Shown here one piece after another: positions 1 to 64,000 of a stretch of DNA of 64,000 nucleotides (positions are counted from its first letter, which is position 1; each line of letters starts with the position of its first letter). This stretch comes from Niabella sp. (GTDB lineage: Bacteria > Bacteroidota > Bacteroidia > Chitinophagales > Chitinophagaceae): assembly GCA_027493055.1 (NCBI GenBank), contig JAPUDO010000068.1, positions 144,683 through 208,682 on the forward strand, given 5' to 3'. A program made the translations under genes and the position numbers. The notes beneath the pieces are model-generated. The model was not told the DNA's origin. It did no database searches and worked only from the letters and a program-made list of their open reading frames with translations.

Positions 1-32
1 GTTTAAATTATTGTATTTTGTGATATCTTTTT

Positions 33-1100
33 ATGAGGAAAGCCTTGCTGTTTATTGCCCTGTTTTTTTTGACGATTGAAATATTCGCCCAATACCGCAC
101 GGAACGTTATGACACAAGTTATTATATGTCATACCGCAATAAGCTGACGCTGGGCGCTGTTGCCATTAAAAAAAGCACTGTTTTTAAAACAGGGGCAACG
201 GATGCGGATCAGGCTTTAAGATTCAGGCCCAATAGCCCCGGACGCCTGGGGATTTCGGTTGCGCATGATTTTATAGGTCTTTCCGCTACATTTAGCGTTA
301 ACGGGCTTGACCCCTCCTATTCTGAAAATAAAGGCAAAACCAGGCAAACCAATTTACAGATGAGCGTCACCGGCCGGAAAGTACTAGCCGATATTTACTT
401 TCAAAAATATAAGGGGCTTTATTTGAATACAGATCCCGTTACCGGCATTGCGCCTTCCGGCAATAAATATTACATCAGGCCCGATATTGAAACTGCATTA
501 TACGGAACTACTGTAAACCTGATCGGGAACAGCAGGAAATTCAGCGCCCAGGCCGCCTTTTTATTAGATGCCTGGCAAAAGAAGTCTGCAGGTTCTTTAC
601 TTTATGGCGGCGAATTTTTTTATGGCTCGGCTAAAGGCGACAGCGCTTTTATTCCATCTGCCCTGGCAAACACCTACCCTCACTCCGGTGTTTCGAAAAT
701 TAATTTTATAACTTTCGGGCCGGGGCTGGGATATGGATATACACTGGTATTGAGTAAACACTTTTTTATTACCGGCATGGCTTCGGTTAATGCTGATGTA
801 AGCTATATTAAAGAATGGGAAAAGACCAACGGTCAAAACAGCTTCTGGAAATTCAATCCTAATCTAAAGGCAAAAGGTGCAATTGGTTATAACACTGAAA
901 ACTGGGGCATCGGACTTTCTTATGTTTCCAACCGGCTTTTCTTTACAGGTATTGATACGGACTCGCGCTACCTGAATTACAACGATAATTATAAGCTAAT
1001 GTATGTCCGCCGTATTAATGCAGGCAAAACCATTCCCCGCATAACCAATTTTGCAGGCAGGATTATTAATGCCGTAGGTTTGGGCTTTTTGATTAATTAG
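33..1100 (+). CDS. DUF4421 family outer-membrane-type protein
   Basis: Predicted 355-residue exported protein. Residues 1-19 form a signal peptide (hydrophobic stretch ending EIFAQ). The rest has many alternating aromatic and polar strands, with glycine-rich segments such as GPGLGYGYT, as expected of a beta-barrel of the outer membrane. The YRTERYDTSYY start after the signal peptide and the overall length match the DUF4421 family of Bacteroidota, whose function is unknown. The ATG at 33 is preceded by only 32 bases of window, so its promoter cannot be judged. It does not appear to share an operon with the toxin-antitoxin pair that follows after a 60-base AT-rich gap. Confidence 0.75.
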   Translation: MRKALLFIALFFLTIEIFAQYRTERYDTSYYMSYRNKLTLGAVAIKKSTVFKTGATDADQALRFRPNSPGRLGISVAHDFIGLSATFSVNGLDPSYSENKGKTRQTNLQMSVTGRKVLADIYFQKYKGLYLNTDPVTGIAPSGNKYYIRPDIETALYGTTVNLIGNSRKFSAQAAFLLDAWQKKSAGSLLYGGEFFYGSAKGDSAFIPSALANTYPHSGVSKINFITFGPGLGYGYTLVLSKHFFITGMASVNADVSYIKEWEKTNGQNSFWKFNPNLKAKGAIGYNTENWGIGLSYVSNRLFFTGIDTDSRYLNYNDNYKLMYVRRINAGKTIPRITNFAGRIINAVGLGFLIN

Positions 1101-1160
1101 ACAGACTGTATATGCATAAAATGCCGGAAAATTTTTGTATTTTTAATAGATAATTACAAT

Positions 1161-1406
1161 ATGAGTATTATGATACGAACAGTGATACGACCCCAAAAAA
1201 GACACATTCAATTAGACATACCCAAAGAATATATAGGGAAAGAAATTGAGATCACGTATATTCCATTAGATGAAGTGAACCAGGCATCAGATAACAAACC
1301 TGTTAAGAAAATGAAGGATTTTTGGGGCAGCATATCTGACGATACAGCAACTAAACTTCATAAGCATATATCTCAAAGTCGCGCGGAATGGAAGAGGGAT
1401 ATTTGA
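1161..1406 (+). CDS. Putative antitoxin of a VapBC-like pair
   Basis: An 81-residue protein. Its N-terminal half (IRPQKRHIQLDIPKEYIGKE) resembles the short beta-strand DNA-binding or dimerisation part seen in many small antitoxins, and its charged C-terminal tail (residues 50-81) could wrap the toxin. The ORF overlaps the start of the PIN-domain gene by 19 bases, the usual arrangement for translationally coupled antitoxin-toxin pairs. A second in-frame ATG at 1170 is an alternative start. The role is inferred mainly from position; I cannot assign it to a named antitoxin family. Confidence 0.65.
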   Translation: MSIMIRTVIRPQKRHIQLDIPKEYIGKEIEITYIPLDEVNQASDNKPVKKMKDFWGSISDDTATKLHKHISQSRAEWKRDI

Positions 1407-1771
1407 TAGATTCCAATTGTGTTATAGATTTTTGCAATGGTAAATTGCCGAAAACTGCGCGTGATTTTCTTTTTGACATAGAGCAACCTCTTATATCAGT
1501 TATCACTCAAATAGAAGTGATGGGGTTTTTGGTTCCAGATAAAAAAGAAGAACAGCTACTAAATGACTTTGTTTCGTTTGCACGCATTTTACCATTATCT
1601 ATCCCAGTTTCACTAAAAACAATTGACATAAGAAAGAAAAAGCGCATTAAGCTACCAGATGCGATTATCGCTGCAACCGCTATACACCACGGTTTAATTT
1701 TGGTTACCCGTAATGTTGAAGATTTTAAAGGCATTGTAAAGATTCAACTCCTGGATCCATGGGAAATGTAA
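1388..1771 (+). CDS. PIN-domain ribonuclease toxin, VapC-like
   Basis: A 127-residue single-domain PIN protein. The acidic residues expected for the metal site are visible: Asp in LIDSN near residue 8, Glu in TQIEVMG near 43, Asp in LPDAIIAATA near 92, and Asp in RNVEDF near 112. PIN toxins of this type are Mg-dependent ribonucleases that cleave tRNA or rRNA when the antitoxin is degraded; the actual target here is unknown. The gene is coupled to the 81-residue upstream ORF and ends 5 bases from the convergent M16 peptidase gene, so a short module appears to have been placed tightly against its neighbour. Confidence 0.82.
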   Translation: MEEGYLIDSNCVIDFCNGKLPKTARDFLFDIEQPLISVITQIEVMGFLVPDKKEEQLLNDFVSFARILPLSIPVSLKTIDIRKKKRIKLPDAIIAATAIHHGLILVTRNVEDFKGIVKIQLLDPWEM

Positions 1772-1776
1772 TGCAC

Positions 1777-3051
1777 TTATATTACCACCAGCTCATAAAA
1801 ATCTCCCGGGATTAAATATTTATCAGCAGTCTCCTGTAATTCGGAGGCCGTAATACCCTTAATGTTTGAAATATAGCGGTTAAAGAAGTCGCTATCCAGA
1901 TCATTTAAAATAATATTTTTCCATCTTGCTATCATTTGGAAAGGTCCGTCCAAATCGCCCAGGATGGAGCCCATCATAAAGTTTTTTACCAGCATCAGCT
2001 CATCATCCTCTATGGGCTCATTACGCAAAATGTCCATTTCTTTATACACTTCGCTTATGGTGGCTTCGCTAACCCCTCTCCCGGCTTCGGTGGAGATCAT
2101 CCATCCGTTCTCTTTCTTGTTACCCATCAGGTAGCTGTGAATACCATACGTATAGCCCTTATCCTCACGTATATTGGCCATTAACCGGCTGCCAAAAAAG
2201 CCTCCCAACACAATATTCAGTACCTGGGCTTTTAAAAAATCGGGGTGATGCCTGTTACCAAACGGCCGTGCCAGCTTTATGGAGCTCTGCGAGCTTTTTT
2301 CATCGTTCAGGATATGGAACTTATGCTCCTGTGCAGGTTGCGCTATGTATTGACGCCCCGGCTTTTTTATATGGGCAAAATCCCCGAAATGTTCTTCCAG
2401 TAAAACTTCCAGGTCATCCGGTATTTTGCCCGCCACAAATATTTTAAAAGCGCCGGTTCTGTAATACTGGTCGTAAAAATTCAGCAGGTCTTCCCTTGTC
2501 AATGCATCAAAATCCTGGTGCCGGCTAAAGCGGCCATAAGGGTGCTGTTCTCCAAAAAGATACGTGTCAATGAGGCGCCCCGCCACAAAACTGCTTTTTT
2601 TCAGGTTCACATCCAGCTTTTGCTTCATGTTCTGTATGGCTATATCCATTTCGCTCTGCAAAAGAGACGCTTCAGAAAAGAGCTCCCGTATTACAGGCAG
2701 CAGCTTTCCGGTATGTTTTGTAAGCGTATGCAGCGTGACCGTAGCAAACTCGGCGCCGCAATTACGACCCAGGTGAGCGCCATAGTATTCAAAATGCTCA
2801 TTAATTTCAAATGCTGTTTTGGTTGCGGTGCCGTTCTTCAGCAGGAAATTGGTTACAGCAGCCTGCAGGTTTTTTTCTTCAAACCAGTTTCCTGCATCAA
2901 ATACCCATTCTATTTGCAGCACTTCTTCGGTTCCTGCATCAATGGCATATACTTCCACTCCGTTCTTCAGCACATATTTCTGATACGGTTGTAATTGCAG
3001 GTTGAAGTTTACAGCATCTACTATGGGCGGCGCTATGGTTCTGTTCAGCAT
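1777..3051 (-). CDS. M16-family peptidase subunit lacking the zinc motif
   Basis: About 424 residues from the ATG at 3051 (a TTG two codons upstream is less likely). The protein has two M16 halves, with an insulinase-type C-terminal domain around residues 175-355 (VAGKIPDD and GGFFGSRLMANIREDKGYTYG). The inverted zinc motif HXXEH is absent: the corresponding N-terminal helix reads VTNFLLKNGTA. In bacterial M16B heterodimers one subunit binds zinc and the other only shapes the chamber, so this is probably the non-catalytic partner. The subunit with the intact motif lies 3.5 kb away on the same strand (6585-7829). There is no signal peptide, so the complex is probably cytoplasmic. Confidence 0.85.
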   Translation of the reverse strand: MLNRTIAPPIVDAVNFNLQLQPYQKYVLKNGVEVYAIDAGTEEVLQIEWVFDAGNWFEEKNLQAAVTNFLLKNGTATKTAFEINEHFEYYGAHLGRNCGAEFATVTLHTLTKHTGKLLPVIRELFSEASLLQSEMDIAIQNMKQKLDVNLKKSSFVAGRLIDTYLFGEQHPYGRFSRHQDFDALTREDLLNFYDQYYRTGAFKIFVAGKIPDDLEVLLEEHFGDFAHIKKPGRQYIAQPAQEHKFHILNDEKSSQSSIKLARPFGNRHHPDFLKAQVLNIVLGGFFGSRLMANIREDKGYTYGIHSYLMGNKKENGWMISTEAGRGVSEATISEVYKEMDILRNEPIEDDELMLVKNFMMGSILGDLDGPFQMIARWKNIILNDLDSDFFNRYISNIKGITASELQETADKYLIPGDFYELVVI

Positions 3052-3138
3052 TTCCAAAATTTAAACCGCAAATATAGCAGGAAAAGTCGGAGGGCAGGAA
3101 GTCCGGAGTCAGAGTTCCGAGGAGGTTACTATCAACCA

Positions 3139-3248
3139 AATGGAAATGTACGGTATAAGGTGTTCGATGTACGATATGAAAACAGACAGAAAAAGTCTGA
3201 AGCCGGAAGCTAAAGGCCGCGTACACGTTTCTTCTTTCTCAAACTTCC
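3139..3248. repeat. Direct repeat, copy 1 (110 bp)
   Basis: Copy 1 of a 110-bp sequence that is identical, base for base, to 3299-3408. It begins AATGGAAATGTACGG and ends CTCAAACTTCC. The two copies are separated by 50 bases and offset by 160. Identity over the full length implies a recent duplication or gene conversion. Confidence 0.95.
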
Positions 3249-3298
3249 GGACCCCGGACTTTCGGACTTTCTGACTAATTCAAATCAGCAGCCAGCAT

Positions 3299-3408
3299 AA
3301 TGGAAATGTACGGTATAAGGTGTTCGATGTACGATATGAAAACAGACAGAAAAAGTCTGAAGCCGGAAGCTAAAGGCCGCGTACACGTTTCTTCTTTCTC
3401 AAACTTCC
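3299..3408. repeat. Direct repeat, copy 2 (110 bp)
   Basis: Copy 2 of the 110-bp perfect direct repeat described at 3139-3248. It is followed by CTTCCTGACTTCCTGACTAACT, a continuation of the same short word found after copy 1 in a slightly different form. Confidence 0.95.
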
Positions 3409-3615
3409 TGACTTCCTGACTAACTCAGTTGATGCTTCTCCTTATTAATTTTCCAAGCCGCTTCAGCCTTGCCCAACCGGTCAGGCAAGCTTCTATTCTT
3501 TGTCACGAACTTCTGATATCCCACCCCTGATTTCATCCCATATCTCAACAATTTCATCCCATTTTATAAAACCAAACGGGGTTTGTGCTTTAATCTTGCA
3601 GTCAAATTACACAAT

Positions 3616-5103
3616 ATGAAAGCAAGAGAAATATATAATAAAATTGAATTCTGGATCGTAACTATAGTAGCTGCCTCTCTTTTATTAAGCCTGCTTATTA
3701 TGAGTAAAAATCCTGACGTCCATAGATCTTACAGGTTTGAAGAGTATTATATAAAATATAATTTCTGGAAACACCTGTTTTTGCCCGGCCTGTCACAGAT
3801 CATCATTTACTATTGTGGTTATGTACTGATTACCCGGTTTGTAGGAGAGAAAAAAGATAACTGGACCAAAGCCGGCTCTGTGTTTGGCCTGTACCTTATT
3901 ATTGCCACCCTGGTATCTGTTACCTATACTTATACAGATGCGTGGGTATTCGGAAAATACGATTTTAATACAAGATATATTTACCTGTTTACGGATGGGT
4001 TTACAACAGTTGCCATCATATTCCTGATCTATATTGCCTATTATATTTTAAAAGAGCTGATACTGAAATCTGCCGAAGCAATAAGAGCCAGGCAAAGCAG
4101 TAATAAGCTGAAAGAAACAACAAGAACGGGGCTGCTCTTTGGTTTTTTAGCATTTGCCTGCTGGGTGGCCATTATGATCATACTGTCGGCCAACAATGCA
4201 AGAGAAGTAATGGCTATATGGGCGGTTGGCGTGCCCTATGCTTTTATTATAGTACTGATCCACATTAAATACCTTATTCCGTTAGCAGGGAGCAAACGTT
4301 TTAAAAACGCAGCATACCTGTGGCGCGTTGCTCCCATTGTTTTTTTATTAACCCTTTTGGGAAGCGCCTTTTGCGCAGGTATTTCGGGCACGGGCAATAT
4401 GGGCCCTTTTTTCCTGGTGCTGATCATTTTTGCTATATGCATAATTGTTCCGGTATCCTGGTATATTTCCAAAAACCGGATTGATAAAGAAGTGTTGCAA
4501 ACAGCTCTTGGTTCGTCAGAAGCGAATATCAGTTTCCTGCGTTCACAGATCAACCCGCATTTTTTATTTAATGCCCTGAACACTTTATACGGCACGGCCC
4601 TCCAGGAAAATGCAGAGCGAACAGGTGAAGGTATTCAGAAGCTGGGCGATATGATGCGTTTTATGCTGCATGAAAACATTCAGGAAAAAATATCACTGAC
4701 GCGGGAAGTGGATTACCTGAATAATTATATTTCTCTGCAAAAACTGCGAACGGCCGCATCCCCTGAAATAATCATTCAAACCAATATTGAAGAGCAACTG
4801 AACCGGCTGGATATTTCACCTATGCTGCTGATCCCCTTTGTGGAAAATGCCTTTAAGCACGGCATCAGCCTGCAACAGCCTTCATTCATAAATGTTTCAC
4901 TGCATACCAAAGAAACGGTATTGTTTTTTGATGTGCATAACAGCGTGCATCTTAAAAATGAATATGATCCTGAAAAAATGAAAAGTGGCATCGGCCTGCA
5001 AAATGTAAAGCAAAGGCTGGCGCTGCTTTATCCTAAAAAGCATGAATTAATTATAAGAGAAAGCGCGAAGGAGTTTTTTGTTCACTTAACTATAAAGCTA
5101 TAG
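3616..5103 (+). CDS. LytS-type sensor histidine kinase
   Basis: 495 residues from the ATG at 3616; a TTG at 3583 would add 11 residues but lies within the likely promoter. The N-terminal half contains about eight hydrophobic segments (for example IVTIVAASLLLSLLIM and LVLIIFAICIIVPVSWYI). The C-terminal part is a His_kinase/HATPase pair: the phosphoacceptor motif QINPHFLFNALNTLY puts His at about residue 315, followed by an ATPase region with VENAFKHG and GIGLQNVKQRL. This is the LytS/YehU class, which phosphorylates a LytTR regulator. The probable partner (5910-6590) is on the same strand but separated by a nucleotidyltransferase cassette. The signal sensed is not evident. Confidence 0.88.
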   Translation: MKAREIYNKIEFWIVTIVAASLLLSLLIMSKNPDVHRSYRFEEYYIKYNFWKHLFLPGLSQIIIYYCGYVLITRFVGEKKDNWTKAGSVFGLYLIIATLVSVTYTYTDAWVFGKYDFNTRYIYLFTDGFTTVAIIFLIYIAYYILKELILKSAEAIRARQSSNKLKETTRTGLLFGFLAFACWVAIMIILSANNAREVMAIWAVGVPYAFIIVLIHIKYLIPLAGSKRFKNAAYLWRVAPIVFLLTLLGSAFCAGISGTGNMGPFFLVLIIFAICIIVPVSWYISKNRIDKEVLQTALGSSEANISFLRSQINPHFLFNALNTLYGTALQENAERTGEGIQKLGDMMRFMLHENIQEKISLTREVDYLNNYISLQKLRTAASPEIIIQTNIEEQLNRLDISPMLLIPFVENAFKHGISLQQPSFINVSLHTKETVLFFDVHNSVHLKNEYDPEKMKSGIGLQNVKQRLALLYPKKHELIIRESAKEFFVHLTIKL

Positions 5104-5238
5104 ACATGAATATATCCTGTTTATAATTTTTACAGTTATTTATTTGGCTATAGGTCCACTTTGATAAACCGTATAAAATCAAACGTCTTCAGACATTAAT
5201 TATTTCTCCAACAGTTTAAAAAAAGTTATTTTTATATT

Positions 5239-5457
5239 ATGTCAGTTCTACGTTTAAACCGTACAGCATTTAAAGCCCAGTCTTTTGCAGAGGCCGCAGA
5301 TCATGCACCATACTATAAAAAACTTTCGTGGCAGGAGCGGCTTGAAGTTGCAGGCTATTTAAATGCCATAGCTTATAATTTCGATCCTGAAAGACCTCCT
5401 GTAATGAACAGGCTGGTATTTAGTACAAGATCTTTAAAAAATGGCAAATTTATTTAA
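5239..5457 (+). CDS. Small protein paired with a nucleotidyltransferase
   Basis: A 72-residue soluble protein beginning MSVLRLNRTAFKAQSF, with a predicted helical core (LSWQERLEVAGYLNAIAYNF). The ATG at 5239 is preceded by an AT-rich stretch. The last 17 bases overlap the start of the nucleotidyltransferase gene, so the two are co-translated. I do not recognise a named domain. By analogy with MNT-type modules it may be a partner or antitoxin of the enzyme, but this is inference from coupling only. Confidence 0.65.
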   Translation: MSVLRLNRTAFKAQSFAEAADHAPYYKKLSWQERLEVAGYLNAIAYNFDPERPPVMNRLVFSTRSLKNGKFI

Positions 5458-5887
5458 TCCTGATTTTAGAGATTTTATAGCCGCAATGAATGAACAGCAG
5501 GTAAAATATATGCTGGTAGGAGGGTTTTCTGTCATCCTGCATGGCTATTCACGCACTACCGGCGATATGGATATCTGGGTAGAGCAAAGTTCCGATAACT
5601 ATCAAAAGATTAAAACAGCCTTTCAGCAATTTGGAATGCCTGTTTTTGATATGACTGAAAAGAACTTTCTGTTTCATCCGGCTTGGGATGTATTCACATT
5701 TGGAGTTCCGCCTGTTGCCATTGACATTATTACTAAAATCGAAAACCTGGACTTTGAAAAGTGCTTTGAAAAATCTGTTTTCTTTGAGGAAGACAGTTTA
5801 ATAATAAGGGTCATCCACAAAAACAATTTGATAGAGGCAGGAAGATATAAAGACCTTGACGATCTGCAAAATCTTGAAGCTATTTAA
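5441..5887 (+). CDS. Nucleotidyltransferase-fold protein
   Basis: 148 residues with the hallmarks of the DNA polymerase beta-type nucleotidyltransferase fold: LVGGFSVILHGYSRTTGDMD supplies the GG signature and the first two metal-binding aspartates (GDMDIW), and VAIDIIT supplies a third. The C-terminal NLIEAGRYKDLDDLQNL motif is shared with AbiEii- and DUF6036-like enzymes. Relatives include toxins that transfer nucleotides to tRNA or proteins and resistance enzymes acting on small molecules; the substrate cannot be told. The gene overlaps its 72-residue partner and sits between a histidine kinase and its presumed response regulator, which looks like an inserted cassette. Confidence 0.78.
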   Translation: MANLFNPDFRDFIAAMNEQQVKYMLVGGFSVILHGYSRTTGDMDIWVEQSSDNYQKIKTAFQQFGMPVFDMTEKNFLFHPAWDVFTFGVPPVAIDIITKIENLDFEKCFEKSVFFEEDSLIIRVIHKNNLIEAGRYKDLDDLQNLEAI

Positions 5888-5909
5888 TTATCATTAAACT
5901 TTACTTCTT

Positions 5910-6590
5910 TTGACCGCCATAGCTATAGACGATGAGCCCATTGCGCTGGAAGTGATCAAAAATCACGCTTCCAAAGTGCCCTTTGTAGAATTGAAAGCTG
6001 TTTTTACGAACGCTTTTGAAGCAATAAGTTATTTGCAGCATAATAAAACCGACCTGCTTTTTTTAGATATAAAGATGCCGGACATCAATGGTATAGAGTT
6101 CTTTAAAACCTTAACCAACCCGCCCATGGTTATTTTTACCACGGCGTACAGCGAACATGCGGTTGAAGGTTTTGAAGTAGCGGCTGTTGATTATTTATTA
6201 AAACCATTTCCGCTATCCCGTTTTTTAAAAGCCTGTACCAAGGCTAATGAACTGCTGGCATTAAAGGCAGGCAATAGCAGGCATACAGATTACATCTTTT
6301 TAAAAGACGGTTATGAGCAGGTGAAGGTTTGGTTTGATGATATTTTATATATAGAAGCAGCCGGAAACTATCTTAATTTCTTTTTAAAGAATCACCAAAA
6401 GCTGCTTACCCGCTCCACTATAAGCGATATTGAAATACAACTACCCGAAAGTCTTTTTACCCGCGTTCACCGCAGCTATATAGTTGCCAATAATAAAGTG
6501 GATAAATATAATAAACAGGCTGTATTTATTGGGTTTACTGAAATACCGATTGGCAATACCTACCAGTTTACGGCAAAAACAAACCTATAG
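5910..6590 (+). CDS. LytTR-family response regulator
   Basis: 226 residues. The receiver domain (1-115) has the acidic pair DDEP at residues 7-9, phosphoacceptor Asp53 in FLDIKMPD, the switch Thr in IFTTAYS and the Lys in YLLKPF. The C-terminal half (about 125-226) is a LytTR DNA-binding domain (DDILYIEAAGNYLNFFL, LFTRVHRSYIVANNKV). The start must be TTG: an in-frame TAA lies 15 bases upstream and no ATG is available. Its kinase is probably the LytS-like protein encoded at 3616-5103. The gene converges on the M16 peptidase gene, and both stop codons fall inside one perfect palindrome. Confidence 0.9.
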   Translation: MTAIAIDDEPIALEVIKNHASKVPFVELKAVFTNAFEAISYLQHNKTDLLFLDIKMPDINGIEFFKTLTNPPMVIFTTAYSEHAVEGFEVAAVDYLLKPFPLSRFLKACTKANELLALKAGNSRHTDYIFLKDGYEQVKVWFDDILYIEAAGNYLNFFLKNHQKLLTRSTISDIEIQLPESLFTRVHRSYIVANNKVDKYNKQAVFIGFTEIPIGNTYQFTAKTNL

Positions 6591-6602
6591 GTTTGTTTTT
6601 GC
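6573..6602. terminator. Bidirectional terminator-like 30-bp palindrome
   Basis: A perfect 30-bp palindrome from GCAAAAAC to GTTTTTGC, with ACCTATAGGT at the centre. It spans the stop codons of two convergent genes: the + strand TAG is at 6588-6590 and the minus strand stop at 6585-6587. RNA from either strand would form a stem with A/U tracts on both sides, as in a two-way intrinsic terminator, although the stem is not GC-rich. Confidence 0.6.
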
Positions 6603-7829
6603 AAAATAATAAAGCGTACTGCTGTTCTCTCTTGTTAAAATATTTTTTGCTGTTTTATTAATGTCCTCTGCCGTAACCTCTGCATATTTCTGAAGTTCGG
6701 TATTCATCATATTGGCATCACCTAACAACTCATAAAAAGCCAGGCTGTTGGCCCGGTTCAGCAGGCTCATATCTTCAAAGGCCATAATGCTTTCTGTTTT
6801 ATTCTTTACTTTTTCCAGTTCTTCAACTGAAATAAGATGTTGCCTGATATCGTCCAAAACTGCTTCCACAGCTGCTTCCGCAACCTTCATATCCGCACCT
6901 TTTACCAGCTTGCCTTCAATAGCTAAAAGTCCGGGATCGAGGCTGCCAAAATGATAACACTGGATATTTACAAATAACTGCAGCTCCTTTACCAGCTTCT
7001 GATACAGGCGGGACGATTCTCCGCCCCCTAAAATATCCGTAAGCAGGTCCATTGCATGGTACTGCACACTCATACGGCCTTCTATATGCCAGGTTTTATA
7101 AAAAGCATCTAGCGGAACCTCTGCGCTTACCTCTTCCACTCTTGCTTCAGGCTGTACTCCTTCTGTGGGAAGGTTACGTATATATTTTTCCCCGGGCTCA
7201 ATGCTGCCAAACCATTTTTCTGCCAGCTGCCGCACTGTTGCGGTTTCCACATTTCCGGCCACTACCATTATTGCATTATTGGGCCTGTAATACCTGAAAA
7301 AGAACTTTTTGACATCTTCCAGCTGTGCTTCTTCTATATGCGCCAGTTCCCTGCCAATGGTCATCCATTTATACGGATGATTTTTATAGGCCAGCTCACG
7401 CATTTTAAACCAGGCATCTCCGTAAGGCTTATCAATATAATGCTCTTTGAATTCCTCGCACACTACTTTACGCTGCACTTCAAGGCTTTTTTCGCTGAAA
7501 GCAAGAGACAGCATCCGGTCACTTTCCAGCCAGAAAGCTGTTTCCAGGTTTTCGGCGGGCAGCTGTATATAATAATTGGTAAGATCGTTAGTGGTGTAAG
7601 CATTATTCTCGCCTCCTGCCATTTGCAAAGGCTCGTCATATTCCGGCACATTTACCGAACCGCCAAACATTAAATGCTCAAAAAGATGCGCGAAACCGGT
7701 TTGTGCCGGGTTTTCGTCCCTGGCACCTACATCGTACAATATATTCATTACCGCTAAGGGGGTAGATGCATCCTGGTGTATAATCACCCTCAGCCCGTTA
7801 TCCAAAACAAATTTTTCAAAATGAACCAT
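6585..7829 (-). CDS. M16-family zinc peptidase, catalytic subunit
   Basis: 414 residues from the ATG at 7829. An upstream TTG at 7880 would add 17 residues that do not look like M16 sequence. The inverted zinc motif is intact: HLFEH at about residues 48-52 in TGFAHLFEHLMFGGS, with the distal glutamate in VCEEFKEH. The C-terminal M16 domain follows (VVAGNVETATV, GGGESSRLYQKLVKE). It is the likely catalytic partner of the HXXEH-less subunit at 1777-3051. M16B enzymes degrade short peptides or transit-type sequences in an enclosed chamber. There is no signal peptide. The last five codons lie in a palindrome shared with the response regulator gene. Confidence 0.92.
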   Translation of the reverse strand: MVHFEKFVLDNGLRVIIHQDASTPLAVMNILYDVGARDENPAQTGFAHLFEHLMFGGSVNVPEYDEPLQMAGGENNAYTTNDLTNYYIQLPAENLETAFWLESDRMLSLAFSEKSLEVQRKVVCEEFKEHYIDKPYGDAWFKMRELAYKNHPYKWMTIGRELAHIEEAQLEDVKKFFFRYYRPNNAIMVVAGNVETATVRQLAEKWFGSIEPGEKYIRNLPTEGVQPEARVEEVSAEVPLDAFYKTWHIEGRMSVQYHAMDLLTDILGGGESSRLYQKLVKELQLFVNIQCYHFGSLDPGLLAIEGKLVKGADMKVAEAAVEAVLDDIRQHLISVEELEKVKNKTESIMAFEDMSLLNRANSLAFYELLGDANMMNTELQKYAEVTAEDINKTAKNILTRENSSTLYYFAKTNL

Positions 7830-7886
7830 GCCGCGAAAGTAAGGGGTTTTATCATTGGATACAATGTTATTGGAATGCAATTATGC

Positions 7887-9179
7887 TCAATAATCCCTGT
7901 TTTGCAAAAAATTATCCCCTCCATTCCGTATGTATATTTTAATGCCGTCCCTGAAATCTTTGGACAGCGTTTGGTTAGGTATAGCTTTTCCATTGAGAAT
8001 GTTAATCACGCGCATTTTTTTTACCAAAAGCGTATCATTCCTTTTTACAATTACATCAATTGGCCCATAGGTTGATTGCAGGGCCAGTTTTAAATCATTA
8101 AGCGTCATCCCGAATTTTTTATTTACAGCCAGCACTTCATCGCCGGCCTTAAGGCCGGCTACATCAGCCGGTGATCCTTTAGGAATATCTCCAATAACAG
8201 CCATATTGTCAACACTGTATAGTTCTACTCCTGAGTAAGCATAATCAAAGGGGTCTGTAAAAAATTTATTAGGGATAATGTGAACCTGGCGGGCCCTGTA
8301 ATTTAAGATACAGTTAAACCGCCTGAAGATATCGTTACCCACTAATCCGCCGTAACCGGGATAAGCCGTAATATTATACTCATCATCAAAAATATTAATG
8401 GGTACATTTTTAAATTTATAGGGGCCAATTTTAAGCTCTCTCATTACACTTAAGTGAAACTGCACTTTTCCGCCCATTCCCTCTCCCTGCTTCAGGTATT
8501 TTTTTCTTTTAGATTTTAAAAATGCGCTGTCCTGTATATAATCTTCCGAGAACAATACCGTAAGCCCCGCTCCTATATCAAACAGGTAATTAAATTTACG
8601 TTCCCGTGCATCTTTTATTTCAGTGCCCAAATAGGGCAGCCTGTTAATTTCAGGACGCATAATATGCCCACCCCTGGGATATTTAATGGTTCCGTTGCTC
8701 CAGAAAGACATTTCCTGCTTTTCATAATCAAGCTTTACTATATACCGGCTAAGCACAGCATATCCCATAATACCATCTATCTTTTGTCCATAAAGCGCCG
8801 ATAAAATTTCGTAATCAATTACATGGAAATTAAGGCTGTCTATCACAAGATCATTGATCGTTAACTTCCGGTTTTTCAAAAATCCTACTTTTACGGTTCC
8901 GCCAATACCCCTGATCATGCGTTCGGGCGGCGGCTGCGGTAATCCCAGCTCCATTACTGTAGCAGAGTCTAGCGAAATGCCACCGCTTCCGGTATCCAGT
9001 ACAAAGCAAAGCGAATCTTTAAAATCATCCAGCAAAGCTTTAAAAACAACCACGCCACCCGTAAACTGTGTAAAGCGGATCTTTGTAAGCTGGCGGCTTG
9101 GCGGGTCAACAAATTCTTCCTGCGCAAAACACCGGGTGAATATGCAAACCAAAAGCAGGCCTGTAAATATATATTTCAT
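7887..9179 (-). CDS. Exported retropepsin-like aspartyl protease with PDZ domain
   Basis: 430 residues from the ATG at 9179 (a TTG at 9188 is the alternative). A signal peptide ends CFAQ at about residue 20. The first catalytic motif is FVLDTGSGG (Asp62). A second half contains LFDIGAGLTV, a DTG-like motif changed to DIG, and the hydrophobic glycine VGNDIFRRF typical of the family. A PDZ domain occupies about residues 305-390 (GDIPKGSPADVAGLKAGDEV). This is the common Bacteroidota architecture of aspartyl protease plus PDZ, acting in the periplasm on unknown substrates. It lies 57 bases upstream of the M16 gene on the same strand and may be cotranscribed with it. Confidence 0.88.
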   Translation of the reverse strand: MKYIFTGLLLVCIFTRCFAQEEFVDPPSRQLTKIRFTQFTGGVVVFKALLDDFKDSLCFVLDTGSGGISLDSATVMELGLPQPPPERMIRGIGGTVKVGFLKNRKLTINDLVIDSLNFHVIDYEILSALYGQKIDGIMGYAVLSRYIVKLDYEKQEMSFWSNGTIKYPRGGHIMRPEINRLPYLGTEIKDARERKFNYLFDIGAGLTVLFSEDYIQDSAFLKSKRKKYLKQGEGMGGKVQFHLSVMRELKIGPYKFKNVPINIFDDEYNITAYPGYGGLVGNDIFRRFNCILNYRARQVHIIPNKFFTDPFDYAYSGVELYSVDNMAVIGDIPKGSPADVAGLKAGDEVLAVNKKFGMTLNDLKLALQSTYGPIDVIVKRNDTLLVKKMRVINILNGKAIPNQTLSKDFRDGIKIYIRNGGDNFLQNRDY

Positions 9180-9241
9180 GAGTGGCAAAGGATTGCTTTA
9201 AAGTTACCGTTTTTACATATATTTAGTGTAAATGCTTTAGT

Positions 9242-10114
9242 ATGATGAGCCCTGAAGTTTATAGGGAGAGGTCTCCGTTATCTGAGAAAGACTGCTTTGT
9301 TGTTTTTGACCGCAGAAAATCAACCTTTACATTTCCCGTTCATATACATCCCGAATATGAGCTCAATTTTGTGCATGGTGCAAGGGGCGCAAAAAGAATT
9401 GTAGGAGACCTGGAAGAAACCATTACCGATAAAGACCTGGTATTAATTGCCAACCCCGAGCTAAAGCACGCCTGGAAAGACGGAGATTGCAAAAGCAACA
9501 ATATACATGAAATCACCATCCAGTTTCATCCCCAGCTAATAGAGCAATACAAAAATAAAAACCAGTTTGAAAGCATCCGGCATCTCCTGGAACGCGCATC
9601 AAAAGGCGTGTCGTTCGGACAGGGAACTATAGAAAAAATACAGCCTCTGTTACAAATTATAACTATGGAAACAGAAGGGTTTTACTCTGTTATGCGACTG
9701 TTCATTCTTCTGTATGAGTTGTCAAAAAGCAATGATTACAGGGTGCTTTCCTCCGGTACAGCCATTGAAATGAACCGCACCACCGAGTTACTGAACAGGC
9801 TGCATGAATATATCAGTACAAATATTTCTGCTGACATTCGCATATCAGACACGGCCAAAGAGCTGAATATGAGCAGATCTACTTTTGCAAGGTTCTTAGC
9901 CACCAACACCCAAATGAACTTTACTGATTATGTGCTGGACCGGAGGATAAAAACGGCTATATTAAAATTAAAAGCGGGGCTTCCTATTGCAGAAGTTGCT
10001 GATCAATGCGGCTTCAACAGCGTTTCTTATTTTTACAGGGTTTTTAAAAAAGCCCAGGGAACAAACCCTGCAGCATTCAGGGATGATCATAATAAACTGC
10101 GGGTGATTATATAA
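9242..10114 (+). CDS. AraC-family transcriptional regulator
   Basis: 290 residues. The N-terminal half is a cupin-like sensor (FPVHIHPEYELNFV, residues 31-45). The C-terminal region (about 185-285) is a double helix-turn-helix of the AraC type, with IRISDTAKELNMSRSTFARF and the second signature IAEVADQCGFNSVSYFYRVFKKAQGTNP. It begins with two ATG codons and is divergent from the aspartyl protease gene. The susC gene that follows 311 bases downstream on the same strand is its most likely target. Cupin-AraC regulators generally respond to a sugar bound in the cupin; the effector here is not visible. Confidence 0.9.
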   Translation: MMSPEVYRERSPLSEKDCFVVFDRRKSTFTFPVHIHPEYELNFVHGARGAKRIVGDLEETITDKDLVLIANPELKHAWKDGDCKSNNIHEITIQFHPQLIEQYKNKNQFESIRHLLERASKGVSFGQGTIEKIQPLLQIITMETEGFYSVMRLFILLYELSKSNDYRVLSSGTAIEMNRTTELLNRLHEYISTNISADIRISDTAKELNMSRSTFARFLATNTQMNFTDYVLDRRIKTAILKLKAGLPIAEVADQCGFNSVSYFYRVFKKAQGTNPAAFRDDHNKLRVII

Positions 10115-10425
10115 ACCGATAATTCGCTGCTTTTTAATTTTTGAGCAAATTTTTCAAAAAGTATAAGCAAATTGTTAAAAAATTTCGTAAGTACCGAAGT
10201 GAAAAAATAGCCATTCTTTTACATTTCAGCCTCTTCAAGAAAAAGCATTATAAAAAAATTTTATCATAGATCATTGATAATAAGCATTATAAAAAACACC
10301 TTTTTAGCTTCTGACAAATTGAACTTTGATCCAAGAGTTCAATTACAATGAGTATATTTTGAAAAAGGATCCGTTTATCCTTAACATACTTTTAGCTTAT
10401 TAATTCACTAAATAAGCCATATGGT
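10115..10425. promoter_or_regulatory. Regulatory region upstream of the first susC
   Basis: This 311-base AT-rich gap between the AraC gene and susC holds no ORF but is dense in symmetric and repeated words. A 15-bp direct repeat AAGCATTATAAAAAA occurs at 10243-10257 and 10282-10296. An inverted repeat TTATCA-N8-TGATAA is at 10261-10280, and a second one with 9-bp perfect arms is at 10317-10344. A weaker direct repeat beginning AGCAAATT lies near 10143 and 10168. The arrangement suggests binding sites for the neighbouring AraC protein and at least one more regulator. No clean TAnnTTTG element is visible. Confidence 0.5.
10317..10344. promoter_or_regulatory. Operator-like inverted repeat before susC
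   Basis: AATTGAACT (10317-10325) and AGTTCAATT (10336-10344) are perfect reverse complements separated by 10 bases. The centre lies about 95 bases upstream of the susC ATG. No T-tract follows, so a transcription terminator is unlikely and a dimeric regulator site or an mRNA leader hairpin are the two readings. Confidence 0.5.
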
Positions 10426-13400
10426 ATGAAACAACTATTACTCGTACTGCTTTTCGGAGCTATTTGCCATTTTACATGGGCACAAGAAATAATTTCTGTT
10501 AAAGGAACCGTCAGGGACAGGGATAATAACCCGCTCTCCGGTGCCACGGTCAGCATTAAAGGAACTTCTAACGGAACAGCAACATCTGACAACGGAACTT
10601 TCACGCTAAACGTTGCCAGGGGCCAGGTGCTTGTATTTTCTTATACAGGAAAGCAGGACGCCGAGATTACCGTTACTAACAACAGCGATCTTACCATTAC
10701 CCTTACTGACAAGAATGAGGGGATGGATGAAGTTGTTGTAATTGGTTATGGAACAATCAGGAAAAAAGACCTGACAGGCGCTGTTGCTTCTGTTACAGGA
10801 AAAGACCTGCAGGCAAACCTGGCCAAAACGGTTGCCGGAGCGCTCCAGGGCCGTGTAGCCGGTGTAACCGTAACCAATGTAGGTGGCCAGCCGGGAAGCG
10901 GTATGAACATCAACATCCGCGGTTTAAGTTCATTAGGCTCCAACACCCCTTTGTATATTATAGATGGTGTTTATGGAGACATCAACATGGTGGACCCTGC
11001 AGATATAGCATCAGTAGAAGTCTTAAAAGACGCCTCTGCGGCAGCTATCTATGGTTCCCGTGCTGCTAATGGCGTGGTAATCATTACCACCAAAGGCGGC
11101 AAAAAAGGAATGCCGGCTACCGTTAATATTAATGCTTATACAGGAGTTCAAAGCATTACGAAGAAACTGGGTGTAATGAACGCACAACAGTGGAAAACCA
11201 TTATGAAAGAATCGGGTTATTTACCGGAGCAGGCAACTAATTACACAGGAAATGGAACTAACTGGCAGGATGAAATTTACGTAAAAGCGCCGGTTAGTAA
11301 AGTTAATGTGGATGTATCGGGCGGTGGTGACCACTCCACATACAACGTGTCTGCAGGTTATATTGACCAGTCAGGTATTTTAATGTCCACCGGGTACAAG
11401 GCATTTAATGTCCGGGCAAAAAATACGTTTAATTTCTTCAACAATCATTTCCGTTTGGGCAATACATTCCTGGTAAAATCGGGGGATAGAAAATACAGTG
11501 ACTTCACTATTACTGACGCTTTACGCCAAAACCCAATGATTCCTGTATTAGACCCCAACCAATTAGGTGGCTATGCTCCCTGGCAGCCATGGATGAAAAA
11601 CCTGGATAACCCGGTTGGTTATTTAAAATTACACAATTCCCATGTTTATCAGACAGATATCCTGGTGAATGGATTTGCTGAAGTTGACCTGTTTGTAAAA
11701 GGGCTGAAATATAAGTTCAACCTGGGTATCAACAGAACAAATGGCAGAAACTACTACTTTAATGATCCTTATAATTTTGGTTCGGGTATTACAAAATCTT
11801 TTTTATCAGAAAACGCATTTTTCAACAACCAGTGGTTAGCTGAAAATACCCTTCATTATGATAATACATTTAATGAGCATACCATTTCGTTCTTAGCCGG
11901 TTATTCGGCACAGGAAAACAGCAACAGGGGATTTGGCGCCAGCCGCAATGATTTGCCCTTTGGAACCAATTCAATAGGAGCAGGCTCTCCTACTGAGCAA
12001 AAAACATCCGGTGGGTTACAGGAGTCATCCCTAGTTTCGGTTTTTTCCCGTTTAATGTATAGTTATGACTCCCGTTATTTATTAACGGCCTCTGTACGTC
12101 GCGATGGTTCTTCCCGTTTTGCGGATGGCAACCGTTATGGCGTATTTCCATCCATAGCTGTGGGCTGGAATATTATGAATGAAAAGTTTTTTGGCAGTGC
12201 AAAAGATAAGATCAACGAATTAAAATTACGTGCCAGCTGGGGTAAATTAGGTAACCAGGAAATTGGTAATTACCCTACTCAAAGTACAGCTTCTACAGGT
12301 ATTAACTACTTACAAGGCATTGGCAGCAATGAAATCTGGTGGCAGGGTGCTACTACCGGCGCCAGCTGGGTATCTCCTAAAAACCTTACCTGGGAAGAAA
12401 CCGTTACCAGCAACATAGGTATTGATCTGGCTTTCTTAAAAAACAAACTTACCGTTAGTGCAGATTACTATGTAAGAGAAACACGCAATATTCTTTTAAG
12501 TATTAACATGCCACAGTCAGCAGGTTTGGGCGGATCTCCCACAATGAATGCCGGAACCATTGAGAACAAAGGTTTTGAACTTTTAGTAAACTACAGAAAT
12601 TCTATCGGGGAATTAAACTATAACATTGGCGTTAATGCTTCTTCCGTTAAAAATAACGTAAAAGCAGTAACAGTAGGTAATGTACAGGAGTTTGGCGGTT
12701 ATAATCCACAAGGCGAGGGAACGATAACCTGGGCTAAAGTAGGTTATCCTATCGGCGGCTTTTGGGTAATCAGAACCGATGGAATTTTCCAGTCTGATGC
12801 CGAAGCACAGGCTTATAAAAACTCTAAAGGCCAGGTAATACAACCTGATGCTAAAGCGGGTGATATCAAATTTGTTGATTTTAATGATGATGGGAAAATT
12901 GCAGATGATGACAGGCAATATGTAGGTAGCCCCTTTCCTAAAATGGCGTATGGAATCAGGGCCGGATTTGACTATAAAGGAATTGATCTGGGTATCTTCT
13001 TTGATGGAATGTATGGCAATAAAATTTATAACTATACCAGGGCCAGAATGGAATCCACCAATGAAATTATCAACTTCTCTACAAGTCTGTTAAACTCCTG
13101 GACCCCGTCTAATACCAACACAGATTTACCGCGCTTTACGCAACAGGACCCCAATAAAAACTTCCGCCGTGTAACTGATCGCTGGATAGAAGACGGTTCT
13201 TTCTTCCGTTTGAAAACGCTTGAATTGGGTTATACTTTACCTCAGCATATTACAAGTCTTGCAAAATTAAAAACCAGCAGGATTTATGTAGCAGGTGACA
13301 ACCTGTTAACCGCTACTAAATACAAAGGTTATACTCCGGATCTTGGCCAGAATGATGAACAAAATGGCGGAGGCTCCGGTACATTAACCAGGGGTACAGA

Positions 13401-13458
13401 CCACGGCCGTTTCCCGATTGCAAGAACTATAATTGTTGGGTTACAGGTTAATTTCTAA
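10426..13458 (+). CDS. SusC/RagA-type TonB-dependent outer-membrane transporter
   Basis: 1010 residues. A signal peptide ends TWAQ at about residue 20. A carboxypeptidase-regulatory-like domain follows (GTVRDRDNNPLSGATVSIKG, about 25-105), then the TonB plug (GYGTIRKKDLTGAVASVTG through VEVLKDASAAAIYGSRAANG, about 106-225) and a large beta-barrel ending in a terminal aromatic residue (GLQVNF). There is no STN signalling domain, so control is probably by the upstream AraC protein and not by a FecR/sigma pair. It should import an oligosaccharide together with the SusD encoded 54 bases downstream. The downstream phosphorylase suggests a mannose-glucose glycan as cargo. Confidence 0.95.
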   Translation: MKQLLLVLLFGAICHFTWAQEIISVKGTVRDRDNNPLSGATVSIKGTSNGTATSDNGTFTLNVARGQVLVFSYTGKQDAEITVTNNSDLTITLTDKNEGMDEVVVIGYGTIRKKDLTGAVASVTGKDLQANLAKTVAGALQGRVAGVTVTNVGGQPGSGMNINIRGLSSLGSNTPLYIIDGVYGDINMVDPADIASVEVLKDASAAAIYGSRAANGVVIITTKGGKKGMPATVNINAYTGVQSITKKLGVMNAQQWKTIMKESGYLPEQATNYTGNGTNWQDEIYVKAPVSKVNVDVSGGGDHSTYNVSAGYIDQSGILMSTGYKAFNVRAKNTFNFFNNHFRLGNTFLVKSGDRKYSDFTITDALRQNPMIPVLDPNQLGGYAPWQPWMKNLDNPVGYLKLHNSHVYQTDILVNGFAEVDLFVKGLKYKFNLGINRTNGRNYYFNDPYNFGSGITKSFLSENAFFNNQWLAENTLHYDNTFNEHTISFLAGYSAQENSNRGFGASRNDLPFGTNSIGAGSPTEQKTSGGLQESSLVSVFSRLMYSYDSRYLLTASVRRDGSSRFADGNRYGVFPSIAVGWNIMNEKFFGSAKDKINELKLRASWGKLGNQEIGNYPTQSTASTGINYLQGIGSNEIWWQGATTGASWVSPKNLTWEETVTSNIGIDLAFLKNKLTVSADYYVRETRNILLSINMPQSAGLGGSPTMNAGTIENKGFELLVNYRNSIGELNYNIGVNASSVKNNVKAVTVGNVQEFGGYNPQGEGTITWAKVGYPIGGFWVIRTDGIFQSDAEAQAYKNSKGQVIQPDAKAGDIKFVDFNDDGKIADDDRQYVGSPFPKMAYGIRAGFDYKGIDLGIFFDGMYGNKIYNYTRARMESTNEIINFSTSLLNSWTPSNTNTDLPRFTQQDPNKNFRRVTDRWIEDGSFFRLKTLELGYTLPQHITSLAKLKTSRIYVAGDNLLTATKYKGYTPDLGQNDEQNGGGSGTLTRGTDHGRFPIARTIIVGLQVNF

Positions 13459-13512
13459 AATAATTAAAGAATCACACTCTTTGCATTTATTGATCCAAAA
13501 AATGATATTTAA

Positions 13513-15141
13513 ATGAAAACGTCTATAAAAAAATTATCAGTAGTTGCAGCCGCCGCACTTCTTATCAGCGGGTGTAATGAAAAAGATTTTTTAAATAAAA
13601 TAAATCCTAACTCTCCGGTAGAACAAACATTCTGGACAACAGAAGCCAATGCTGTTTCTGCTATCCCTACTATTTATTCATCCATCCGTGGTCAAATGTA
13701 TGGCTATTACGGTGCCTATACAGGATGGCACACTATGAACAGGGCCGATGATGTTTGGTTTATTTTAGGAGAAGAAGTATTGAACTGGGAGCCGGCATCA
13801 TTTACCAATACACCCGGCACAGCCGAAAGTGATTTCGGAAGATTATACACCGGGGTAAACCGTGCCAATGTATTTTTAAAAAACATTGCTAATGTAAAAA
13901 TGGATGAAACTAAAAAGAATGAGCTGATTGGTGAAGCCAGCTTTTTAAGAGGGATGTACTATTTCCTGTTAGCCTCTAATTTTGGCGATGTTCCCCTCAG
14001 GTTAATCCCTGCGGGTGATGAAGCGGATGGTGCCATGAAAGAATCTTCGCCCGAAGCCGAGGTTTGGAAACAGGTTATTGCTGATTTTACTACTGCTAAA
14101 AATCACTTGCCTATAGCCCGCACCAATGCAGAAGCCGGCAGAGCTACAAAAGGTGCTGCCATTGCATTCTTAGGTAAAGCCCTGGTTTATACAAAAGATT
14201 ACCAAAATGCAGAAAAAGAATTGGCGGCTCTTTTAACGGCTCCTTATACTTACGACCTGGTAGATAATTTTGAAGACAACTTTAAAGAAACAACAGAGCT
14301 GAATAAGGAATCTGTTTTTGAAATTATGTATAACGGCAAATACTCCAATGGCGGTACCTGGGGTAATGACGGAAGTACTACACAGGGTTTTGTAATACCC
14401 AACTTTGCCGGATCGGCTGGTACAGGCGGCTGGTTTAAATGGATGCCTTCAGCTTCTATTGTCAGGGATTTTATTGCCGAAGAACGTCCGGCAGGTTCTG
14501 ATACCCGTTTCGACAAAAGAATGTACACCAGCTTTTTCTGGAAACATTCCGACTTTGAAAGCGGCATTGCAGACGGTGCATGGTTTGGCAACCAGTCTTT
14601 TGATGAAATGTGGGAGAACGCCGCGGGTAAACGCCAGCGTGGCGAGCCTGACTACCCTACCATTAGCGGCAAAAAAGGAAGGTTCCTGATTAAAAAATAT
14701 ACTAACTTCTACAAAAACGTTGCGGATGCCAATAGCATGTACGACCAATCTAATCAAAACAACAATTTACGGATGTTCCGTTTTTCTGAAGTATTGCTGT
14801 TACATGCCGAAGCTGCTATCAAAAACGGAAATCTAAGTGCAGCCGCAGCCGATTTGAAGCGCATCAGGGTTCGCGCAGGTTTAAATCCCAACAAAACCTG
14901 GAGTGGAGCTGAAGATATGATGAACGAAGTGGTAAAACAAAACGAACTGGAATTTTTCTTTGAGGGCCATCGTTTCTTTGATCTAAAACGTACTTATCCT
15001 TACGCTCAAATGAAACAAATTTTTGTGGACAATAAAAAGCAAGGTGCGGAAAACTTCCAGCAAAAGCATTATTATTTGCCCATCCCTCAATCAGAGATTA
15101 ACGCAAATACTAAAATCCAGCAAAATCCGCTATGGAGATAA
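13513..15141 (+). CDS. SusD/RagB-family surface glycan-binding lipoprotein
   Basis: 542 residues. A lipoprotein signal with Cys21 (LLISGCNEKDF) is followed by the helical SusD core (ASFLRGMYYFLLASNFGDVPL) and a C-terminal RagB region (RIRVRAGL, ELEFFFEGHRFFDLKR). SusD proteins sit as a lid on the SusC barrel and capture the glycan. Its last 10 bases overlap the start of the arylsulfotransferase gene, so the two are translationally coupled, which supports a shared substrate or surface complex. Confidence 0.95.
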   Translation: MKTSIKKLSVVAAAALLISGCNEKDFLNKINPNSPVEQTFWTTEANAVSAIPTIYSSIRGQMYGYYGAYTGWHTMNRADDVWFILGEEVLNWEPASFTNTPGTAESDFGRLYTGVNRANVFLKNIANVKMDETKKNELIGEASFLRGMYYFLLASNFGDVPLRLIPAGDEADGAMKESSPEAEVWKQVIADFTTAKNHLPIARTNAEAGRATKGAAIAFLGKALVYTKDYQNAEKELAALLTAPYTYDLVDNFEDNFKETTELNKESVFEIMYNGKYSNGGTWGNDGSTTQGFVIPNFAGSAGTGGWFKWMPSASIVRDFIAEERPAGSDTRFDKRMYTSFFWKHSDFESGIADGAWFGNQSFDEMWENAAGKRQRGEPDYPTISGKKGRFLIKKYTNFYKNVADANSMYDQSNQNNNLRMFRFSEVLLLHAEAAIKNGNLSAAAADLKRIRVRAGLNPNKTWSGAEDMMNEVVKQNELEFFFEGHRFFDLKRTYPYAQMKQIFVDNKKQGAENFQQKHYYLPIPQSEINANTKIQQNPLWR

Positions 15142-16955
15142 TATTCCGATCAGAAGCGGCTATTTCAAAATGGATAAAACTACCGGGCATTTTATGGTGC
15201 CTGGTAGTTTTAATTCATTCCTGCTCACGTAAAGATATTCTGCCTTCAGAAATAAAATCAAAAACGTCATTGCAGCAATTTATTGACAATGGCGACCTTT
15301 TAAACAGTTTTATAAAAGATAAAGCTGTTTATACTTTTGCATTTGAAACAGGCAATCTTCAGGTTCCTGAAAATGAAATCAAACAAATTAATTCAATTCC
15401 TGAACAGTGGAAAACGATCATTGCTTTTACAGACAACACACAGCTTGTGGTACCTACAAAAGGTACTTCATTAAACTTTATTGTTGAAAATATTCAACTC
15501 AACCCTTCGGGCGTTAATCCGCTTGCTGCTATAGCCAATGTATCACTACCTACCTATGGCCGTGTAAAAGTTACTGTTTTAGGAAAAAACGGAGCTGCAG
15601 GAAATATAACCCATTTGTGCCATGCACAAACCGCTAAACAAGCGGTGCCCATTTTGGGCTTATACCCCAATTATAATAACGATGTACAATTAACTTTTAC
15701 GGATAAGAATGGCAAAGAGCGAGGATCGGCAAATATTAAAATTCAAACAACTTCTTTGCCCGCTAACTTTCCTGATCTGTTATTAGTAAAGTCTGACCCT
15801 CAAAAAATGGAACCGGGTGTCAATTTAGTCAGCTATCCTGGTGAAAGTGAATTAGATATTTCTATTCCATATATGGTTGACAATGAGGGCGCCGTTCGAT
15901 GGGTTCTGCTATTCAAATCATCAGCCGATTTAAATCCTTTCTCGGCCTCTATTGGATTACACCGGACAAAAAAAGGAACGTTTATTTCAGGTGATCAGGC
16001 AAAACCCAGGATAGTAGAAATAGATATGTTTGGCAATCTGCTTAAGCAATGGGATTTGCAAAAATTAGGCTATACATTTCATCACGAAGTTACCGAAGCT
16101 CAAAATGGCAACTTCCTGGTTACTGTTACAAAACCTTCGGCCCGTTTAACAGATGGGAAACCCAGAGTCAACGATCATATCATAGAATTAGACCCCTTCA
16201 ACAACTCGGTAGTAAAAGAATGGGATTTTGCAAACCTTGTTGATACTTCAAGATATTTAAAACCGGATGGCTTTACGCCTCCGGAGTTTTCACAAAACCC
16301 CACAAACTGGGTACATAACAATTCAATAGCGGAGCTGGAAAATAATTTGCTGGCCACAATGCGTTATCAGGGCATTCTCAGCTTTACACACGCAGGAAAT
16401 TTACGCTGGTTAATATCACCACATAAATACTGGTCACAAAAGTTCCAATCCTATTTATTAAACCCTATTGATGAAAATGGCAATCCTGTAACAGATCCGG
16501 CCGTAATTAATGGCGATGCCGCAGCTCCTGGATTCGACTGGCCGTGGGGGCCTCATACTCCTGTTGTTTTGCCTGATAATAATATTCTGGTATTTGATAA
16601 CGGCTACAATCGTAATTGGGTTTCATTGGCATTAAAAGACAATAACTATAGCCGCGTGGTAGAATATAAGGTAGATGAAACGAAAAAAACGGTACAACAG
16701 GTATGGAGCTTTGGCCAGACCTTAGGTGCAAACGGATTTTCCCAGGCGCTGTCCGGCGTACAATATTTGCCAATTACAAAACATATATTATTTTGTCCTG
16801 GAATGGGTGTAAAAACCTCAAAAGGACTTGGCGGCAGAATTATAGAACTGGATCCGATTACAAAAGAAATAATTTTTAATTTAGAAATTACAGTAAGCAG
16901 CATATCGGCATTTCACCGTGCTACCCGTATGTCACTGTATCCCGATACGATTTAA
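15132..16955 (+). CDS. Lipoprotein arylsulfate sulfotransferase (ASST family)
   Basis: 607 residues. A hydrophobic segment with lipobox VLIHSC (Cys31) suggests anchoring to a membrane. The remainder matches the six-bladed-propeller arylsulfotransferase family, which moves sulfate from a phenolic sulfate ester to another acceptor without PAPS. Active-site candidates are visible: His317/His318 (FHHEV), His395 (NWVHNNS), Arg411 (ATMRYQG) and His475 (GPHTPVV). The spacing of the last three resembles that of the E. coli enzyme (His356, Arg374, His436, from memory), where a histidine carries the sulfate. Overlap with susD and the GH130 gene 19 bases downstream place it in a carbohydrate operon, an unusual setting. 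A non-catalytic propeller role is possible. Confidence 0.8.
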   Translation: MEIIFRSEAAISKWIKLPGILWCLVVLIHSCSRKDILPSEIKSKTSLQQFIDNGDLLNSFIKDKAVYTFAFETGNLQVPENEIKQINSIPEQWKTIIAFTDNTQLVVPTKGTSLNFIVENIQLNPSGVNPLAAIANVSLPTYGRVKVTVLGKNGAAGNITHLCHAQTAKQAVPILGLYPNYNNDVQLTFTDKNGKERGSANIKIQTTSLPANFPDLLLVKSDPQKMEPGVNLVSYPGESELDISIPYMVDNEGAVRWVLLFKSSADLNPFSASIGLHRTKKGTFISGDQAKPRIVEIDMFGNLLKQWDLQKLGYTFHHEVTEAQNGNFLVTVTKPSARLTDGKPRVNDHIIELDPFNNSVVKEWDFANLVDTSRYLKPDGFTPPEFSQNPTNWVHNNSIAELENNLLATMRYQGILSFTHAGNLRWLISPHKYWSQKFQSYLLNPIDENGNPVTDPAVINGDAAAPGFDWPWGPHTPVVLPDNNILVFDNGYNRNWVSLALKDNNYSRVVEYKVDETKKTVQQVWSFGQTLGANGFSQALSGVQYLPITKHILFCPGMGVKTSKGLGGRIIELDPITKEIIFNLEITVSSISAFHRATRMSLYPDTI

Positions 16956-16974
16956 TATTTTAATATAGGTAATT

Positions 16975-18159
16975 ATGAATGGTACTTTTCAGGAAAAATT
17001 AGAGGAACTCACACAGTCGTACAACCAACTCATTGCTGCACCCAATTCACCATCCGGTCAGTATAACGGTCTTGTTCAGCGGTTTCAAAACCCTATACTT
17101 ACAGCCAGTCATGTTCCTTTATCCTGGAGATATGATCTTGACCCTGAAACCAACCCTTTTTTAATGGAGCGTTTTGGAATCAATGCGGTTTTTAATGCAG
17201 GCGCTATTAAATGGAAGGGTAAATACCTCTTAATAGCACGGGTAGAAGGCTATGACAGGAAATCATTCTTTGCTATTGCCGAAAGTCATAACGGAATTGA
17301 CCAGTTTACCTTCTGGGACTACCCGGTGCAGCTTCCTGAAATTGACGAAAAAGAAACCAATGTATATGACATGCGTTTAACGGCCCATGAAGACGGCTGG
17401 ATTTACGGTTTCTTTTGCTCAGAAAGTAAAAGCCCGGATGCCCTGCCCGGCGACCTGTCCAGCTCAAGAGCTGATACAGGCATTATAAGAACAAAAAACC
17501 TCATCAACTGGGAACGGCTACCCAACCTTGTAGCCGCCAGCCATCAAAGAAATGTGGTACTGCATCCCGAATGGGTGAACGGAAAATACGCCCTGTACAC
17601 CCGCCCCCAGGATGGTTTCATTAATGCAGGAAAAGGTGGCGGCATTAGCTGGGCTTTAATTGATGACATTACAAATGCAGTAGTGGAAAAAGAAACGTTA
17701 ATTGATGAAAGGCTTTATCACACCATTAAAGAAGCTAAAAACGGTGAAGGCCCGCAACCCATTAAAACAGAAAAGGGGTGGCTGCACCTGGCACATGGTG
17801 TAAGAGAATGTGCTGCAGGGCTGCGCTATGTACTATATCTCTATCTTACAGACTTAAAAGAGCCGCAAAAGATTATAGCCAGTCCGGCCGGATATTTCAT
17901 GGCGCCTCTTGGTGAAGAGCGGGTAGGTGATGTATCAAATGTACTGTTCTCAAACGGCTGGATCCGTGATGATGACGATGCTGTTTATATTTACTATGCA
18001 TCAAGTGATACCCGTATGCATGTGGCTGTAACTTCTGTTGACCGGTTACTGGATTATTGCCTGCATACCCCTGCAGACGGGTTGCGCTCCGCAGAATCGG
18101 TGAAGCGCATTACTGACCTGATTAATAAGAATCATAAGTTCCTGAAAAAAGATGCTTAA
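16975..18159 (+). CDS. GH130 4-O-beta-mannosylglucose phosphorylase
   Basis: 394 residues with no signal peptide, hence cytoplasmic. The sequence closely follows the GH130 subfamily of Bacteroides mannosylglucose phosphorylase: [32 protein letters not shown] with the catalytic Asp at about residue 132, [19 protein letters not shown], and the C-terminal [13 protein letters not shown] and [12 protein letters not shown]. The expected reaction is phosphorolysis of Man-beta-1,4-Glc to alpha-mannose 1-phosphate and glucose. In known mannan pathways a cellobiose 2-epimerase and mannanase accompany it; neither is present here, so the disaccharide may arise directly from a Man-Glc-containing glycan. 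It overlaps the next gene by 8 bases. Confidence 0.92.
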
Positions 18160-19054
18160 GCATTTGCGATTTTATCTTTTGCTGTTTTGCACTTTTTTTA
18201 GTGGCAAAATTGTAGCAGCACAAACATCCGGGGCGCTGCACCTGGCTTCTTATAATGTCTTCAACGGCTTTGAACATGGCAATAAGATGCAACAGGAAAG
18301 TTTTATTAATTGGGTGAAAAAGCAAAAACCAGACATCCTGGCGCTGCAGGAATTAGTAGGCTTTAAAGCCGCTGACCTGGAAGCCCTGGCGGGTTCTTAT
18401 GGCCATCAATATACTGCACTTCTTAAAGAAGAAGGCTATCCCGTTGGTATTACATCAAAATTCCCGGTTGAAATTATTCACAGGCAAACAAAGGATTTCT
18501 GGCACGGTATGCTGCATGTACGTATTGCAGGGCTTCATATAATCATCACTCATTTAAGTCCTTTTGAGTGGAAATTCCGTAAAAAGGAAGCAGAAAGGAT
18601 CATCAGCTATATTACAGAGAACCGGTTGGACAGCTGCGTGATAATGGGCGATCTGAATGCACACTCGCCTTTGGATGCCGATGAATTGGCAACACATCTC
18701 CCCCTGAAACAGCAAATGCGGTTATGGGATAAAAACAATCCATCTTACGGAAATCTTAAAAAAGGGCGGTTCGACTATTCTGTTATTGCCACATTTCTAT
18801 CAGCAGGCTTTGAAGATGCCATCGGGCGCCTGGTACAGCCTGCTGCTTCGCGCATGACGTTCCCGGCGGCATTTCTCTATGGCTGGCCCTGGAACGATGA
18901 CCGGCGAAAGCCTTTATCTGAACGGCTGGACTATATATTGGTAACGGATAATCTTTTCCCTTATTGTGTAAAGGCCATCGTGCATAACGGGCAGGATGCA
19001 GAAGGAATCTCTGATCACTATCCTGTAAGTATAATACTACAATATGATTACTAA
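18152..19054 (+). CDS. Exported endonuclease/exonuclease/phosphatase-fold hydrolase
   Basis: 300 residues. A signal peptide ([16 protein letters not shown], ending near residue 24) precedes an EEP domain with all hallmark motifs: [19 protein letters not shown] (metal Glu), [10 protein letters not shown] and GISDHYPVS (catalytic His). EEP enzymes hydrolyse phosphomono- or phosphodiesters of nucleic acids, inositol phosphates, sphingomyelin or sugar phosphates. Export and the 8-base overlap with the GH130 gene argue for a phosphate-containing glycan or glycolipid as substrate. I recall that EEP-type phosphatases occur in Bacteroides yeast-mannan loci, but could not check this. The substrate is not predictable from sequence alone. 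Confidence 0.85.
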
Positions 19055-19115
19055 CCGGCAGGTGACGTATTAATATAAATAATAAAGACTGCGAAAGCAT
19101 TAAAAGCATGCATAT

Positions 19116-20525
19116 ATGAATACCATTAAACAAAAAGAAAAGATTGCTTATGGTTTAGGCGATGCCGCCTCTTCTATGTTCTGGAAAATTTTCGGAATGT
19201 ATGCCCTGTTTTTTTATACCGATGTGCTGGGCATCACCGCGGCAGCAGCAGGGACCATGTTCCTGATTGCCCGGGTATGGGACTCTTTCTTTGATCTTTT
19301 TGTAGGTATAATGGCAGACCGCACCAAAACCAAGTGGGGACGGTACAGGCCCTACCTGTTATGGTTTGCCATTCCGTTTGCGGTAATGGGCGCTATTACT
19401 TTTTTTGTTCCTGATTTGGGTAGCACCGGAAAGCTGGTGTACGCCTATATTACCTATTCCTTAATGATGATCGTATATTCACTTATTAACGTGCCTTATG
19501 CTTCGTTATTAGGTGTAATGTCACCCCATCCGCGGGAACGGAATATCCTGTCCTCCTATCGTATGTCATTTGCCTTTATAGGAAGCTTTGTAACTTTTAT
19601 GTTGCTGCAGCCACTGGTAGACGGGTTCAGCAATATGTTTCATGATGGTTCTGTTACCGCTAACACTGATGCAGGTATCAGCACCGCACCTATAGGCTGG
19701 ACGCTTGCCGTTGCCTCCATAGGACTGCTATGCGCTATCCTTTTTTTCCTGTGTTTTAGCTGGACAAAAGAGCGGATAACATCCATTAATAATGATACAA
19801 AAGGGTCTGTAAAAGAAGACCTGAGGAACCTGCTCCGTAATGCGCCCTGGTGGATACTGGTAGCTACAGGTCTTGCTTCCCTATTGTTCAATGCGGTAAG
19901 GGACGGGGTTGCCATTTATTATTTCAGGGATCATGTGCAACTGAACTATAAAATGGCAGTTACCGGTTGGGATGTTACTACTATCTATTTTCTTGTGGGA
20001 CAGGCCGCCAACCTGGCCGGCGTTATATTAGCGCCTGTTCTGTCAGAAAAATACGGGAAGAAACGTACCTATATGATTGCAACAGCGCTGGCTGCTGTAT
20101 TTAGTGCTATATTCTTTTTTGTCCCCAATCATATTGGGTGGATCTTATTTATGCAAGCCATTATATCGGTATGTGCCGGATATGTGTTGCCTTTGCTCTG
20201 GAGCATGTTTGCTGATATTGTAGACTACCAGGAGCTAACCACCGGCCGCAGAACATCGGGGCTGATCTTCTCATCCTCTTCCATGTCTCAAAAACTGGGA
20301 TGGGCATTGGGCTCGGCATTAACAGGATGGATCCTCTTTATTTTTAATTATGAGCCTCACCTGGCGCAGCAAAGCATGGAAACCATTTTTGGTGAACGGC
20401 TGATGATTAGTTTATTACCAGCCTTCTGCTGTATTCTTGCATTTATTGGCATGTCGTTTTACCCGCTTAATGAAAAGAAAGTAAAAGAAATATCAGAAGC
20501 GTTAAATCAAAAGCGTAACGCATAG
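19116..20525 (+). CDS. GPH-family sugar:cation symporter (MelB-like MFS)
   Basis: 469 residues with about 12 transmembrane helices. The N-terminal signature of the glycoside-pentoside-hexuronide family is clear: IAYGLGDAASSMFWK, then ARVWDSFFDLFVGIMADRTK with the charged aspartates of helix 2, and KWGRYRPYLLW. Members carry di- or oligosaccharides across the inner membrane with Na or H ions. Placed after the GH130 phosphorylase, it is the natural importer of the Man-Glc disaccharide. It begins 61 bases after the EEP gene and closes the operon; no strong hairpin follows. Confidence 0.9.
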   Translation: MNTIKQKEKIAYGLGDAASSMFWKIFGMYALFFYTDVLGITAAAAGTMFLIARVWDSFFDLFVGIMADRTKTKWGRYRPYLLWFAIPFAVMGAITFFVPDLGSTGKLVYAYITYSLMMIVYSLINVPYASLLGVMSPHPRERNILSSYRMSFAFIGSFVTFMLLQPLVDGFSNMFHDGSVTANTDAGISTAPIGWTLAVASIGLLCAILFFLCFSWTKERITSINNDTKGSVKEDLRNLLRNAPWWILVATGLASLLFNAVRDGVAIYYFRDHVQLNYKMAVTGWDVTTIYFLVGQAANLAGVILAPVLSEKYGKKRTYMIATALAAVFSAIFFFVPNHIGWILFMQAIISVCAGYVLPLLWSMFADIVDYQELTTGRRTSGLIFSSSSMSQKLGWALGSALTGWILFIFNYEPHLAQQSMETIFGERLMISLLPAFCCILAFIGMSFYPLNEKKVKEISEALNQKRNA

Positions 20526-20638
20526 AAAATTATAAGCAACAGGCCCGCTGGATTATTGCCAGAATAACCGCATATTGAGTGTGAAGTGAAGGTAATTTGC
20601 ATTGCAATCATTTAATCTGCGGCCGGCAGCTGATCTCT

Positions 20639-20669
20639 TCTGCAAAAAACCTTTCTTTTCGTACCTTTG
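20639..20669 (+). promoter_or_regulatory. Bacteroidota-type promoter of mqnC
   Basis: TACCTTTG at 20662-20669 matches the -7 consensus TAnnTTTG exactly. TCTG at 20639-20642 is one mismatch from the -33 TTTG, at a 19-base spacing. Transcription would start near 20675-20680, leaving a very short leader before the ATG at 20690. This supports that ATG over the upstream in-frame one at 20597, which lies before the promoter. Confidence 0.6.
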
Positions 20670-20689
20670 CACCTAATTTTGTTCCCGTA

Positions 20690-21814
20690 ATGGATTTAAC
20701 TGATCTCTATAAAAAAGCTGCGGCTTTTGAATTTTTAAGTGTGGAAGAAGGGGTTTATCTCTATCATAATGCCCCGCTCAGCGAGCTGATGTATATTGCA
20801 GATGAGCTGCGTAAGCAACAGGTGCCCCACGGCAGGGTTACCTGGCAGATTGACCGCAACGTAAACACCACCAATGTGTGTATCGCCAACTGTAAATTCT
20901 GTAATTTTTTCCGCATACCGGGCCACCCCGAAGCATATATTACAGATATGGATACTTACCGTAAAAAAATTACGGAAACTATTAAATACGGCGGCGACCA
21001 GCTTTTACTGCAGGGAGGCCATCATCCGCAGTTGGGCTTACAGTTTTATGTGGACACTTTCAGCGCTATAAAAGCAGAATTTCCTGATATACGTTTACAT
21101 GCTTTAGGGCCGCCCGAAGTAGCGCATATCACCAAGCTGGAAAAAGCTACGCATCATGAAGTGCTGAAAGCATTAAAAGAAGCCGGTATGGATTCTTTGC
21201 CCGGCGCCGGTGCCGAAATCTTAATAGACCGTGTACGCCGTCTTATCAGCAAAGGAAAATGCGGGGCGCAGGAATGGTTAGACATTATGCACGAAGCGCA
21301 CAAGCTGGATATTACCACATCTGCTACTATGATGTTCGGCCACGTGGAAACGATTGAAGAGCGCTTTGAGCACCTGGCAAAGATCCGCGAAGTACAAAGC
21401 CGGAAACCCGAAGACGCTAACGGGTTCCTGGCATTCATAGCCTGGACCTTCCAGGATGTGGACACGTTGCTTACACGCATCCGCGGTGTGCAAAACCTTA
21501 CTACCACCGAAGAATATATACGCATGGTGGCGCTTTGCCGTATTATGTTGCCTAATATCAAAAACATACAGGCCAGCTGGCTTACAGTAGGTAAACCCAC
21601 AGCCCAGCTTTGCCTACATGCCGGCGCTAACGATTTCGGAAGCATTATGATAGAAGAAAACGTGGTGAGCGCCGCCGGAGCGCCGCACCGGTTTACTTAT
21701 AGATCCATACAGGATGCCATTAAAGAAGCTGGCTTTGAGCCACAGCTTCGGAATCAATTATACGAATGGCGTGAAATACCGGAAGCCATACAGGAGCAGG
21801 TGGTGGATTATTAG
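20690..21814 (+). CDS. mqnC: Cyclic dehypoxanthinyl futalosine synthase
   Basis: 374 residues from the ATG at 20690. A radical-SAM cluster motif is at Cys64, Cys68 and Cys71 (VCIANCKFCNFF), followed by LLQGGHHPQLGLQFYVDTF, PGAGAEILIDRVRRLI and TSATMMFGHVET, all typical of MqnC. The enzyme cyclises dehypoxanthine futalosine in the futalosine route to menaquinone. It is a single gene here; the other mqn genes are elsewhere. Menaquinone would feed the neighbouring nrfHA nitrite reductase, though the link may be coincidence. The upstream in-frame extension to 20597 is rejected because it precedes the promoter and lacks family similarity. Confidence 0.93.
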   Translation: MDLTDLYKKAAAFEFLSVEEGVYLYHNAPLSELMYIADELRKQQVPHGRVTWQIDRNVNTTNVCIANCKFCNFFRIPGHPEAYITDMDTYRKKITETIKYGGDQLLLQGGHHPQLGLQFYVDTFSAIKAEFPDIRLHALGPPEVAHITKLEKATHHEVLKALKEAGMDSLPGAGAEILIDRVRRLISKGKCGAQEWLDIMHEAHKLDITTSATMMFGHVETIEERFEHLAKIREVQSRKPEDANGFLAFIAWTFQDVDTLLTRIRGVQNLTTTEEYIRMVALCRIMLPNIKNIQASWLTVGKPTAQLCLHAGANDFGSIMIEENVVSAAGAPHRFTYRSIQDAIKEAGFEPQLRNQLYEWREIPEAIQEQVVDY

Positions 21815-21853
21815 TAAGAGGTGTAGCACAGATCCTGACATTAAAAAATAATT

Positions 21854-22288
21854 ATGCGTATTAATTATGGCTCAATAGCACCCGAAGGATATAAAATATT
21901 GCTAACAATGTATGGTTATCTAAAGACAACGGATATTCCGCCGTCTTTACTCCATATTGTTTTTTTAAGAGTATCACAAATAAACGGGTGCCCTTATTGC
22001 ATTGATAAGCACTGGAAAGATGCTGTTCAGGCTGGCGAAGACCCGCGTAAGCTGAATGCGGTAGTGAACTGGAAATCGATGCCCTTTTTTTCAGAAAAAG
22101 AAAAAGTCACCTTAGCGCTGGCAGAAGCAATGACCTTACTGAAAGGCCAGGAGGTGCCAGACCATATATTCGATGATGCACGTACTCAGTTTAACGAAAA
22201 AGATCTGGTGGATCTGAGTTTTGCTATAGCTCACATGAATATGCTGAACCGGGTGGCTATTACTTTCCATAAAGTACCTGAATCGTAA
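21854..22288 (+). CDS. AhpD-like carboxymuconolactone decarboxylase family protein
   Basis: 144 residues, all-helical, with the redox motif CPYC at residues 46-49 followed by Ile-Asp-Lys-His53 (NGCPYCIDKHWKDAV). This is the AhpD/YnjA-type signature of the CMD family, in which the two cysteines and histidine reduce peroxiredoxin-like partners or hydroperoxides. The gene begins 39 bases after mqnC on the same strand and ends 27 bases from the convergent ccsA. Its exact electron donor is unknown. Confidence 0.85.
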   Translation: MRINYGSIAPEGYKILLTMYGYLKTTDIPPSLLHIVFLRVSQINGCPYCIDKHWKDAVQAGEDPRKLNAVVNWKSMPFFSEKEKVTLALAEAMTLLKGQEVPDHIFDDARTQFNEKDLVDLSFAIAHMNMLNRVAITFHKVPES

Positions 22289-22315
22289 GCCTGCTGTTTT
22301 TGAAACTTTATAGGT

Positions 22316-23146
22316 TTATCCTGAATACGTATGCACGCTCATTTGCGCAGTTGGCAGGTAATTTACGCCAAACCAGCAAACGATCAGCAACATAAAGGCG
22401 ATGATTACAATAACACAATTGGTAATGGCCTTTCTGTCCTTATATTTATGGCGATAATGGATATAAGTAAGATAACCCAGCCAGCTGATGAAGGCCCAGG
22501 TTTCTTTAGGGTCCCATGTCCAGTAATGCCCCCAGGCCTCTTTGGCCCATAAAGCTCCGAACAACAGACCGAATGTAAGAAAAGCATATCCTATATTAAT
22601 CAGCCGGTCTACTACCTCTATTGATTCCGCAGCAGTGTAAGGCTTATAACGTATGCCGGCGATACTGTTTTGATAGGGACGGCGTGCCTGTACAATTCCA
22701 TATACAGCTACCAGCGTAGCCATGCCCAGCATAGCATAAGCGAAAATATAAACAATAACATGTGGTACAAACCAGATACTTTGCAATGCAGGCATTAATG
22801 TTTTATTGGTAGTATCTGGTTTAAAAAACGTTACCAGCATAAATACTATTCCCATTGCGGCTGCGTAGTTCAGCATCCATTTCTGTTTGTACAGGATATA
22901 TACCACCAATCCAATCAATCCCATAAAAAAGGAATACCAGAGCCTTGTTTCGGCAAGAGTACGCATAGGGGGTCTTTCTAAAGTAACCCATAAAGCAATA
23001 ATAAAAGAACCAATAACAGCAGTAGCTATACTATGCAATGCCAGGCTCAGCCTTACTGCATGGTTCCCTTTTTTGTAAACTAACACGGAGGCCGTTAGCC
23101 ATAACAGGACTGCAGTAAATACGATATAGGAAAAATATTGCCACAT
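22316..23146 (-). CDS. ccsA: Cytochrome c biogenesis protein CcsA
   Basis: 276 residues from the ATG at 23146, which begins two bases after the resB stop; a longer in-frame start would run back into resB. There are about eight membrane segments and the periplasmic haem-handling tryptophan motif WGHYWTWDPKETW. CcsA and ResB form the system II cytochrome c synthase, which exports haem and attaches it to CXXCH motifs. It is the last gene of the minus-strand order nrfH-nrfA-resB-ccsA, so the assembly factors are made together with their multihaem clients. Confidence 0.92.
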   Translation of the reverse strand: MWQYFSYIVFTAVLLWLTASVLVYKKGNHAVRLSLALHSIATAVIGSFIIALWVTLERPPMRTLAETRLWYSFFMGLIGLVVYILYKQKWMLNYAAAMGIVFMLVTFFKPDTTNKTLMPALQSIWFVPHVIVYIFAYAMLGMATLVAVYGIVQARRPYQNSIAGIRYKPYTAAESIEVVDRLINIGYAFLTFGLLFGALWAKEAWGHYWTWDPKETWAFISWLGYLTYIHYRHKYKDRKAITNCVIVIIAFMLLIVCWFGVNYLPTAQMSVHTYSG

Positions 23147-23148
23147 GG

Positions 23149-24378
23149 TTATTTCCTGTTTTTGAATAAAAATGCTGCCGTACCGGCAATCAAAATAAAA
23201 ATACCGGTGTACACCAGCGGCAGCCACGGATCTAATATCAGTTCTACAACGCTTAGCTCCGACCATCTTCCCAGGCGCTCATCATAGCTTACCTGGTACA
23301 CTTTCCATCCTTTTATAGTAATGGGATGATTTACCTGTATAGTTTCTTCCCTTATTTCGTCTTTTCCTTTTTCATATACTAATACTTTGGATTGGAACTT
23401 CCGGGCCTCCGCCGGGCCCATTACCACTATATGATTGCTGTCAAGCGTAATGGTTAATGGCGGGAACTGGAAATTACCGGCAGCGATCCATTGTGTTCTT
23501 TTAGCTTTTGTATATACATCCTCAACGGTGATGCGCGCTGCATTGGTGGCCCCCCACATAGGGCTGGCAGCATACGTAGTATCGCTTACAGGTATAGCAT
23601 TGGGTAAATACTCATGCAGGGTTATCTTCCAGTTCAAAAGATACTGGCTGGAATGCTCTTTTTCCAGCATAAAAGCCTGTGGCTTGTTTTGCGGTAAGGC
23701 TTTTCCTTCTTTATTGATGATATAAAGCTTATTAGGATAGATATCAATGTCAAACTTTTTTAATTCCAGCGCCAGGGACAGCTCTGTTACACGTCCGTTC
23801 TCATCAGTGGCTCTCCATTCGGGTTGGTCCTGCTTCAGGTTCATGGTCAGCCTTGTAAGATCGCCCTGGCCAAGCACTCCGGCAAATAAGGTAAGCCATA
23901 AGCCAAAATGATTAAGTAAGAAAGTAATATTCTTGGTTTGAAATACCAATGCTTTTTTCAGGATCGCCAGCCACAGATTGATCAGCACCAAAAAAAATAT
24001 GAAAGCAAAATACCAGGTAGTTGTTATTCCGTCAAAACCCAAACGTAATAAAACCGGGTTAGCTTTCGGGTCCGAGGCCTCTATATGAATACTGCCAAGC
24101 CCTATAGTTAATACGCCTAAAATAATGGTAGATACTAACGCCAGCGGAACACTGCTTAGCAGGTTGATGAACTCTTTTTGTTTGAATAAAAGAAACAGGG
24201 TAGTGAATAGGAAAATAAAAGCAATACCTATCCATATATTATTGGGAAAAGCAAACCATTGTTTGGCAATAGGCCCTGTAAAATATTGGAGTAAAAGTCC
24301 TACAACCAGCAGGACTGCAATGATAATAACCGAATACCTGTACTGATCTTTTTTATGGAACGCAATATTAAAGTTCAT
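23149..24378 (-). CDS. Cytochrome c biogenesis protein ResB/CcsB
   Basis: 409 residues. Three to four N-terminal membrane helices (VIIIAVLLVVGLLLQYF, IWIGIAFIFLFTTLFLLF, ALVSTIILGVLTIGLG, WYFAFIFFLVLINLWLAIL) are followed by FLLNHFGLWLTLFAGVLGQG, a large periplasmic domain (about 180-375) and a last helix (LPLVYTGIFILIAGTAAFLF). This matches ResB-like proteins of system II cytochrome maturation, partner of CcsA. It begins 23 bases after nrfA and abuts ccsA, so it is clearly part of the nrf operon. Confidence 0.9.
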   Translation of the reverse strand: MNFNIAFHKKDQYRYSVIIIAVLLVVGLLLQYFTGPIAKQWFAFPNNIWIGIAFIFLFTTLFLLFKQKEFINLLSSVPLALVSTIILGVLTIGLGSIHIEASDPKANPVLLRLGFDGITTTWYFAFIFFLVLINLWLAILKKALVFQTKNITFLLNHFGLWLTLFAGVLGQGDLTRLTMNLKQDQPEWRATDENGRVTELSLALELKKFDIDIYPNKLYIINKEGKALPQNKPQAFMLEKEHSSQYLLNWKITLHEYLPNAIPVSDTTYAASPMWGATNAARITVEDVYTKAKRTQWIAAGNFQFPPLTITLDSNHIVVMGPAEARKFQSKVLVYEKGKDEIREETIQVNHPITIKGWKVYQVSYDERLGRWSELSVVELILDPWLPLVYTGIFILIAGTAAFLFKNRK

Positions 24379-24401
24379 GATACCTTTTACCTGTTACAGC
24401 A

Positions 24402-25871
24402 CTAACTTTTAGCTGAATATAATGCTCCTTTTTCTTTAGCCTTTTGTAACCATTGAGGTACCACGTTTTGCATAAAGCGTTCTTTGGCTGTATTTTCTTT
24501 TTGCATATCTAAACCAATAACGGCCTGTGCTTTTGCTTTAGAGCTGATGTCCGGCATGGTGAACCTGGCGGTTATTTTCATTTTATCATTAAGGCTGTTC
24601 ATTTTAGTTTCTGCCTGCATAGCATAGTATAAACCATCGGCCAAAACGCGCTGTGCCTCAATTGGAGCATGAAAAGCCGCTCCGTGCGATGCTGTAATAA
24701 AGTCCCAGCGCCATTGCGATTTTCTTATTAAGTCCAGCACTGGCTTCATATCAGGTTCTTTCACACCATTATCCCATAAGAACTTTGCATAAAAATGCAC
24801 CATGGCTAATTGCTTTTCCAGCTTGTTCCTTAATCCATATACATAGTCCTGCCGTTCATAAACATTACCGGCAAGCACGGCTTCAGATTCCCGGTGACAT
24901 ACCTGGCAGGTATTGTTGATATTGGCCAGGGGACTGGTTACATGGTGATCGGTATATTTAATGCCTCCTTCTGACTTATAGGGCATGTGGCAATCGGCAC
25001 AGGAAACACCCCGCTGGGCATGTATGCCTAACTGGAATATTTCATAATCAGGATGCTGGGCCTTAAGAATAGGAGTGCGGCTTAATTTATGCGTGAAATC
25101 AGTGAACTTTGCATTATCGTAATAGGCTTCTATCTCTTCTACCTTTTTACCATCATCCCAGGGAAAAGTAAGATACTTTTCATCACCCTTGAAATAGTAT
25201 TCTACGTGGCATTGGGCACAAACCAGTGAGCGCATCTCCTGGTGTGTAGCTTTGGAAATATCTTTCCCGGAGCGATGAAAAGCTTCTACCAGTGCAGGAC
25301 GCGTAATGGTAAGATTCATGGTTTTCGGATCATGGCAGTCGGCGCAGCCAATAGGATTGACCACACCCGATCCCAGATCGGCCCAGTTCGTTTTATAGAA
25401 ATTGGCCACACCCATTTCGTTCATCAGGCGCGGCACATCAGGGCTCTTACAGGTCCAGCAGGTACCGGGTTGCGGGCTTTTACTGGTATCACTTGGCGCG
25501 CCGGTTCTCAGGGTATGCCGCACATCCTCTACAGCGTGCATGTGCCCTCTTGGCGCTGTATAATCTTTTGAAAAAGCATAGCCGGCCCACAGGATAACCA
25601 TTTCAGGCCTTTCTTCTAACAGATCATCGTTATTGCTGCTCATGTATTTGGAGCGAAAGGTGGTATCTGCGGTCTTTGCCCATGATTGATATTCCCGTGG
25701 ATAGGCTTCGCCCCAGATCTCATTCCTGGCTTCAAAAGGCTGTATATTATTGTCGGCCCTTGACAGATGCGCCGATTCTGCGCGCCTCTCCATAATAGAA
25801 TTTGTAAGCAGGCCCAGGCCAAATGTTACAATGGCCAAAATGACAACGATTAACCAATTCTTCTTTTTCAT
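24402..25871 (-). CDS. nrfA: Ammonia-forming cytochrome c nitrite reductase, pentahaem subunit
   Basis: 489 residues. An N-terminal helix acts as signal/anchor. The NrfA-specific active-site haem motif CWTCK is at residues 138-142, and four CXXCH motifs follow: CADCH 176-180, CAQCH 218-222, CADCH 291-295 and CQVCH 322-326. The enzyme reduces nitrite to ammonium with six electrons in the periplasm. Electrons come from the quinol dehydrogenase NrfH encoded 53 bases upstream. A CXXCK active-site haem in some bacteria needs a dedicated lyase; here only ResB/CcsA are encoded alongside. Confidence 0.97.
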   Translation of the reverse strand: MKKKNWLIVVILAIVTFGLGLLTNSIMERRAESAHLSRADNNIQPFEARNEIWGEAYPREYQSWAKTADTTFRSKYMSSNNDDLLEERPEMVILWAGYAFSKDYTAPRGHMHAVEDVRHTLRTGAPSDTSKSPQPGTCWTCKSPDVPRLMNEMGVANFYKTNWADLGSGVVNPIGCADCHDPKTMNLTITRPALVEAFHRSGKDISKATHQEMRSLVCAQCHVEYYFKGDEKYLTFPWDDGKKVEEIEAYYDNAKFTDFTHKLSRTPILKAQHPDYEIFQLGIHAQRGVSCADCHMPYKSEGGIKYTDHHVTSPLANINNTCQVCHRESEAVLAGNVYERQDYVYGLRNKLEKQLAMVHFYAKFLWDNGVKEPDMKPVLDLIRKSQWRWDFITASHGAAFHAPIEAQRVLADGLYYAMQAETKMNSLNDKMKITARFTMPDISSKAKAQAVIGLDMQKENTAKERFMQNVVPQWLQKAKEKGALYSAKS

Positions 25872-25924
25872 CCGTAATTATTTATGTCTTTAAGAATGTA
25901 TTTGATTGTATCAAAGCCGGTGAG

Positions 25925-26518
25925 CTATTGACTTTTATTATTCTTTGATGTGTTTGACATTTTTTGAAGCCAATCAGGCACAGGCTGTGGCGCTAATGGC
26001 ACACGGGCATTAGGAGCGGAACTCAACCCTCTTACATCACCATGTGGCACATCCCTGTGGCATTCCCAGCACAGCTTGCCTTCATCTTTGTGGGCCATAG
26101 TGGCTGTTACCTCACCGGTACCTACTACACTGTTCAGATCACTGTGGCACCTGATACAGTTTTCCTGAACTACGGTTTCTCCCGGCTTCCTGATCCTGAT
26201 CACCTGGGGCTCCAGGCGAAAGGCAAACATAGTAGCATGGCGTAAGCCATCACTGGCTTTAAAATAATATTTTCTAAAAACATTGTCATGCGGTACATGG
26301 CAGTCGTTACATACCGTGTTCCTGCCGTGAGAGGAGTGCTGCCATGTAGAGTATTCAGGCGCCATTATATGACAATTCACACAGGCTTTGGGATTGTCTG
26401 ACAGGTAGGAATAAGCCCTCGACATAAAAAAAATATAGCTCATAAATCCTATCATAATCCCGAGCAATACCGGTATTAAAAACCTGGAAAATTTTCTATT
26501 TCGCTGTTTTAATAGCAT
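25925..26518 (-). CDS. nrfH: Tetrahaem quinol dehydrogenase subunit of nitrite reductase
   Basis: 197 residues of the NapC/NirT family. An N-terminal membrane anchor (FLIPVLLGIMIGFMSYIFFM) precedes four haem motifs: CVNCH, CNDCH, CIRCH and CWECH. NrfH oxidises menaquinol and passes electrons to NrfA. It is the first gene of the minus-strand nrfH-nrfA-resB-ccsA operon. The region upstream contains overlapping GTCAT/ATGAC symmetric words and a TACCTTCG close to the -7 consensus at 26553-26560 on the minus strand, consistent with regulated expression. Confidence 0.96.
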   Translation of the reverse strand: MLLKQRNRKFSRFLIPVLLGIMIGFMSYIFFMSRAYSYLSDNPKACVNCHIMAPEYSTWQHSSHGRNTVCNDCHVPHDNVFRKYYFKASDGLRHATMFAFRLEPQVIRIRKPGETVVQENCIRCHSDLNSVVGTGEVTATMAHKDEGKLCWECHRDVPHGDVRGLSSAPNARVPLAPQPVPDWLQKMSNTSKNNKSQ

Positions 26519-26570
26519 CGTGAAATAAAAGATGAATTTGTCTTAATTCAAACGAAGGTAAAAACCGGCA

Positions 26571-26596
26571 CATGACTTTGTCATTCTTTTGTCATG
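26571..26596. promoter_or_regulatory. Overlapping palindromes in the nrfH/porin divergent region
   Basis: ATGAC-TTT-GTCAT at 26572-26584 is a perfect palindrome, and CATGAC (26571-26576) also pairs with GTCATG (26591-26596) across 14 bases. The word TTTGTCAT is thus present twice, 11 bases apart. The site lies 53 bases upstream of the nrfH start and 114 upstream of the porin start. It fits a dimeric regulator, possibly of the CRP/FNR superfamily or a nitric-oxide or nitrite sensor, but no such regulator is in the window. Confidence 0.45.
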
Positions 26597-26709
26597 ATTT
26601 ATATCAGGTAGTTGAATGATCCTGATTATGTATTTGAGCTATGGGCTGGAATAGTTTTGATCCCCGCATATCATTAAACAACCTTAAATAATCATAAACA
26701 TAAAAAGCT

Positions 26710-28086
26710 ATGAAGTATCCTGCGATATTACTATCTGCGTGTATGTCCCTTATTATAAGTACCTATACCAATGCACAGGAGGCAGTAATAAACAAAGGCG
26801 GTAACGAGACTAAAGCAAATCCTGTTAATGAATTTTCAATCTCTGCACAAATAAGGCCCCGGTTTGAATACCGGAACGGAGCATACAGGCCCCTGCAAAC
26901 GGGGGAAGCGCCTGCCATATTAACCCACAACCGTACAAGGCTTGCGATGGATTATGCTAATGAAGATAAACTGCGGCTCCGTATTTCGGCGCAGAATATC
27001 AATGTTTGGGGACAGGATGCCCAGGTGGTACCTATGAATGCCAGCTCCGGCAATTTTTCTGTATTTGAAGCTTACGGAGATATTAAGCTAAGCAATACAA
27101 TGCGTACTAAAATAGGCAGGCAGGTTATAGCCCTGGATGATGAGAGGATCTTTGGCGGACTGGACTGGCACCCAGCGGGCAGAAGCCACGATGCGCTTAA
27201 TATCAGCTGGAAAAATAATAAGGCGGTAGAAATACAAAGCTATTTTGCTTATAACCAGAACTATAAAGCAACGGGATGGAACGTAAACAACCCCGCAGGA
27301 CAGTTTTATACACCAGCAGATGCACAGCCTTATCAGCACATGCAATTGCTGTATGGTAAATTCAATATTTCCGGCACTTCCTATATTTCGGTATTGCTTA
27401 ATAATTTAGGCTTTAAGAAAGATGCCATTGCCAATGGAAGTGTGGCTGCGGCCAAAGTACATAATATGCAAACCGCAGGGGCAAACTGGTTTGGTAATTA
27501 CGGGCGATGGAAAAGCCAGTTATCGGCTTTTTACCAGGGTGGCAAAAATGCAGACGGTAAAGATAAAAGCGCTTATATGCTATCGGGATCTGCAGGGTAC
27601 CAGGTCTCTCAACCGGTTGGCATCACCTTAGGTGCAGACTATTTAAGCGGGGATGACTACGGTAAAGCCAACACCGGTGAGTCCCGGTATTTTGACCCCT
27701 TATATGGAACGCATCATAAATTCTATGGTTTCATGGACTATTATTATGTGGCCGGCCCCAATACTGTTGGCCTGTTAGATACTTATATGAGCTTAAGTCT
27801 GAAGCCAGGTGCAAAAACTGATTTTGGTATAGCCGGCCATCTGTTTAATGCTGCCGGAAGCATATATAACGGCAGTGATAAACTATCATCAGGGCTGGGC
27901 AGCGAAATAGACCTGACCTTTAATTACAAAGTGCTGCCCATGGTAACAATAAACGGAGGCTACTCTACTTATTTCCATACCGCCACCCTGAGGACCATAA
28001 AGACCACCCCTAATGCCAGGGGTTACCAGGATTGGTGCTGGCTGAGCGTCAACATTAATCCTAAAATATTTACAGCAAGGTTTTAA
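26710..28086 (+). CDS. Alginate-export-family outer-membrane porin
   Basis: 458 residues. A signal peptide (ILLSACMSLIISTYTNAQ, about 1-22) precedes a long amphipathic beta-strand region. It contains QIRPRFEYRNGAYRP, ILTHNRTRLAMDYANED and KIGRQVIALDDERIFGGLDW, features of the Alginate_exp (AlgE-like) porin group. Despite the name, many members are general or anion-selective channels. It is divergent from nrfH across a 191-base region with symmetric sites, so passage of nitrite or nitrate is a reasonable inference and alginate is unlikely. A clear intrinsic terminator follows at 28110. Confidence 0.8.
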   Translation: MKYPAILLSACMSLIISTYTNAQEAVINKGGNETKANPVNEFSISAQIRPRFEYRNGAYRPLQTGEAPAILTHNRTRLAMDYANEDKLRLRISAQNINVWGQDAQVVPMNASSGNFSVFEAYGDIKLSNTMRTKIGRQVIALDDERIFGGLDWHPAGRSHDALNISWKNNKAVEIQSYFAYNQNYKATGWNVNNPAGQFYTPADAQPYQHMQLLYGKFNISGTSYISVLLNNLGFKKDAIANGSVAAAKVHNMQTAGANWFGNYGRWKSQLSAFYQGGKNADGKDKSAYMLSGSAGYQVSQPVGITLGADYLSGDDYGKANTGESRYFDPLYGTHHKFYGFMDYYYVAGPNTVGLLDTYMSLSLKPGAKTDFGIAGHLFNAAGSIYNGSDKLSSGLGSEIDLTFNYKVLPMVTINGGYSTYFHTATLRTIKTTPNARGYQDWCWLSVNINPKIFTARF

Positions 28087-28109
28087 CCTGTTTATAAAAA
28101 TCCTGTTTG

Positions 28110-28137
28110 AAAAGCCTCCTTTTATAGGAGGTTTTTT
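28110..28137 (+). terminator. Intrinsic terminator after the porin gene
   Basis: A stem CCTCC/GGAGG extended by A-T and G-U pairs (AAAAGCCTCC and GGAGGTTTTTT) around a 6-base loop, ending in six T residues. It begins 24 bases after the porin stop codon, a textbook rho-independent arrangement. Confidence 0.85.
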
Positions 28138-28345
28138 AGTAGCCTTAACTGATTCCCGGAGTTTTTTCTTCCAGAGAAGTTGCTGTGCTTTCTCCAATGA
28201 AAAATATTAACCCTTTTTTACAAAGTTACCAGCCAGGCAAAGTAACTTTACTAAATCCGGGTACCATTGTAATGGTCCATAACGCTATTACAGCTGACAG
28301 TTTCAATTGTTACGATAGCTGACCATACATTTAAACTAAATAATT

Positions 28346-29620
28346 ATGAATACAGATAAAAAAAGAGTGGTTGTTGTGGGCGGCGGTTTTGCCGGCATCA
28401 ATTTTATCAAACAGCTATCTAAAAACAAGGCTTTTGAAATTATACTGGTAGACCTTAACAATTATAATTTTTTTCCGCCGTTGCTATACCAGGTGGCGAC
28501 TGGCTTTTTAGAGCCGTCGAGCATTAGCTATCCCTTCAGGAAATTTTTAAGAAACAGGCCTAATGTTCGTTTTAGAATGGCAGCGCTGCAACAGGTAGTG
28601 CCCGCAGAAAATAAAGTGATCCTCACCAACGGGGAACTGCATTATGATATACTGGTGATGGCTACAGGTGCCGCCACCAATTATTTTGGAATGGAAAATG
28701 TTAAGCAGCATGCCATACCCATGAAAACGCTGAGCGATGCGTTAGCGATGCGGAACCTGATGCTGAACAGGCTGGAAGAAGCTACCCGCACTACTGATCC
28801 GGAACTGAAAAGAAAACTGCTGACCATGGTTGTGGCAGGAGGCGGGCCAACAGGCGTTGAAGTTTCGGGTATGTTCGCTGAAATGCGCCAGAGCATTATC
28901 CGTAAAGACTATCCCGAGCTTGGTAAAGGTTTCAGCGATATTATCCTGGTAGATGGAGGCGATGCGGTGTTAGGCCCCATGTCTGTGGAGTCGCAGCGAT
29001 ACTCCAAAGCATCGCTTGAAAAGCTGGGCGTAAAAGTAATGCTGAACACCCGTGTAAAAGACTTTGACGGAGATACGGTCACCGTGAATGAAGATACTGC
29101 TATTAAAACCAAAAATCTCATCTGGGCCGCGGGCGTTTCTGCTATCGTGTTTGAAGGGTTTCCTGCAGAGTGGTACGGACCCGGTAAGCGGATGCTGGTA
29201 GATGCTTACAATAAAGTACAGGGGTCTGAAAATATTTATGCCCTTGGCGATACCTGCCTGCAGATGAGCGATCCGGCTTTCCCTAAAGGCCATCCCCAGG
29301 TGGCACAGGTGGCTATACAGCAGGGCAAACGGCTGGCTCAGAATCTGTCAAAACCAGCTGCTGAATGGAAAGCGTTCGAATATTTTGATAAAGGCTCGAT
29401 GGCAATTATTGGCCGTAATAAGGCTGTGGCCGATATTCCTAAACCAAAGTTCCACTTTAATGGTTTTACAGCCTGGGCGGTATGGCTGTTCATACATGTA
29501 ATGTCGCTGCTTACCGTAAAAAACAAGCTGAGAACATTTGGTAACTGGGTGATTGCGTACTTCAGCAAAGACCAGTCTTTCAGAATGATCATTCAGCCGC
29601 AGAAAAAAGAAAAGGAGTAA
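28346..29620 (+). CDS. ndh: Type II NADH:quinone oxidoreductase
   Basis: 424 residues. The FAD-binding motif VVVVGGGFAGINFI starts at about residue 8 and the NADH-binding motif VVAGGGPTGVEVSG lies near residue 157. FPPLLYQVATGFLEPSSI and YALGDTC are typical of Ndh-II, and the C-terminal stretch FTAWAVWLFIHVMSLL is the usual membrane-binding element. It passes electrons from NADH to menaquinone without pumping protons. It is monocistronic, 259 bases after the porin and beyond its terminator. It could supply quinol to NrfH but equally to other chains. Confidence 0.9.
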   Translation: MNTDKKRVVVVGGGFAGINFIKQLSKNKAFEIILVDLNNYNFFPPLLYQVATGFLEPSSISYPFRKFLRNRPNVRFRMAALQQVVPAENKVILTNGELHYDILVMATGAATNYFGMENVKQHAIPMKTLSDALAMRNLMLNRLEEATRTTDPELKRKLLTMVVAGGGPTGVEVSGMFAEMRQSIIRKDYPELGKGFSDIILVDGGDAVLGPMSVESQRYSKASLEKLGVKVMLNTRVKDFDGDTVTVNEDTAIKTKNLIWAAGVSAIVFEGFPAEWYGPGKRMLVDAYNKVQGSENIYALGDTCLQMSDPAFPKGHPQVAQVAIQQGKRLAQNLSKPAAEWKAFEYFDKGSMAIIGRNKAVADIPKPKFHFNGFTAWAVWLFIHVMSLLTVKNKLRTFGNWVIAYFSKDQSFRMIIQPQKKEKE

Positions 29621-29653
29621 ATACATAAAATTCAAAACGTTGTTGCTTTTTAA

Positions 29654-29661
29654 TAACTTTG
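29654..29661 (+). promoter_or_regulatory. TAnnTTTG promoter element of the DUF433 module
   Basis: TAACTTTG matches the Bacteroidota -7 consensus TAnnTTTG exactly and lies 13 bases before the ATG at 29675. The transcript leader would be only a few bases long. No good -33 TTTG is seen at the right distance. Confidence 0.5.
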
Positions 29662-29674
29662 AACAAAAGAAGTC

Positions 29675-29902
29675 ATGAACTGGAAAAAGCACATATCATC
29701 CGATCCTGATATTCTGTTTGGGAAAACAGTGATAAAAGATACAAGAATACCAGTAGAACTGATCTTAGAAAAACTTGCCGCAAGTTATTCTTTTGAGGAA
29801 TTATTGCAGGCATACCCTCGCCTGACTCTTGCAGATATTCAGGCTTGTTTATTATATGCCGCAGACAATGCCAAGCACGAAAAAGTATTAGCCATAGCTT
29901 AA
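29675..29902 (+). CDS. DUF433 antitoxin-like protein
   Basis: 75 residues with the DUF433 pattern: HISSDPDILFGKTVIKDTRI, then VELILEKLAASYSFEELLQAYPRLTLADIQACL, a winged-helix-like fold. DUF433 proteins are commonly encoded directly before DUF5615 PIN-like proteins and are taken to be the antitoxin and autorepressor. Two bases separate its stop from the start of the DUF5615 gene, and its own promoter element is visible just upstream. Confidence 0.85.
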   Translation: MNWKKHISSDPDILFGKTVIKDTRIPVELILEKLAASYSFEELLQAYPRLTLADIQACLLYAADNAKHEKVLAIA

Positions 29903-29904
29903 TA

Positions 29905-30252
29905 ATGAATTATCCGGTTGTTGCAGATGAAAGCGTAGACTTCAGGATTGTAACCCAACTACGGCTTGCAGGTATAGTTGTATATTCCATTGCCGAACAA
30001 CAACCCTCTATAAAAGATGAGCAGGTATTACTCATTGCCGTTAAAAACAAGGCGTTGCTAATAACCGAAGACAAAGACTTTGGCGAACTGGTTTTCCGAC
30101 TCGGACTTCCGCATTGCGGAATATTGCTTATTCGCATTGATGATGCAGCACTCAAAATATCCTCTGTAACAGTTGCTATACATCAACACCTCTCCATAAT
30201 GCTAAACCGGTTTTCTGTACTAAAAAATAATACGCTCCGCATAAAGCAATAG
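29905..30252 (+). CDS. DUF5615 PIN-like toxin
   Basis: 115 residues from the ATG at 29905. A longer in-frame ORF from 29845 would overlap the DUF433 gene in another frame and is not needed. VVADESVDFRIVTQLRLAG and LLITEDKDFGELVF carry the aspartates typical of the Mut7-C/DUF5615 PIN-like nuclease fold. Together with the DUF433 gene it forms a probable type II toxin-antitoxin pair. It ends 13 bases from the convergent DUF2264 gene, at the left edge of the glycan island. Confidence 0.83.
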   Translation: MNYPVVADESVDFRIVTQLRLAGIVVYSIAEQQPSIKDEQVLLIAVKNKALLITEDKDFGELVFRLGLPHCGILLIRIDDAALKISSVTVAIHQHLSIMLNRFSVLKNNTLRIKQ

Positions 30253-30265
30253 CGCCTTATACAAC

Positions 30266-31531
30266 TTAATAATTCACCGCATAATCTTTTGGAAAAGGCT
30301 TGCCGCTCCAGGCTTTTAACTGCGTCCATTCAGTAAAAGACGCTGACCAGAACTCATGTGACGCGGGCAACCCTAACGATAAAAACACCAGCGCTGTAAC
30401 ATACATACTGCCGGTATTAGAGTAGTAATCAGCAAGGTCTTCCTGCTTATCGCCCACCAGGCCCATAGTAAGCCAGCCGTCTTTTGTAAAGGTGGACGGT
30501 ATAAACATCCGTTTCATTACTTTGGTTAGCGCGCACCGCACCTGGGCCGGTTTGATCTCTTCAGGAAGCGCATTTTCCAGGGCCAGCTTAACCAATGGCT
30601 GGAACGCACCTACGCGGTAAGTAGAGGAACGCCCCACAACCAGGTACGTGCCTTCGGGCGAAATATATCTTTCCAAAAAAGATCCATAACGCTGCATTCG
30701 CCTGTAAGCGCTGTCATATTCCTTTTTCTCCCTTCTGCCTTTGGCTACGTTCACTCTTAAAACATCTACCAGCATAGGGTGAATAACATACCCGTTATAA
30801 TGGTCAAAGTGGAAACGATCCCCATCACTGTACCAGCCATCACCTACATACCATTTCTGTATCTGATCAACAGCATTGTCTATCCTTGGCGCTTCAATAG
30901 CTTCACCAATACTTAATAAAAAACTTTCTATAATGGCGGCAAACAACAGCCAGTTGCTTTTAAAAGGTTTTATCCTGCGTATATTGGTGAACTCATAAAG
31001 ATATTGCTGTTTTGTTTTTTCACTTAAGGGCTTCCACAAGGCATCTGGTGCATATAAAAACCCTTGGGCAATATGTGCTGCATCTACCAGCACCTGGGGT
31101 GTTTTGCCATCACCCCAGAAAAGATAATCCGGGCTTTGCGGATCAACCGAATGGGCCAGGCTTTGGTGGGCTTGTGTTAGTAACCGCGCGCGAACTTTTC
31201 CTTCAGGCGTATTATCAACAGGCAAGGCCAAAAACGGGGCAATACCGCCCATCAGCCGTCCGAAAGCTTCCATGTAAGCCACCTGCTTATTACGGTTATC
31301 CCATGTGGCGCTGTAAACAACCGGCATATTTTTGCGCAGCTCCCCTTTGCTCATATTTGATAAAAGCGGTGAAGCTATTTTGTCTAAAAGGCTTACCCAA
31401 TAGGCCCTGTCGGTTTTTGGGTTTAAAGACATTGGATCCATGCCTGTTTCCGCGGCACTTGTTTTTGTAAAAGGCATGGAGGCCGACATGCCTAATAATG
31501 ATGACCACTTTAAAAAATTTCTTCTTTGCAT
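30266..31531 (-). CDS. DUF2264 family protein with twin-arginine signal
   Basis: 421 residues. The start MQRRNFLKWSSLLGMSA carries a twin-arginine motif followed by a hydrophobic region, so folded export is likely. The body matches DUF2264 (RAYWVSLLDKIASPLL, FGRLMGGIAPFLALP, WYVGDGWYSDGDRFHFDHYNGYVIHPML), predicted alpha-helical and resembling an (alpha/alpha)-barrel. Such proteins recur in polysaccharide utilisation loci, but I know of no established activity. It is the last gene of the minus-strand series GH29-GH29-GH20-DUF2264, with only 10 bases to the GH20 gene, so it probably acts on the same glycan. Confidence 0.85.
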   Translation of the reverse strand: MQRRNFLKWSSLLGMSASMPFTKTSAAETGMDPMSLNPKTDRAYWVSLLDKIASPLLSNMSKGELRKNMPVVYSATWDNRNKQVAYMEAFGRLMGGIAPFLALPVDNTPEGKVRARLLTQAHQSLAHSVDPQSPDYLFWGDGKTPQVLVDAAHIAQGFLYAPDALWKPLSEKTKQQYLYEFTNIRRIKPFKSNWLLFAAIIESFLLSIGEAIEAPRIDNAVDQIQKWYVGDGWYSDGDRFHFDHYNGYVIHPMLVDVLRVNVAKGRREKKEYDSAYRRMQRYGSFLERYISPEGTYLVVGRSSTYRVGAFQPLVKLALENALPEEIKPAQVRCALTKVMKRMFIPSTFTKDGWLTMGLVGDKQEDLADYYSNTGSMYVTALVFLSLGLPASHEFWSASFTEWTQLKAWSGKPFPKDYAVNY

Positions 31532-31541
31532 AAATCTTCAT

Positions 31542-33101
31542 TTATTGTTTAAACGGATCAAAATAATTGATGCCCTCGTTTTTATATAAAGTAAAATGCT
31601 GTTTCAGGTTATGAGTAAAAAGGGTATAGTTCTTTTTATCTTCGGACGACCAGGCCGTTTCTGCCAAAGCCGCGATCCTGGGATACAGCATGAAATCGAG
31701 CCGGTAACTGTTGGTCATGGTCTCCGTCCATACGTTGGCCTGAACGCCAAGTACCTGCTTTTTATTGCCGGAAGTAACACCTGGCAGGCTCATGATATTG
31801 AAATCATACACATCCTTCAGCGGACTGTAGGCCTTTCCCCACTTGCGGCCAACGGTGTGCGTACTGTCCTGCACAAAATCAAAATAAAAGGGAAGACGCG
31901 GACAAAGCACTGTAGTGTATCCTTTGTTTAAAGCAGTTGCCAACTGATCCGGCTTATCGTGCCGCCACCAAAACACGATGGTTTTATCCGTTGGAAAATT
32001 CATATTTGCCACTTCGTCCCAGGCCAGCAATTTAGCATTCATACTGTACACAGAATCTGCCATGCGCTGCATAAAATATTGTTCTACCTCCTGTACCGTG
32101 GCCAGTTTTTTACGGGCCATCAGGCTTTTTACATCGGTATCGGCCATCCATTTATCATTGCCGAAGCTTACTTCATCTCCGCCCAGGTGCAGCATATTGG
32201 AGGGGAACAGTGCATTCACTTCACGAAGGATATCAGTTAGGTAACCGTAGGTACCTTCCTTACCCGGATGAAAAGTGAACTCGGGGTGTTTTTCGCTTCC
32301 CCCGCCGCTAAACGCTGGATACGCCATATTTGCCGCGGTAGCATGGCCCGGCATATCAATTTCGGGAATGACTGTAATATTTCTTTCCGCCGCATATCTT
32401 ACTACTTCTGCAATTTGTTGCTGGGTATAAAATTGAGCAGGCACATCAGGATTGGTATAAGATCCTATGCCGCCAACCAAAGTAAGACGGGGATATTTTT
32501 TTATTTCTATACGCCAGGCCGGCTCATCTGTTAAGTGCCAGTGAAAACGGTTGAGCTTATAAAATGCCATCCAGTTCAGGATAGATTTTACTTTTTCCAT
32601 TCCAAAAAAATGCCTCGACTCATCCAGCATTAATCCGCGCCAGCCAAGCAATGGAGCGTCATTTATATTCCAGCAATGGAGCAGGAGGTGATCGTCAGAT
32701 GATTTACTGCCGGAGGTTAATTGCAGCAGCGATATCACTCCATAAAAAACAGCCCTGCTGTCTGCGCCGGTAATATGGATCTGCTTTGCATTCATGGCAA
32801 GCTGATAAGCCTCCTCACTATTCCCTTTTTTTACTAAGGAAAGCTTTATAAACGGTGCAGCAGCTTTGGTTTGAATGCTTAACGGGATCCGGTGCTGTAC
32901 CAGCAATTGCTGCTGCAGGTAACGGGCAACGGGCTGTAAGGACTCTTCCTCTACTAATACCGGCGTATGCTTATTCAGCAGGAAGGTTTCGTTTACCGCT
33001 GTTGACTGCTGTGGCTGAGGTATAATAGGACAGGCATTCTGTGCTTCTGTTGCTATTTGGGTAAAAAGTAACAACAATATATAAAAAACAACGGATCTCA
33101 T
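31542..33101 (-). CDS. GH20 beta-N-acetylhexosaminidase
   Basis: 519 residues. A signal peptide (VVFYILLLLFTQIATEAQ, about 1-21) is followed by an N-terminal GH20b domain (about 22-145) and the catalytic (beta/alpha)8 barrel. The catalytic pair Asp309-Glu310 lies in HLGGDEVSFG; WRGLMLDESRHFFGM and FHWHLTDEPAWRIEI are further family motifs. GH20 enzymes remove terminal beta-GlcNAc or beta-GalNAc by substrate-assisted catalysis. Its neighbours encode fucosidases, so it likely trims GlcNAc exposed after defucosylation. The next gene begins 10 bases downstream and the upstream GH29 ends 19 bases before it. Confidence 0.95.
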   Translation of the reverse strand: MRSVVFYILLLLFTQIATEAQNACPIIPQPQQSTAVNETFLLNKHTPVLVEEESLQPVARYLQQQLLVQHRIPLSIQTKAAAPFIKLSLVKKGNSEEAYQLAMNAKQIHITGADSRAVFYGVISLLQLTSGSKSSDDHLLLHCWNINDAPLLGWRGLMLDESRHFFGMEKVKSILNWMAFYKLNRFHWHLTDEPAWRIEIKKYPRLTLVGGIGSYTNPDVPAQFYTQQQIAEVVRYAAERNITVIPEIDMPGHATAANMAYPAFSGGGSEKHPEFTFHPGKEGTYGYLTDILREVNALFPSNMLHLGGDEVSFGNDKWMADTDVKSLMARKKLATVQEVEQYFMQRMADSVYSMNAKLLAWDEVANMNFPTDKTIVFWWRHDKPDQLATALNKGYTTVLCPRLPFYFDFVQDSTHTVGRKWGKAYSPLKDVYDFNIMSLPGVTSGNKKQVLGVQANVWTETMTNSYRLDFMLYPRIAALAETAWSSEDKKNYTLFTHNLKQHFTLYKNEGINYFDPFKQ

Positions 33102-33120
33102 TTGCTCTTTTATTTAAAAT

Positions 33121-34506
33121 CTATTCAAGTATCAGCTCAATAACCGGAACGGGCGTATCAGGCTTTTGTACCGGCAATTGCAGCATTACATCATTTTCGG
33201 CGGATGTTTCCACGGTATGCCCGCCGGATTTTGTATTGGTGGAATACCTGACCTCTGACCCGTCCTGCAACAATTGGGCATATTTAAATTTTCCTTTATA
33301 CCCCTCCAGCAGCAGGGTTTTGAATGGCCATTGCAGCACATGTATATACAGACGTTTCTTCTCAGGATTATATGTAATCAAACAATTGGCTGGCTTCTTA
33401 AATTGCCCGGGAGCTTCTGTACAGCCATAAATAGACCGGCTATTATACTTCATCCATTTACCCATTGCTGTTAGGCGGTCAGATGCCCGGTCATCAAAGT
33501 TTCCACGTGCCGTAGGCCCTACATTTAACAATAAATTTCCGCCTTTGCTCACCGTTTCCACAAGCATTACTACCAATTGCTCAGGGCTTTTCCAGGAATA
33601 TTCATCGCGATAGTAGCCCCATGAGCCTGAGAAGGTCTGGCAGGTTTCCCAGGGAACTTTTACGCCGTTTACTTTTACCCATTCTGCGGGCATGAACTGT
33701 TCAGGAGTCTTGTAATCCCAGCCCCAGGAGGTTTCATTCAGGCCCAGCCTGTCGTTTACAATAATACCGGGCTGCAGCTTACGAACCAGCTTTAATAAAT
33801 TTTCAGCATCCCACTCTTTATACCCCTTTCCCGGGTAGGAAAAGTCAAAAAACAACTGGTCTATTTTTCCATACCTGGTAAGCAGCTCTGTAACCTGGTC
33901 CTTCATGTATTGCTGATACCGCTCCATTTTTCTGCCGGCGTTAGCCTTTTCCCGTTCTTCTTTAGCGGTGGGAGTAGGCGGGTGGCTTCCGTCGTATACA
34001 AAATCGGGGTGGTGCCAGTCTATCAACGAATAATAAAAGCCGATCTTTAATCCCTCTGCCCGGAAGGCATCTACAAAGTCTTTTAAAAGATCTTTTCCGT
34101 AAGGTGTGTTGGTCACTTTGTAATCGGTGTATTTGCTGTCCCATAAGCAAAAACCTTCATGGTGCTTGGTGGTCAGCACCACATATTTCATCCCGGCGGC
34201 TTTGGCTTCTTTTGCCCATTGAACGGGATCGTACAGATCGGGATTGAAATTGTTGAAATACTTTTTATAGTTTTCCGGGGTTATCTTTTCGTATAATTGA
34301 ATCCATTCATGCCTGGCTGGCAAGGCATATAATCCCCAATGGATGAACATACCAAACCTGTCGTTTGTCCACCATTCCATACGTTTTTCTTTGGCATCGG
34401 GCGTTTCACCGGCCCAGGCAGGCGTTGGTATTTGCGCCATTCCTTTAAATGAAGCAACAAATAGCAATAGAACTCCCGGTAAAATTGATCTGACAAAATG
34501 TTTCAT
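33121..34506 (-). CDS. GH29 alpha-L-fucosidase
   Basis: 461 residues. A signal peptide ends GMAQ at about residue 25. The family opening RMEWWTNDRFGMFIHWGLYA is followed by VLTTKHHEGFCLWDS and the nucleophile region QLFFDFSYP with Asp221. WGWDYKTPEQF and GGNLLLNVGPTARG are also typical. GH29 enzymes cleave alpha-fucosyl linkages by a retaining mechanism; the subfamily and linkage preference cannot be told here. It is about as long as the adjacent GH29 product and shares its opening, indicating an ancient duplication, with 42 bases between the genes. Confidence 0.95.
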   Translation of the reverse strand: MKHFVRSILPGVLLLFVASFKGMAQIPTPAWAGETPDAKEKRMEWWTNDRFGMFIHWGLYALPARHEWIQLYEKITPENYKKYFNNFNPDLYDPVQWAKEAKAAGMKYVVLTTKHHEGFCLWDSKYTDYKVTNTPYGKDLLKDFVDAFRAEGLKIGFYYSLIDWHHPDFVYDGSHPPTPTAKEEREKANAGRKMERYQQYMKDQVTELLTRYGKIDQLFFDFSYPGKGYKEWDAENLLKLVRKLQPGIIVNDRLGLNETSWGWDYKTPEQFMPAEWVKVNGVKVPWETCQTFSGSWGYYRDEYSWKSPEQLVVMLVETVSKGGNLLLNVGPTARGNFDDRASDRLTAMGKWMKYNSRSIYGCTEAPGQFKKPANCLITYNPEKKRLYIHVLQWPFKTLLLEGYKGKFKYAQLLQDGSEVRYSTNTKSGGHTVETSAENDVMLQLPVQKPDTPVPVIELILE

Positions 34507-34548
34507 AGACGTATTGCTTTTAATAAATATATTGTCTGTTTTTGTTTA

Positions 34549-35922
34549 TTACTTCAAAATCACTTTAAACACTTGTATATTGACAACTCCCTTTTTCAGC
34601 CCGGGTAAAGGTAAAATCAATTCTTCTACATTCTGTTTCCATCTCATTTTTTCGCCGGTGCCTAATAATGAAACGGATTCTATTTTTTCGCCGGACTGAC
34701 TTCCCAGGGCCTTTACGGAAAATTGTTTTTCGTTAATGTTGTTGGCAAATATATACACGGCATTCTTCTTGGCTGTAAACCGGATTTCGGGGAATATTTT
34801 TTTTGAAGTGGCATCGTTCAATACATCTTTCATGGAATTGTCGGCTGCTGCATTTTCTGCAACAGCAATGGAATGGGGCATTTCGCCCGATATTCTCCAC
34901 GGATGCGTGCCGTAAATAGCTTCGCCGTTGAGCTGCATCCATTTTCCTATTGAAGACAACCTCGCAATAGCGCTATCCGGAAAACTGCCATCGCCCCTGG
35001 GACCAACATTCAGCAAATAGTTTCCGCCTTTACTCACAATCTCTACCAATTGGCGAACTAACAATTCGGGACTTTTCCATACAGAATCATATTTATTATA
35101 TCCCCACATACCGCTCATTGTAATGCACGACTCCCAGGGACTGGTTCGGATAGTGTTGCCAATTTCCTGTTCCATAACGGCGTAATCGCCAAAGCTCCCT
35201 CCTATCCGGTTGTTTACGATACAGTTTGGCTGGATAGATAGTACCAGCTTTTTTAATTCTTCACTTTGCTTACGGTTAACCAGCTCATACGTATCAAACC
35301 AAACTATCCCTATTTCGCCGTACTGGGTTAATAATTCACGTAATTGTGGTTTTACCTTTCGTTCTATATAACGGCTTAGTACTTTTGCGTCTTCATCAGG
35401 ATAATCCCAGGTATTGCTTCTGCCGCCTTTTACCGGCCAGTTGGTAGGTACATCAGGGTCCTGCCAATCCCGGCCGAGCGAATAGTATACACAAAACTTA
35501 AGATCATATTTTTTGCATGCTGCCGCAATATCTTTTAGTGGGTCTTTGGCAAAAGGAGTTTGTTTTACAATACTATAATCGCTTGACGGAGAGTTGTACA
35601 TAGCAAATCCATCATGGTGCTTAGCCGTAATGACCACGTATTTCATACCCGCGTCCCTGGCCATGCGCACCCAGGCGTCCGCATCAAAATTTTGAGCGTT
35701 GAAGTGGTTGGCTAATACCGAACAGTATTCTTTCCAGGGAACTTTTTCATATAGCATGAAGTGCTCATTGCCTTTGTACGGCTTTCCCTTCCAGTCGCCG
35801 CCAGCCTCAGAATAAAGCCCCCAGTGTAAAAACATGCCAAATCTTGCTTCCGTCCACCACTGCATACGTTTTGCTTTGGCTTCGGGCGTTTCTTTGCTTA
35901 GGCCAGGTGTTGTTTGGTACAT
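34549..35922 (-). CDS. GH29 alpha-L-fucosidase, cut off from its signal peptide
   Basis: 457 residues from the ATG at 35922, starting MYQTTPGLSKETPEAK and then RMQWWTEARFGMFLHWGLYS. VVITAKHHDGFAMY, the nucleophile region IVWFDTYEL (Asp210) and GGNYLLNVGPRGDG mark a complete GH29 catalytic domain. Unlike the two other fucosidases in the island it has no signal peptide in frame, and a TAA immediately precedes the ATG. A good signal peptide lies just upstream in another frame (35807-35974). Restoring two bases near 35917 would join them as FINVAQTTPG. As read, the enzyme would stay in the cytoplasm. Confidence 0.88.
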   Translation of the reverse strand: MYQTTPGLSKETPEAKAKRMQWWTEARFGMFLHWGLYSEAGGDWKGKPYKGNEHFMLYEKVPWKEYCSVLANHFNAQNFDADAWVRMARDAGMKYVVITAKHHDGFAMYNSPSSDYSIVKQTPFAKDPLKDIAAACKKYDLKFCVYYSLGRDWQDPDVPTNWPVKGGRSNTWDYPDEDAKVLSRYIERKVKPQLRELLTQYGEIGIVWFDTYELVNRKQSEELKKLVLSIQPNCIVNNRIGGSFGDYAVMEQEIGNTIRTSPWESCITMSGMWGYNKYDSVWKSPELLVRQLVEIVSKGGNYLLNVGPRGDGSFPDSAIARLSSIGKWMQLNGEAIYGTHPWRISGEMPHSIAVAENAAADNSMKDVLNDATSKKIFPEIRFTAKKNAVYIFANNINEKQFSVKALGSQSGEKIESVSLLGTGEKMRWKQNVEELILPLPGLKKGVVNIQVFKVILK

Positions 35923-35974
35923 TTATAAACGAAAAAAGAATAATGATGAGCGCTGCCAGGTTTCTTTGCATCAT
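35807..35974 (-). pseudogene. Out-of-frame signal peptide of the GH29 gene
   Basis: A minus-strand reading frame from the double ATG at 35974/35971 encodes MMQRNLAALIIILFSFIN, a classical signal peptide, then runs into nonsense and stops at 35807. It is offset by one base from the frame of the GH29 domain beginning at 35922. The sequence AAT-GTA-C-CAA at the junction would read Asn-Val-Ala-Gln if GTACC were GTAGCCC, the normal cleavage pattern. I therefore read it as the 5' end of the fucosidase gene displaced by a frameshift or a sequencing error. Confidence 0.7.
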
Positions 35975-36015
35975 GTAAAATATTCCTTATAAAAAATTTG
36001 AATGAATATAATCTA

Positions 36016-36765
36016 TTAAAGGGAAAGTGAAACCGTTCCGTTTGCAGCCTGCACAACCCGTACTGAATCTTTACCGTGCACAGGAGCATACATTTCATCG
36101 GTGAACCTGTTGGGTTTATAAAATGAAAGATAATATACCCAGGTATTTATTCTGATACCTGGCAATAAAATTTTTGCATTTTTATTGTCAATTTCCGATG
36201 TTCTGGTATTGCCTGCCTGGTCTGTCCAATAAATTTCTGTTTTAACATTTACCGTATCCACAATTCCTTTAAACGCTAAATAAACAGAATCCATTGGCAT
36301 TTTGTTAGTTATTTTAGTAGCCGCCGCAACCCCTGTTATAAGCCTGTTTTTGAGCCCCGAAAGGTATGAATTGCCTATACTTCGTACATTATTTACATAA
36401 ATGGCTTTGGAATAGGTTCCATTACTATAAACAGACTGGATAATAAAATTATTAATCCTGTAATCCGGAAGATTGGGAACGGTTAATTTTACTAAAGATA
36501 CAGGGTCGCTGGATGTTGCTGGGAATCGCATAGAATCTGCCTTGTTATTCCAATAAACCACATATTCTGCAACCCTGGGGTCTGGACTGGGATTGAACCT
36601 GAATGTAACCTGGTGGTACTGGGGTTGAATAACCACATTTTGAGGTGCGCCCGGATATTTAATTTCCTCCTCGCCCAGGTATTTCCTGTATTCTGTGGGC
36701 TTATTACAGGAATATATAGCCGCTATTATCAATAAAGCAAACTGTAATATATATTTACCGCTCAT
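36016..36765 (-). CDS. DUF4998 surface lipoprotein
   Basis: 249 residues. The lipoprotein signal LLIIAAIYSCNKP places the acylated Cys at about residue 20. The mature part begins with the DUF4998 pattern (EEEIKYPGAPQNV) and contains fibronectin-like beta strands (VTFRFNPSPDPRVAEYVVYW). It follows SusD and another surface lipoprotein in the same operon, the usual position of surface glycan-binding proteins. No catalytic motif is seen. It probably binds the target glycan on the cell surface, but this is inferred from position. Confidence 0.8.
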   Translation of the reverse strand: MSGKYILQFALLIIAAIYSCNKPTEYRKYLGEEEIKYPGAPQNVVIQPQYHQVTFRFNPSPDPRVAEYVVYWNNKADSMRFPATSSDPVSLVKLTVPNLPDYRINNFIIQSVYSNGTYSKAIYVNNVRSIGNSYLSGLKNRLITGVAAATKITNKMPMDSVYLAFKGIVDTVNVKTEIYWTDQAGNTRTSEIDNKNAKILLPGIRINTWVYYLSFYKPNRFTDEMYAPVHGKDSVRVVQAANGTVSLSL

Positions 36766-36810
36766 TTTTATTTCGTTTAGTATATTGTAAAGATTTATTG
36801 CTTCCAGCTA

Positions 36811-38052
36811 TTAATTTGCAATCTGTCCAAAGAATGTAAGTTCATTGAAAAGGCACTCACCTAATGTTCCGTCAAAATTTTGCTCGCAGGAGAACCTGAT
36901 ATACCTGACATCGGGAATATCCAGATCAAAATCGAAAGGAAAGCCAGCATTAAGCAATGCTATATCTGCTGCAGTTACACCGGTGGCCTGGCCAGATGGT
37001 TTGGGAGGATGCGTAAACCTGCCGAGACACACCCAATTGCCGGTAATCTCCCCTTTTTCAGCACCCAGAGGGAGAGGAACATCCTCGGGAATTATATCGC
37101 GACAACCCCACAATGTCCACTCCATCGGGTTTTGGTTGGTCCAGGCAAATTGATTCGAAGCCCCGTTTCTTGTGTATAGTAAGTAACGGCTTAGCGTTCT
37201 CAAGCCACCCAGATCAATAGTGCAGGAAACGGGGAACGCCGGTGCCCCGGTGCCACGCCAGCAGTTAACAGCATCGTTGTTATTGGCATACGTATTATTA
37301 ATGAGGTTGACAACGGGCCAGGCTGGATTTGCATCAGTAGTCAACGCATACGACAGCATGATAGGATATTTAGGCAGCTGTATTTCAAATATTGGCTTTA
37401 CCCATTGATAAAGCGTATCCGAATGGTTGCCAAACTGATCCATAGTAACAAATGCCCAATAATAATTTAACGAGTCGTACCCGCGCACGGTAGTAGAAAG
37501 TATTGAGTCTCTTCCAAAATGCTGCGTAATAGTTTTCATCACCCGGTAAGAGGAGTCATACTTTAAAATAGCAACCCCCACATTGGACCTGTCGGTATTA
37601 TTTAATACTACGTTTACGCCGCCAAAAGTGCTCCTTATCATCATATTTTCTTTAACCCGCAGATAGGGCGGTTTAGTGGGGTGCACTGTTGTGCTTACCG
37701 CTTCAGAGCGTACATTGGCCCTGCTTACTGTAACCAGCTCTACTTTATAATCGGCATCTGCTGCAAAACCATCTACGACCACCTGATTAGAATAATAGCT
37801 GGAAACTGATTGCCTTTTCACGCCGGGTCTTATTTCATAGGTAGCCTCTACATACAAAATATTTTCCGAAGCGGGAAGTGTGTAAGTAATGGTAGCTTTC
37901 CCTGCCTCATTTTGTACCTGTACATTGGATATCGGCCCAGGAGGCGTTCTATCTGAAGATACAATATCATTATAGCTAACCGGCTTGGTGCAGGCCGCAA
38001 CGAAAAAAGCTATTGTTAACAGCACACCTGTTATATTGAATATCTTTTGCAT
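36811..38052 (-). CDS. DUF4959/DUF5000-type surface lipoprotein
   Basis: 413 residues. The lipobox FFVAACTKP gives Cys21. The N-terminal region (DRTPPGPISNVQVQNEAGKA) is a DUF4959 fibronectin-like domain, followed by a second beta domain (about 125-235, DUF5126-like). The C-terminal DUF5000 region (PAWPVVNLINNTYANNND, then CTIDLGGLRTLSRYLLY) resembles a discoidin or F5/8 type C carbohydrate-binding fold. Such three-domain lipoproteins follow SusD genes in Bacteroidota glycan loci and act as surface glycan-binding proteins. Spacing to its neighbours is 40-45 bases, consistent with one transcript. Confidence 0.85.
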   Translation of the reverse strand: MQKIFNITGVLLTIAFFVAACTKPVSYNDIVSSDRTPPGPISNVQVQNEAGKATITYTLPASENILYVEATYEIRPGVKRQSVSSYYSNQVVVDGFAADADYKVELVTVSRANVRSEAVSTTVHPTKPPYLRVKENMMIRSTFGGVNVVLNNTDRSNVGVAILKYDSSYRVMKTITQHFGRDSILSTTVRGYDSLNYYWAFVTMDQFGNHSDTLYQWVKPIFEIQLPKYPIMLSYALTTDANPAWPVVNLINNTYANNNDAVNCWRGTGAPAFPVSCTIDLGGLRTLSRYLLYTRNGASNQFAWTNQNPMEWTLWGCRDIIPEDVPLPLGAEKGEITGNWVCLGRFTHPPKPSGQATGVTAADIALLNAGFPFDFDLDIPDVRYIRFSCEQNFDGTLGECLFNELTFFGQIAN

Positions 38053-38092
38053 TGTTTTATAATTTTTTATCTAATTGTATTCAGGAAATCTC

Positions 38093-40000
38093 TTACCAAT
38101 ATAAATTTTGCACAATAAGCGGGTTATTTAAGATAACCGATTCATGAAACGGCCAGAAATAATGCTTTTCAGTTATACTAGGTGAGAATAAGTTCGTTAA
38201 CTTGTAAAAGTCTAAAGCAGTGGTAGTGCCCCGGTAATTCCAGCCCTGATAAGGAAGCGAATTAGCAGCAACGTATTCCTTCCATCGTTTCAGGTCCCAT
38301 CCTACTTCGCCCTCAAAGCACAGCTCAATTCTTCGTTCCTGATGTATAATACTTCTCAGACCTTCTTTTGATAAAGGTTTTGATGCATTAGCCGAGTGTG
38401 CAGTCCACGACTGTACAACTCCCTTCAACCCGGCTCTTAACCGTACCGAATCAATGTACCTGTACACTTCGGGGCCAGGCCCTTCGGCTTCATTCAATGC
38501 TTCGGCATATAACAGCTGTAAATCTGCCAATCGTACAATGGGGGGATAATAAGCTACCTGGGTAAAAGAGCTGCCGGCAAAAGTAGTTCTGTAATTAACC
38601 AGTTTCTTAGGCCAGTACCCGGTATAGCTTGATACGAGGCCCGGATATCCTTTTGCATAGTTGAGGCCATTGGCATTGGCTGCGTTTTCTATTCCCATTC
38701 CATACCAAATGCCCCGGTCAAAAGCCAAATCGGCATAAAATCTTGGCTCCCTGTTAAAATGTAATTTTGCGGTAGGCCCGCTTGAGCTGATATAATACTT
38801 ATGATCGGCCCCGGCGGTCGCAGTTGTATACCTGCCTGCGTAATCAAAAGTCATGTCCTCATCAATAGGAACGCCGTTGCTGGTATAAAACAGTTCGGCA
38901 ATGTTTAATGGAACAGATACTACAGCATCGCCATCCACGCTACGTGTAGCACTTGACGAAGCCAATGAAGCAAAATACCGCTGACTCCGGCTTATTACAT
39001 TTCCAGGCCAGATCACTTCGGAAATAATAGAATTGACCGACCTGTCGAAATTAACCGGACCGTGGATAGACAGTAATTGTTTGATCGAATCGGGGATATA
39101 ATTGGTATTGTTTGAAGGCTTTTCATACTTATATAATACAGCGCCCTGCTCTTCGCAGAAGTCAAGCGCCTGGCGGCATGCCCGGGCTGCAGCGCTCCAT
39201 TTGGATGCATCGAAAGACTGGGGAAAAAGTTTCTGCCCGTCTTTATTAGCCAACTCTTTGAAAATTTCATCTCCGTTAAATAAAGGACTGGCCTGCAATA
39301 CAGCCGCCTTTGCCTTAAGGGTTGCCGCCATCACCTGCGTAAACCGGCCATACTCGGTTAAAACATCATATGCCATGGCAGGCAGTTCCGGAATGGCTTC
39401 ATCAATAAGAGTATTGATATAAGTAAATACCGAGTCGCTTGGCGCCCTTGGCAAACGTGCGTCTGCAGTCAAAGTATATATAGGCAGATTTTCTTTAACC
39501 AAAGGAACGGGTCCATATTTTCTTACCAACCAGTAATAATAAAAGGCTTTGAGGGTTTTTACCTCTGCAATCCACCGGCTCTTTTCACCCAGCTGTAAAT
39601 CGGGCGCAACGTTTACGTTTTCCAGGAAAGTATTACACCTCCTGATGGCTATGTAAATGTTCGCAAAATCGTTTTGAATATTGGTGTTGGCTGCAGTGCC
39701 ATAAGGCGACAGGTTACCGTATAACACCCAAAAGCCATTTACATTATACTCTGACCCAAAATTGGCGCCTGAGAGGTTATTTCGCATAATTAATTCTCCT
39801 GAGCTTGTCCAGCCCGGATTATTTTCCGGTGCTACCAAAGCCTGCATACGCTGATAACAGGAAAATAAGTAGTTTTCTGTTTCATTCCTGTTTCTGAATG
39901 CGTATTCAATCGTTGCCACATTATCAGGTACAATATCAAGGTATTTTTTACAAGATACTGCTGTAAAAATGAAGAAGCAGTAGACAAATATATTTTTCAT
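38093..40000 (-). CDS. SusD/RagB-family lipoprotein of the fucosidase locus
   Basis: 635 residues, long for the family. The lipobox FTAVSCKKYLD gives Cys17. The N-terminal SusD-like region (YAFRNRNETENYLFSCYQRM) and the C-terminal RagB region (LYAEALNEAEGPG, DSVRLRAGLKG, RRIELCFEGEVGWDLKRWKE) are clear. The extra length lies in the middle (about 300-480). It pairs with the STN-type SusC encoded 13 bases upstream, as the substrate-capturing lid of that transporter. Confidence 0.93.
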   Translation of the reverse strand: MKNIFVYCFFIFTAVSCKKYLDIVPDNVATIEYAFRNRNETENYLFSCYQRMQALVAPENNPGWTSSGELIMRNNLSGANFGSEYNVNGFWVLYGNLSPYGTAANTNIQNDFANIYIAIRRCNTFLENVNVAPDLQLGEKSRWIAEVKTLKAFYYYWLVRKYGPVPLVKENLPIYTLTADARLPRAPSDSVFTYINTLIDEAIPELPAMAYDVLTEYGRFTQVMAATLKAKAAVLQASPLFNGDEIFKELANKDGQKLFPQSFDASKWSAAARACRQALDFCEEQGAVLYKYEKPSNNTNYIPDSIKQLLSIHGPVNFDRSVNSIISEVIWPGNVISRSQRYFASLASSSATRSVDGDAVVSVPLNIAELFYTSNGVPIDEDMTFDYAGRYTTATAGADHKYYISSSGPTAKLHFNREPRFYADLAFDRGIWYGMGIENAANANGLNYAKGYPGLVSSYTGYWPKKLVNYRTTFAGSSFTQVAYYPPIVRLADLQLLYAEALNEAEGPGPEVYRYIDSVRLRAGLKGVVQSWTAHSANASKPLSKEGLRSIIHQERRIELCFEGEVGWDLKRWKEYVAANSLPYQGWNYRGTTTALDFYKLTNLFSPSITEKHYFWPFHESVILNNPLIVQNLYW

Positions 40001-40013
40001 ACTCTACTATAAA

Positions 40014-43000
40014 TTAGTTTATACTTATTTGTGCGCCAATATTTAACACTCTTTGAATGGGATAGGCAAAGCCGTTGCCTCCCTGCTCCACATCCCATAA
40101 TTTAAACCCGCTAAGCGTAAGTAAATTAGAACCGCTGAGATACAACCTGCAACTTTTCATCCTAACCTTGTTCAGCAAATTATTAGCTAAAGAATAACCC
40201 AGTTCTACGCTTTTTAACCTTAGGAATGAACCATTGCGCATCCACCAGGTGCTGGTTTGCAGGTTATTGGTAATTTGATTGGATGATGTACCAAAACGCG
40301 GATACAAGGCATAAAGATTTCTATCCGACTCTGACCAGTGATCATCGGCAAAAGCCTGCAGCAGCAGTGTTGTGCTGGCGGGCGTTCCTCCTCCTAAAAA
40401 CGGACTAACAGCATTGGGATTTATAAAAAAGCTTGTTTTGGCATTCCCCTGGAAAAAGAAGGCGATGTCGAATTGCTTTATCCTGCTGCTTAAACCAAAG
40501 CCATACGTAATCTGAGGGGTTGTGGGGTTGCCAATCGGCACCATGTCGGCCGTGGTTATTTGTCCATCTCCGTTGATGTCGCGATACTTAATATCGCCAC
40601 CCATAGCTCCGGCAAACTGGGAAGGTGAGTTAGCCACCTCCTGTTCATCTACGAACAACCTCTCGGCTACATAACCAAATTGCTGGTTTATAATAGCTCC
40701 CGACCTGCGGCGCCAGGGCTCGCCCGGATAATCGGGCTCTTCAAAAAACAGGTATTTAGACTGTGTAACAGTAAGGTTGCCTCTTCCTGAAACCATGATG
40801 TCGGGCGCTAAGCTCTTACTGTAATCTAAAGAAAGATCAAGGCCCCTGGATTCAGCTTTGCCAATATTGGCGCCAATATTTGTTTCCAGTCCCATTGTTG
40901 CGATAGGGAGCCTTGTTTGATAAATACTTTCACGCTGCTGCCGGTAAACTTCTACAACAGTCTTTAAATCGTTTAATATTGTCAGCTCTGCGCCAAGGCT
41001 CAACTGGTTAGACCGCTCCCAGGTAACAAGTGGATTGGGATAGTTAGATATGGCAACTCCTGATCTGGAATAGCCGTTATTAACACCGAAAGAAGCTCCG
41101 TTACCCCCGGTTAAATCTACATTAGAAAGATAAAAGAACCTGTTACCCGAAATATTATCGTTACCGGAAAAACCATACGAACCTCGTAATTTGAAAGAAT
41201 TGATCGCATCAGATAATATAGATCCCTGCCAGAATTTTTCCCTGGAAATAACCCATGCAGCGCCTACCGTGGGAAAGAATCCAAATCGTTTTTCTTCCGA
41301 AAAGCGCTCAGACCCGTTATATCCAAAGCTGAAATCGGTAATGTATTTTTTATTGTAAGTATAGGTAGCACTTCCCGAATAGTTCAGGTTTCTGAATGGC
41401 AAAGTGCCCTGCAGGGAACCATCACCCCCATTGCTTAATACTCTTTCCTGGCGGGCGCCAATCAGCTTAACGCTCAGGTTATGATCAGTTGCAAAAGTTT
41501 TGTCGTAGCTCAGCACCCCCTGCATGTACACCTGCGATGTAACTGTATTGGCCGATTTGCTATAGCTAAGGTATTCTGTAGGCCTGCTGGCATCCGTAAC
41601 ATTGTTTAACCATAACAGCTCGTATTGATTTTTAACTGCATCGTAGTTTTGAACTGTATAATAAAACGGATTATAGCTTCTGTTAATGTTATAGTCTGAA
41701 AACCTTGTAGTGGATATCATACCAGAAAATTTCAAACCGGGCAACAACATATTCAGGTTCTGCGCTATATTGAATTGCGCGTTAATGGTAGAACGGAAAA
41801 ACTGGTAATACCCTTTTACCAGGTTGGCATAAGGGTTTACAGAAAGCCCCCCGCTTGTATTACCAAACAGGATATGCTTTGTGTACAGGTTTGCAGAGTC
41901 GGGTAAATAATAAGCCGGAAATGCAACGGGGTCTGTATGCATTACTACATTCCACAGATCAGAAGCCCCGCTTGGATCACTTGTAATGGGACCATTATAC
42001 TGGTCGAAGATACCGCCCAGCAGCACCGACATAACCGTGGATTTGGTAAGGTTGATATCTACGTTGGAGCGTAGCTGGTAACTCTGCAGTTTTACATTGT
42101 TATTAAAGTTGTTCACAGGATCTACCTTGAGTATCCCGTTATCTACATTATAGGATCCCGACACATAGTATTTCGCAAGATTGCTACCGCCCCTGATATT
42201 TAAGTTAGCCCGTTGGTTATTGGTACGATTCTTAAACAAAAGGTCCATCCAGTCGTTTACGGGGTAAACATAAGGGTTGTATCCCGGAGCCCTGTCAATA
42301 GTTTGCTGAGTAAAATATATCTTATCGGCTGTGTACCGCTCTCCCCCATACGGATCGCGGGTTATCGAAGCCTCGTTGTACATTTTCATGAAAGTAACAG
42401 GATCTGCAAGCTCAAGTTTTCTTGTTGGTTGTGATATCGAATTATCAAACTGACCGCTTATTACAGGTGTACCTATTTTACCTCTTTTGGTCATTACCAA
42501 TATAACGCCATTGGCGCCACGGGAACCATACAGTGCGGTAGCGCCTGCGTCTTTAAGTATAGAGAAGGACTCAATATCGTTTACCTGAAGGCGTGCCAGG
42601 TCGTTGGTACTCGACTCCAGATTGTCAATTATTATTAACGGGCTGCTGGAATAGCCAAATGTGGTTACACCGCGTATAAAGAATTGCGCATTGTCGTACC
42701 CCGGCTGGCCGCCAGGCTGATACGCTATAATCCCTGCTATTTGTCCAGCTAAAGCCGTTGTTAAGTTACTGGAAGGGATCCGAAGATTTTCAGGGTCAAC
42801 AGTGGTTACCGACCCCGTAACAGCCTCACGCATCTTTTTTTCACCAAATGCCGTAATCACAACTTCCTCTGCCCTTGTATCTGTCAAAGCTAAAACAGCG
42901 TCTATTACACCCGACTTGCTTACAGGAATTTCTATAGTATTATATCCGGTATAAGATATTACAAGTATGCCTCCTTCATCGTCAAGGGAAAGGGAATAGT

Positions 43001-43598
43001 TTCCGTTAGCATCGGTTTGGGTAGCGGTACTGGTGCCTTTCGCCGCTACGGTGGCGCCGGCAAGGGGTGTTCCCGTTGAAGAATCCTTTACTGTACCCAC
43101 AATATTTATGCGGGGTGGTTCAACTGGCTTTACCCGAACTGGTTTTATAACAGGCGGAACTAATTTCTTTTTATCGCTTTTAGAAATAACAATGGTTTTA
43201 CCCACAATTTTATAGTCGAGCTCTTTTCCCTCCAGACAAACTTCTAAAACATCCTTTAGCGGAAGGTTTTTCACATTTACTGTTACCGTTCCGGCCGCTT
43301 GCATCTGTTCATAATTATATAAAATATCGTAACCGCTTTGCCGCTGAATGTTCCTTAGCACATTTGACAGGGGCACATTTCTTTCTGAAAGGGTTATTTG
43401 CGAAAACCCGCTGGCGCTGGCGGCCAGGCATGCAAACAGCAACAAGATTGTTGTTAACTTCATAACACGCAACAGTTGTACAATTAAAATTTTTTGTTTT
43501 GTTTCTTTTTCCGGCAGCCAGGGTTGTTGTGCTTCTGTGGCGAAAGAGCTCCGAAAAAAACGACGCGTTTGCGTCTGGCCGTACGATGTCAATACCAT
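40014..43598 (-). CDS. STN-containing SusC/RagA TonB-dependent transporter
   Basis: 1194 residues. After an unusual leader of about 45 residues comes a hydrophobic signal segment (MKLTTILLLFACLAASASG). An STN signalling domain follows (LSNVLRNIQRQSGYDILYNY, about 68-135), then a carboxypeptidase-like domain (GTVKDSSTGTPLAGATV), the plug (ESFSILKDAGATALYGSRGANG) and the barrel. The STN domain contacts the FecR protein encoded just upstream, so substrate binding can trigger the sigma factor. An internal ATG at 43463 would give a more standard signal peptide, but long leaders of this kind are frequent in the group, so I keep the longer start with reservation. Confidence 0.93.
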   Translation of the reverse strand: MVLTSYGQTQTRRFFRSSFATEAQQPWLPEKETKQKILIVQLLRVMKLTTILLLFACLAASASGFSQITLSERNVPLSNVLRNIQRQSGYDILYNYEQMQAAGTVTVNVKNLPLKDVLEVCLEGKELDYKIVGKTIVISKSDKKKLVPPVIKPVRVKPVEPPRINIVGTVKDSSTGTPLAGATVAAKGTSTATQTDANGNYSLSLDDEGGILVISYTGYNTIEIPVSKSGVIDAVLALTDTRAEEVVITAFGEKKMREAVTGSVTTVDPENLRIPSSNLTTALAGQIAGIIAYQPGGQPGYDNAQFFIRGVTTFGYSSSPLIIIDNLESSTNDLARLQVNDIESFSILKDAGATALYGSRGANGVILVMTKRGKIGTPVISGQFDNSISQPTRKLELADPVTFMKMYNEASITRDPYGGERYTADKIYFTQQTIDRAPGYNPYVYPVNDWMDLLFKNRTNNQRANLNIRGGSNLAKYYVSGSYNVDNGILKVDPVNNFNNNVKLQSYQLRSNVDINLTKSTVMSVLLGGIFDQYNGPITSDPSGASDLWNVVMHTDPVAFPAYYLPDSANLYTKHILFGNTSGGLSVNPYANLVKGYYQFFRSTINAQFNIAQNLNMLLPGLKFSGMISTTRFSDYNINRSYNPFYYTVQNYDAVKNQYELLWLNNVTDASRPTEYLSYSKSANTVTSQVYMQGVLSYDKTFATDHNLSVKLIGARQERVLSNGGDGSLQGTLPFRNLNYSGSATYTYNKKYITDFSFGYNGSERFSEEKRFGFFPTVGAAWVISREKFWQGSILSDAINSFKLRGSYGFSGNDNISGNRFFYLSNVDLTGGNGASFGVNNGYSRSGVAISNYPNPLVTWERSNQLSLGAELTILNDLKTVVEVYRQQRESIYQTRLPIATMGLETNIGANIGKAESRGLDLSLDYSKSLAPDIMVSGRGNLTVTQSKYLFFEEPDYPGEPWRRRSGAIINQQFGYVAERLFVDEQEVANSPSQFAGAMGGDIKYRDINGDGQITTADMVPIGNPTTPQITYGFGLSSRIKQFDIAFFFQGNAKTSFFINPNAVSPFLGGGTPASTTLLLQAFADDHWSESDRNLYALYPRFGTSSNQITNNLQTSTWWMRNGSFLRLKSVELGYSLANNLLNKVRMKSCRLYLSGSNLLTLSGFKLWDVEQGGNGFAYPIQRVLNIGAQISIN

Positions 43599-43706
43599 AC
43601 CTTTGTTCTAGTTTGAGCGTTAATGAATAAAAATAGCAATCGTCATTGATTGTTGTTTACCGCCAATGCCTCCAAGCCTGGACGGATAAAAAGTTAACCT
43701 CATAGA

Positions 43707-43732
43707 GACCGGGGCGTTGTAGCGCTCCGGTC
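43707..43732 (-). promoter_or_regulatory. GC-rich hairpin between fecR and susC
   Basis: GACCGGGGCG and CGCTCCGGTC pair over 10 bp with one G-U, around a 6-base loop. The hairpin lies 31 bases downstream of the fecR stop and 109 bases upstream of the susC start. There is no clean T-tract directly after it on the minus strand, so it may attenuate or stabilise the mRNA rather than fully terminate, giving different levels of the regulator and transporter genes. Confidence 0.5.
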
Positions 43733-43762
43733 GTTTATTTCGAGTCAATTAAAGTTTCATTA

Positions 43763-44983
43763 TCAAGGCATAACCGTTACGATTCTGCCTTCTATCCTGA
43801 ACTTAACGCCACCTGTTGCTTCTAAAAGCTTCAGCACTGCTGAAACATCTACCTGCCTGGATATGGCGCCTCCAAAATGCGAGCTGATTTTTCCGGCATA
43901 GCGCACTTCTATATCGTACCATCTCGACAATTGCCGCATAACGGTCGCGATATCAGCTTTTTCCCCAAAATCAAACCGGTCGTTTTTCCAGGCCATTACT
44001 TCTTCTACATTTTCATCATCTGCAATCATTAATTTTTCAGCCAACCGCGCTTGCTGGCCGGGCTTTAACCGCGCGCCCTGTTTTATACCAGAAGACGACG
44101 AAAGATTCAGCAGCACGCTTCCTTCCAAAAGCGTGGTTTTTATCTCATTTTCATCATCATAAGCATTTACATTAAAGCGTGTTCCCAATACTTGTATTTC
44201 GCCACCCCGCGCTCCTTTAAAAGAAGGAAGCATTACCTTAAAGGGTCTCTTTGCATCGTGCGCCACTTCAAAATATACCTCTCCTCCTACAACTGAAACC
44301 TTTCTTTCATTGCCCACAAAAGCCGCCGGGTAACGAATGGAAGATCCCGAGTTCAGCCATATATGCGTGCCATCGGCCAATATCATATCTATTACCTTAC
44401 TGCCACGGGGGTTGGTCAATATATTATACAGCTCCTCGGAAGCTGAGCCTTTATAGATAATCCTGCCATCAGTAAGCTTGAGCACATTTACACCGGCCTG
44501 ATCAGCTAATGCGCCTTTTGCCATACTATCCAGGTAAATACTCTGCCCGTTTGAAAGGGTAAGAGTCGCACGGTTCGTTTGAGGCGCTTTTATATCCTGG
44601 AACAATGCTGCATCAGCAAGTGAAGGGTCAATGCTCTTTTTGAAAAAGGTAAAATAAGCGCCTGCAGACAATATGGCTAAAACAGCTACGGCTGCGGCTG
44701 CCTGGTACCAGCGCATAAACAGCCGTTTAGCCCGGGGAGGGGCCGATGCCGGCACATTCCTGCTTTGAGAAACAATCGTGTCAAATATCCTGTCCCAATC
44801 TACCTGGTTGAACGTTTGTTCCGAGCAGTGCCGGTTCCAGAGATTTTGCACATACTCCTTCAGCACCATATCATCCTGCGCATCCTGCACCCATTCCAAA
44901 AGCTCCTTCTCTTCCTGCAAAGTGGCTTTTTGAGACGTATAAGCTTCCAGCAAATAAATAATCCGTTCTCTGGATAATGGCAT
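43763..44983 (-). CDS. FecR-family anti-sigma factor
   Basis: 406 residues from the ATG at 44983 (TTG at 44992 is the alternative). The cytoplasmic N-terminus (ERIIYLLEAYTSQKATLQEE) is followed by a single membrane helix (AAAVAVLAILSAGAYFTFF, about 90-110), a FecR domain (LADGTHIWLNSGSSIRYPAAF, VLGTRFNVNAYDDE) and a C-terminal DUF4974 domain (VMRQLSRWYDIEVRYAG). It holds the ECF sigma factor encoded 103 bases upstream and releases it on a signal from the STN domain of the SusC protein encoded downstream. Confidence 0.95.
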   Translation of the reverse strand: MPLSRERIIYLLEAYTSQKATLQEEKELLEWVQDAQDDMVLKEYVQNLWNRHCSEQTFNQVDWDRIFDTIVSQSRNVPASAPPRAKRLFMRWYQAAAAVAVLAILSAGAYFTFFKKSIDPSLADAALFQDIKAPQTNRATLTLSNGQSIYLDSMAKGALADQAGVNVLKLTDGRIIYKGSASEELYNILTNPRGSKVIDMILADGTHIWLNSGSSIRYPAAFVGNERKVSVVGGEVYFEVAHDAKRPFKVMLPSFKGARGGEIQVLGTRFNVNAYDDENEIKTTLLEGSVLLNLSSSSGIKQGARLKPGQQARLAEKLMIADDENVEEVMAWKNDRFDFGEKADIATVMRQLSRWYDIEVRYAGKISSHFGGAISRQVDVSAVLKLLEATGGVKFRIEGRIVTVMP

Positions 44984-45086
44984 AGAATTCAAAATTGAAA
45001 AAGCAGTTTATTGACTATTCTTTAACAAAGGTTCTATAAAGAGCCCTGGAAAATGATTTTGTACTACCCGTTCTGAAAATTTTTTC

Positions 45087-45680
45087 TTATTTATCAATAT
45101 TGCTGAAAAGCAACAGCATATACATTAATGCTGCTTTATTTAAATAAGTGCGGATAAATTTGGTGGCATCTGCGAGATGATTGCGCACCGTATGAGGGGA
45201 AATATGCAGTTGTTCGGCAATTTGTTCCCGGGAAAACCCGTCCTGCCGGGATAACCTGAATACTTTTTGCTGCTGCAGCGGTAATTTAGCTACCGCCTCG
45301 TTAATGAGCCTTTCGCTTTCACGAAGCAATAACGTCTCTTCGGTTATATTGTGAAAGCTGGCAGATTCAGAGATTAGTTTCAGCAGTTTACGGTCTAATG
45401 CCAGTTTTTTATAATGTTTGTACACCTGGCGGTAAAGCGTTGTAAAGAAGTAGGCTTCTGCGTTATCAATATTTGCCAGCTCTTCTCTTTTTTGCCATAT
45501 TTTGATAAAAATATCCTGAACCATTTCTTCTGCAATAACATCTGAAGCAGTCATTTTTAAAGCAACCGCATAAAACCGGCTTCTATATTTTTCAAACAAT
45601 ATACGGAAAGACTTTTCATCACCGGCCGCAACCAGCTTTAGCAGTTCATGGATATCATATTGTTGACCTGAATAACTCAT
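45087..45680 (-). CDS. ECF-type RNA polymerase sigma factor
   Basis: 197 residues. Region 2 (FRILFEKYRSRFYAVALKM, MVQDIFIKIWQKR) and region 4 (LPLQQQKVFRLSRQDGFSRE, then IAEQLHISPHTVRNHLADA) are present without an N-terminal region 1, as in ECF factors of Bacteroidota SusC systems. With the FecR protein and STN-SusC it forms a cell-surface signalling cascade that switches on the fucosidase locus when the glycan is transported. A GAAAGATA (TATCTTTC on the minus strand) at 45700-45707 is a weak -7-like element. Confidence 0.94.
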   Translation of the reverse strand: MSYSGQQYDIHELLKLVAAGDEKSFRILFEKYRSRFYAVALKMTASDVIAEEMVQDIFIKIWQKREELANIDNAEAYFFTTLYRQVYKHYKKLALDRKLLKLISESASFHNITEETLLLRESERLINEAVAKLPLQQQKVFRLSRQDGFSREQIAEQLHISPHTVRNHLADATKFIRTYLNKAALMYMLLLFSNIDK

Positions 45681-45822
45681 ATCATTTTAGTAGCCAGCCG
45701 AAAGATAACAAAAAATTAAAACAAGCAGGAACTTCAAATACCTTTGTTGCCAATCTCTTTTTACTGGCTGTGCAATCCATTTCTGTCAGCATCGTGTTCT
45801 TAAACCCAGTTTACGACTGGCT

Positions 45823-47319
45823 TTACATGTGGGCTTTCTCCAGCTCTTTGGCATTGATCTTTCCAGGCTTTGTTTCTATTTTTATTACAAAAGGATCTTT
45901 GCTGGTAAAAGTTTCAGGTAAGGTAATATCAAAATATACGTTCTTGTCAAGATCGATACCTATATCTGTAAACTTCATTTTCAAAACTGCTTTATTGGCC
46001 AATAGTGAAGCGGCCGTTGGTACGTCCGTTGCGTTCCTGGGAATTTTAATTCTTACAAGATTGCTGACAGGGCGGTTAAACACCGTCAGGTATAAGGACT
46101 TTTCTTTTTTTGTATAGTACCCATAGCCCGTAGGCTCAAGCGGTGCATGTGTGGCGCCATATATTGCCTCGGCATTTAATTTTGTCCACGCTCCTATTTC
46201 TCTTGCCAGTTTGTCTTCACCTGTGTGCATTCTTCCGTTGCCATCAGGGCCGAAGTTTAAAACAAAATTACCGCCCATTGATACCGAATGCATCAGCATA
46301 TCAATTAAATCGTACGAAGTTTTTGTATAGAACTTTGACCAGTCCTTAATATATCCCCAGCCGTTTGGCGGAATGGTCATCACGCAATCCCAGTCGTTTC
46401 CGTTCAGCCATTCATACTGTGCGGGCAGCTTACGCTCCCAACCCTGCTCATAATCGCCTAATAAGTCTCCGTTCGAATCAAAATGCCGTTTTCCATGTTC
46501 ATCGTTTCTAAACCGGCTGCCAATGATGAGGCCCGGATGTGCGGCACGTAAATCTTTTTCGAGCTGATACGTCCACTCATAAGAGTCGATCCAGGCTTTA
46601 TCCCAGGTACCGTCGAACCAAAATCCTTTCATTTTTGGATAGTTGCCCAGCAATTCAAACAGCTGGTTCCGGGTGTACGTCAAAAACTTTTCATATGAAG
46701 CTTTCTGTGCATCGGTGTTCGGCGCGGCGCTTTGATAATCTTTATTATACCAGTCAATAATAGAAAAATATAAATACACATCAATTCCTTCTGCCGTGTA
46801 TGCATCCACCAGCTGTTTTATAACGTCTTTTTTATAAGGGGACTGTGCGATCGTATATTCGGAAAACTTACTGGGCCATAAGCAAAATCCATCGTGGTGC
46901 TTGGTAGTAATAATCATATAGCGCGCACCCATTTGCTTTGCCTGCTTCGCCCAGCGTTGAGCATCAAAATCTTTTGGATTAAATTGTTTATACAGGTTAT
47001 CATAGGTCTGCCGCCAGTTGGGCGGTGCCGATGCGCCCGACCACACCCTTATCCATTCCGATGCGGTAGGTGCTTTTACACCGTTCCACTCGCCGCCTGC
47101 AATAGCATATACGCCCCAGTGAATAAACTGGCCTAAACCATATTCGCGAAAACGCTGCATGGCAACATCGGTACGCTTACCTTCATGCAAAGGGCCGTAC
47201 TTTAGTTCAATCCGTTCTTTAGGTTTTTCTTTGGGGCCGCCCCAGCTTTGGGCATTTACGTTTAACAATGCACCATACAAAAAAAAGATCGCTGTAAGCC
47301 TTGTTATTTTATTTCTCAT
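45823..47319 (-). CDS. GH29 alpha-L-fucosidase (upstream of the sigma factor)
   Basis: 498 residues. The signal peptide ends NVNAQ at about residue 24. The family opening RFREYGLGQFIHWGVYAIAGG is followed by MIITTKHHDGFCLWPS and the nucleophile region KGFWFDGTWDK with Asp236. SRFRNDEHGKRHFDSNGD and GGNFVLNFGPDGNG complete the pattern. It is longer than the other two GH29 products in the island and has a different N-terminal stretch, so its linkage preference may differ. It lies 6 bases after the GH95-like gene and 142 bases before the sigma gene, which suggests it belongs to the SusCD/GH88/GH95 unit. Confidence 0.94.
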   Translation of the reverse strand: MRNKITRLTAIFFLYGALLNVNAQSWGGPKEKPKERIELKYGPLHEGKRTDVAMQRFREYGLGQFIHWGVYAIAGGEWNGVKAPTASEWIRVWSGASAPPNWRQTYDNLYKQFNPKDFDAQRWAKQAKQMGARYMIITTKHHDGFCLWPSKFSEYTIAQSPYKKDVIKQLVDAYTAEGIDVYLYFSIIDWYNKDYQSAAPNTDAQKASYEKFLTYTRNQLFELLGNYPKMKGFWFDGTWDKAWIDSYEWTYQLEKDLRAAHPGLIIGSRFRNDEHGKRHFDSNGDLLGDYEQGWERKLPAQYEWLNGNDWDCVMTIPPNGWGYIKDWSKFYTKTSYDLIDMLMHSVSMGGNFVLNFGPDGNGRMHTGEDKLAREIGAWTKLNAEAIYGATHAPLEPTGYGYYTKKEKSLYLTVFNRPVSNLVRIKIPRNATDVPTAASLLANKAVLKMKFTDIGIDLDKNVYFDITLPETFTSKDPFVIKIETKPGKINAKELEKAHM

Positions 47320-47325
47320 TAAGCT

Positions 47326-49488
47326 TTATTTTTTATGAAACTCAATAAAACCGCCTTTTTCCATTTTTACTTTATAAATACTGCCCTGCTGCTCCATAAC
47401 AAAACATTTTTTCTTTGTCAGGACTGCTGCCAATTCAATATTGGAATCAATTGCTAAAACACCGCCCTTTTCACTATACACTGTAACCCGTTTATTAATG
47501 CTGTTTTCGCGATACCCGGAAACTAAAAAAGCGCCATCGGTCCTGAAGTTGGTGAAAGATACATCTTTCCAATACGAAGGTATTGCGGGAAAAACTCTTG
47601 TAACACCATTCCAATGCTGTAAAGAAAGCTCCTGCAGGCTGCCGGCTGCCGATAGCGGTGTTTCTATCACCGGTCCCGATTCGGCATAAAGGCTGTTAGG
47701 CCTGATGTAACGCTTTAAAAGCTGTTTCAGGTATACTACAGCGGAATCGCCATTTTTCATCAGCGCAAAAATGGAAGCCGCCCCCGACAGGGAATACCCC
47801 TGCATTGCCCCTTTTTTACTATGCCAATAGGCCAGCGATTGCTGAATGAATGTTCTGTTTTCGGGCTGATCATAGTTGATGAGGCAGAAAGGGTAAATCA
47901 TTAGCAAGTGCGAATAGTGCCTGTGCGATACGCTGTAAGGCTGGTTAGACGAAATCATAAAACCATTTTCGTCCTTAGGGTAATCAATAAGATTTGTTTG
48001 AATATCTTTCCAGCGTTTTCGCTGTTGTTCGAAGTCCGGATCCGTGGCGGTCATTTCGAGCAACGTTTTTAATCCCCATTGCAAGCAGGAGAGATCATAG
48101 TTGGTATTAAAATCAAAAGAACCGGGGTATTCGGGCGAATGCGAACGGATACTAAATGCGTATCGTCCTTCAGTAGTCTTTTTTAAATAGTTGATAGCAA
48201 AATTAGTGCTGCGCGTTAACAGGTCAATTAAAGGGTTTTTTAACCGCTCGTCCATACTGTAACGGTAATGCTTATAGTAATAATACAGCATCCAGGTGAG
48301 GTTGCTTATTTCAACAGCTGCGGTTGTTGAAATATTACCGTTTGCACCAATGGGAATGGGTGATGCCAGATCGGGTGCTGCAGAGCGGCCAACGGCGATG
48401 CAATTTTCCCGCAAAGGCTCCGGAACATTTAAAGAGAGATTAGATCTGTTTTTATCCACCAGCCGGAGAAAAGATTCCGCCAGCGACAAACGATTGGCTG
48501 TATAGAAAAAATCATAAGTAAGCTGAATATTAAGATTTAACCAATAGGCTGGCCAGGGCGTTGAGGCCGTCCAGGGGCCCTGTAAATCAATAGCAGGCTT
48601 ATCGGCCCTGGTAGCACAGGCTATCTTATATAGCTGCATATCGTAAAATTGTTGCAACTCCGGATCGGGAATTTTATAAGATGATAAGGCCCGGTATTGG
48701 CTCCACCAGCTTCTGTGCTTTACAATTTCACCTGCCATGGCAGATGGCGAAAATGCCTTCACTGTATTAATAGCATCGCGTACATAATTACTGCCTGCTA
48801 TAGCATAGCTGATAGTCACAGCATATACTTCTTTACGTTCACCGCTGCTTATTAATTTGTAAGCGGTGCAGTAGCCGCCACCGGCAGTCATGGGCTGGTT
48901 AACAAATATAACCTCACCGGCTTTGCCCGGCACCGCAGCAGGATTAGGTTTATAAGAAGGGAACTGGCTGAGATAAAACCCCGCCCTTGGGCTTTGTGAA
49001 ATTTCAGGAACAAAACTAAAGTGAGATGTACCGGTAAAATTGGCCTTATCCATTTCAATGAGAATAATATTACGCTCAGATAGCGTTGTTGTGGTAATAT
49101 AACAGGTTCCTGCCGTGGTACGAATAGCAGCAGTGGCATTAGCATCACTTAACAACATTTTTCCCGATACCGACACAGGGGTATCAAAGTGAACCAAAAA
49201 ATGCCCGATGGGCAACCGCGCTTTTGTAAACAGTTTATTTTCGATATCTGCACGATGATCGTACACATCAGTGCGCCCAATATCAACCCGAACAACACTG
49301 TCAGACATTAAGTAGGTTGTGGTTCCCAACAGACCGTTTCCTGTTAATAAGCCGTTATAAATGGTTTTCCCTAACAGTTCCATGCGCCATTCATCTGTTG
49401 GCGATTGGGCATACAGTATCGAAACTACAAGCATACAGCATTGCAACAGTACTGCCTTTATTACATTATTGAAAACCGGATAGATCAT
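47326..49488 (-). CDS. GH95-like glycoside hydrolase with altered active site
   Basis: 720 residues. Signal peptide to about residue 28 (LLQCCMLVVSILYAQ), an N-terminal beta domain (about 30-255) and an (alpha/alpha)6 barrel. GH95 landmarks are recognisable: WPAYWLNLNIQ with the Asn pair 318/320, HSPEYPG with Glu453, and SHRHYSHLLMIYPF. The family's C-terminal DGN(F/W)G motif, which carries the catalytic Asp, reads VIETPLSAAGSLQEL here, with Glu609 where the Asp is expected. GH95 enzymes are inverting alpha-1,2-fucosidases or galactosidases; a changed base suggests different specificity or loss of activity. The downstream GH29 gene is 6 bases away. Confidence 0.78.
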   Translation of the reverse strand: MIYPVFNNVIKAVLLQCCMLVVSILYAQSPTDEWRMELLGKTIYNGLLTGNGLLGTTTYLMSDSVVRVDIGRTDVYDHRADIENKLFTKARLPIGHFLVHFDTPVSVSGKMLLSDANATAAIRTTAGTCYITTTTLSERNIILIEMDKANFTGTSHFSFVPEISQSPRAGFYLSQFPSYKPNPAAVPGKAGEVIFVNQPMTAGGGYCTAYKLISSGERKEVYAVTISYAIAGSNYVRDAINTVKAFSPSAMAGEIVKHRSWWSQYRALSSYKIPDPELQQFYDMQLYKIACATRADKPAIDLQGPWTASTPWPAYWLNLNIQLTYDFFYTANRLSLAESFLRLVDKNRSNLSLNVPEPLRENCIAVGRSAAPDLASPIPIGANGNISTTAAVEISNLTWMLYYYYKHYRYSMDERLKNPLIDLLTRSTNFAINYLKKTTEGRYAFSIRSHSPEYPGSFDFNTNYDLSCLQWGLKTLLEMTATDPDFEQQRKRWKDIQTNLIDYPKDENGFMISSNQPYSVSHRHYSHLLMIYPFCLINYDQPENRTFIQQSLAYWHSKKGAMQGYSLSGAASIFALMKNGDSAVVYLKQLLKRYIRPNSLYAESGPVIETPLSAAGSLQELSLQHWNGVTRVFPAIPSYWKDVSFTNFRTDGAFLVSGYRENSINKRVTVYSEKGGVLAIDSNIELAAVLTKKKCFVMEQQGSIYKVKMEKGGFIEFHKK

Positions 49489-49561
49489 TTAGCAGGATGT
49501 CAAAAATCTGGAGCAAACCTTATAGATTTTTAAAACCGATAAGGTCTGCTCTGCCAGGAAA

Positions 49562-50746
49562 TTATAAATACCAGTCTTTATAACGCTTTAACGCTTCGAG
49601 GTAATAGTAATCAGCATAAACCAATGGCACATCTATTTCTGAATTTAAAGGCAGGGCGCCGGTGCTGTGCTTTAATAAAAACCCCCCGTTTTCGCCAACC
49701 TTAGCTTTATATTTTTCGCCTGATAAAGACAGGATCATGTCCCGGGCATTATCAATATACGATTGCTTTTCCGCTCCGCTGGTGTATTGCGCCAGCTCTA
49801 ATAACGCTGAAGCAATCAAGGCCCCTGCAGAAGCGTCTCTTTTAGCATTAGGAATTTGCGGGGCATCAAAGTCCCAGTAAGGAATTTTATCTTCCGGCAA
49901 ATTGGGATGCTTTAAAATAAAAGAAGCTATTTTCCGCGCATGATCAAGATAGCGCCTGTCTTTTGAAAAACGGTACATCATGGTATAACCATATAAGCCC
50001 CAGCCCTGGCCGCGTGCCCAGGAAGAACAATCGGCCGCGCCCTGCCAGGTGGCTTTGCGCAGCACTTTTCCAGTTTTCAGGTCGTAATCAATAACATGAT
50101 AAGAGCTGTAATCGGGCCTGAAATGGTTTTTTAATGTGGTGTTGGAATGGGTGATGGCGATGTCCTTAAATCGCTTTTCTCCACCATTATTGGCCGACCA
50201 GTACAGTAATTCCAGATTCATCATATTATCAATAATAACCGGCCCTTTGAAATACTGGTTACTGTTCCAGGATTGAATAATTTTTGCATCTGGCCTGTAG
50301 CGTGTAGCCAGGGATGCAGCTGACTGGTGTATGATATCCCTGTATGATTGCTCTTTGGTAATGCGATAGGCATTGCCAAAGCTGCAATACATCATAAAGC
50401 CCAGGTCGTGATTGCCGGTGTAGGTTTTATTGGGCTCAATAATCGTTAACGCTCTTTCTGCTTCTTTTTTTATTGCAGGATCGCCGGTTTGTTCGTATAT
50501 ATACCAAAGCGAGCCGGGATAAAAACCGGTGCACCACCAGGTACGCTCATGAGCTATGAACTTACCGGTTTGCTCATTATAAGACTGTGGCATTTTATCC
50601 GGCGGGGTCAATGTCATCATGTACTTATACTGCGAGTTGGCAAAAGCAAAGTTTTCTTTGATCAATTGACTCATATCAGTCTTTTGCGAGAACAATGGCA
50701 ACGCACTCAACAGCACAATACTCAAAATTACCAGGAACTTATTCAT
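49562..50746 (-). CDS. GH88 unsaturated glucuronyl hydrolase
   Basis: 394 residues. The signal peptide ends LPLFSQ at about residue 21. The (alpha/alpha)6 catalytic domain carries the two aspartates of the family: Asp114 in GNHDLGFMM and Asp173 in VIIDNMMNL, spaced as in the Bacillus enzyme (Asp88 and Asp149, from memory). SSWARGQGWGLYGYTMMY is also diagnostic. GH88 hydrates and releases 4,5-unsaturated uronic acids left by polysaccharide lyases. No lyase is recognisable in the window unless the beta-helix protein at 55827 is one, so the source of unsaturated ends is open. It lies in the operon of the third SusC/SusD pair. Confidence 0.93.
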   Translation of the reverse strand: MNKFLVILSIVLLSALPLFSQKTDMSQLIKENFAFANSQYKYMMTLTPPDKMPQSYNEQTGKFIAHERTWWCTGFYPGSLWYIYEQTGDPAIKKEAERALTIIEPNKTYTGNHDLGFMMYCSFGNAYRITKEQSYRDIIHQSAASLATRYRPDAKIIQSWNSNQYFKGPVIIDNMMNLELLYWSANNGGEKRFKDIAITHSNTTLKNHFRPDYSSYHVIDYDLKTGKVLRKATWQGAADCSSWARGQGWGLYGYTMMYRFSKDRRYLDHARKIASFILKHPNLPEDKIPYWDFDAPQIPNAKRDASAGALIASALLELAQYTSGAEKQSYIDNARDMILSLSGEKYKAKVGENGGFLLKHSTGALPLNSEIDVPLVYADYYYLEALKRYKDWYL

Positions 50747-50833
50747 GTTATAGCTTACAATATTTTAAAGTTAAAAATGCTGTATCAAATCTAACTGGTT
50801 TTTATATTTAAACACAACGTTCATCATTTTATT

Positions 50834-52441
50834 TTAATAGCCCTGGTTCTGAGCAAACGGTGCGCCGGTATTGGCATCAATAACCTCCTGCGGTATGGGC
50901 CACAACACCTGATGATCTTTAATAACGCCTTTTGACTGATCGTTCAAACTTCTCACTCTTTCTAAAAATTTGGCTGATCCAAAGCGGGACAATGTCATCC
51001 GGCGCATTTCTTCACCCAGCAGTTCGCGTGCCCGTTCGTCCAGCAGTATATCTGCCGTTACTGCAGCAAAAGGCGTTGCCTGCGCTCTTACTCTTACAGG
51101 ATTTAATGCCGTGGCAGCCATGCCGGCGTTATTTTTCTGAACATAGGCCTCTGCAAGCAACAGGTAAGTTTCTGCCAGGCGTGCTTTCACCCGGTCTTTC
51201 ATGTTTCCTTCAAAAGCAGGGTCTACAGCGGTTTTCCCATAGAAAAACTTCGTAGTTGTTTCAAAAACATTTCCCGACTCCCTGATGGCGTTTGTAAGCG
51301 CCAGCCGGGTACCATATAAAGGAGAAGAGGGGTTGTTATGATACCAGTCTCTTTTAATATTGTATTTCGAGTTACGCACATCATTAACCTCATAGCTGTC
51401 TAACCACCATTTGTACGGGCGTACCTGGCCTAATCCGCGGCCGCCAAGCGAATCTGCAAGTAAAAATCCGGTTTGCTGTGCATAAAACGGGACCCAGGCT
51501 CTCTTGCTCCAATCCGTATAACGATCGCCTCCGCCCAGGTTGTTAAATTCAAGCTGTATAGCCCAGATAGTTTCCCGGTTACCTGATTTCCGGTTTTGAT
51601 TATTTTCAATGAACATATCATGAAAATAATCTCCCGGCAAGTCTTTTTCCACACCAAAACGCTGATCATTCAGCTTAAAGTAAGGGGCATTAATAACCTG
51701 GTTGGCTGCCCAGATAGCGGAATCTGATTTCTGCACCATTAAATAGGCTTCTGCCAGATAATGGAGCGCAGCCCATTTCGTAAGCTTTCCATCAGCAACC
51801 TGGTCCGGGTTTTCAGGGAGGTTTTCAGAAGCCACTTTAAAGTCATTAATCATCATCTGTATCACGCTGGCTCTGGGATCTCTCACAAAGTCTGTACGGG
51901 GTGAAGCAGAAATTTTATCCACCCAGGGCACATCTCCGTAAAGCGTTACCAGGTACCGGTAAGCATACGCTCTGAAAAAAGATGCCGTCCCTCTTACAAT
52001 TTTAGGGTCCTCGCTGGGATTCGTCCATGAAATAGCAGGATTTTCCAAAGCGGTTAAAATCTGGTTGGAGTTGCCTATTAATCCATAAGCAAATCTCCAG
52101 TAATTTCTTATATAGCTTAAAGCAGGGTTAAGCGTATAATTGGTAAAAGGGGCCAGCGTACCATCGGTACCTGTTGTTTTTACCGCCACAATATCGGTAC
52201 CTGCCTGCAACGCTTCCTGCGGGGTAGCGCCATGCGAAAAAATACTGTTATTAAAGGTTTGAAATTCCAGCCGTGCAAAAGCGTATAAGCCTGTAAGTCC
52301 CGCATCAAAGCCTTTTGTATTCACAAAGGTATTACCCGGCGAAACAAAGCCGCTGGTGTCTTCATCAAGAAAACTTTTGCTGCATGAGGCTAACACAACG
52401 GCAGCAAACAGTACAAATTGTATTTTATATAAAATCTTCAT
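50834..52441 (-). CDS. SusD/RagB-family lipoprotein (third pair)
   Basis: 535 residues from the ATG at 52441, which gives MKILYKIQF and a lipobox VVLASCSKSFL; the longer start at 52465 would run into susC. SusD features include GTASFFRAYAYRYLVTLYGD, LAETYLLLAEAYVQKNN and RARELLGEEMRRMTLSRF. It starts 10 bases after the end of its susC and is followed by the GH88 gene. It should form the surface lid for uptake of the oligosaccharide handled by GH88, the GH95-like enzyme and GH29. Confidence 0.94.
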   Translation of the reverse strand: MKILYKIQFVLFAAVVLASCSKSFLDEDTSGFVSPGNTFVNTKGFDAGLTGLYAFARLEFQTFNNSIFSHGATPQEALQAGTDIVAVKTTGTDGTLAPFTNYTLNPALSYIRNYWRFAYGLIGNSNQILTALENPAISWTNPSEDPKIVRGTASFFRAYAYRYLVTLYGDVPWVDKISASPRTDFVRDPRASVIQMMINDFKVASENLPENPDQVADGKLTKWAALHYLAEAYLMVQKSDSAIWAANQVINAPYFKLNDQRFGVEKDLPGDYFHDMFIENNQNRKSGNRETIWAIQLEFNNLGGGDRYTDWSKRAWVPFYAQQTGFLLADSLGGRGLGQVRPYKWWLDSYEVNDVRNSKYNIKRDWYHNNPSSPLYGTRLALTNAIRESGNVFETTTKFFYGKTAVDPAFEGNMKDRVKARLAETYLLLAEAYVQKNNAGMAATALNPVRVRAQATPFAAVTADILLDERARELLGEEMRRMTLSRFGSAKFLERVRSLNDQSKGVIKDHQVLWPIPQEVIDANTGAPFAQNQGY

Positions 52442-52451
52442 GATCGTCATT

Positions 52452-55400
52452 TTAAAATTGAACATTTAATCCCAGGGAAAACATACGAGCTACCGGGTAG
52501 GGAGAAAGGACATTGGTTGTGGTAGGGTTGCCGGTAGCAGCGCTTACCGATTGTGCTTCTACATTATACCCTTTTACTTTGGAGAACGTGTAAAGGTTTC
52601 TTGCATTGATGAAAGCTTTAATAGAAGAAACACCTTTCATATTCCAGCGGTCAATCGGTAAATTATAAGCAAGCGAAAAATCGCGGATGCGCAGGTAAGA
52701 GGCATCCAGATAATAGGAGTGATTATTTACAGGTGTATAACCCGGAGAAACATATTCTGTGCTGGGATTTTCGGGTGTCCAATAGTGTATATCCGACAGG
52801 TAATTACCCCCGTTATTGGGCAGAAAACGCTCAATATTTGCAAAGTTATTTTCTTTAGTAACATCAAAAGCGCCGGTTAAAAAGAATGAAAGAGACCAGT
52901 CTTTATAGCTGAAATTATTGCCTAAACCTAAAGTATAAGCCGGAATTTTAGACCCGATCACTTTGCGGTCAGCAGCTGTAATCTGGCCGTTACCGTCTAC
53001 ATCTTCCAGCTTGGCATCGCCGGGCTTGGCATTGGGCTGCCAGGAGTTTTTTATATCATCACTTGCCTGCCATACACCAATAACATTGTAGTCATAAAAT
53101 ACGCGGATAGGCTGCCCTATCAGCCAGGCATTGGTCAGATCATCTTTTCCATCTCCCCTGAGCTCTACTATTTTATTTTTGTTATAGGCAAATGCCAGAT
53201 CGGTATTCCACGAAAAATGTTCCCTGCGGATATTTTCACTGTTTAGTGTAAGCTCTATACCCAGGTTCTGTGTTTTCCCTACATTATCCCAAACGGAGTT
53301 AAATCCATTCATTACCGGTACCTGGCGGTTCAGGAGGAGATCGTAGGTATTGGTTTTATAAACGTCAAGCGAGCCGCTGATGCGGTTGCGGATAATCCCA
53401 AAATCCAGCCCCACATTTAAAGAACGCGTGGTTTCCCATTTCAGTGTTTTGCTTCCTACACCTGTATAGCTCGTTATCAGCCCGTTTACAGGTGTGGCGC
53501 CATCGCCAAACAGGTACTGTATCTTGGTAAGCCTGTCAAATGTCTGGTAAGCCGAAACACCCTGGTTACCATTCTCTCCATAAGACAACCTTAACTTTAA
53601 CTGGTTGATTGTATTACTTTTGAAAAAATCTTCCTGGGATAATACCCAGGCCACAGCTACAGAAGGGAAAAAGGCCCATTTGTTATTTACCGAAAAAGCG
53701 CTGTAACCATCGGAGCGGCCGGTAAGCGTTAATAAATACCTGTTCTTAAATCCATAATTTATTCTTCCCATGTAAGAGATCAACGCGGTATTGGTGAGAT
53801 TGGATTCTATTTTTTGGTTCTTGGCAGCCGATGCCAGGTTGTTATAACCATTATCAGAAATAAAATCCTCTCCGTAGGCGGAAGAAGTCTTCAGGTTGGT
53901 TTTTTGTGCACTGTACAAACCCACTGCATTCAGCCTGTGATCGCCAAAGCTGCGGTCGTAAGTCAAAAGATTTTCCCAGGTCCAGTCAAAATAATCGGCG
54001 TTGTACACAGTTCCCTGGCCATTGGTGCTCATACCTGTAAATGTATTACTGCCATAGTAGGTACCGTTAAATTCATGCCTGTAATTAGTACCAAAAGAAG
54101 TTTTGAAACTAAGTCCCTGTATGGGGAGCTTTGCGTCCAAAAAGCCGCTGGCAAATACGGTCCTTCGTGTATTGTCATTTACGCCGTTTTCATCTGCAAA
54201 CGGATTCGGATAAAGTGTTTGCGCATACATGGGGTATAGCACCCGTTTTCCGTTTTCATCAAAATTCTTTCCATAGGGGCTTATTTTTACTGCATTATCT
54301 ATAGAAGGTTGTACGCCATTATTATTTCCCTGGGATAGTTGCGTAACTAATCCCGATTTTAACCAGCGGGTCAATGTCTGGTTCAGGTTAAACGACACAT
54401 TGTATCGCTCATAGGAAGTATTTTTTACAAGACCGTCCTGTTTCAAATAACCAACCCCTGCAAAATAATTCGACTTTTCGGTACCCCCCGAAAGATTCAA
54501 CTGGTGCTCTGTTATAAGTGCCGTGTTATTAAAAATCTCTTGCTGCCAGTCAATATGTTCTCCTTTTTTCCATTGTTCCAGCACATTTGCAAAAAGATAT
54601 TTTTCAGGATTAAGATCATCCCCGGTTTTCCCTTTTGATATCTGGTAATCCCTCAAATATTGAATATACTCTGGCCCGTTCATCAGGTTTAGCCTCCGCT
54701 CTACCATTTGAACACCTATATAACCGTTATAGCTTACTTTCGTCTTGCCTGCCTGTCCTTTTTTAGATGTAACAAGAATTACCCCGTTTGCCGCTCTTGA
54801 GCCATAAATAGCGGTGGCCGAGGCATCTTTTAATACGGAAATATTTTCAATGCTGCTGGTGTTGATATCGTTAAAAGACCCGTTAAACGGCACTCCATCC
54901 AGGATGATAAGAGGCTGGTTTGAGGCGGAGATGGAGTTTTCACCCCTTACGGTAAGAGAGGCTACTTCACCCGGCCTTGCATTTCCTGTGTTGATGCTTA
55001 AACCCGGAACCTTTCCCTGGATCTTATCAACAAGATTGGGTGCATTAATTCCCTCCATGTCGCGGGAGCTGATTGTATTTACACTTCCTGTAAGATCAGA
55101 TTTCTTCTGGGTACCATACCCCACTACTACCACCTCATCCATAGCGGCATTTTCCGTGGTCAAGGATACATTAACAATGTCCTGGTTATTTACCGGCACC
55201 TCAACCGTTTTATATCCTATAGAACGGAATGATACGGTAGCATTCCCACTTTTAAGTGTCAGCTGGTATTCTCCTTTTTCATTTGTAGCGGTGGCATTGT
55301 TGGTACCCACTTCCTCAACAGTTACACCGGCTACCGGTTGTTTTGAAACAGCATCGATGACAGTACCTTTAATAACTACATTTTGCTGCAGCATCAAACT

Positions 55401-55520
55401 ATTGGATGCTATAGCTTTGTTTGCAGCTATCAATAAAAAAAACAGCAGGAAAAGCCGGAGACCCTGCAAGTATTTTCTCCCGTTGTTCCCGGTTGATGAA
55501 TGTTGAAGGTTTACATACAT
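52452..55520 (-). CDS. SusC/RagA TonB-dependent transporter (third pair)
   Basis: 1022 residues from the ATG at 55520; the longer ORF start at 55586 would precede a normal signal region. The signal segment LRLFLLFFLLIAANKAIA is followed by a carboxypeptidase-like domain (GTVIDAVSKQPVAGVTV), a plug (GYGTQKKSDLTGSVNTISS, NISVLKDASATAIYGSRAANG) and a barrel ending LGLNVQF. There is no STN domain, so this transporter is not wired to the sigma/FecR pair further down. The hybrid two-component regulator encoded divergently at 58306 is the likelier controller. An AAAATTTTATCATTGATAAT element lies 168 bases upstream. Confidence 0.94.
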   Translation of the reverse strand: MYVNLQHSSTGNNGRKYLQGLRLFLLFFLLIAANKAIASNSLMLQQNVVIKGTVIDAVSKQPVAGVTVEEVGTNNATATNEKGEYQLTLKSGNATVSFRSIGYKTVEVPVNNQDIVNVSLTTENAAMDEVVVVGYGTQKKSDLTGSVNTISSRDMEGINAPNLVDKIQGKVPGLSINTGNARPGEVASLTVRGENSISASNQPLIILDGVPFNGSFNDINTSSIENISVLKDASATAIYGSRAANGVILVTSKKGQAGKTKVSYNGYIGVQMVERRLNLMNGPEYIQYLRDYQISKGKTGDDLNPEKYLFANVLEQWKKGEHIDWQQEIFNNTALITEHQLNLSGGTEKSNYFAGVGYLKQDGLVKNTSYERYNVSFNLNQTLTRWLKSGLVTQLSQGNNNGVQPSIDNAVKISPYGKNFDENGKRVLYPMYAQTLYPNPFADENGVNDNTRRTVFASGFLDAKLPIQGLSFKTSFGTNYRHEFNGTYYGSNTFTGMSTNGQGTVYNADYFDWTWENLLTYDRSFGDHRLNAVGLYSAQKTNLKTSSAYGEDFISDNGYNNLASAAKNQKIESNLTNTALISYMGRINYGFKNRYLLTLTGRSDGYSAFSVNNKWAFFPSVAVAWVLSQEDFFKSNTINQLKLRLSYGENGNQGVSAYQTFDRLTKIQYLFGDGATPVNGLITSYTGVGSKTLKWETTRSLNVGLDFGIIRNRISGSLDVYKTNTYDLLLNRQVPVMNGFNSVWDNVGKTQNLGIELTLNSENIRREHFSWNTDLAFAYNKNKIVELRGDGKDDLTNAWLIGQPIRVFYDYNVIGVWQASDDIKNSWQPNAKPGDAKLEDVDGNGQITAADRKVIGSKIPAYTLGLGNNFSYKDWSLSFFLTGAFDVTKENNFANIERFLPNNGGNYLSDIHYWTPENPSTEYVSPGYTPVNNHSYYLDASYLRIRDFSLAYNLPIDRWNMKGVSSIKAFINARNLYTFSKVKGYNVEAQSVSAATGNPTTTNVLSPYPVARMFSLGLNVQF

Positions 55521-55826
55521 AATTAGAATCGTTTGTTTTAATTGGTTTAAAAAGCTCAGCAAACCTGAATTTGAAAAATCAAGCACGTTTTTTCTTCACG
55601 GGTAAATTTGCCCCAGGATTTAACAAATGGCAGGGTGGTATTTTAAAAAAAACAGGGGGTTTTTATTCTGCTTAATATAAAACTCTGATTATCAATGATA
55701 AAATTTTGATCATTTTTTAATTTTGTTTAACTTTTTCTACGAACTTGGTTCAGGTTTTACGGTCTAATTGCATCAGCGCTGAATATTGGTCTTTATATAA
55801 ACCCGTTTAAATAACTTCATTTCTTT
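55521..55826. promoter_or_regulatory. Divergent control region between susC and the beta-helix gene
   Basis: A 306-base AT-rich gap without ORFs. On the minus strand, AAAATTTTATCATTGATAAT (55688-55707) nearly repeats a sequence upstream of the first susC, where 7 extra bases interrupt it (10255-10281). Overlapping it is a palindrome with arms AATGAT (55694-55699) and ATCATT (55709-55714). The position suits control of both divergent genes. No perfect TAnnTTTG element is seen. Confidence 0.5.
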
Positions 55827-58193
55827 ATGCCTGTACAAGTATTTATTAAGAAAATGCTGTATGCTTTCCTTATTGCGCTGTCTTTTCCCGCAGCCGGGCA
55901 GGTAAGCTTTTTTGTATCTCCCGATGGCAGCGACAGCAATAACGGTACACGCAGCAAGCCTTTTAAAACGCTTCGCTGTGCCATTGAAGCCGCCTCGGAA
56001 TTAAAAGAAAAAGATGTGACTATTGCACTGCGCAAGGGAATACATTATCTTGATCAAACTATCACAATAGAGGCATCCCGGTTTTTGCCTGCGTCTTTAC
56101 AGATCACGGCTTACGGCAATGAGGAAGCAACCATAAGCGCCGGTAAACCCTTGCAGCTGAAATGGAAACGCTGGAAGAACGGTATATATATGGCAGATGT
56201 TCCGGCAGGGCTTTCTTTTGAAAGAATGTATGTAAACGGTCAGCTGCAACCACTGGCACGCTATCCCAATTATGACTCCACAGCCAGGGTATTTCACGGA
56301 ACGGCAGCAGATGCTATTACACCGGAGCGCGTAAAAAGATGGAAGAACCCGGCAGGCGGCTATATTCACGCTCTTCATGCACATGAATGGGGCGGGTTTC
56401 ATTACCGGATAACCGGCGTTGACAGTGAAGGAAATTTGCAAATGGAAGGAGGCTGGCAGAATAACCGCCCCAGCAAAATGCACGAAAAATACCGCTTTGT
56501 AGAAAATATATTTGAAGAACTGGATGCTCCTGGCGAATGGTGGCTTGATAAAACAAAACACATTCTTTACTACTATCCACCACAAAGCATTGCTATTACA
56601 AAGGCAACCCTACAGGTGGCGCAATTCAAAAACACAATAGAACTGAAAGGCACCGAATCCCAGCCGCTCAGGCATATACAAATCAAAGGCCTCCGTTTTG
56701 CCCATAATGAAAGGAGCTTTATGGATACTAAAGAGCCTTTGCTGCGAAGCGATTGGACCATTTACCGGGGCGGCGCTGTTTTGCTGGAGGGTACTGAAAA
56801 TTGCAGGATAACCGACTGCGTGTTTGAAGGCATTGGCGGCAATGCTGTAATGCTGAGCAACTATAACAGGTATGATACCATTACCGGCTGCCATATTTAT
56901 AATACCGGCGCCAACGCGGTTTGTTTTATCGGGGATACAAAAGCAGTACGATCCCCATCGTTCAGCTATGGCGATTTTGTTCCGTATGACCAGCTGGATA
57001 AAACACCGGGGCCGCTTACTAATAATTTCCCTCAAAACTGTATCGTAACAAATAACCTTTTTCACGATCTGGGCGATATTGAAAAACAGGCAACCGGTGT
57101 GCAAATCCAGGTAGCCTCTGAAATTACAGTGAGCCACAACACCATATATCAAACATCAAGGGCGGGAATTAATATTGGCGATGGCTGTTTTGGGGGCCAT
57201 ATTATTGAGTTTAATGATGTGTTCAATACAGTGAGGGAAACAGGAGATCACGGCTCATTTAATTCGTGGGGGCGCGATCGTTTCTGGGCACCAGGCAGAA
57301 AGTATATGGACAGCCTTACAACTGTCCACCCGGAGCTGATCTTACTGGATGCCCAAAAGCAAACCATTATACGCAATAACCGGTTTCGCTGTGACCATGG
57401 CTGGGATATTGACCTGGATGACGGCTCTTCCAATTACCACATTTACAATAATCTCCTGCTGAACGGAGGCCTGAAGCTGCGGGAAGGATTTTATCGAACT
57501 GTTGAAAACAATATTATGATCAATAATTCCTTTCACCCGCATGTATGGTTTAAAAACAGCGGCGATGTTTTTGAGCGGAATATCGTAATGAAAAAATACG
57601 CGCCTATACAGGTAACGGACTGGGGCAGCAAAATAGATAATAACCTGTTCCCCGATACAGCAGCGTTGCACGATGCCCGGTTAAGAGGGACAGACCGGCA
57701 CAGCATTGCGGGTGACCCTATGTTTGTAAATCCTGCAAAAGGAGATTATACGGTAGCACCGGCTTCACCGGCATTGAAAACAGGATTTAAAAATTTCCCT
57801 ATGGATCAGTTTGGCGTACAAAAATCAGCGCTGAAAAAAATAGCGAAGCAGCCAGCCATACCCGTGCTTATTTCCGATGCCGGGCTGGCAGACAAATCTG
57901 TATCTGTTGTTTTTTTAGGGGGTACTATAAAATCGGTGGATGGATTAGGAGACCGGTCGGCCTACGGGTTGCCCGATGAAACCGGGGTTGTTATTTTGTC
58001 TGCAGGCAATGGCAGCTTACTTATACAATCCGGGGTTCAGGACAGAGATGTTATTCGCAGCGCCAATGGTAAGTCTGTAAGGAATATAAAAGAATTAATG
58101 GATGTTTACCAGGCATTTAACTGGACGGGACGCCTGCCCGTTACAATTATCAGAAATCAGCAGGTATTAAGCCTTGAGCTGAAAACAAAATAA
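55827..58193 (+). CDS. Secreted parallel beta-helix protein with C-terminal PDZ-like domain
   Basis: 788 residues. The signal peptide ends FPAAGQ at about residue 25. It opens with the beta-helix leader FFVSPDGSDSNNGTRSKPFK and continues with right-handed helix repeats (GAVLLEGTENCRITDCVFEG, HNTIYQTSRAGINIGDG). A strongly conserved-looking GDHGSFNSWGRDRFW block near residue 475 suggests an active site. Residues about 690-788 look like a PDZ domain (GVVILSAGNGSLLIQSGVQD, RDVIRSANGKSV). The architecture recalls the GH141 group (fucosidase or xylanase) but a lyase is not excluded. It is divergent from the susC/GH88/GH95/GH29 unit and adjacent to the regulator gene. Confidence 0.75.
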   Translation: MPVQVFIKKMLYAFLIALSFPAAGQVSFFVSPDGSDSNNGTRSKPFKTLRCAIEAASELKEKDVTIALRKGIHYLDQTITIEASRFLPASLQITAYGNEEATISAGKPLQLKWKRWKNGIYMADVPAGLSFERMYVNGQLQPLARYPNYDSTARVFHGTAADAITPERVKRWKNPAGGYIHALHAHEWGGFHYRITGVDSEGNLQMEGGWQNNRPSKMHEKYRFVENIFEELDAPGEWWLDKTKHILYYYPPQSIAITKATLQVAQFKNTIELKGTESQPLRHIQIKGLRFAHNERSFMDTKEPLLRSDWTIYRGGAVLLEGTENCRITDCVFEGIGGNAVMLSNYNRYDTITGCHIYNTGANAVCFIGDTKAVRSPSFSYGDFVPYDQLDKTPGPLTNNFPQNCIVTNNLFHDLGDIEKQATGVQIQVASEITVSHNTIYQTSRAGINIGDGCFGGHIIEFNDVFNTVRETGDHGSFNSWGRDRFWAPGRKYMDSLTTVHPELILLDAQKQTIIRNNRFRCDHGWDIDLDDGSSNYHIYNNLLLNGGLKLREGFYRTVENNIMINNSFHPHVWFKNSGDVFERNIVMKKYAPIQVTDWGSKIDNNLFPDTAALHDARLRGTDRHSIAGDPMFVNPAKGDYTVAPASPALKTGFKNFPMDQFGVQKSALKKIAKQPAIPVLISDAGLADKSVSVVFLGGTIKSVDGLGDRSAYGLPDETGVVILSAGNGSLLIQSGVQDRDVIRSANGKSVRNIKELMDVYQAFNWTGRLPVTIIRNQQVLSLELKTK

Positions 58194-58305
58194 TGAAAAT
58201 ACTATAGCCCGTATATATTTTAAATAATTAACGGGAAAATATTTAAAAAGTTTAAACGGGTTGCACGCATAAGCCCCAAAGAAAGTTGTAGCTTTCAACT
58301 CCTGC

Positions 58306-61300
58306 ATGAGCTATAAAACCAACAAGATTTTACCGGCAGCCCTACTTGTATGCTGCTTAATAATAGCTGTTCATCCTGTAAACAGTCAGAAGCTTTCATT
58401 TAATAGCTGGAACACGGAAGCAGGTCTTTCCCGAAACAGGGTTTATGCTATTACACAGGATAAAAAAGGTTTTATGTGGATAGGGGCAGGAGAGGCTTTG
58501 AACCGGTTTGATGGAAAAGAGTTCAGAACTTTTACGCCAAAATCGAAAAACAGTATCAATGCGCCGGAAAATGATATTAACTGTCTTCTTACAGACCAAA
58601 GCAATTGTATATGGATCGGTACCACTGTTGACCTGCTGGCCTATGACATTAAAAATAACCAGTTTAAGGGCGCCAGGTTTGAAGGGAATCAGGAGCCGGT
58701 ATATGTTCGCTGCCTGTTTGAAGATGCGCGATCAAATATCTGGGCCGGTACCAGCTCGGGTATTTATCGCCTGAAAAACAGAGAAAACCTCATTTTTGAA
58801 AAAACAGGCACCTATGATAATACAGGCCTCCGTCCTGGTATCCATAGCCAGATAATAAGAAGTATATTCTGTGATAATGACAATACGCTCTGGGCGGGTA
58901 CAAATGCAGGCCTTGTAAAAATAAGGTTTACACAAACAGATACAACCTATACCCATTTTAAGCACGACCCGCAAAACCCAGCCAGCATCAGCAGCAATAC
59001 GGTTAGCTCCATTACTGCTGACAAGTACAATAATTTATGGGTGGGAACCCAAAGCCAGGGCATCAACCTGCTTGATAAAGCTACAGGAACTTTTACCCGT
59101 ATTCATACCGGTTCTCCCAAATTATCTTTACTCAATAATTTTGTACGGGTAATAAAGCCGGACACCACAGGTAATATCTGGGTGGGCACACAGGAGGGGC
59201 TAACGCAAATAAACTGGCGGCAGCAAACAGCTGTCAGCTACCGGAACGACCCTCTAAACAAACATAGTCTCAGCCAGAACTCCGTGCACAGCCTTTTTAC
59301 TGATCAAAACAACCTGGTATGGGTAGGCACTTTTTTTGGCGGCATCAACCTCATCAACCCTTTTCCTTCCGAATTTCAAACCTGGCAAAATAACGGCTTA
59401 TCATCAGGCTTAAGCAATAACGTGGTTAGCTCCATTACATCGGATCTTAAAGGAAATTTATGGATCGGAACGGAGGGCGGAGGTGTTAATTATTATAATA
59501 AGCCAACTAAAAACTTTACGTATTATAAGCAGGGCCCCCAAAGTGTAGGCTCCAATCTTATCAAAACCATTTTGAAGGACAGAGACGGTAACATTTGGGT
59601 AGGAACCCACGCCGGAGGCCTGAACCTGTATAACAAGGGAACCTTCAAAAAATATTTCTATACCCCGGAGAATCCCGCGTTTCTGACGTCGGAGATATTC
59701 ACTATTGCAGAAGACCAGACCGGCAACCTGTGGATAGGCACACAGGGAGGTATAAAGGACGTAAGTATATACAAAAGAGAAGGCACCCACGAGATCAGGA
59801 CACACCTTACATTGATCATGGCTCCTGTTGATAAAATGATTACTGACAGGGCTAATGATAATTACCTCCAGCAGCAGTTTCAAAATATTAAAAAGAATGC
59901 CAACAACCTGCTTCGCCTTTCAGAAGAGCTGATGGATTTCAGGAAGGCGGAAACGGAGCACATGAAACTGCAAATAGCTCCTTATGACATTGTGGCGTTT
60001 GTAAAGGAGATCTATGAGCATTTTACTGAAATTTCCCTGGCACGGGAAATGCATATCTCGTTTACCCACGATACGCAGGAACAAATAGTGTATTTTGACA
60101 AAGAGCAGTTGGAAAAAGTATTTTTTAACCTTATCAGTAATGCCTTTAAGTTTACACCGGACGGGGGCAGGATACAGGTACATATTACAGAAGAAGGCCC
60201 GTATATTAAAGTAACCGTTACAGATAGCGGGCGTGGTATTGCGCCGGAGTATAAGGATAAGCTCTTCAATAATTTTTTCCAGGTGAATGATTCCGGCTCT
60301 CAGAACAAAGGTTATGGTATTGGCCTCGCACTGTCAAGCAAAATAGCCGCCCTGCACGGGGCAAGGATAGAGGTAGACAGCGCTTTGGCAGCAGAAAGTA
60401 CAGAAGAAAGAACAACCACATTTGCCGTTTTTCTTCAGAAAGGCTTTGAGCATTTTAACCAGCCCATCAGTACACCGGAGCCACAGGTAAGTGTGGATGA
60501 AAGTGAAGCGCTGGTTCCATCACCACAAAAAGAGCCGGCAGAGGAACCCCGGGTCCTGGAAAGCTATATAGGAAGTAAACAGCTTTCTATATTAGTGGTA
60601 GATGATAATCCTGGTATCCGTAATACTATTTTTGAAATACTGACGGATAAGTATACTGTGGTATTAAAGGAAGATGTAGCCACAGGCTGGTTACATGCCA
60701 GCGAACAATTGCCGGATATTATCATAAGCGATGTGATGATGCCGCACGAAGATGGACTGAGTTTCTGCAATCGCATCAAATCAGATATGCGCACCTGCCA
60801 TATCCCGGTAATTTTATTAACGGCAAAAACCACGCAGCAGGATCATATTGAAGGACTGGATAAAGGAGCCGACCTGTACCTTACCAAACCTTTTAACCGG
60901 AAAATATTAGAGCTTAATGTAAGAAACCTGCTGGCCACACGCGAAAGGGTTCACGAAAAAGTGCAGCAATACATTCAGCAGGGGTTGCTGGTTTCGGCAC
61001 CGGAAGAGGAGGGCGACAGACCCAAAATTGTAAACCCGCTGGATAATACGTTTTTGAAAGAAGTGCTGCATATTATAGAGGAGCACTTAGATGAGCCGGA
61101 ATTCAACGTAGCATTGCTGGCACAGAAGGTGGCCATGAGCATTCCGGTGCTTTATAAAAAAATGAAAGCGGTTACCAGTCTTTCTGTAAATGATTTTATC
61201 AAATCAGTTAAACTGCAGAAAGCGGCGGAGATGTTGCAACAAAATAACCTGGCAGTGTACGAGGTTTGCTACGCCGTAGGCTTCCAGGACAGGAAGCACT

Positions 61301-61371
61301 TCAGTATGGAGTTTAAAAAGAAATACGGTCTCACACCAAAGCAGTATGCACTTTCGCACAAAAAAGACTGA
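58306..61371 (+). CDS. Hybrid two-component regulator with internal deletion
   Basis: 1021 residues, about 300-400 shorter than typical HTCS proteins. Signal peptide (1-27), then about ten propeller blades marked by W(I/V/A)G motifs (residues 50-480). The tenth blade (LWIGTQGGIKD) runs within ten residues into the kinase motif THEIRTHLTLIM with phosphoacceptor His495. The remaining blades, the Y_Y_Y domain, the transmembrane helix and the linker coil are missing. Downstream parts look intact: HATPase (N-box about 608-612), receiver with Asp809 in ISDVMMP, and AraC-type HTH (about 915-1015). HTCS proteins sense glycan fragments in the periplasm and activate nearby loci. As encoded, sensor and kinase cannot sit on opposite sides of the membrane. 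Confidence 0.88.
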   Translation: MSYKTNKILPAALLVCCLIIAVHPVNSQKLSFNSWNTEAGLSRNRVYAITQDKKGFMWIGAGEALNRFDGKEFRTFTPKSKNSINAPENDINCLLTDQSNCIWIGTTVDLLAYDIKNNQFKGARFEGNQEPVYVRCLFEDARSNIWAGTSSGIYRLKNRENLIFEKTGTYDNTGLRPGIHSQIIRSIFCDNDNTLWAGTNAGLVKIRFTQTDTTYTHFKHDPQNPASISSNTVSSITADKYNNLWVGTQSQGINLLDKATGTFTRIHTGSPKLSLLNNFVRVIKPDTTGNIWVGTQEGLTQINWRQQTAVSYRNDPLNKHSLSQNSVHSLFTDQNNLVWVGTFFGGINLINPFPSEFQTWQNNGLSSGLSNNVVSSITSDLKGNLWIGTEGGGVNYYNKPTKNFTYYKQGPQSVGSNLIKTILKDRDGNIWVGTHAGGLNLYNKGTFKKYFYTPENPAFLTSEIFTIAEDQTGNLWIGTQGGIKDVSIYKREGTHEIRTHLTLIMAPVDKMITDRANDNYLQQQFQNIKKNANNLLRLSEELMDFRKAETEHMKLQIAPYDIVAFVKEIYEHFTEISLAREMHISFTHDTQEQIVYFDKEQLEKVFFNLISNAFKFTPDGGRIQVHITEEGPYIKVTVTDSGRGIAPEYKDKLFNNFFQVNDSGSQNKGYGIGLALSSKIAALHGARIEVDSALAAESTEERTTTFAVFLQKGFEHFNQPISTPEPQVSVDESEALVPSPQKEPAEEPRVLESYIGSKQLSILVVDDNPGIRNTIFEILTDKYTVVLKEDVATGWLHASEQLPDIIISDVMMPHEDGLSFCNRIKSDMRTCHIPVILLTAKTTQQDHIEGLDKGADLYLTKPFNRKILELNVRNLLATRERVHEKVQQYIQQGLLVSAPEEEGDRPKIVNPLDNTFLKEVLHIIEEHLDEPEFNVALLAQKVAMSIPVLYKKMKAVTSLSVNDFIKSVKLQKAAEMLQQNNLAVYEVCYAVGFQDRKHFSMEFKKKYGLTPKQYALSHKKD

Positions 61372-61413
61372 TTTCCATAGATCTCTTTCAGGAAATTTTT
61401 CTTAAATTAGGAT

Positions 61414-63027
61414 ATGTTAGAAAAAAACCTGCTGCTGGTAATTTCCCTGCTATTTATTATAACGCTGCTCACTATGCTGGGCAATAAGTTAAAAATAGCC
61501 TATCCTGTTTTTTTAGTTATCGGCGGCCTGCTCATCAGCTTTATTCCGGGCATTCCTACTTTCAGGATAGACCCTGACATCGTTTTCTATATTTTTCTTC
61601 CGCCGGTATTATTTGCCGCATCATGGCAGATAGCCTGGGCCGATTTCTACAAAATGAGAACGCCTATTGCCCGCCTGGGTTTTGGCCTTGTATTCTTTAC
61701 CTCTACCATTATTGCGTTTCTTTCACAGGCGCTCATTCCGGGATTTACCCTTGCGTTAGGTTTTGTGCTGGGCGGTATTATTTCTCCACCCGATGCAGTA
61801 GCGGCAACTTCTGTTTTAAGAAAGCTCAAAGTACCCCATAATATATTAACGCTGCTGGAAGGAGAGAGCCTGGTAAATGACGCGTCCAGCCTTATTGTTT
61901 TCAGGTTTGCGCTGCTTGCCGTTATGACCGGTCATTTCAGCTTATGGAATGCTACTCAAAGTTTTTTTACTATGGCCATTGCCGGAATACTGGTAGGATT
62001 GGCCATTGGTGGCATTATCTATATTATTCATAAATACTTCCCCACAACCAAAGCCATAGACACAGCGCTTACGCTTATTGCTCCATTTGTGATATACCTT
62101 GTTGCAGAGCATTTCAATTGCTCCGGCGTGCTTGCTGTTGTTACAGGCGGCCTGTTCATCAGCTACCATTCGCATCATATATTTACATACGAATCGCGGC
62201 TTACGATCAGCAGCGTTTGGGAAACACTTACTTTTTTACTCAACGGCTTTATTTTTATATTAATTGGTTTGCAGTTGCCTTATCTTGCCAAAAACTTTAC
62301 CCATAATACTATCAAAGAAGCACTGTTCTATGGTGTTATAATAGGAATAGCCGTAATTCTTATAAGACTGGTTTGGGTGTATAGCATTAATTACTTCCGG
62401 CTGTTTATGAACAAAAGTAAAAAAGGCACCTCTTATATACTCACCAACAAAGAAGCCTTCCTGGTATCCTGGTGCGGTATGAGAGGAGTGGTGTCATTAG
62501 CAGCGGCTTTATCCATTCCGTTTTTCCTGCCAGATAAAACAATGTTCCCTTATCGGTTCCTGATCCTGTTCATCACATTTATTGTTATACTTATTACCCT
62601 GGTAATACCCGGACTAACCATTGCACCCCTGATCAAACTTTTAAAAATAGAAGACCGCTATGCAGAAAAAAAGACGTTAGATAACCAGCACATCAAGCTG
62701 CAACTGGCGCAAACATCCCTTGAGTATATTGTGAAAAACTATGCTGATGATATCAGTAAAGATGAACATTTCCAGGCTGTATTAAACAGGTATGAGCGCA
62801 TAATACGCCTTTCCAATCAAAAAATTGAAGGATATAACAGTCAAAAAGGAGAAGCCTCTAAAAAAGCAACACCGCGTCTTAAACAGATGTTGCTTAACAT
62901 CATAGCGCTTAAACGTACACAACTATCCCTGTTCTTACACAGGAAAGAATTTGACGAAGAGTTGATACGCTCTAAAGAACGCGAACTGGACCTGGAAGAA
63001 GCAAGGTTGAGAAGCCGGGATGCATAG
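61414..63027 (+). CDS. CPA1-family Na+/H+ antiporter
   Basis: 537 residues with about 12 membrane segments up to residue 420 and a hydrophilic, highly charged C-terminal tail (about 425-537) predicted to be helical and cytoplasmic. The transport-site signature LEGESLVNDASSLIVFRFAL with the Asn-Asp pair is that of the NhaP/CPA1 group. GFVLGGIISPPDAVAATSVL and WCGMRGVVSLAAALSIP are also typical. It exchanges Na (or K) for protons. It begins 42 bases after the regulator gene but is probably unrelated to glycan use. Confidence 0.92.
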   Translation: MLEKNLLLVISLLFIITLLTMLGNKLKIAYPVFLVIGGLLISFIPGIPTFRIDPDIVFYIFLPPVLFAASWQIAWADFYKMRTPIARLGFGLVFFTSTIIAFLSQALIPGFTLALGFVLGGIISPPDAVAATSVLRKLKVPHNILTLLEGESLVNDASSLIVFRFALLAVMTGHFSLWNATQSFFTMAIAGILVGLAIGGIIYIIHKYFPTTKAIDTALTLIAPFVIYLVAEHFNCSGVLAVVTGGLFISYHSHHIFTYESRLTISSVWETLTFLLNGFIFILIGLQLPYLAKNFTHNTIKEALFYGVIIGIAVILIRLVWVYSINYFRLFMNKSKKGTSYILTNKEAFLVSWCGMRGVVSLAAALSIPFFLPDKTMFPYRFLILFITFIVILITLVIPGLTIAPLIKLLKIEDRYAEKKTLDNQHIKLQLAQTSLEYIVKNYADDISKDEHFQAVLNRYERIIRLSNQKIEGYNSQKGEASKKATPRLKQMLLNIIALKRTQLSLFLHRKEFDEELIRSKERELDLEEARLRSRDA

Positions 63028-63056
63028 CTTTAATAAAACAATTGATATAATAATAA

Positions 63057-63626
63057 ATGGAAAACTATTTCTCTGAACAGGAATTTGCAAACAAGGATGG
63101 AGCCGCTCAGCCCTTACCCATAGCTGAATATGAAGCCTGCACTTTTATTAACTGCAGCTTTTCTAACGCCAATGTAAGTAAATGCAGCTTTATAGACTGT
63201 CATTTTCAGCACTGCGATTGCAGCAACACCAACCTGCATCAAACCATTATCCGGGACGTCAGCTTCCAGGATTGTAAAATGCTGGGGCTGCATTTTAATG
63301 CCTGTAACGATTTCCTGTTCTCCGCAACCTTTAAAAATTGTACCCTTAACTTTTCTTCTTTTTACAAACTCAAACTAAAGGGAATTTTGTTTAAAGATTG
63401 TACGCTGCATGAAGTTGATTTTGCCGAATGCGACCTGACCGGCGCCTTTTTTGATAACTGTGATTTAAAAGGGACTGTTTTCGACAGGACCATACTGGAG
63501 AAAGCTGATTTCTCAACTGCGTATAATTATACTATTAACCCTGAAAATAACAGGATAAAAAAGGCAAAATTTTCTACAGATGGATTGGCGGGGCTGCTTG
63601 GTAAATATGATATTAAAGTTGTTTAA
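63057..63626 (+). CDS. Pentapeptide-repeat protein (Qnr-like)
   Basis: 189 residues made almost wholly of A(D/N)LXX-type five-residue repeats, seen as FINCSFSNANVSKCSFIDCH, FQHCDCSNTNLHQ and CTLHEVDFAECDLTGAFFDN. These form a right-handed quadrilateral beta-helix. Chromosomal proteins of this size resemble Qnr and MfpA, which mimic DNA and protect gyrase, but most have no known role. Cysteine is frequent, which is common in this group. It follows the antiporter gene by 29 bases on the same strand and is likely cotranscribed. Confidence 0.85.
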   Translation: MENYFSEQEFANKDGAAQPLPIAEYEACTFINCSFSNANVSKCSFIDCHFQHCDCSNTNLHQTIIRDVSFQDCKMLGLHFNACNDFLFSATFKNCTLNFSSFYKLKLKGILFKDCTLHEVDFAECDLTGAFFDNCDLKGTVFDRTILEKADFSTAYNYTINPENNRIKKAKFSTDGLAGLLGKYDIKVV

Positions 63627-63667
63627 ATTTTTCAACCTGCCTCTTGCGCAGGTCTCCGGACTACTAC

Positions 63668-63882
63668 TGTTCGAAACCTGAAAATATGTTTTAATCAAGC
63701 CTGAAAGCCCGCCTGCCGGACGGGCAGGGCTAATATTATTATAAAAAAAGCATATACACCGATTAAAATCCCGAAGGGATGGCATAATATTTCGTGTCAC
63801 CCCTGCGGGGTTCTCGTCCAAAATCAAAATGATTTTTCTATAATAATAACATCTCTTCGAGATTTTTATAAGGTTTCGAACA
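63668..63882. repeat. Hairpin-rich intergenic element with 12-bp inverted ends
   Basis: The 374 bases after the last gene hold no ORF. Within them TGTTCGAAACCT (63668-63679) is the exact reverse complement of AGGTTTCGAACA (63871-63882), bounding 215 bases. Inside are a CCTGCC/GGCAGG hairpin (63712-63728) and three small hairpins of the same build, each with a 5-bp stem and a 3-base loop: ATCCC-GAA-GGGAT (63768-63780), ACCCC-TGC-GGGGT (63799-63811) and ATCTC-TTC-GAGAT (63851-63863). Outside lie AGGTC-TCAC-GACCT (63887-63900) and ACCTGC/GCAGGT (63635-63653). This resembles REP-like dispersed elements of Bacteroidota. Confidence 0.65.
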
Positions 63883-64000
63883 CTTAAGGTCTCACGACCT
63901 GGGCATTGATGTTACTAAACTATTATTGGCTGTCATGGGTATGTCTTAATTAATTCAAGTTGCTATTTAATCGGTGAGTTTATTCAATGTAAAAGCGAGA

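Follow-up and report, generated by a model that had tools for sequence, protein, structure and literature searches.

Probable inactivation of a propeller-type HTCS regulator by an in-frame deletion in Niabella sp.

The HTCS regulator gene at positions 58306–61371 (+ strand) of a 64,000-nucleotide stretch of Niabella sp. DNA, hereafter the window, belongs to a well-known regulator family and has most likely been inactivated recently. Its open frame, its domains, and its alignment to a 1373-residue orthologue (L114:7624-11745, in genome G016 of the same genus) mark it as an internally deleted gene of 1021 codons. It appears to have begun as a standard HTCS gene of the propeller type in a sugar-utilisation locus and to have been shortened by a single in-frame deletion of about 1,029 bp. 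What is left is probably a loss-of-function allele, derived and probably recent. The gene would be a clear example of the loss of a sugar-sensing regulator through one clean in-frame deletion. Since all cytoplasmic domains are present, automatic annotation would probably go on naming it a working HTCS.

The frame begins with ATG and has no internal stop; all of its parts lie on the + strand. The signal peptide (residues 1–27, 58306–58386) is a hydrophobic helix with a Kyte–Doolittle value of 2.2 over residues 8–26, helical at 8–21 in the predicted model and, as judged by eye, cleaved after VNS. It is followed by a first beta-propeller of seven blades (residues 32–350, 58399–59355), modelled with pLDDT mostly >90 and matching the folds 4a2l/4a2m, and by the remnant of a second, consisting of blades 8–10 (residues 374–486, 59425–59763) with blade motifs at 385, 430, and 475 and lower pLDDT. 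Overall, the model (49 rows, mean pLDDT 83.1, pTM 0.45) contains one confident seven-blade propeller and three leftover blades at lower confidence. Ten W-x-G blade motifs span residues 57–475, compared with 14 in the G016 orthologue. In both sequence and fold, the sensor part is matched best by the solved BT4663, BT3049, and BT4673 sensors (PDB 4a2l/4a2m, 3v9f, and 3ott/3va6), with the BT4663 match reaching chain residue 472 in the window protein and 787 in the G016 protein.

On the other side of the junction, the motifs for kinase, receiver, and DNA binding are all intact. Pfam places a HATPase_c domain at residues 598–711 (60097–60438), a Response_reg receiver with the motifs VVDDN, ISDVMMP, LLTAK, and TKPF at 762–869 (60589–60912), and an AraC-type DNA-binding domain (HTH_18) at 938–1014 (61117–61347). 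Together with Reg_prop, these make up the Pfam matches of the protein, in which receiver and AraC-type domain lie in one chain. An earlier sequence-only reading, which took the frame to be intact through these three domains, is borne out.

The same reading had noted that the tenth blade is followed by the H-box within ten residues, and the spacer between LWIGTQGGIKD and the H-box is indeed eight residues long (VSIYKREG). The deletion junction falls between Gly493 and Thr494 (59784/59785), as placed by the orthologue alignment and a comparison of breakpoints, and the H-box THEIRTHL (59785–59808), with the phospho-acceptor His495, begins at residue 494, the first nine HisKA positions being missing. 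The window fragment matches HisKA positions 10–65 of 66 at 24.1 bits, under the cut-off of 26.9, with His495 and HATPase present, while the G016 match covers positions 2–65 at 25.9 bits and is likewise under the cut-off; the later start in the window fragment indicates that the deletion also took the beginning of the dimerisation helix. In the predicted model, residues 488–494 have pLDDT <50 and the dimerisation helix begins at 496, just after His495. Pfam detects no Y_Y_Y domain in the window protein at E <= 0.001, compared with a match of 65.7 bits in the G016 orthologue. Neither does a membrane helix follow the signal helix: the best hydrophobic 19-mer scores 1.08 on the Kyte–Doolittle scale versus 2.46 for the membrane helix of G016.

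All of these absences fall within a single gap. The G016 orthologue aligns end to end with the window protein except for 343 codons (1,029 bp), a segment that runs from blades 11–14 and Y_Y_Y through the membrane helix (KD 2.46) and the coil into the first part of the dimerisation helix. The in-frame loss of about four blades, Y_Y_Y, membrane helix, and coil, which the sequence-only reading had put forward, is thus what the alignment to a full-length orthologue displays, and both the position of the gene in the family tree and the failure to find the joined form in any other genome searched agree with it. Orthologues L031 (N. ginsengisoli) and L115 (genome G005) also keep about 1 kb at the deletion site, in frames that are broken in places. 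Both (L031:5986-10057 and L115:7567-11633) are split over several frames, and sequencing error in those assemblies seems likely.

The shortened gene could in principle be an artefact, the strain carrying the full gene and the assembler having dropped about 1 kb. The sequence does come from a single draft assembly, in 131 contigs. Collapse would require a repeat, however, and the longest word common to the two breakpoints (±60 bp) is six bases in both G016 and L031, compared with random-pair means of 6.8 and 7.1; within the window gene, the longest exact repeat is 15 bases. The frame is also kept exactly, and the assembly does not carry the missing piece elsewhere: a search of it with 341 of the 343 missing codons returned a best match of 51%, which lies in a paralogue whose frame has 1341 residues. 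Because relatives lack a breakpoint repeat and the missing piece is found on no other contig, an assembly collapse is unlikely.

The direction of change follows from the tree and from searches for other short forms. A tree built from 17 kinase halves places the window gene with those of G016 and G005 at 95/92, and with L031 added at 100/100; the remaining rows are long-form genes. The window gene is thus nested among long-form propeller-type HTCS members, which indicates descent from that family. A 240-residue protein query spanning the junction was run against 294 genomes of the family, 59 related genomes, and 395 genomes of the phylum, samples that overlap and all include the window's own genome, at E thresholds of 1e-45, 1e-28, and 1e-28 and with 9, up to 47, and 7 candidates scored in each genome, respectively, such that distant short forms may be missed. 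Among the 33 match rows from the 59 relatives, 25 kinase halves start at query residue 112–114, that is, at the junction, and 2 start later; five sensor halves end at or before the junction region, leaving the window's own as the sole row that runs through it. The 294- and 395-genome sets gave fewer matches, and at these thresholds the joined form was found in no other genome of the three sets. Nesting among long forms, combined with this result, marks the deletion as derived, with one genome known so far to carry it.

Linker length sets the window gene apart in the same way. In a survey of 105 frames, some of which are one gene present in two loci, the distance from the last blade tryptophan to the H-box is 19 residues in the window gene, against a median of 245 and a next smallest value of 41. 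Six other frames have a blade-like motif 41–107 residues from the H-box, and each retains a hydrophobic segment (1.97–2.65). Over the 110 residues before the H-box, 18 frames besides the window gene fall below a hydropathy of 1.6: seventeen are at 1.17–1.57, and L106, with a linker of 383 residues, is at −0.14. Low hydropathy alone is therefore not unique to the window gene, while the short linker is.

These surveys also bear on whether the gene represents a true, selected class of soluble or one-compartment HTCS, the other option that the sequence-only reading had entertained. Such a class could draw on the open frame and the conserved motifs only, and the joined form occurs neither in another genome of the 294/59/395 sets nor in another frame of the 105-frame survey; moreover, the second propeller is a three-blade remnant and the signal peptide is kept. 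With no second genome carrying the junction and the dimerisation helix cut too, that option went unsupported and is extremely improbable, and the search for other HTCS with the same short linker came back empty for both the 105 frames and the thresholded genome sets. Judged by titles, the literature likewise yielded none on an HTCS without a membrane helix.

In HTCS relatives, a second membrane helix holds the kinase in the cytoplasm. With the signal helix alone remaining, the domains downstream of it should be exported. The signal helix would start Sec export, which in the absence of a later stop would carry the kinase, receiver, and DNA-binding domains out of the cytoplasm and out of reach of ATP and DNA. 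In any molecules that stayed inside, the second propeller would consist of three blades and the dimerisation helix would be truncated right up to the phospho-acceptor histidine, so that signalling should fail. The suggestion that a retained signal peptide without an anchor would put the C-terminal part on the wrong side thus fits the kept signal helix and the lack of a later membrane helix.

Inactivated sensing had been expected to leave a regulator either mislocalised or constitutive. Mislocalisation agrees with a signal helix that has no anchor, but constitutive activity is little supported because an inhibitory receiver/DNA-binding motif is intact. PMC11253607 links an S/CHIP-DK motif in HTCS to inhibition of the DNA-binding domain without phosphorylation. 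The window protein carries CHIP…D…K at residues 831–834, 913, and 952, spaced as in BT4124, and a kinase-dead protein with this motif should accordingly be off rather than constitutive. The motif, in the spacing of BT4124 and with the role that PMC11253607 assigns to it, also counts against a sensor-less regulator that, through poor export or a later start, would be active in the cytoplasm and locked on or off, so that the deletion would be a gain-of-function or a repressor allele. In favour of such an allele, the kinase, receiver, and DNA-binding domains are complete except for the first turns of the dimerisation helix, and protein evolution is not accelerated; the intact signal helix and the missing N-terminal part of the dimerisation helix point the other way, making it decidedly unlikely. 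If the protein proved active after all, it would test the need of HTCS for a membrane anchor and a dimerisation helix.

Outside the deletion, the gene shows no sign of decay. Five of 58 conserved columns deviate in the window protein, compared with 4, 5, and 5 in three orthologues and a median of 2 (maximum 15) over 90 rows. When L031 serves as third row, the window gene has a protein-changing branch of 0.076 versus 0.125 and 0.082 versus 0.094, i.e., not longer than those of the orthologues, and its end branch in the tree is 0.16, the orthologues having 0.12, 0.088, and 0.26. When L115 replaces L031 as third row, the window branch (0.136) exceeds that of L114 (0.066), which a sister relationship between L114 and L115 would lead one to expect. 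The lack of decay beyond the deletion fits a recent loss, but it also fits a gene still under selection, and synonymous sites, saturated in most comparisons, do not discriminate between these possibilities. That selection in the lineage has kept a natural sensor-less HTCS, which escapes export and fixes the state of the sugar-utilisation locus from the cytoplasm, is very improbable.

Under the preferred reading of a recent loss of function, the likely result is that the neighbouring SusC/SusD and glycoside hydrolase genes would no longer be induced, unless another regulator covers them. A SusC/RagA transporter gene (52452–55586, − strand; NCBIfam TIGR04056, above cut-off) adjoins the regulator, and the gene directly upstream (55827–58193, + strand) encodes a beta-helix protein for which Pfam gives two weak matches, one GH141-like and one to PDZ. 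Near the regulator also lie SusD (50834–52465), GH88-like (49562–50746), GH95 (47326–49488), and GH29 (45823–47319) genes. In relatives, a SusC-like gene, by eye, adjoins the regulator as well and is divergently oriented. Window positions 38093–58193 as a whole form a sugar-utilisation locus in which two SusC/SusD pairs, recognised by eye, are joined by genes for an ECF sigma factor and an anti-sigma factor of FecR type, and by the GH29, GH95, and GH88-like genes. Its enzyme families suggest that the substrate may be a fucose-containing plant glycan. Elsewhere in the same genome lies a second damaged HTCS (L015, G000:C15:108957-110640), with kinase and receiver pieces in different frames, an internal TAA, and a short sensor-end piece.

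Among known systems, HTCS of the BT1754 type have a periplasmic-binding-protein sensor, as described in PMC3243724. The window's genome encodes an HTCS of this kind, L008 (G000:C48:70083-74615), in a 933-residue frame with a normal membrane segment and, by eye, a periplasmic-binding-protein sensor. Proteins of this type are shorter and have no double propeller; L008 differs from the window protein in its sensor fold, as judged by eye, and keeps the hydrophobic membrane segment before the kinase. The full-length orthologues of the genus (G016/L114, N. ginsengisoli L031, and G005/L115) have 71–75% identity to the window protein over the kinase half and about 1.03 kb extra between blade 10 and the H-box. 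Compared with the propeller-type HTCS of Bacteroidota, whose sensor comprises two seven-blade propellers, the window protein has one full propeller and three blades, ten blades rather than 14, and is devoid of Y_Y_Y, membrane helix, and coil, its dimerisation helix also lacking the start. With BT4663, BT3049, and BT4673 of that group, it nevertheless has in common the signal peptide, Reg_prop blades, HATPase, receiver, and AraC domain.
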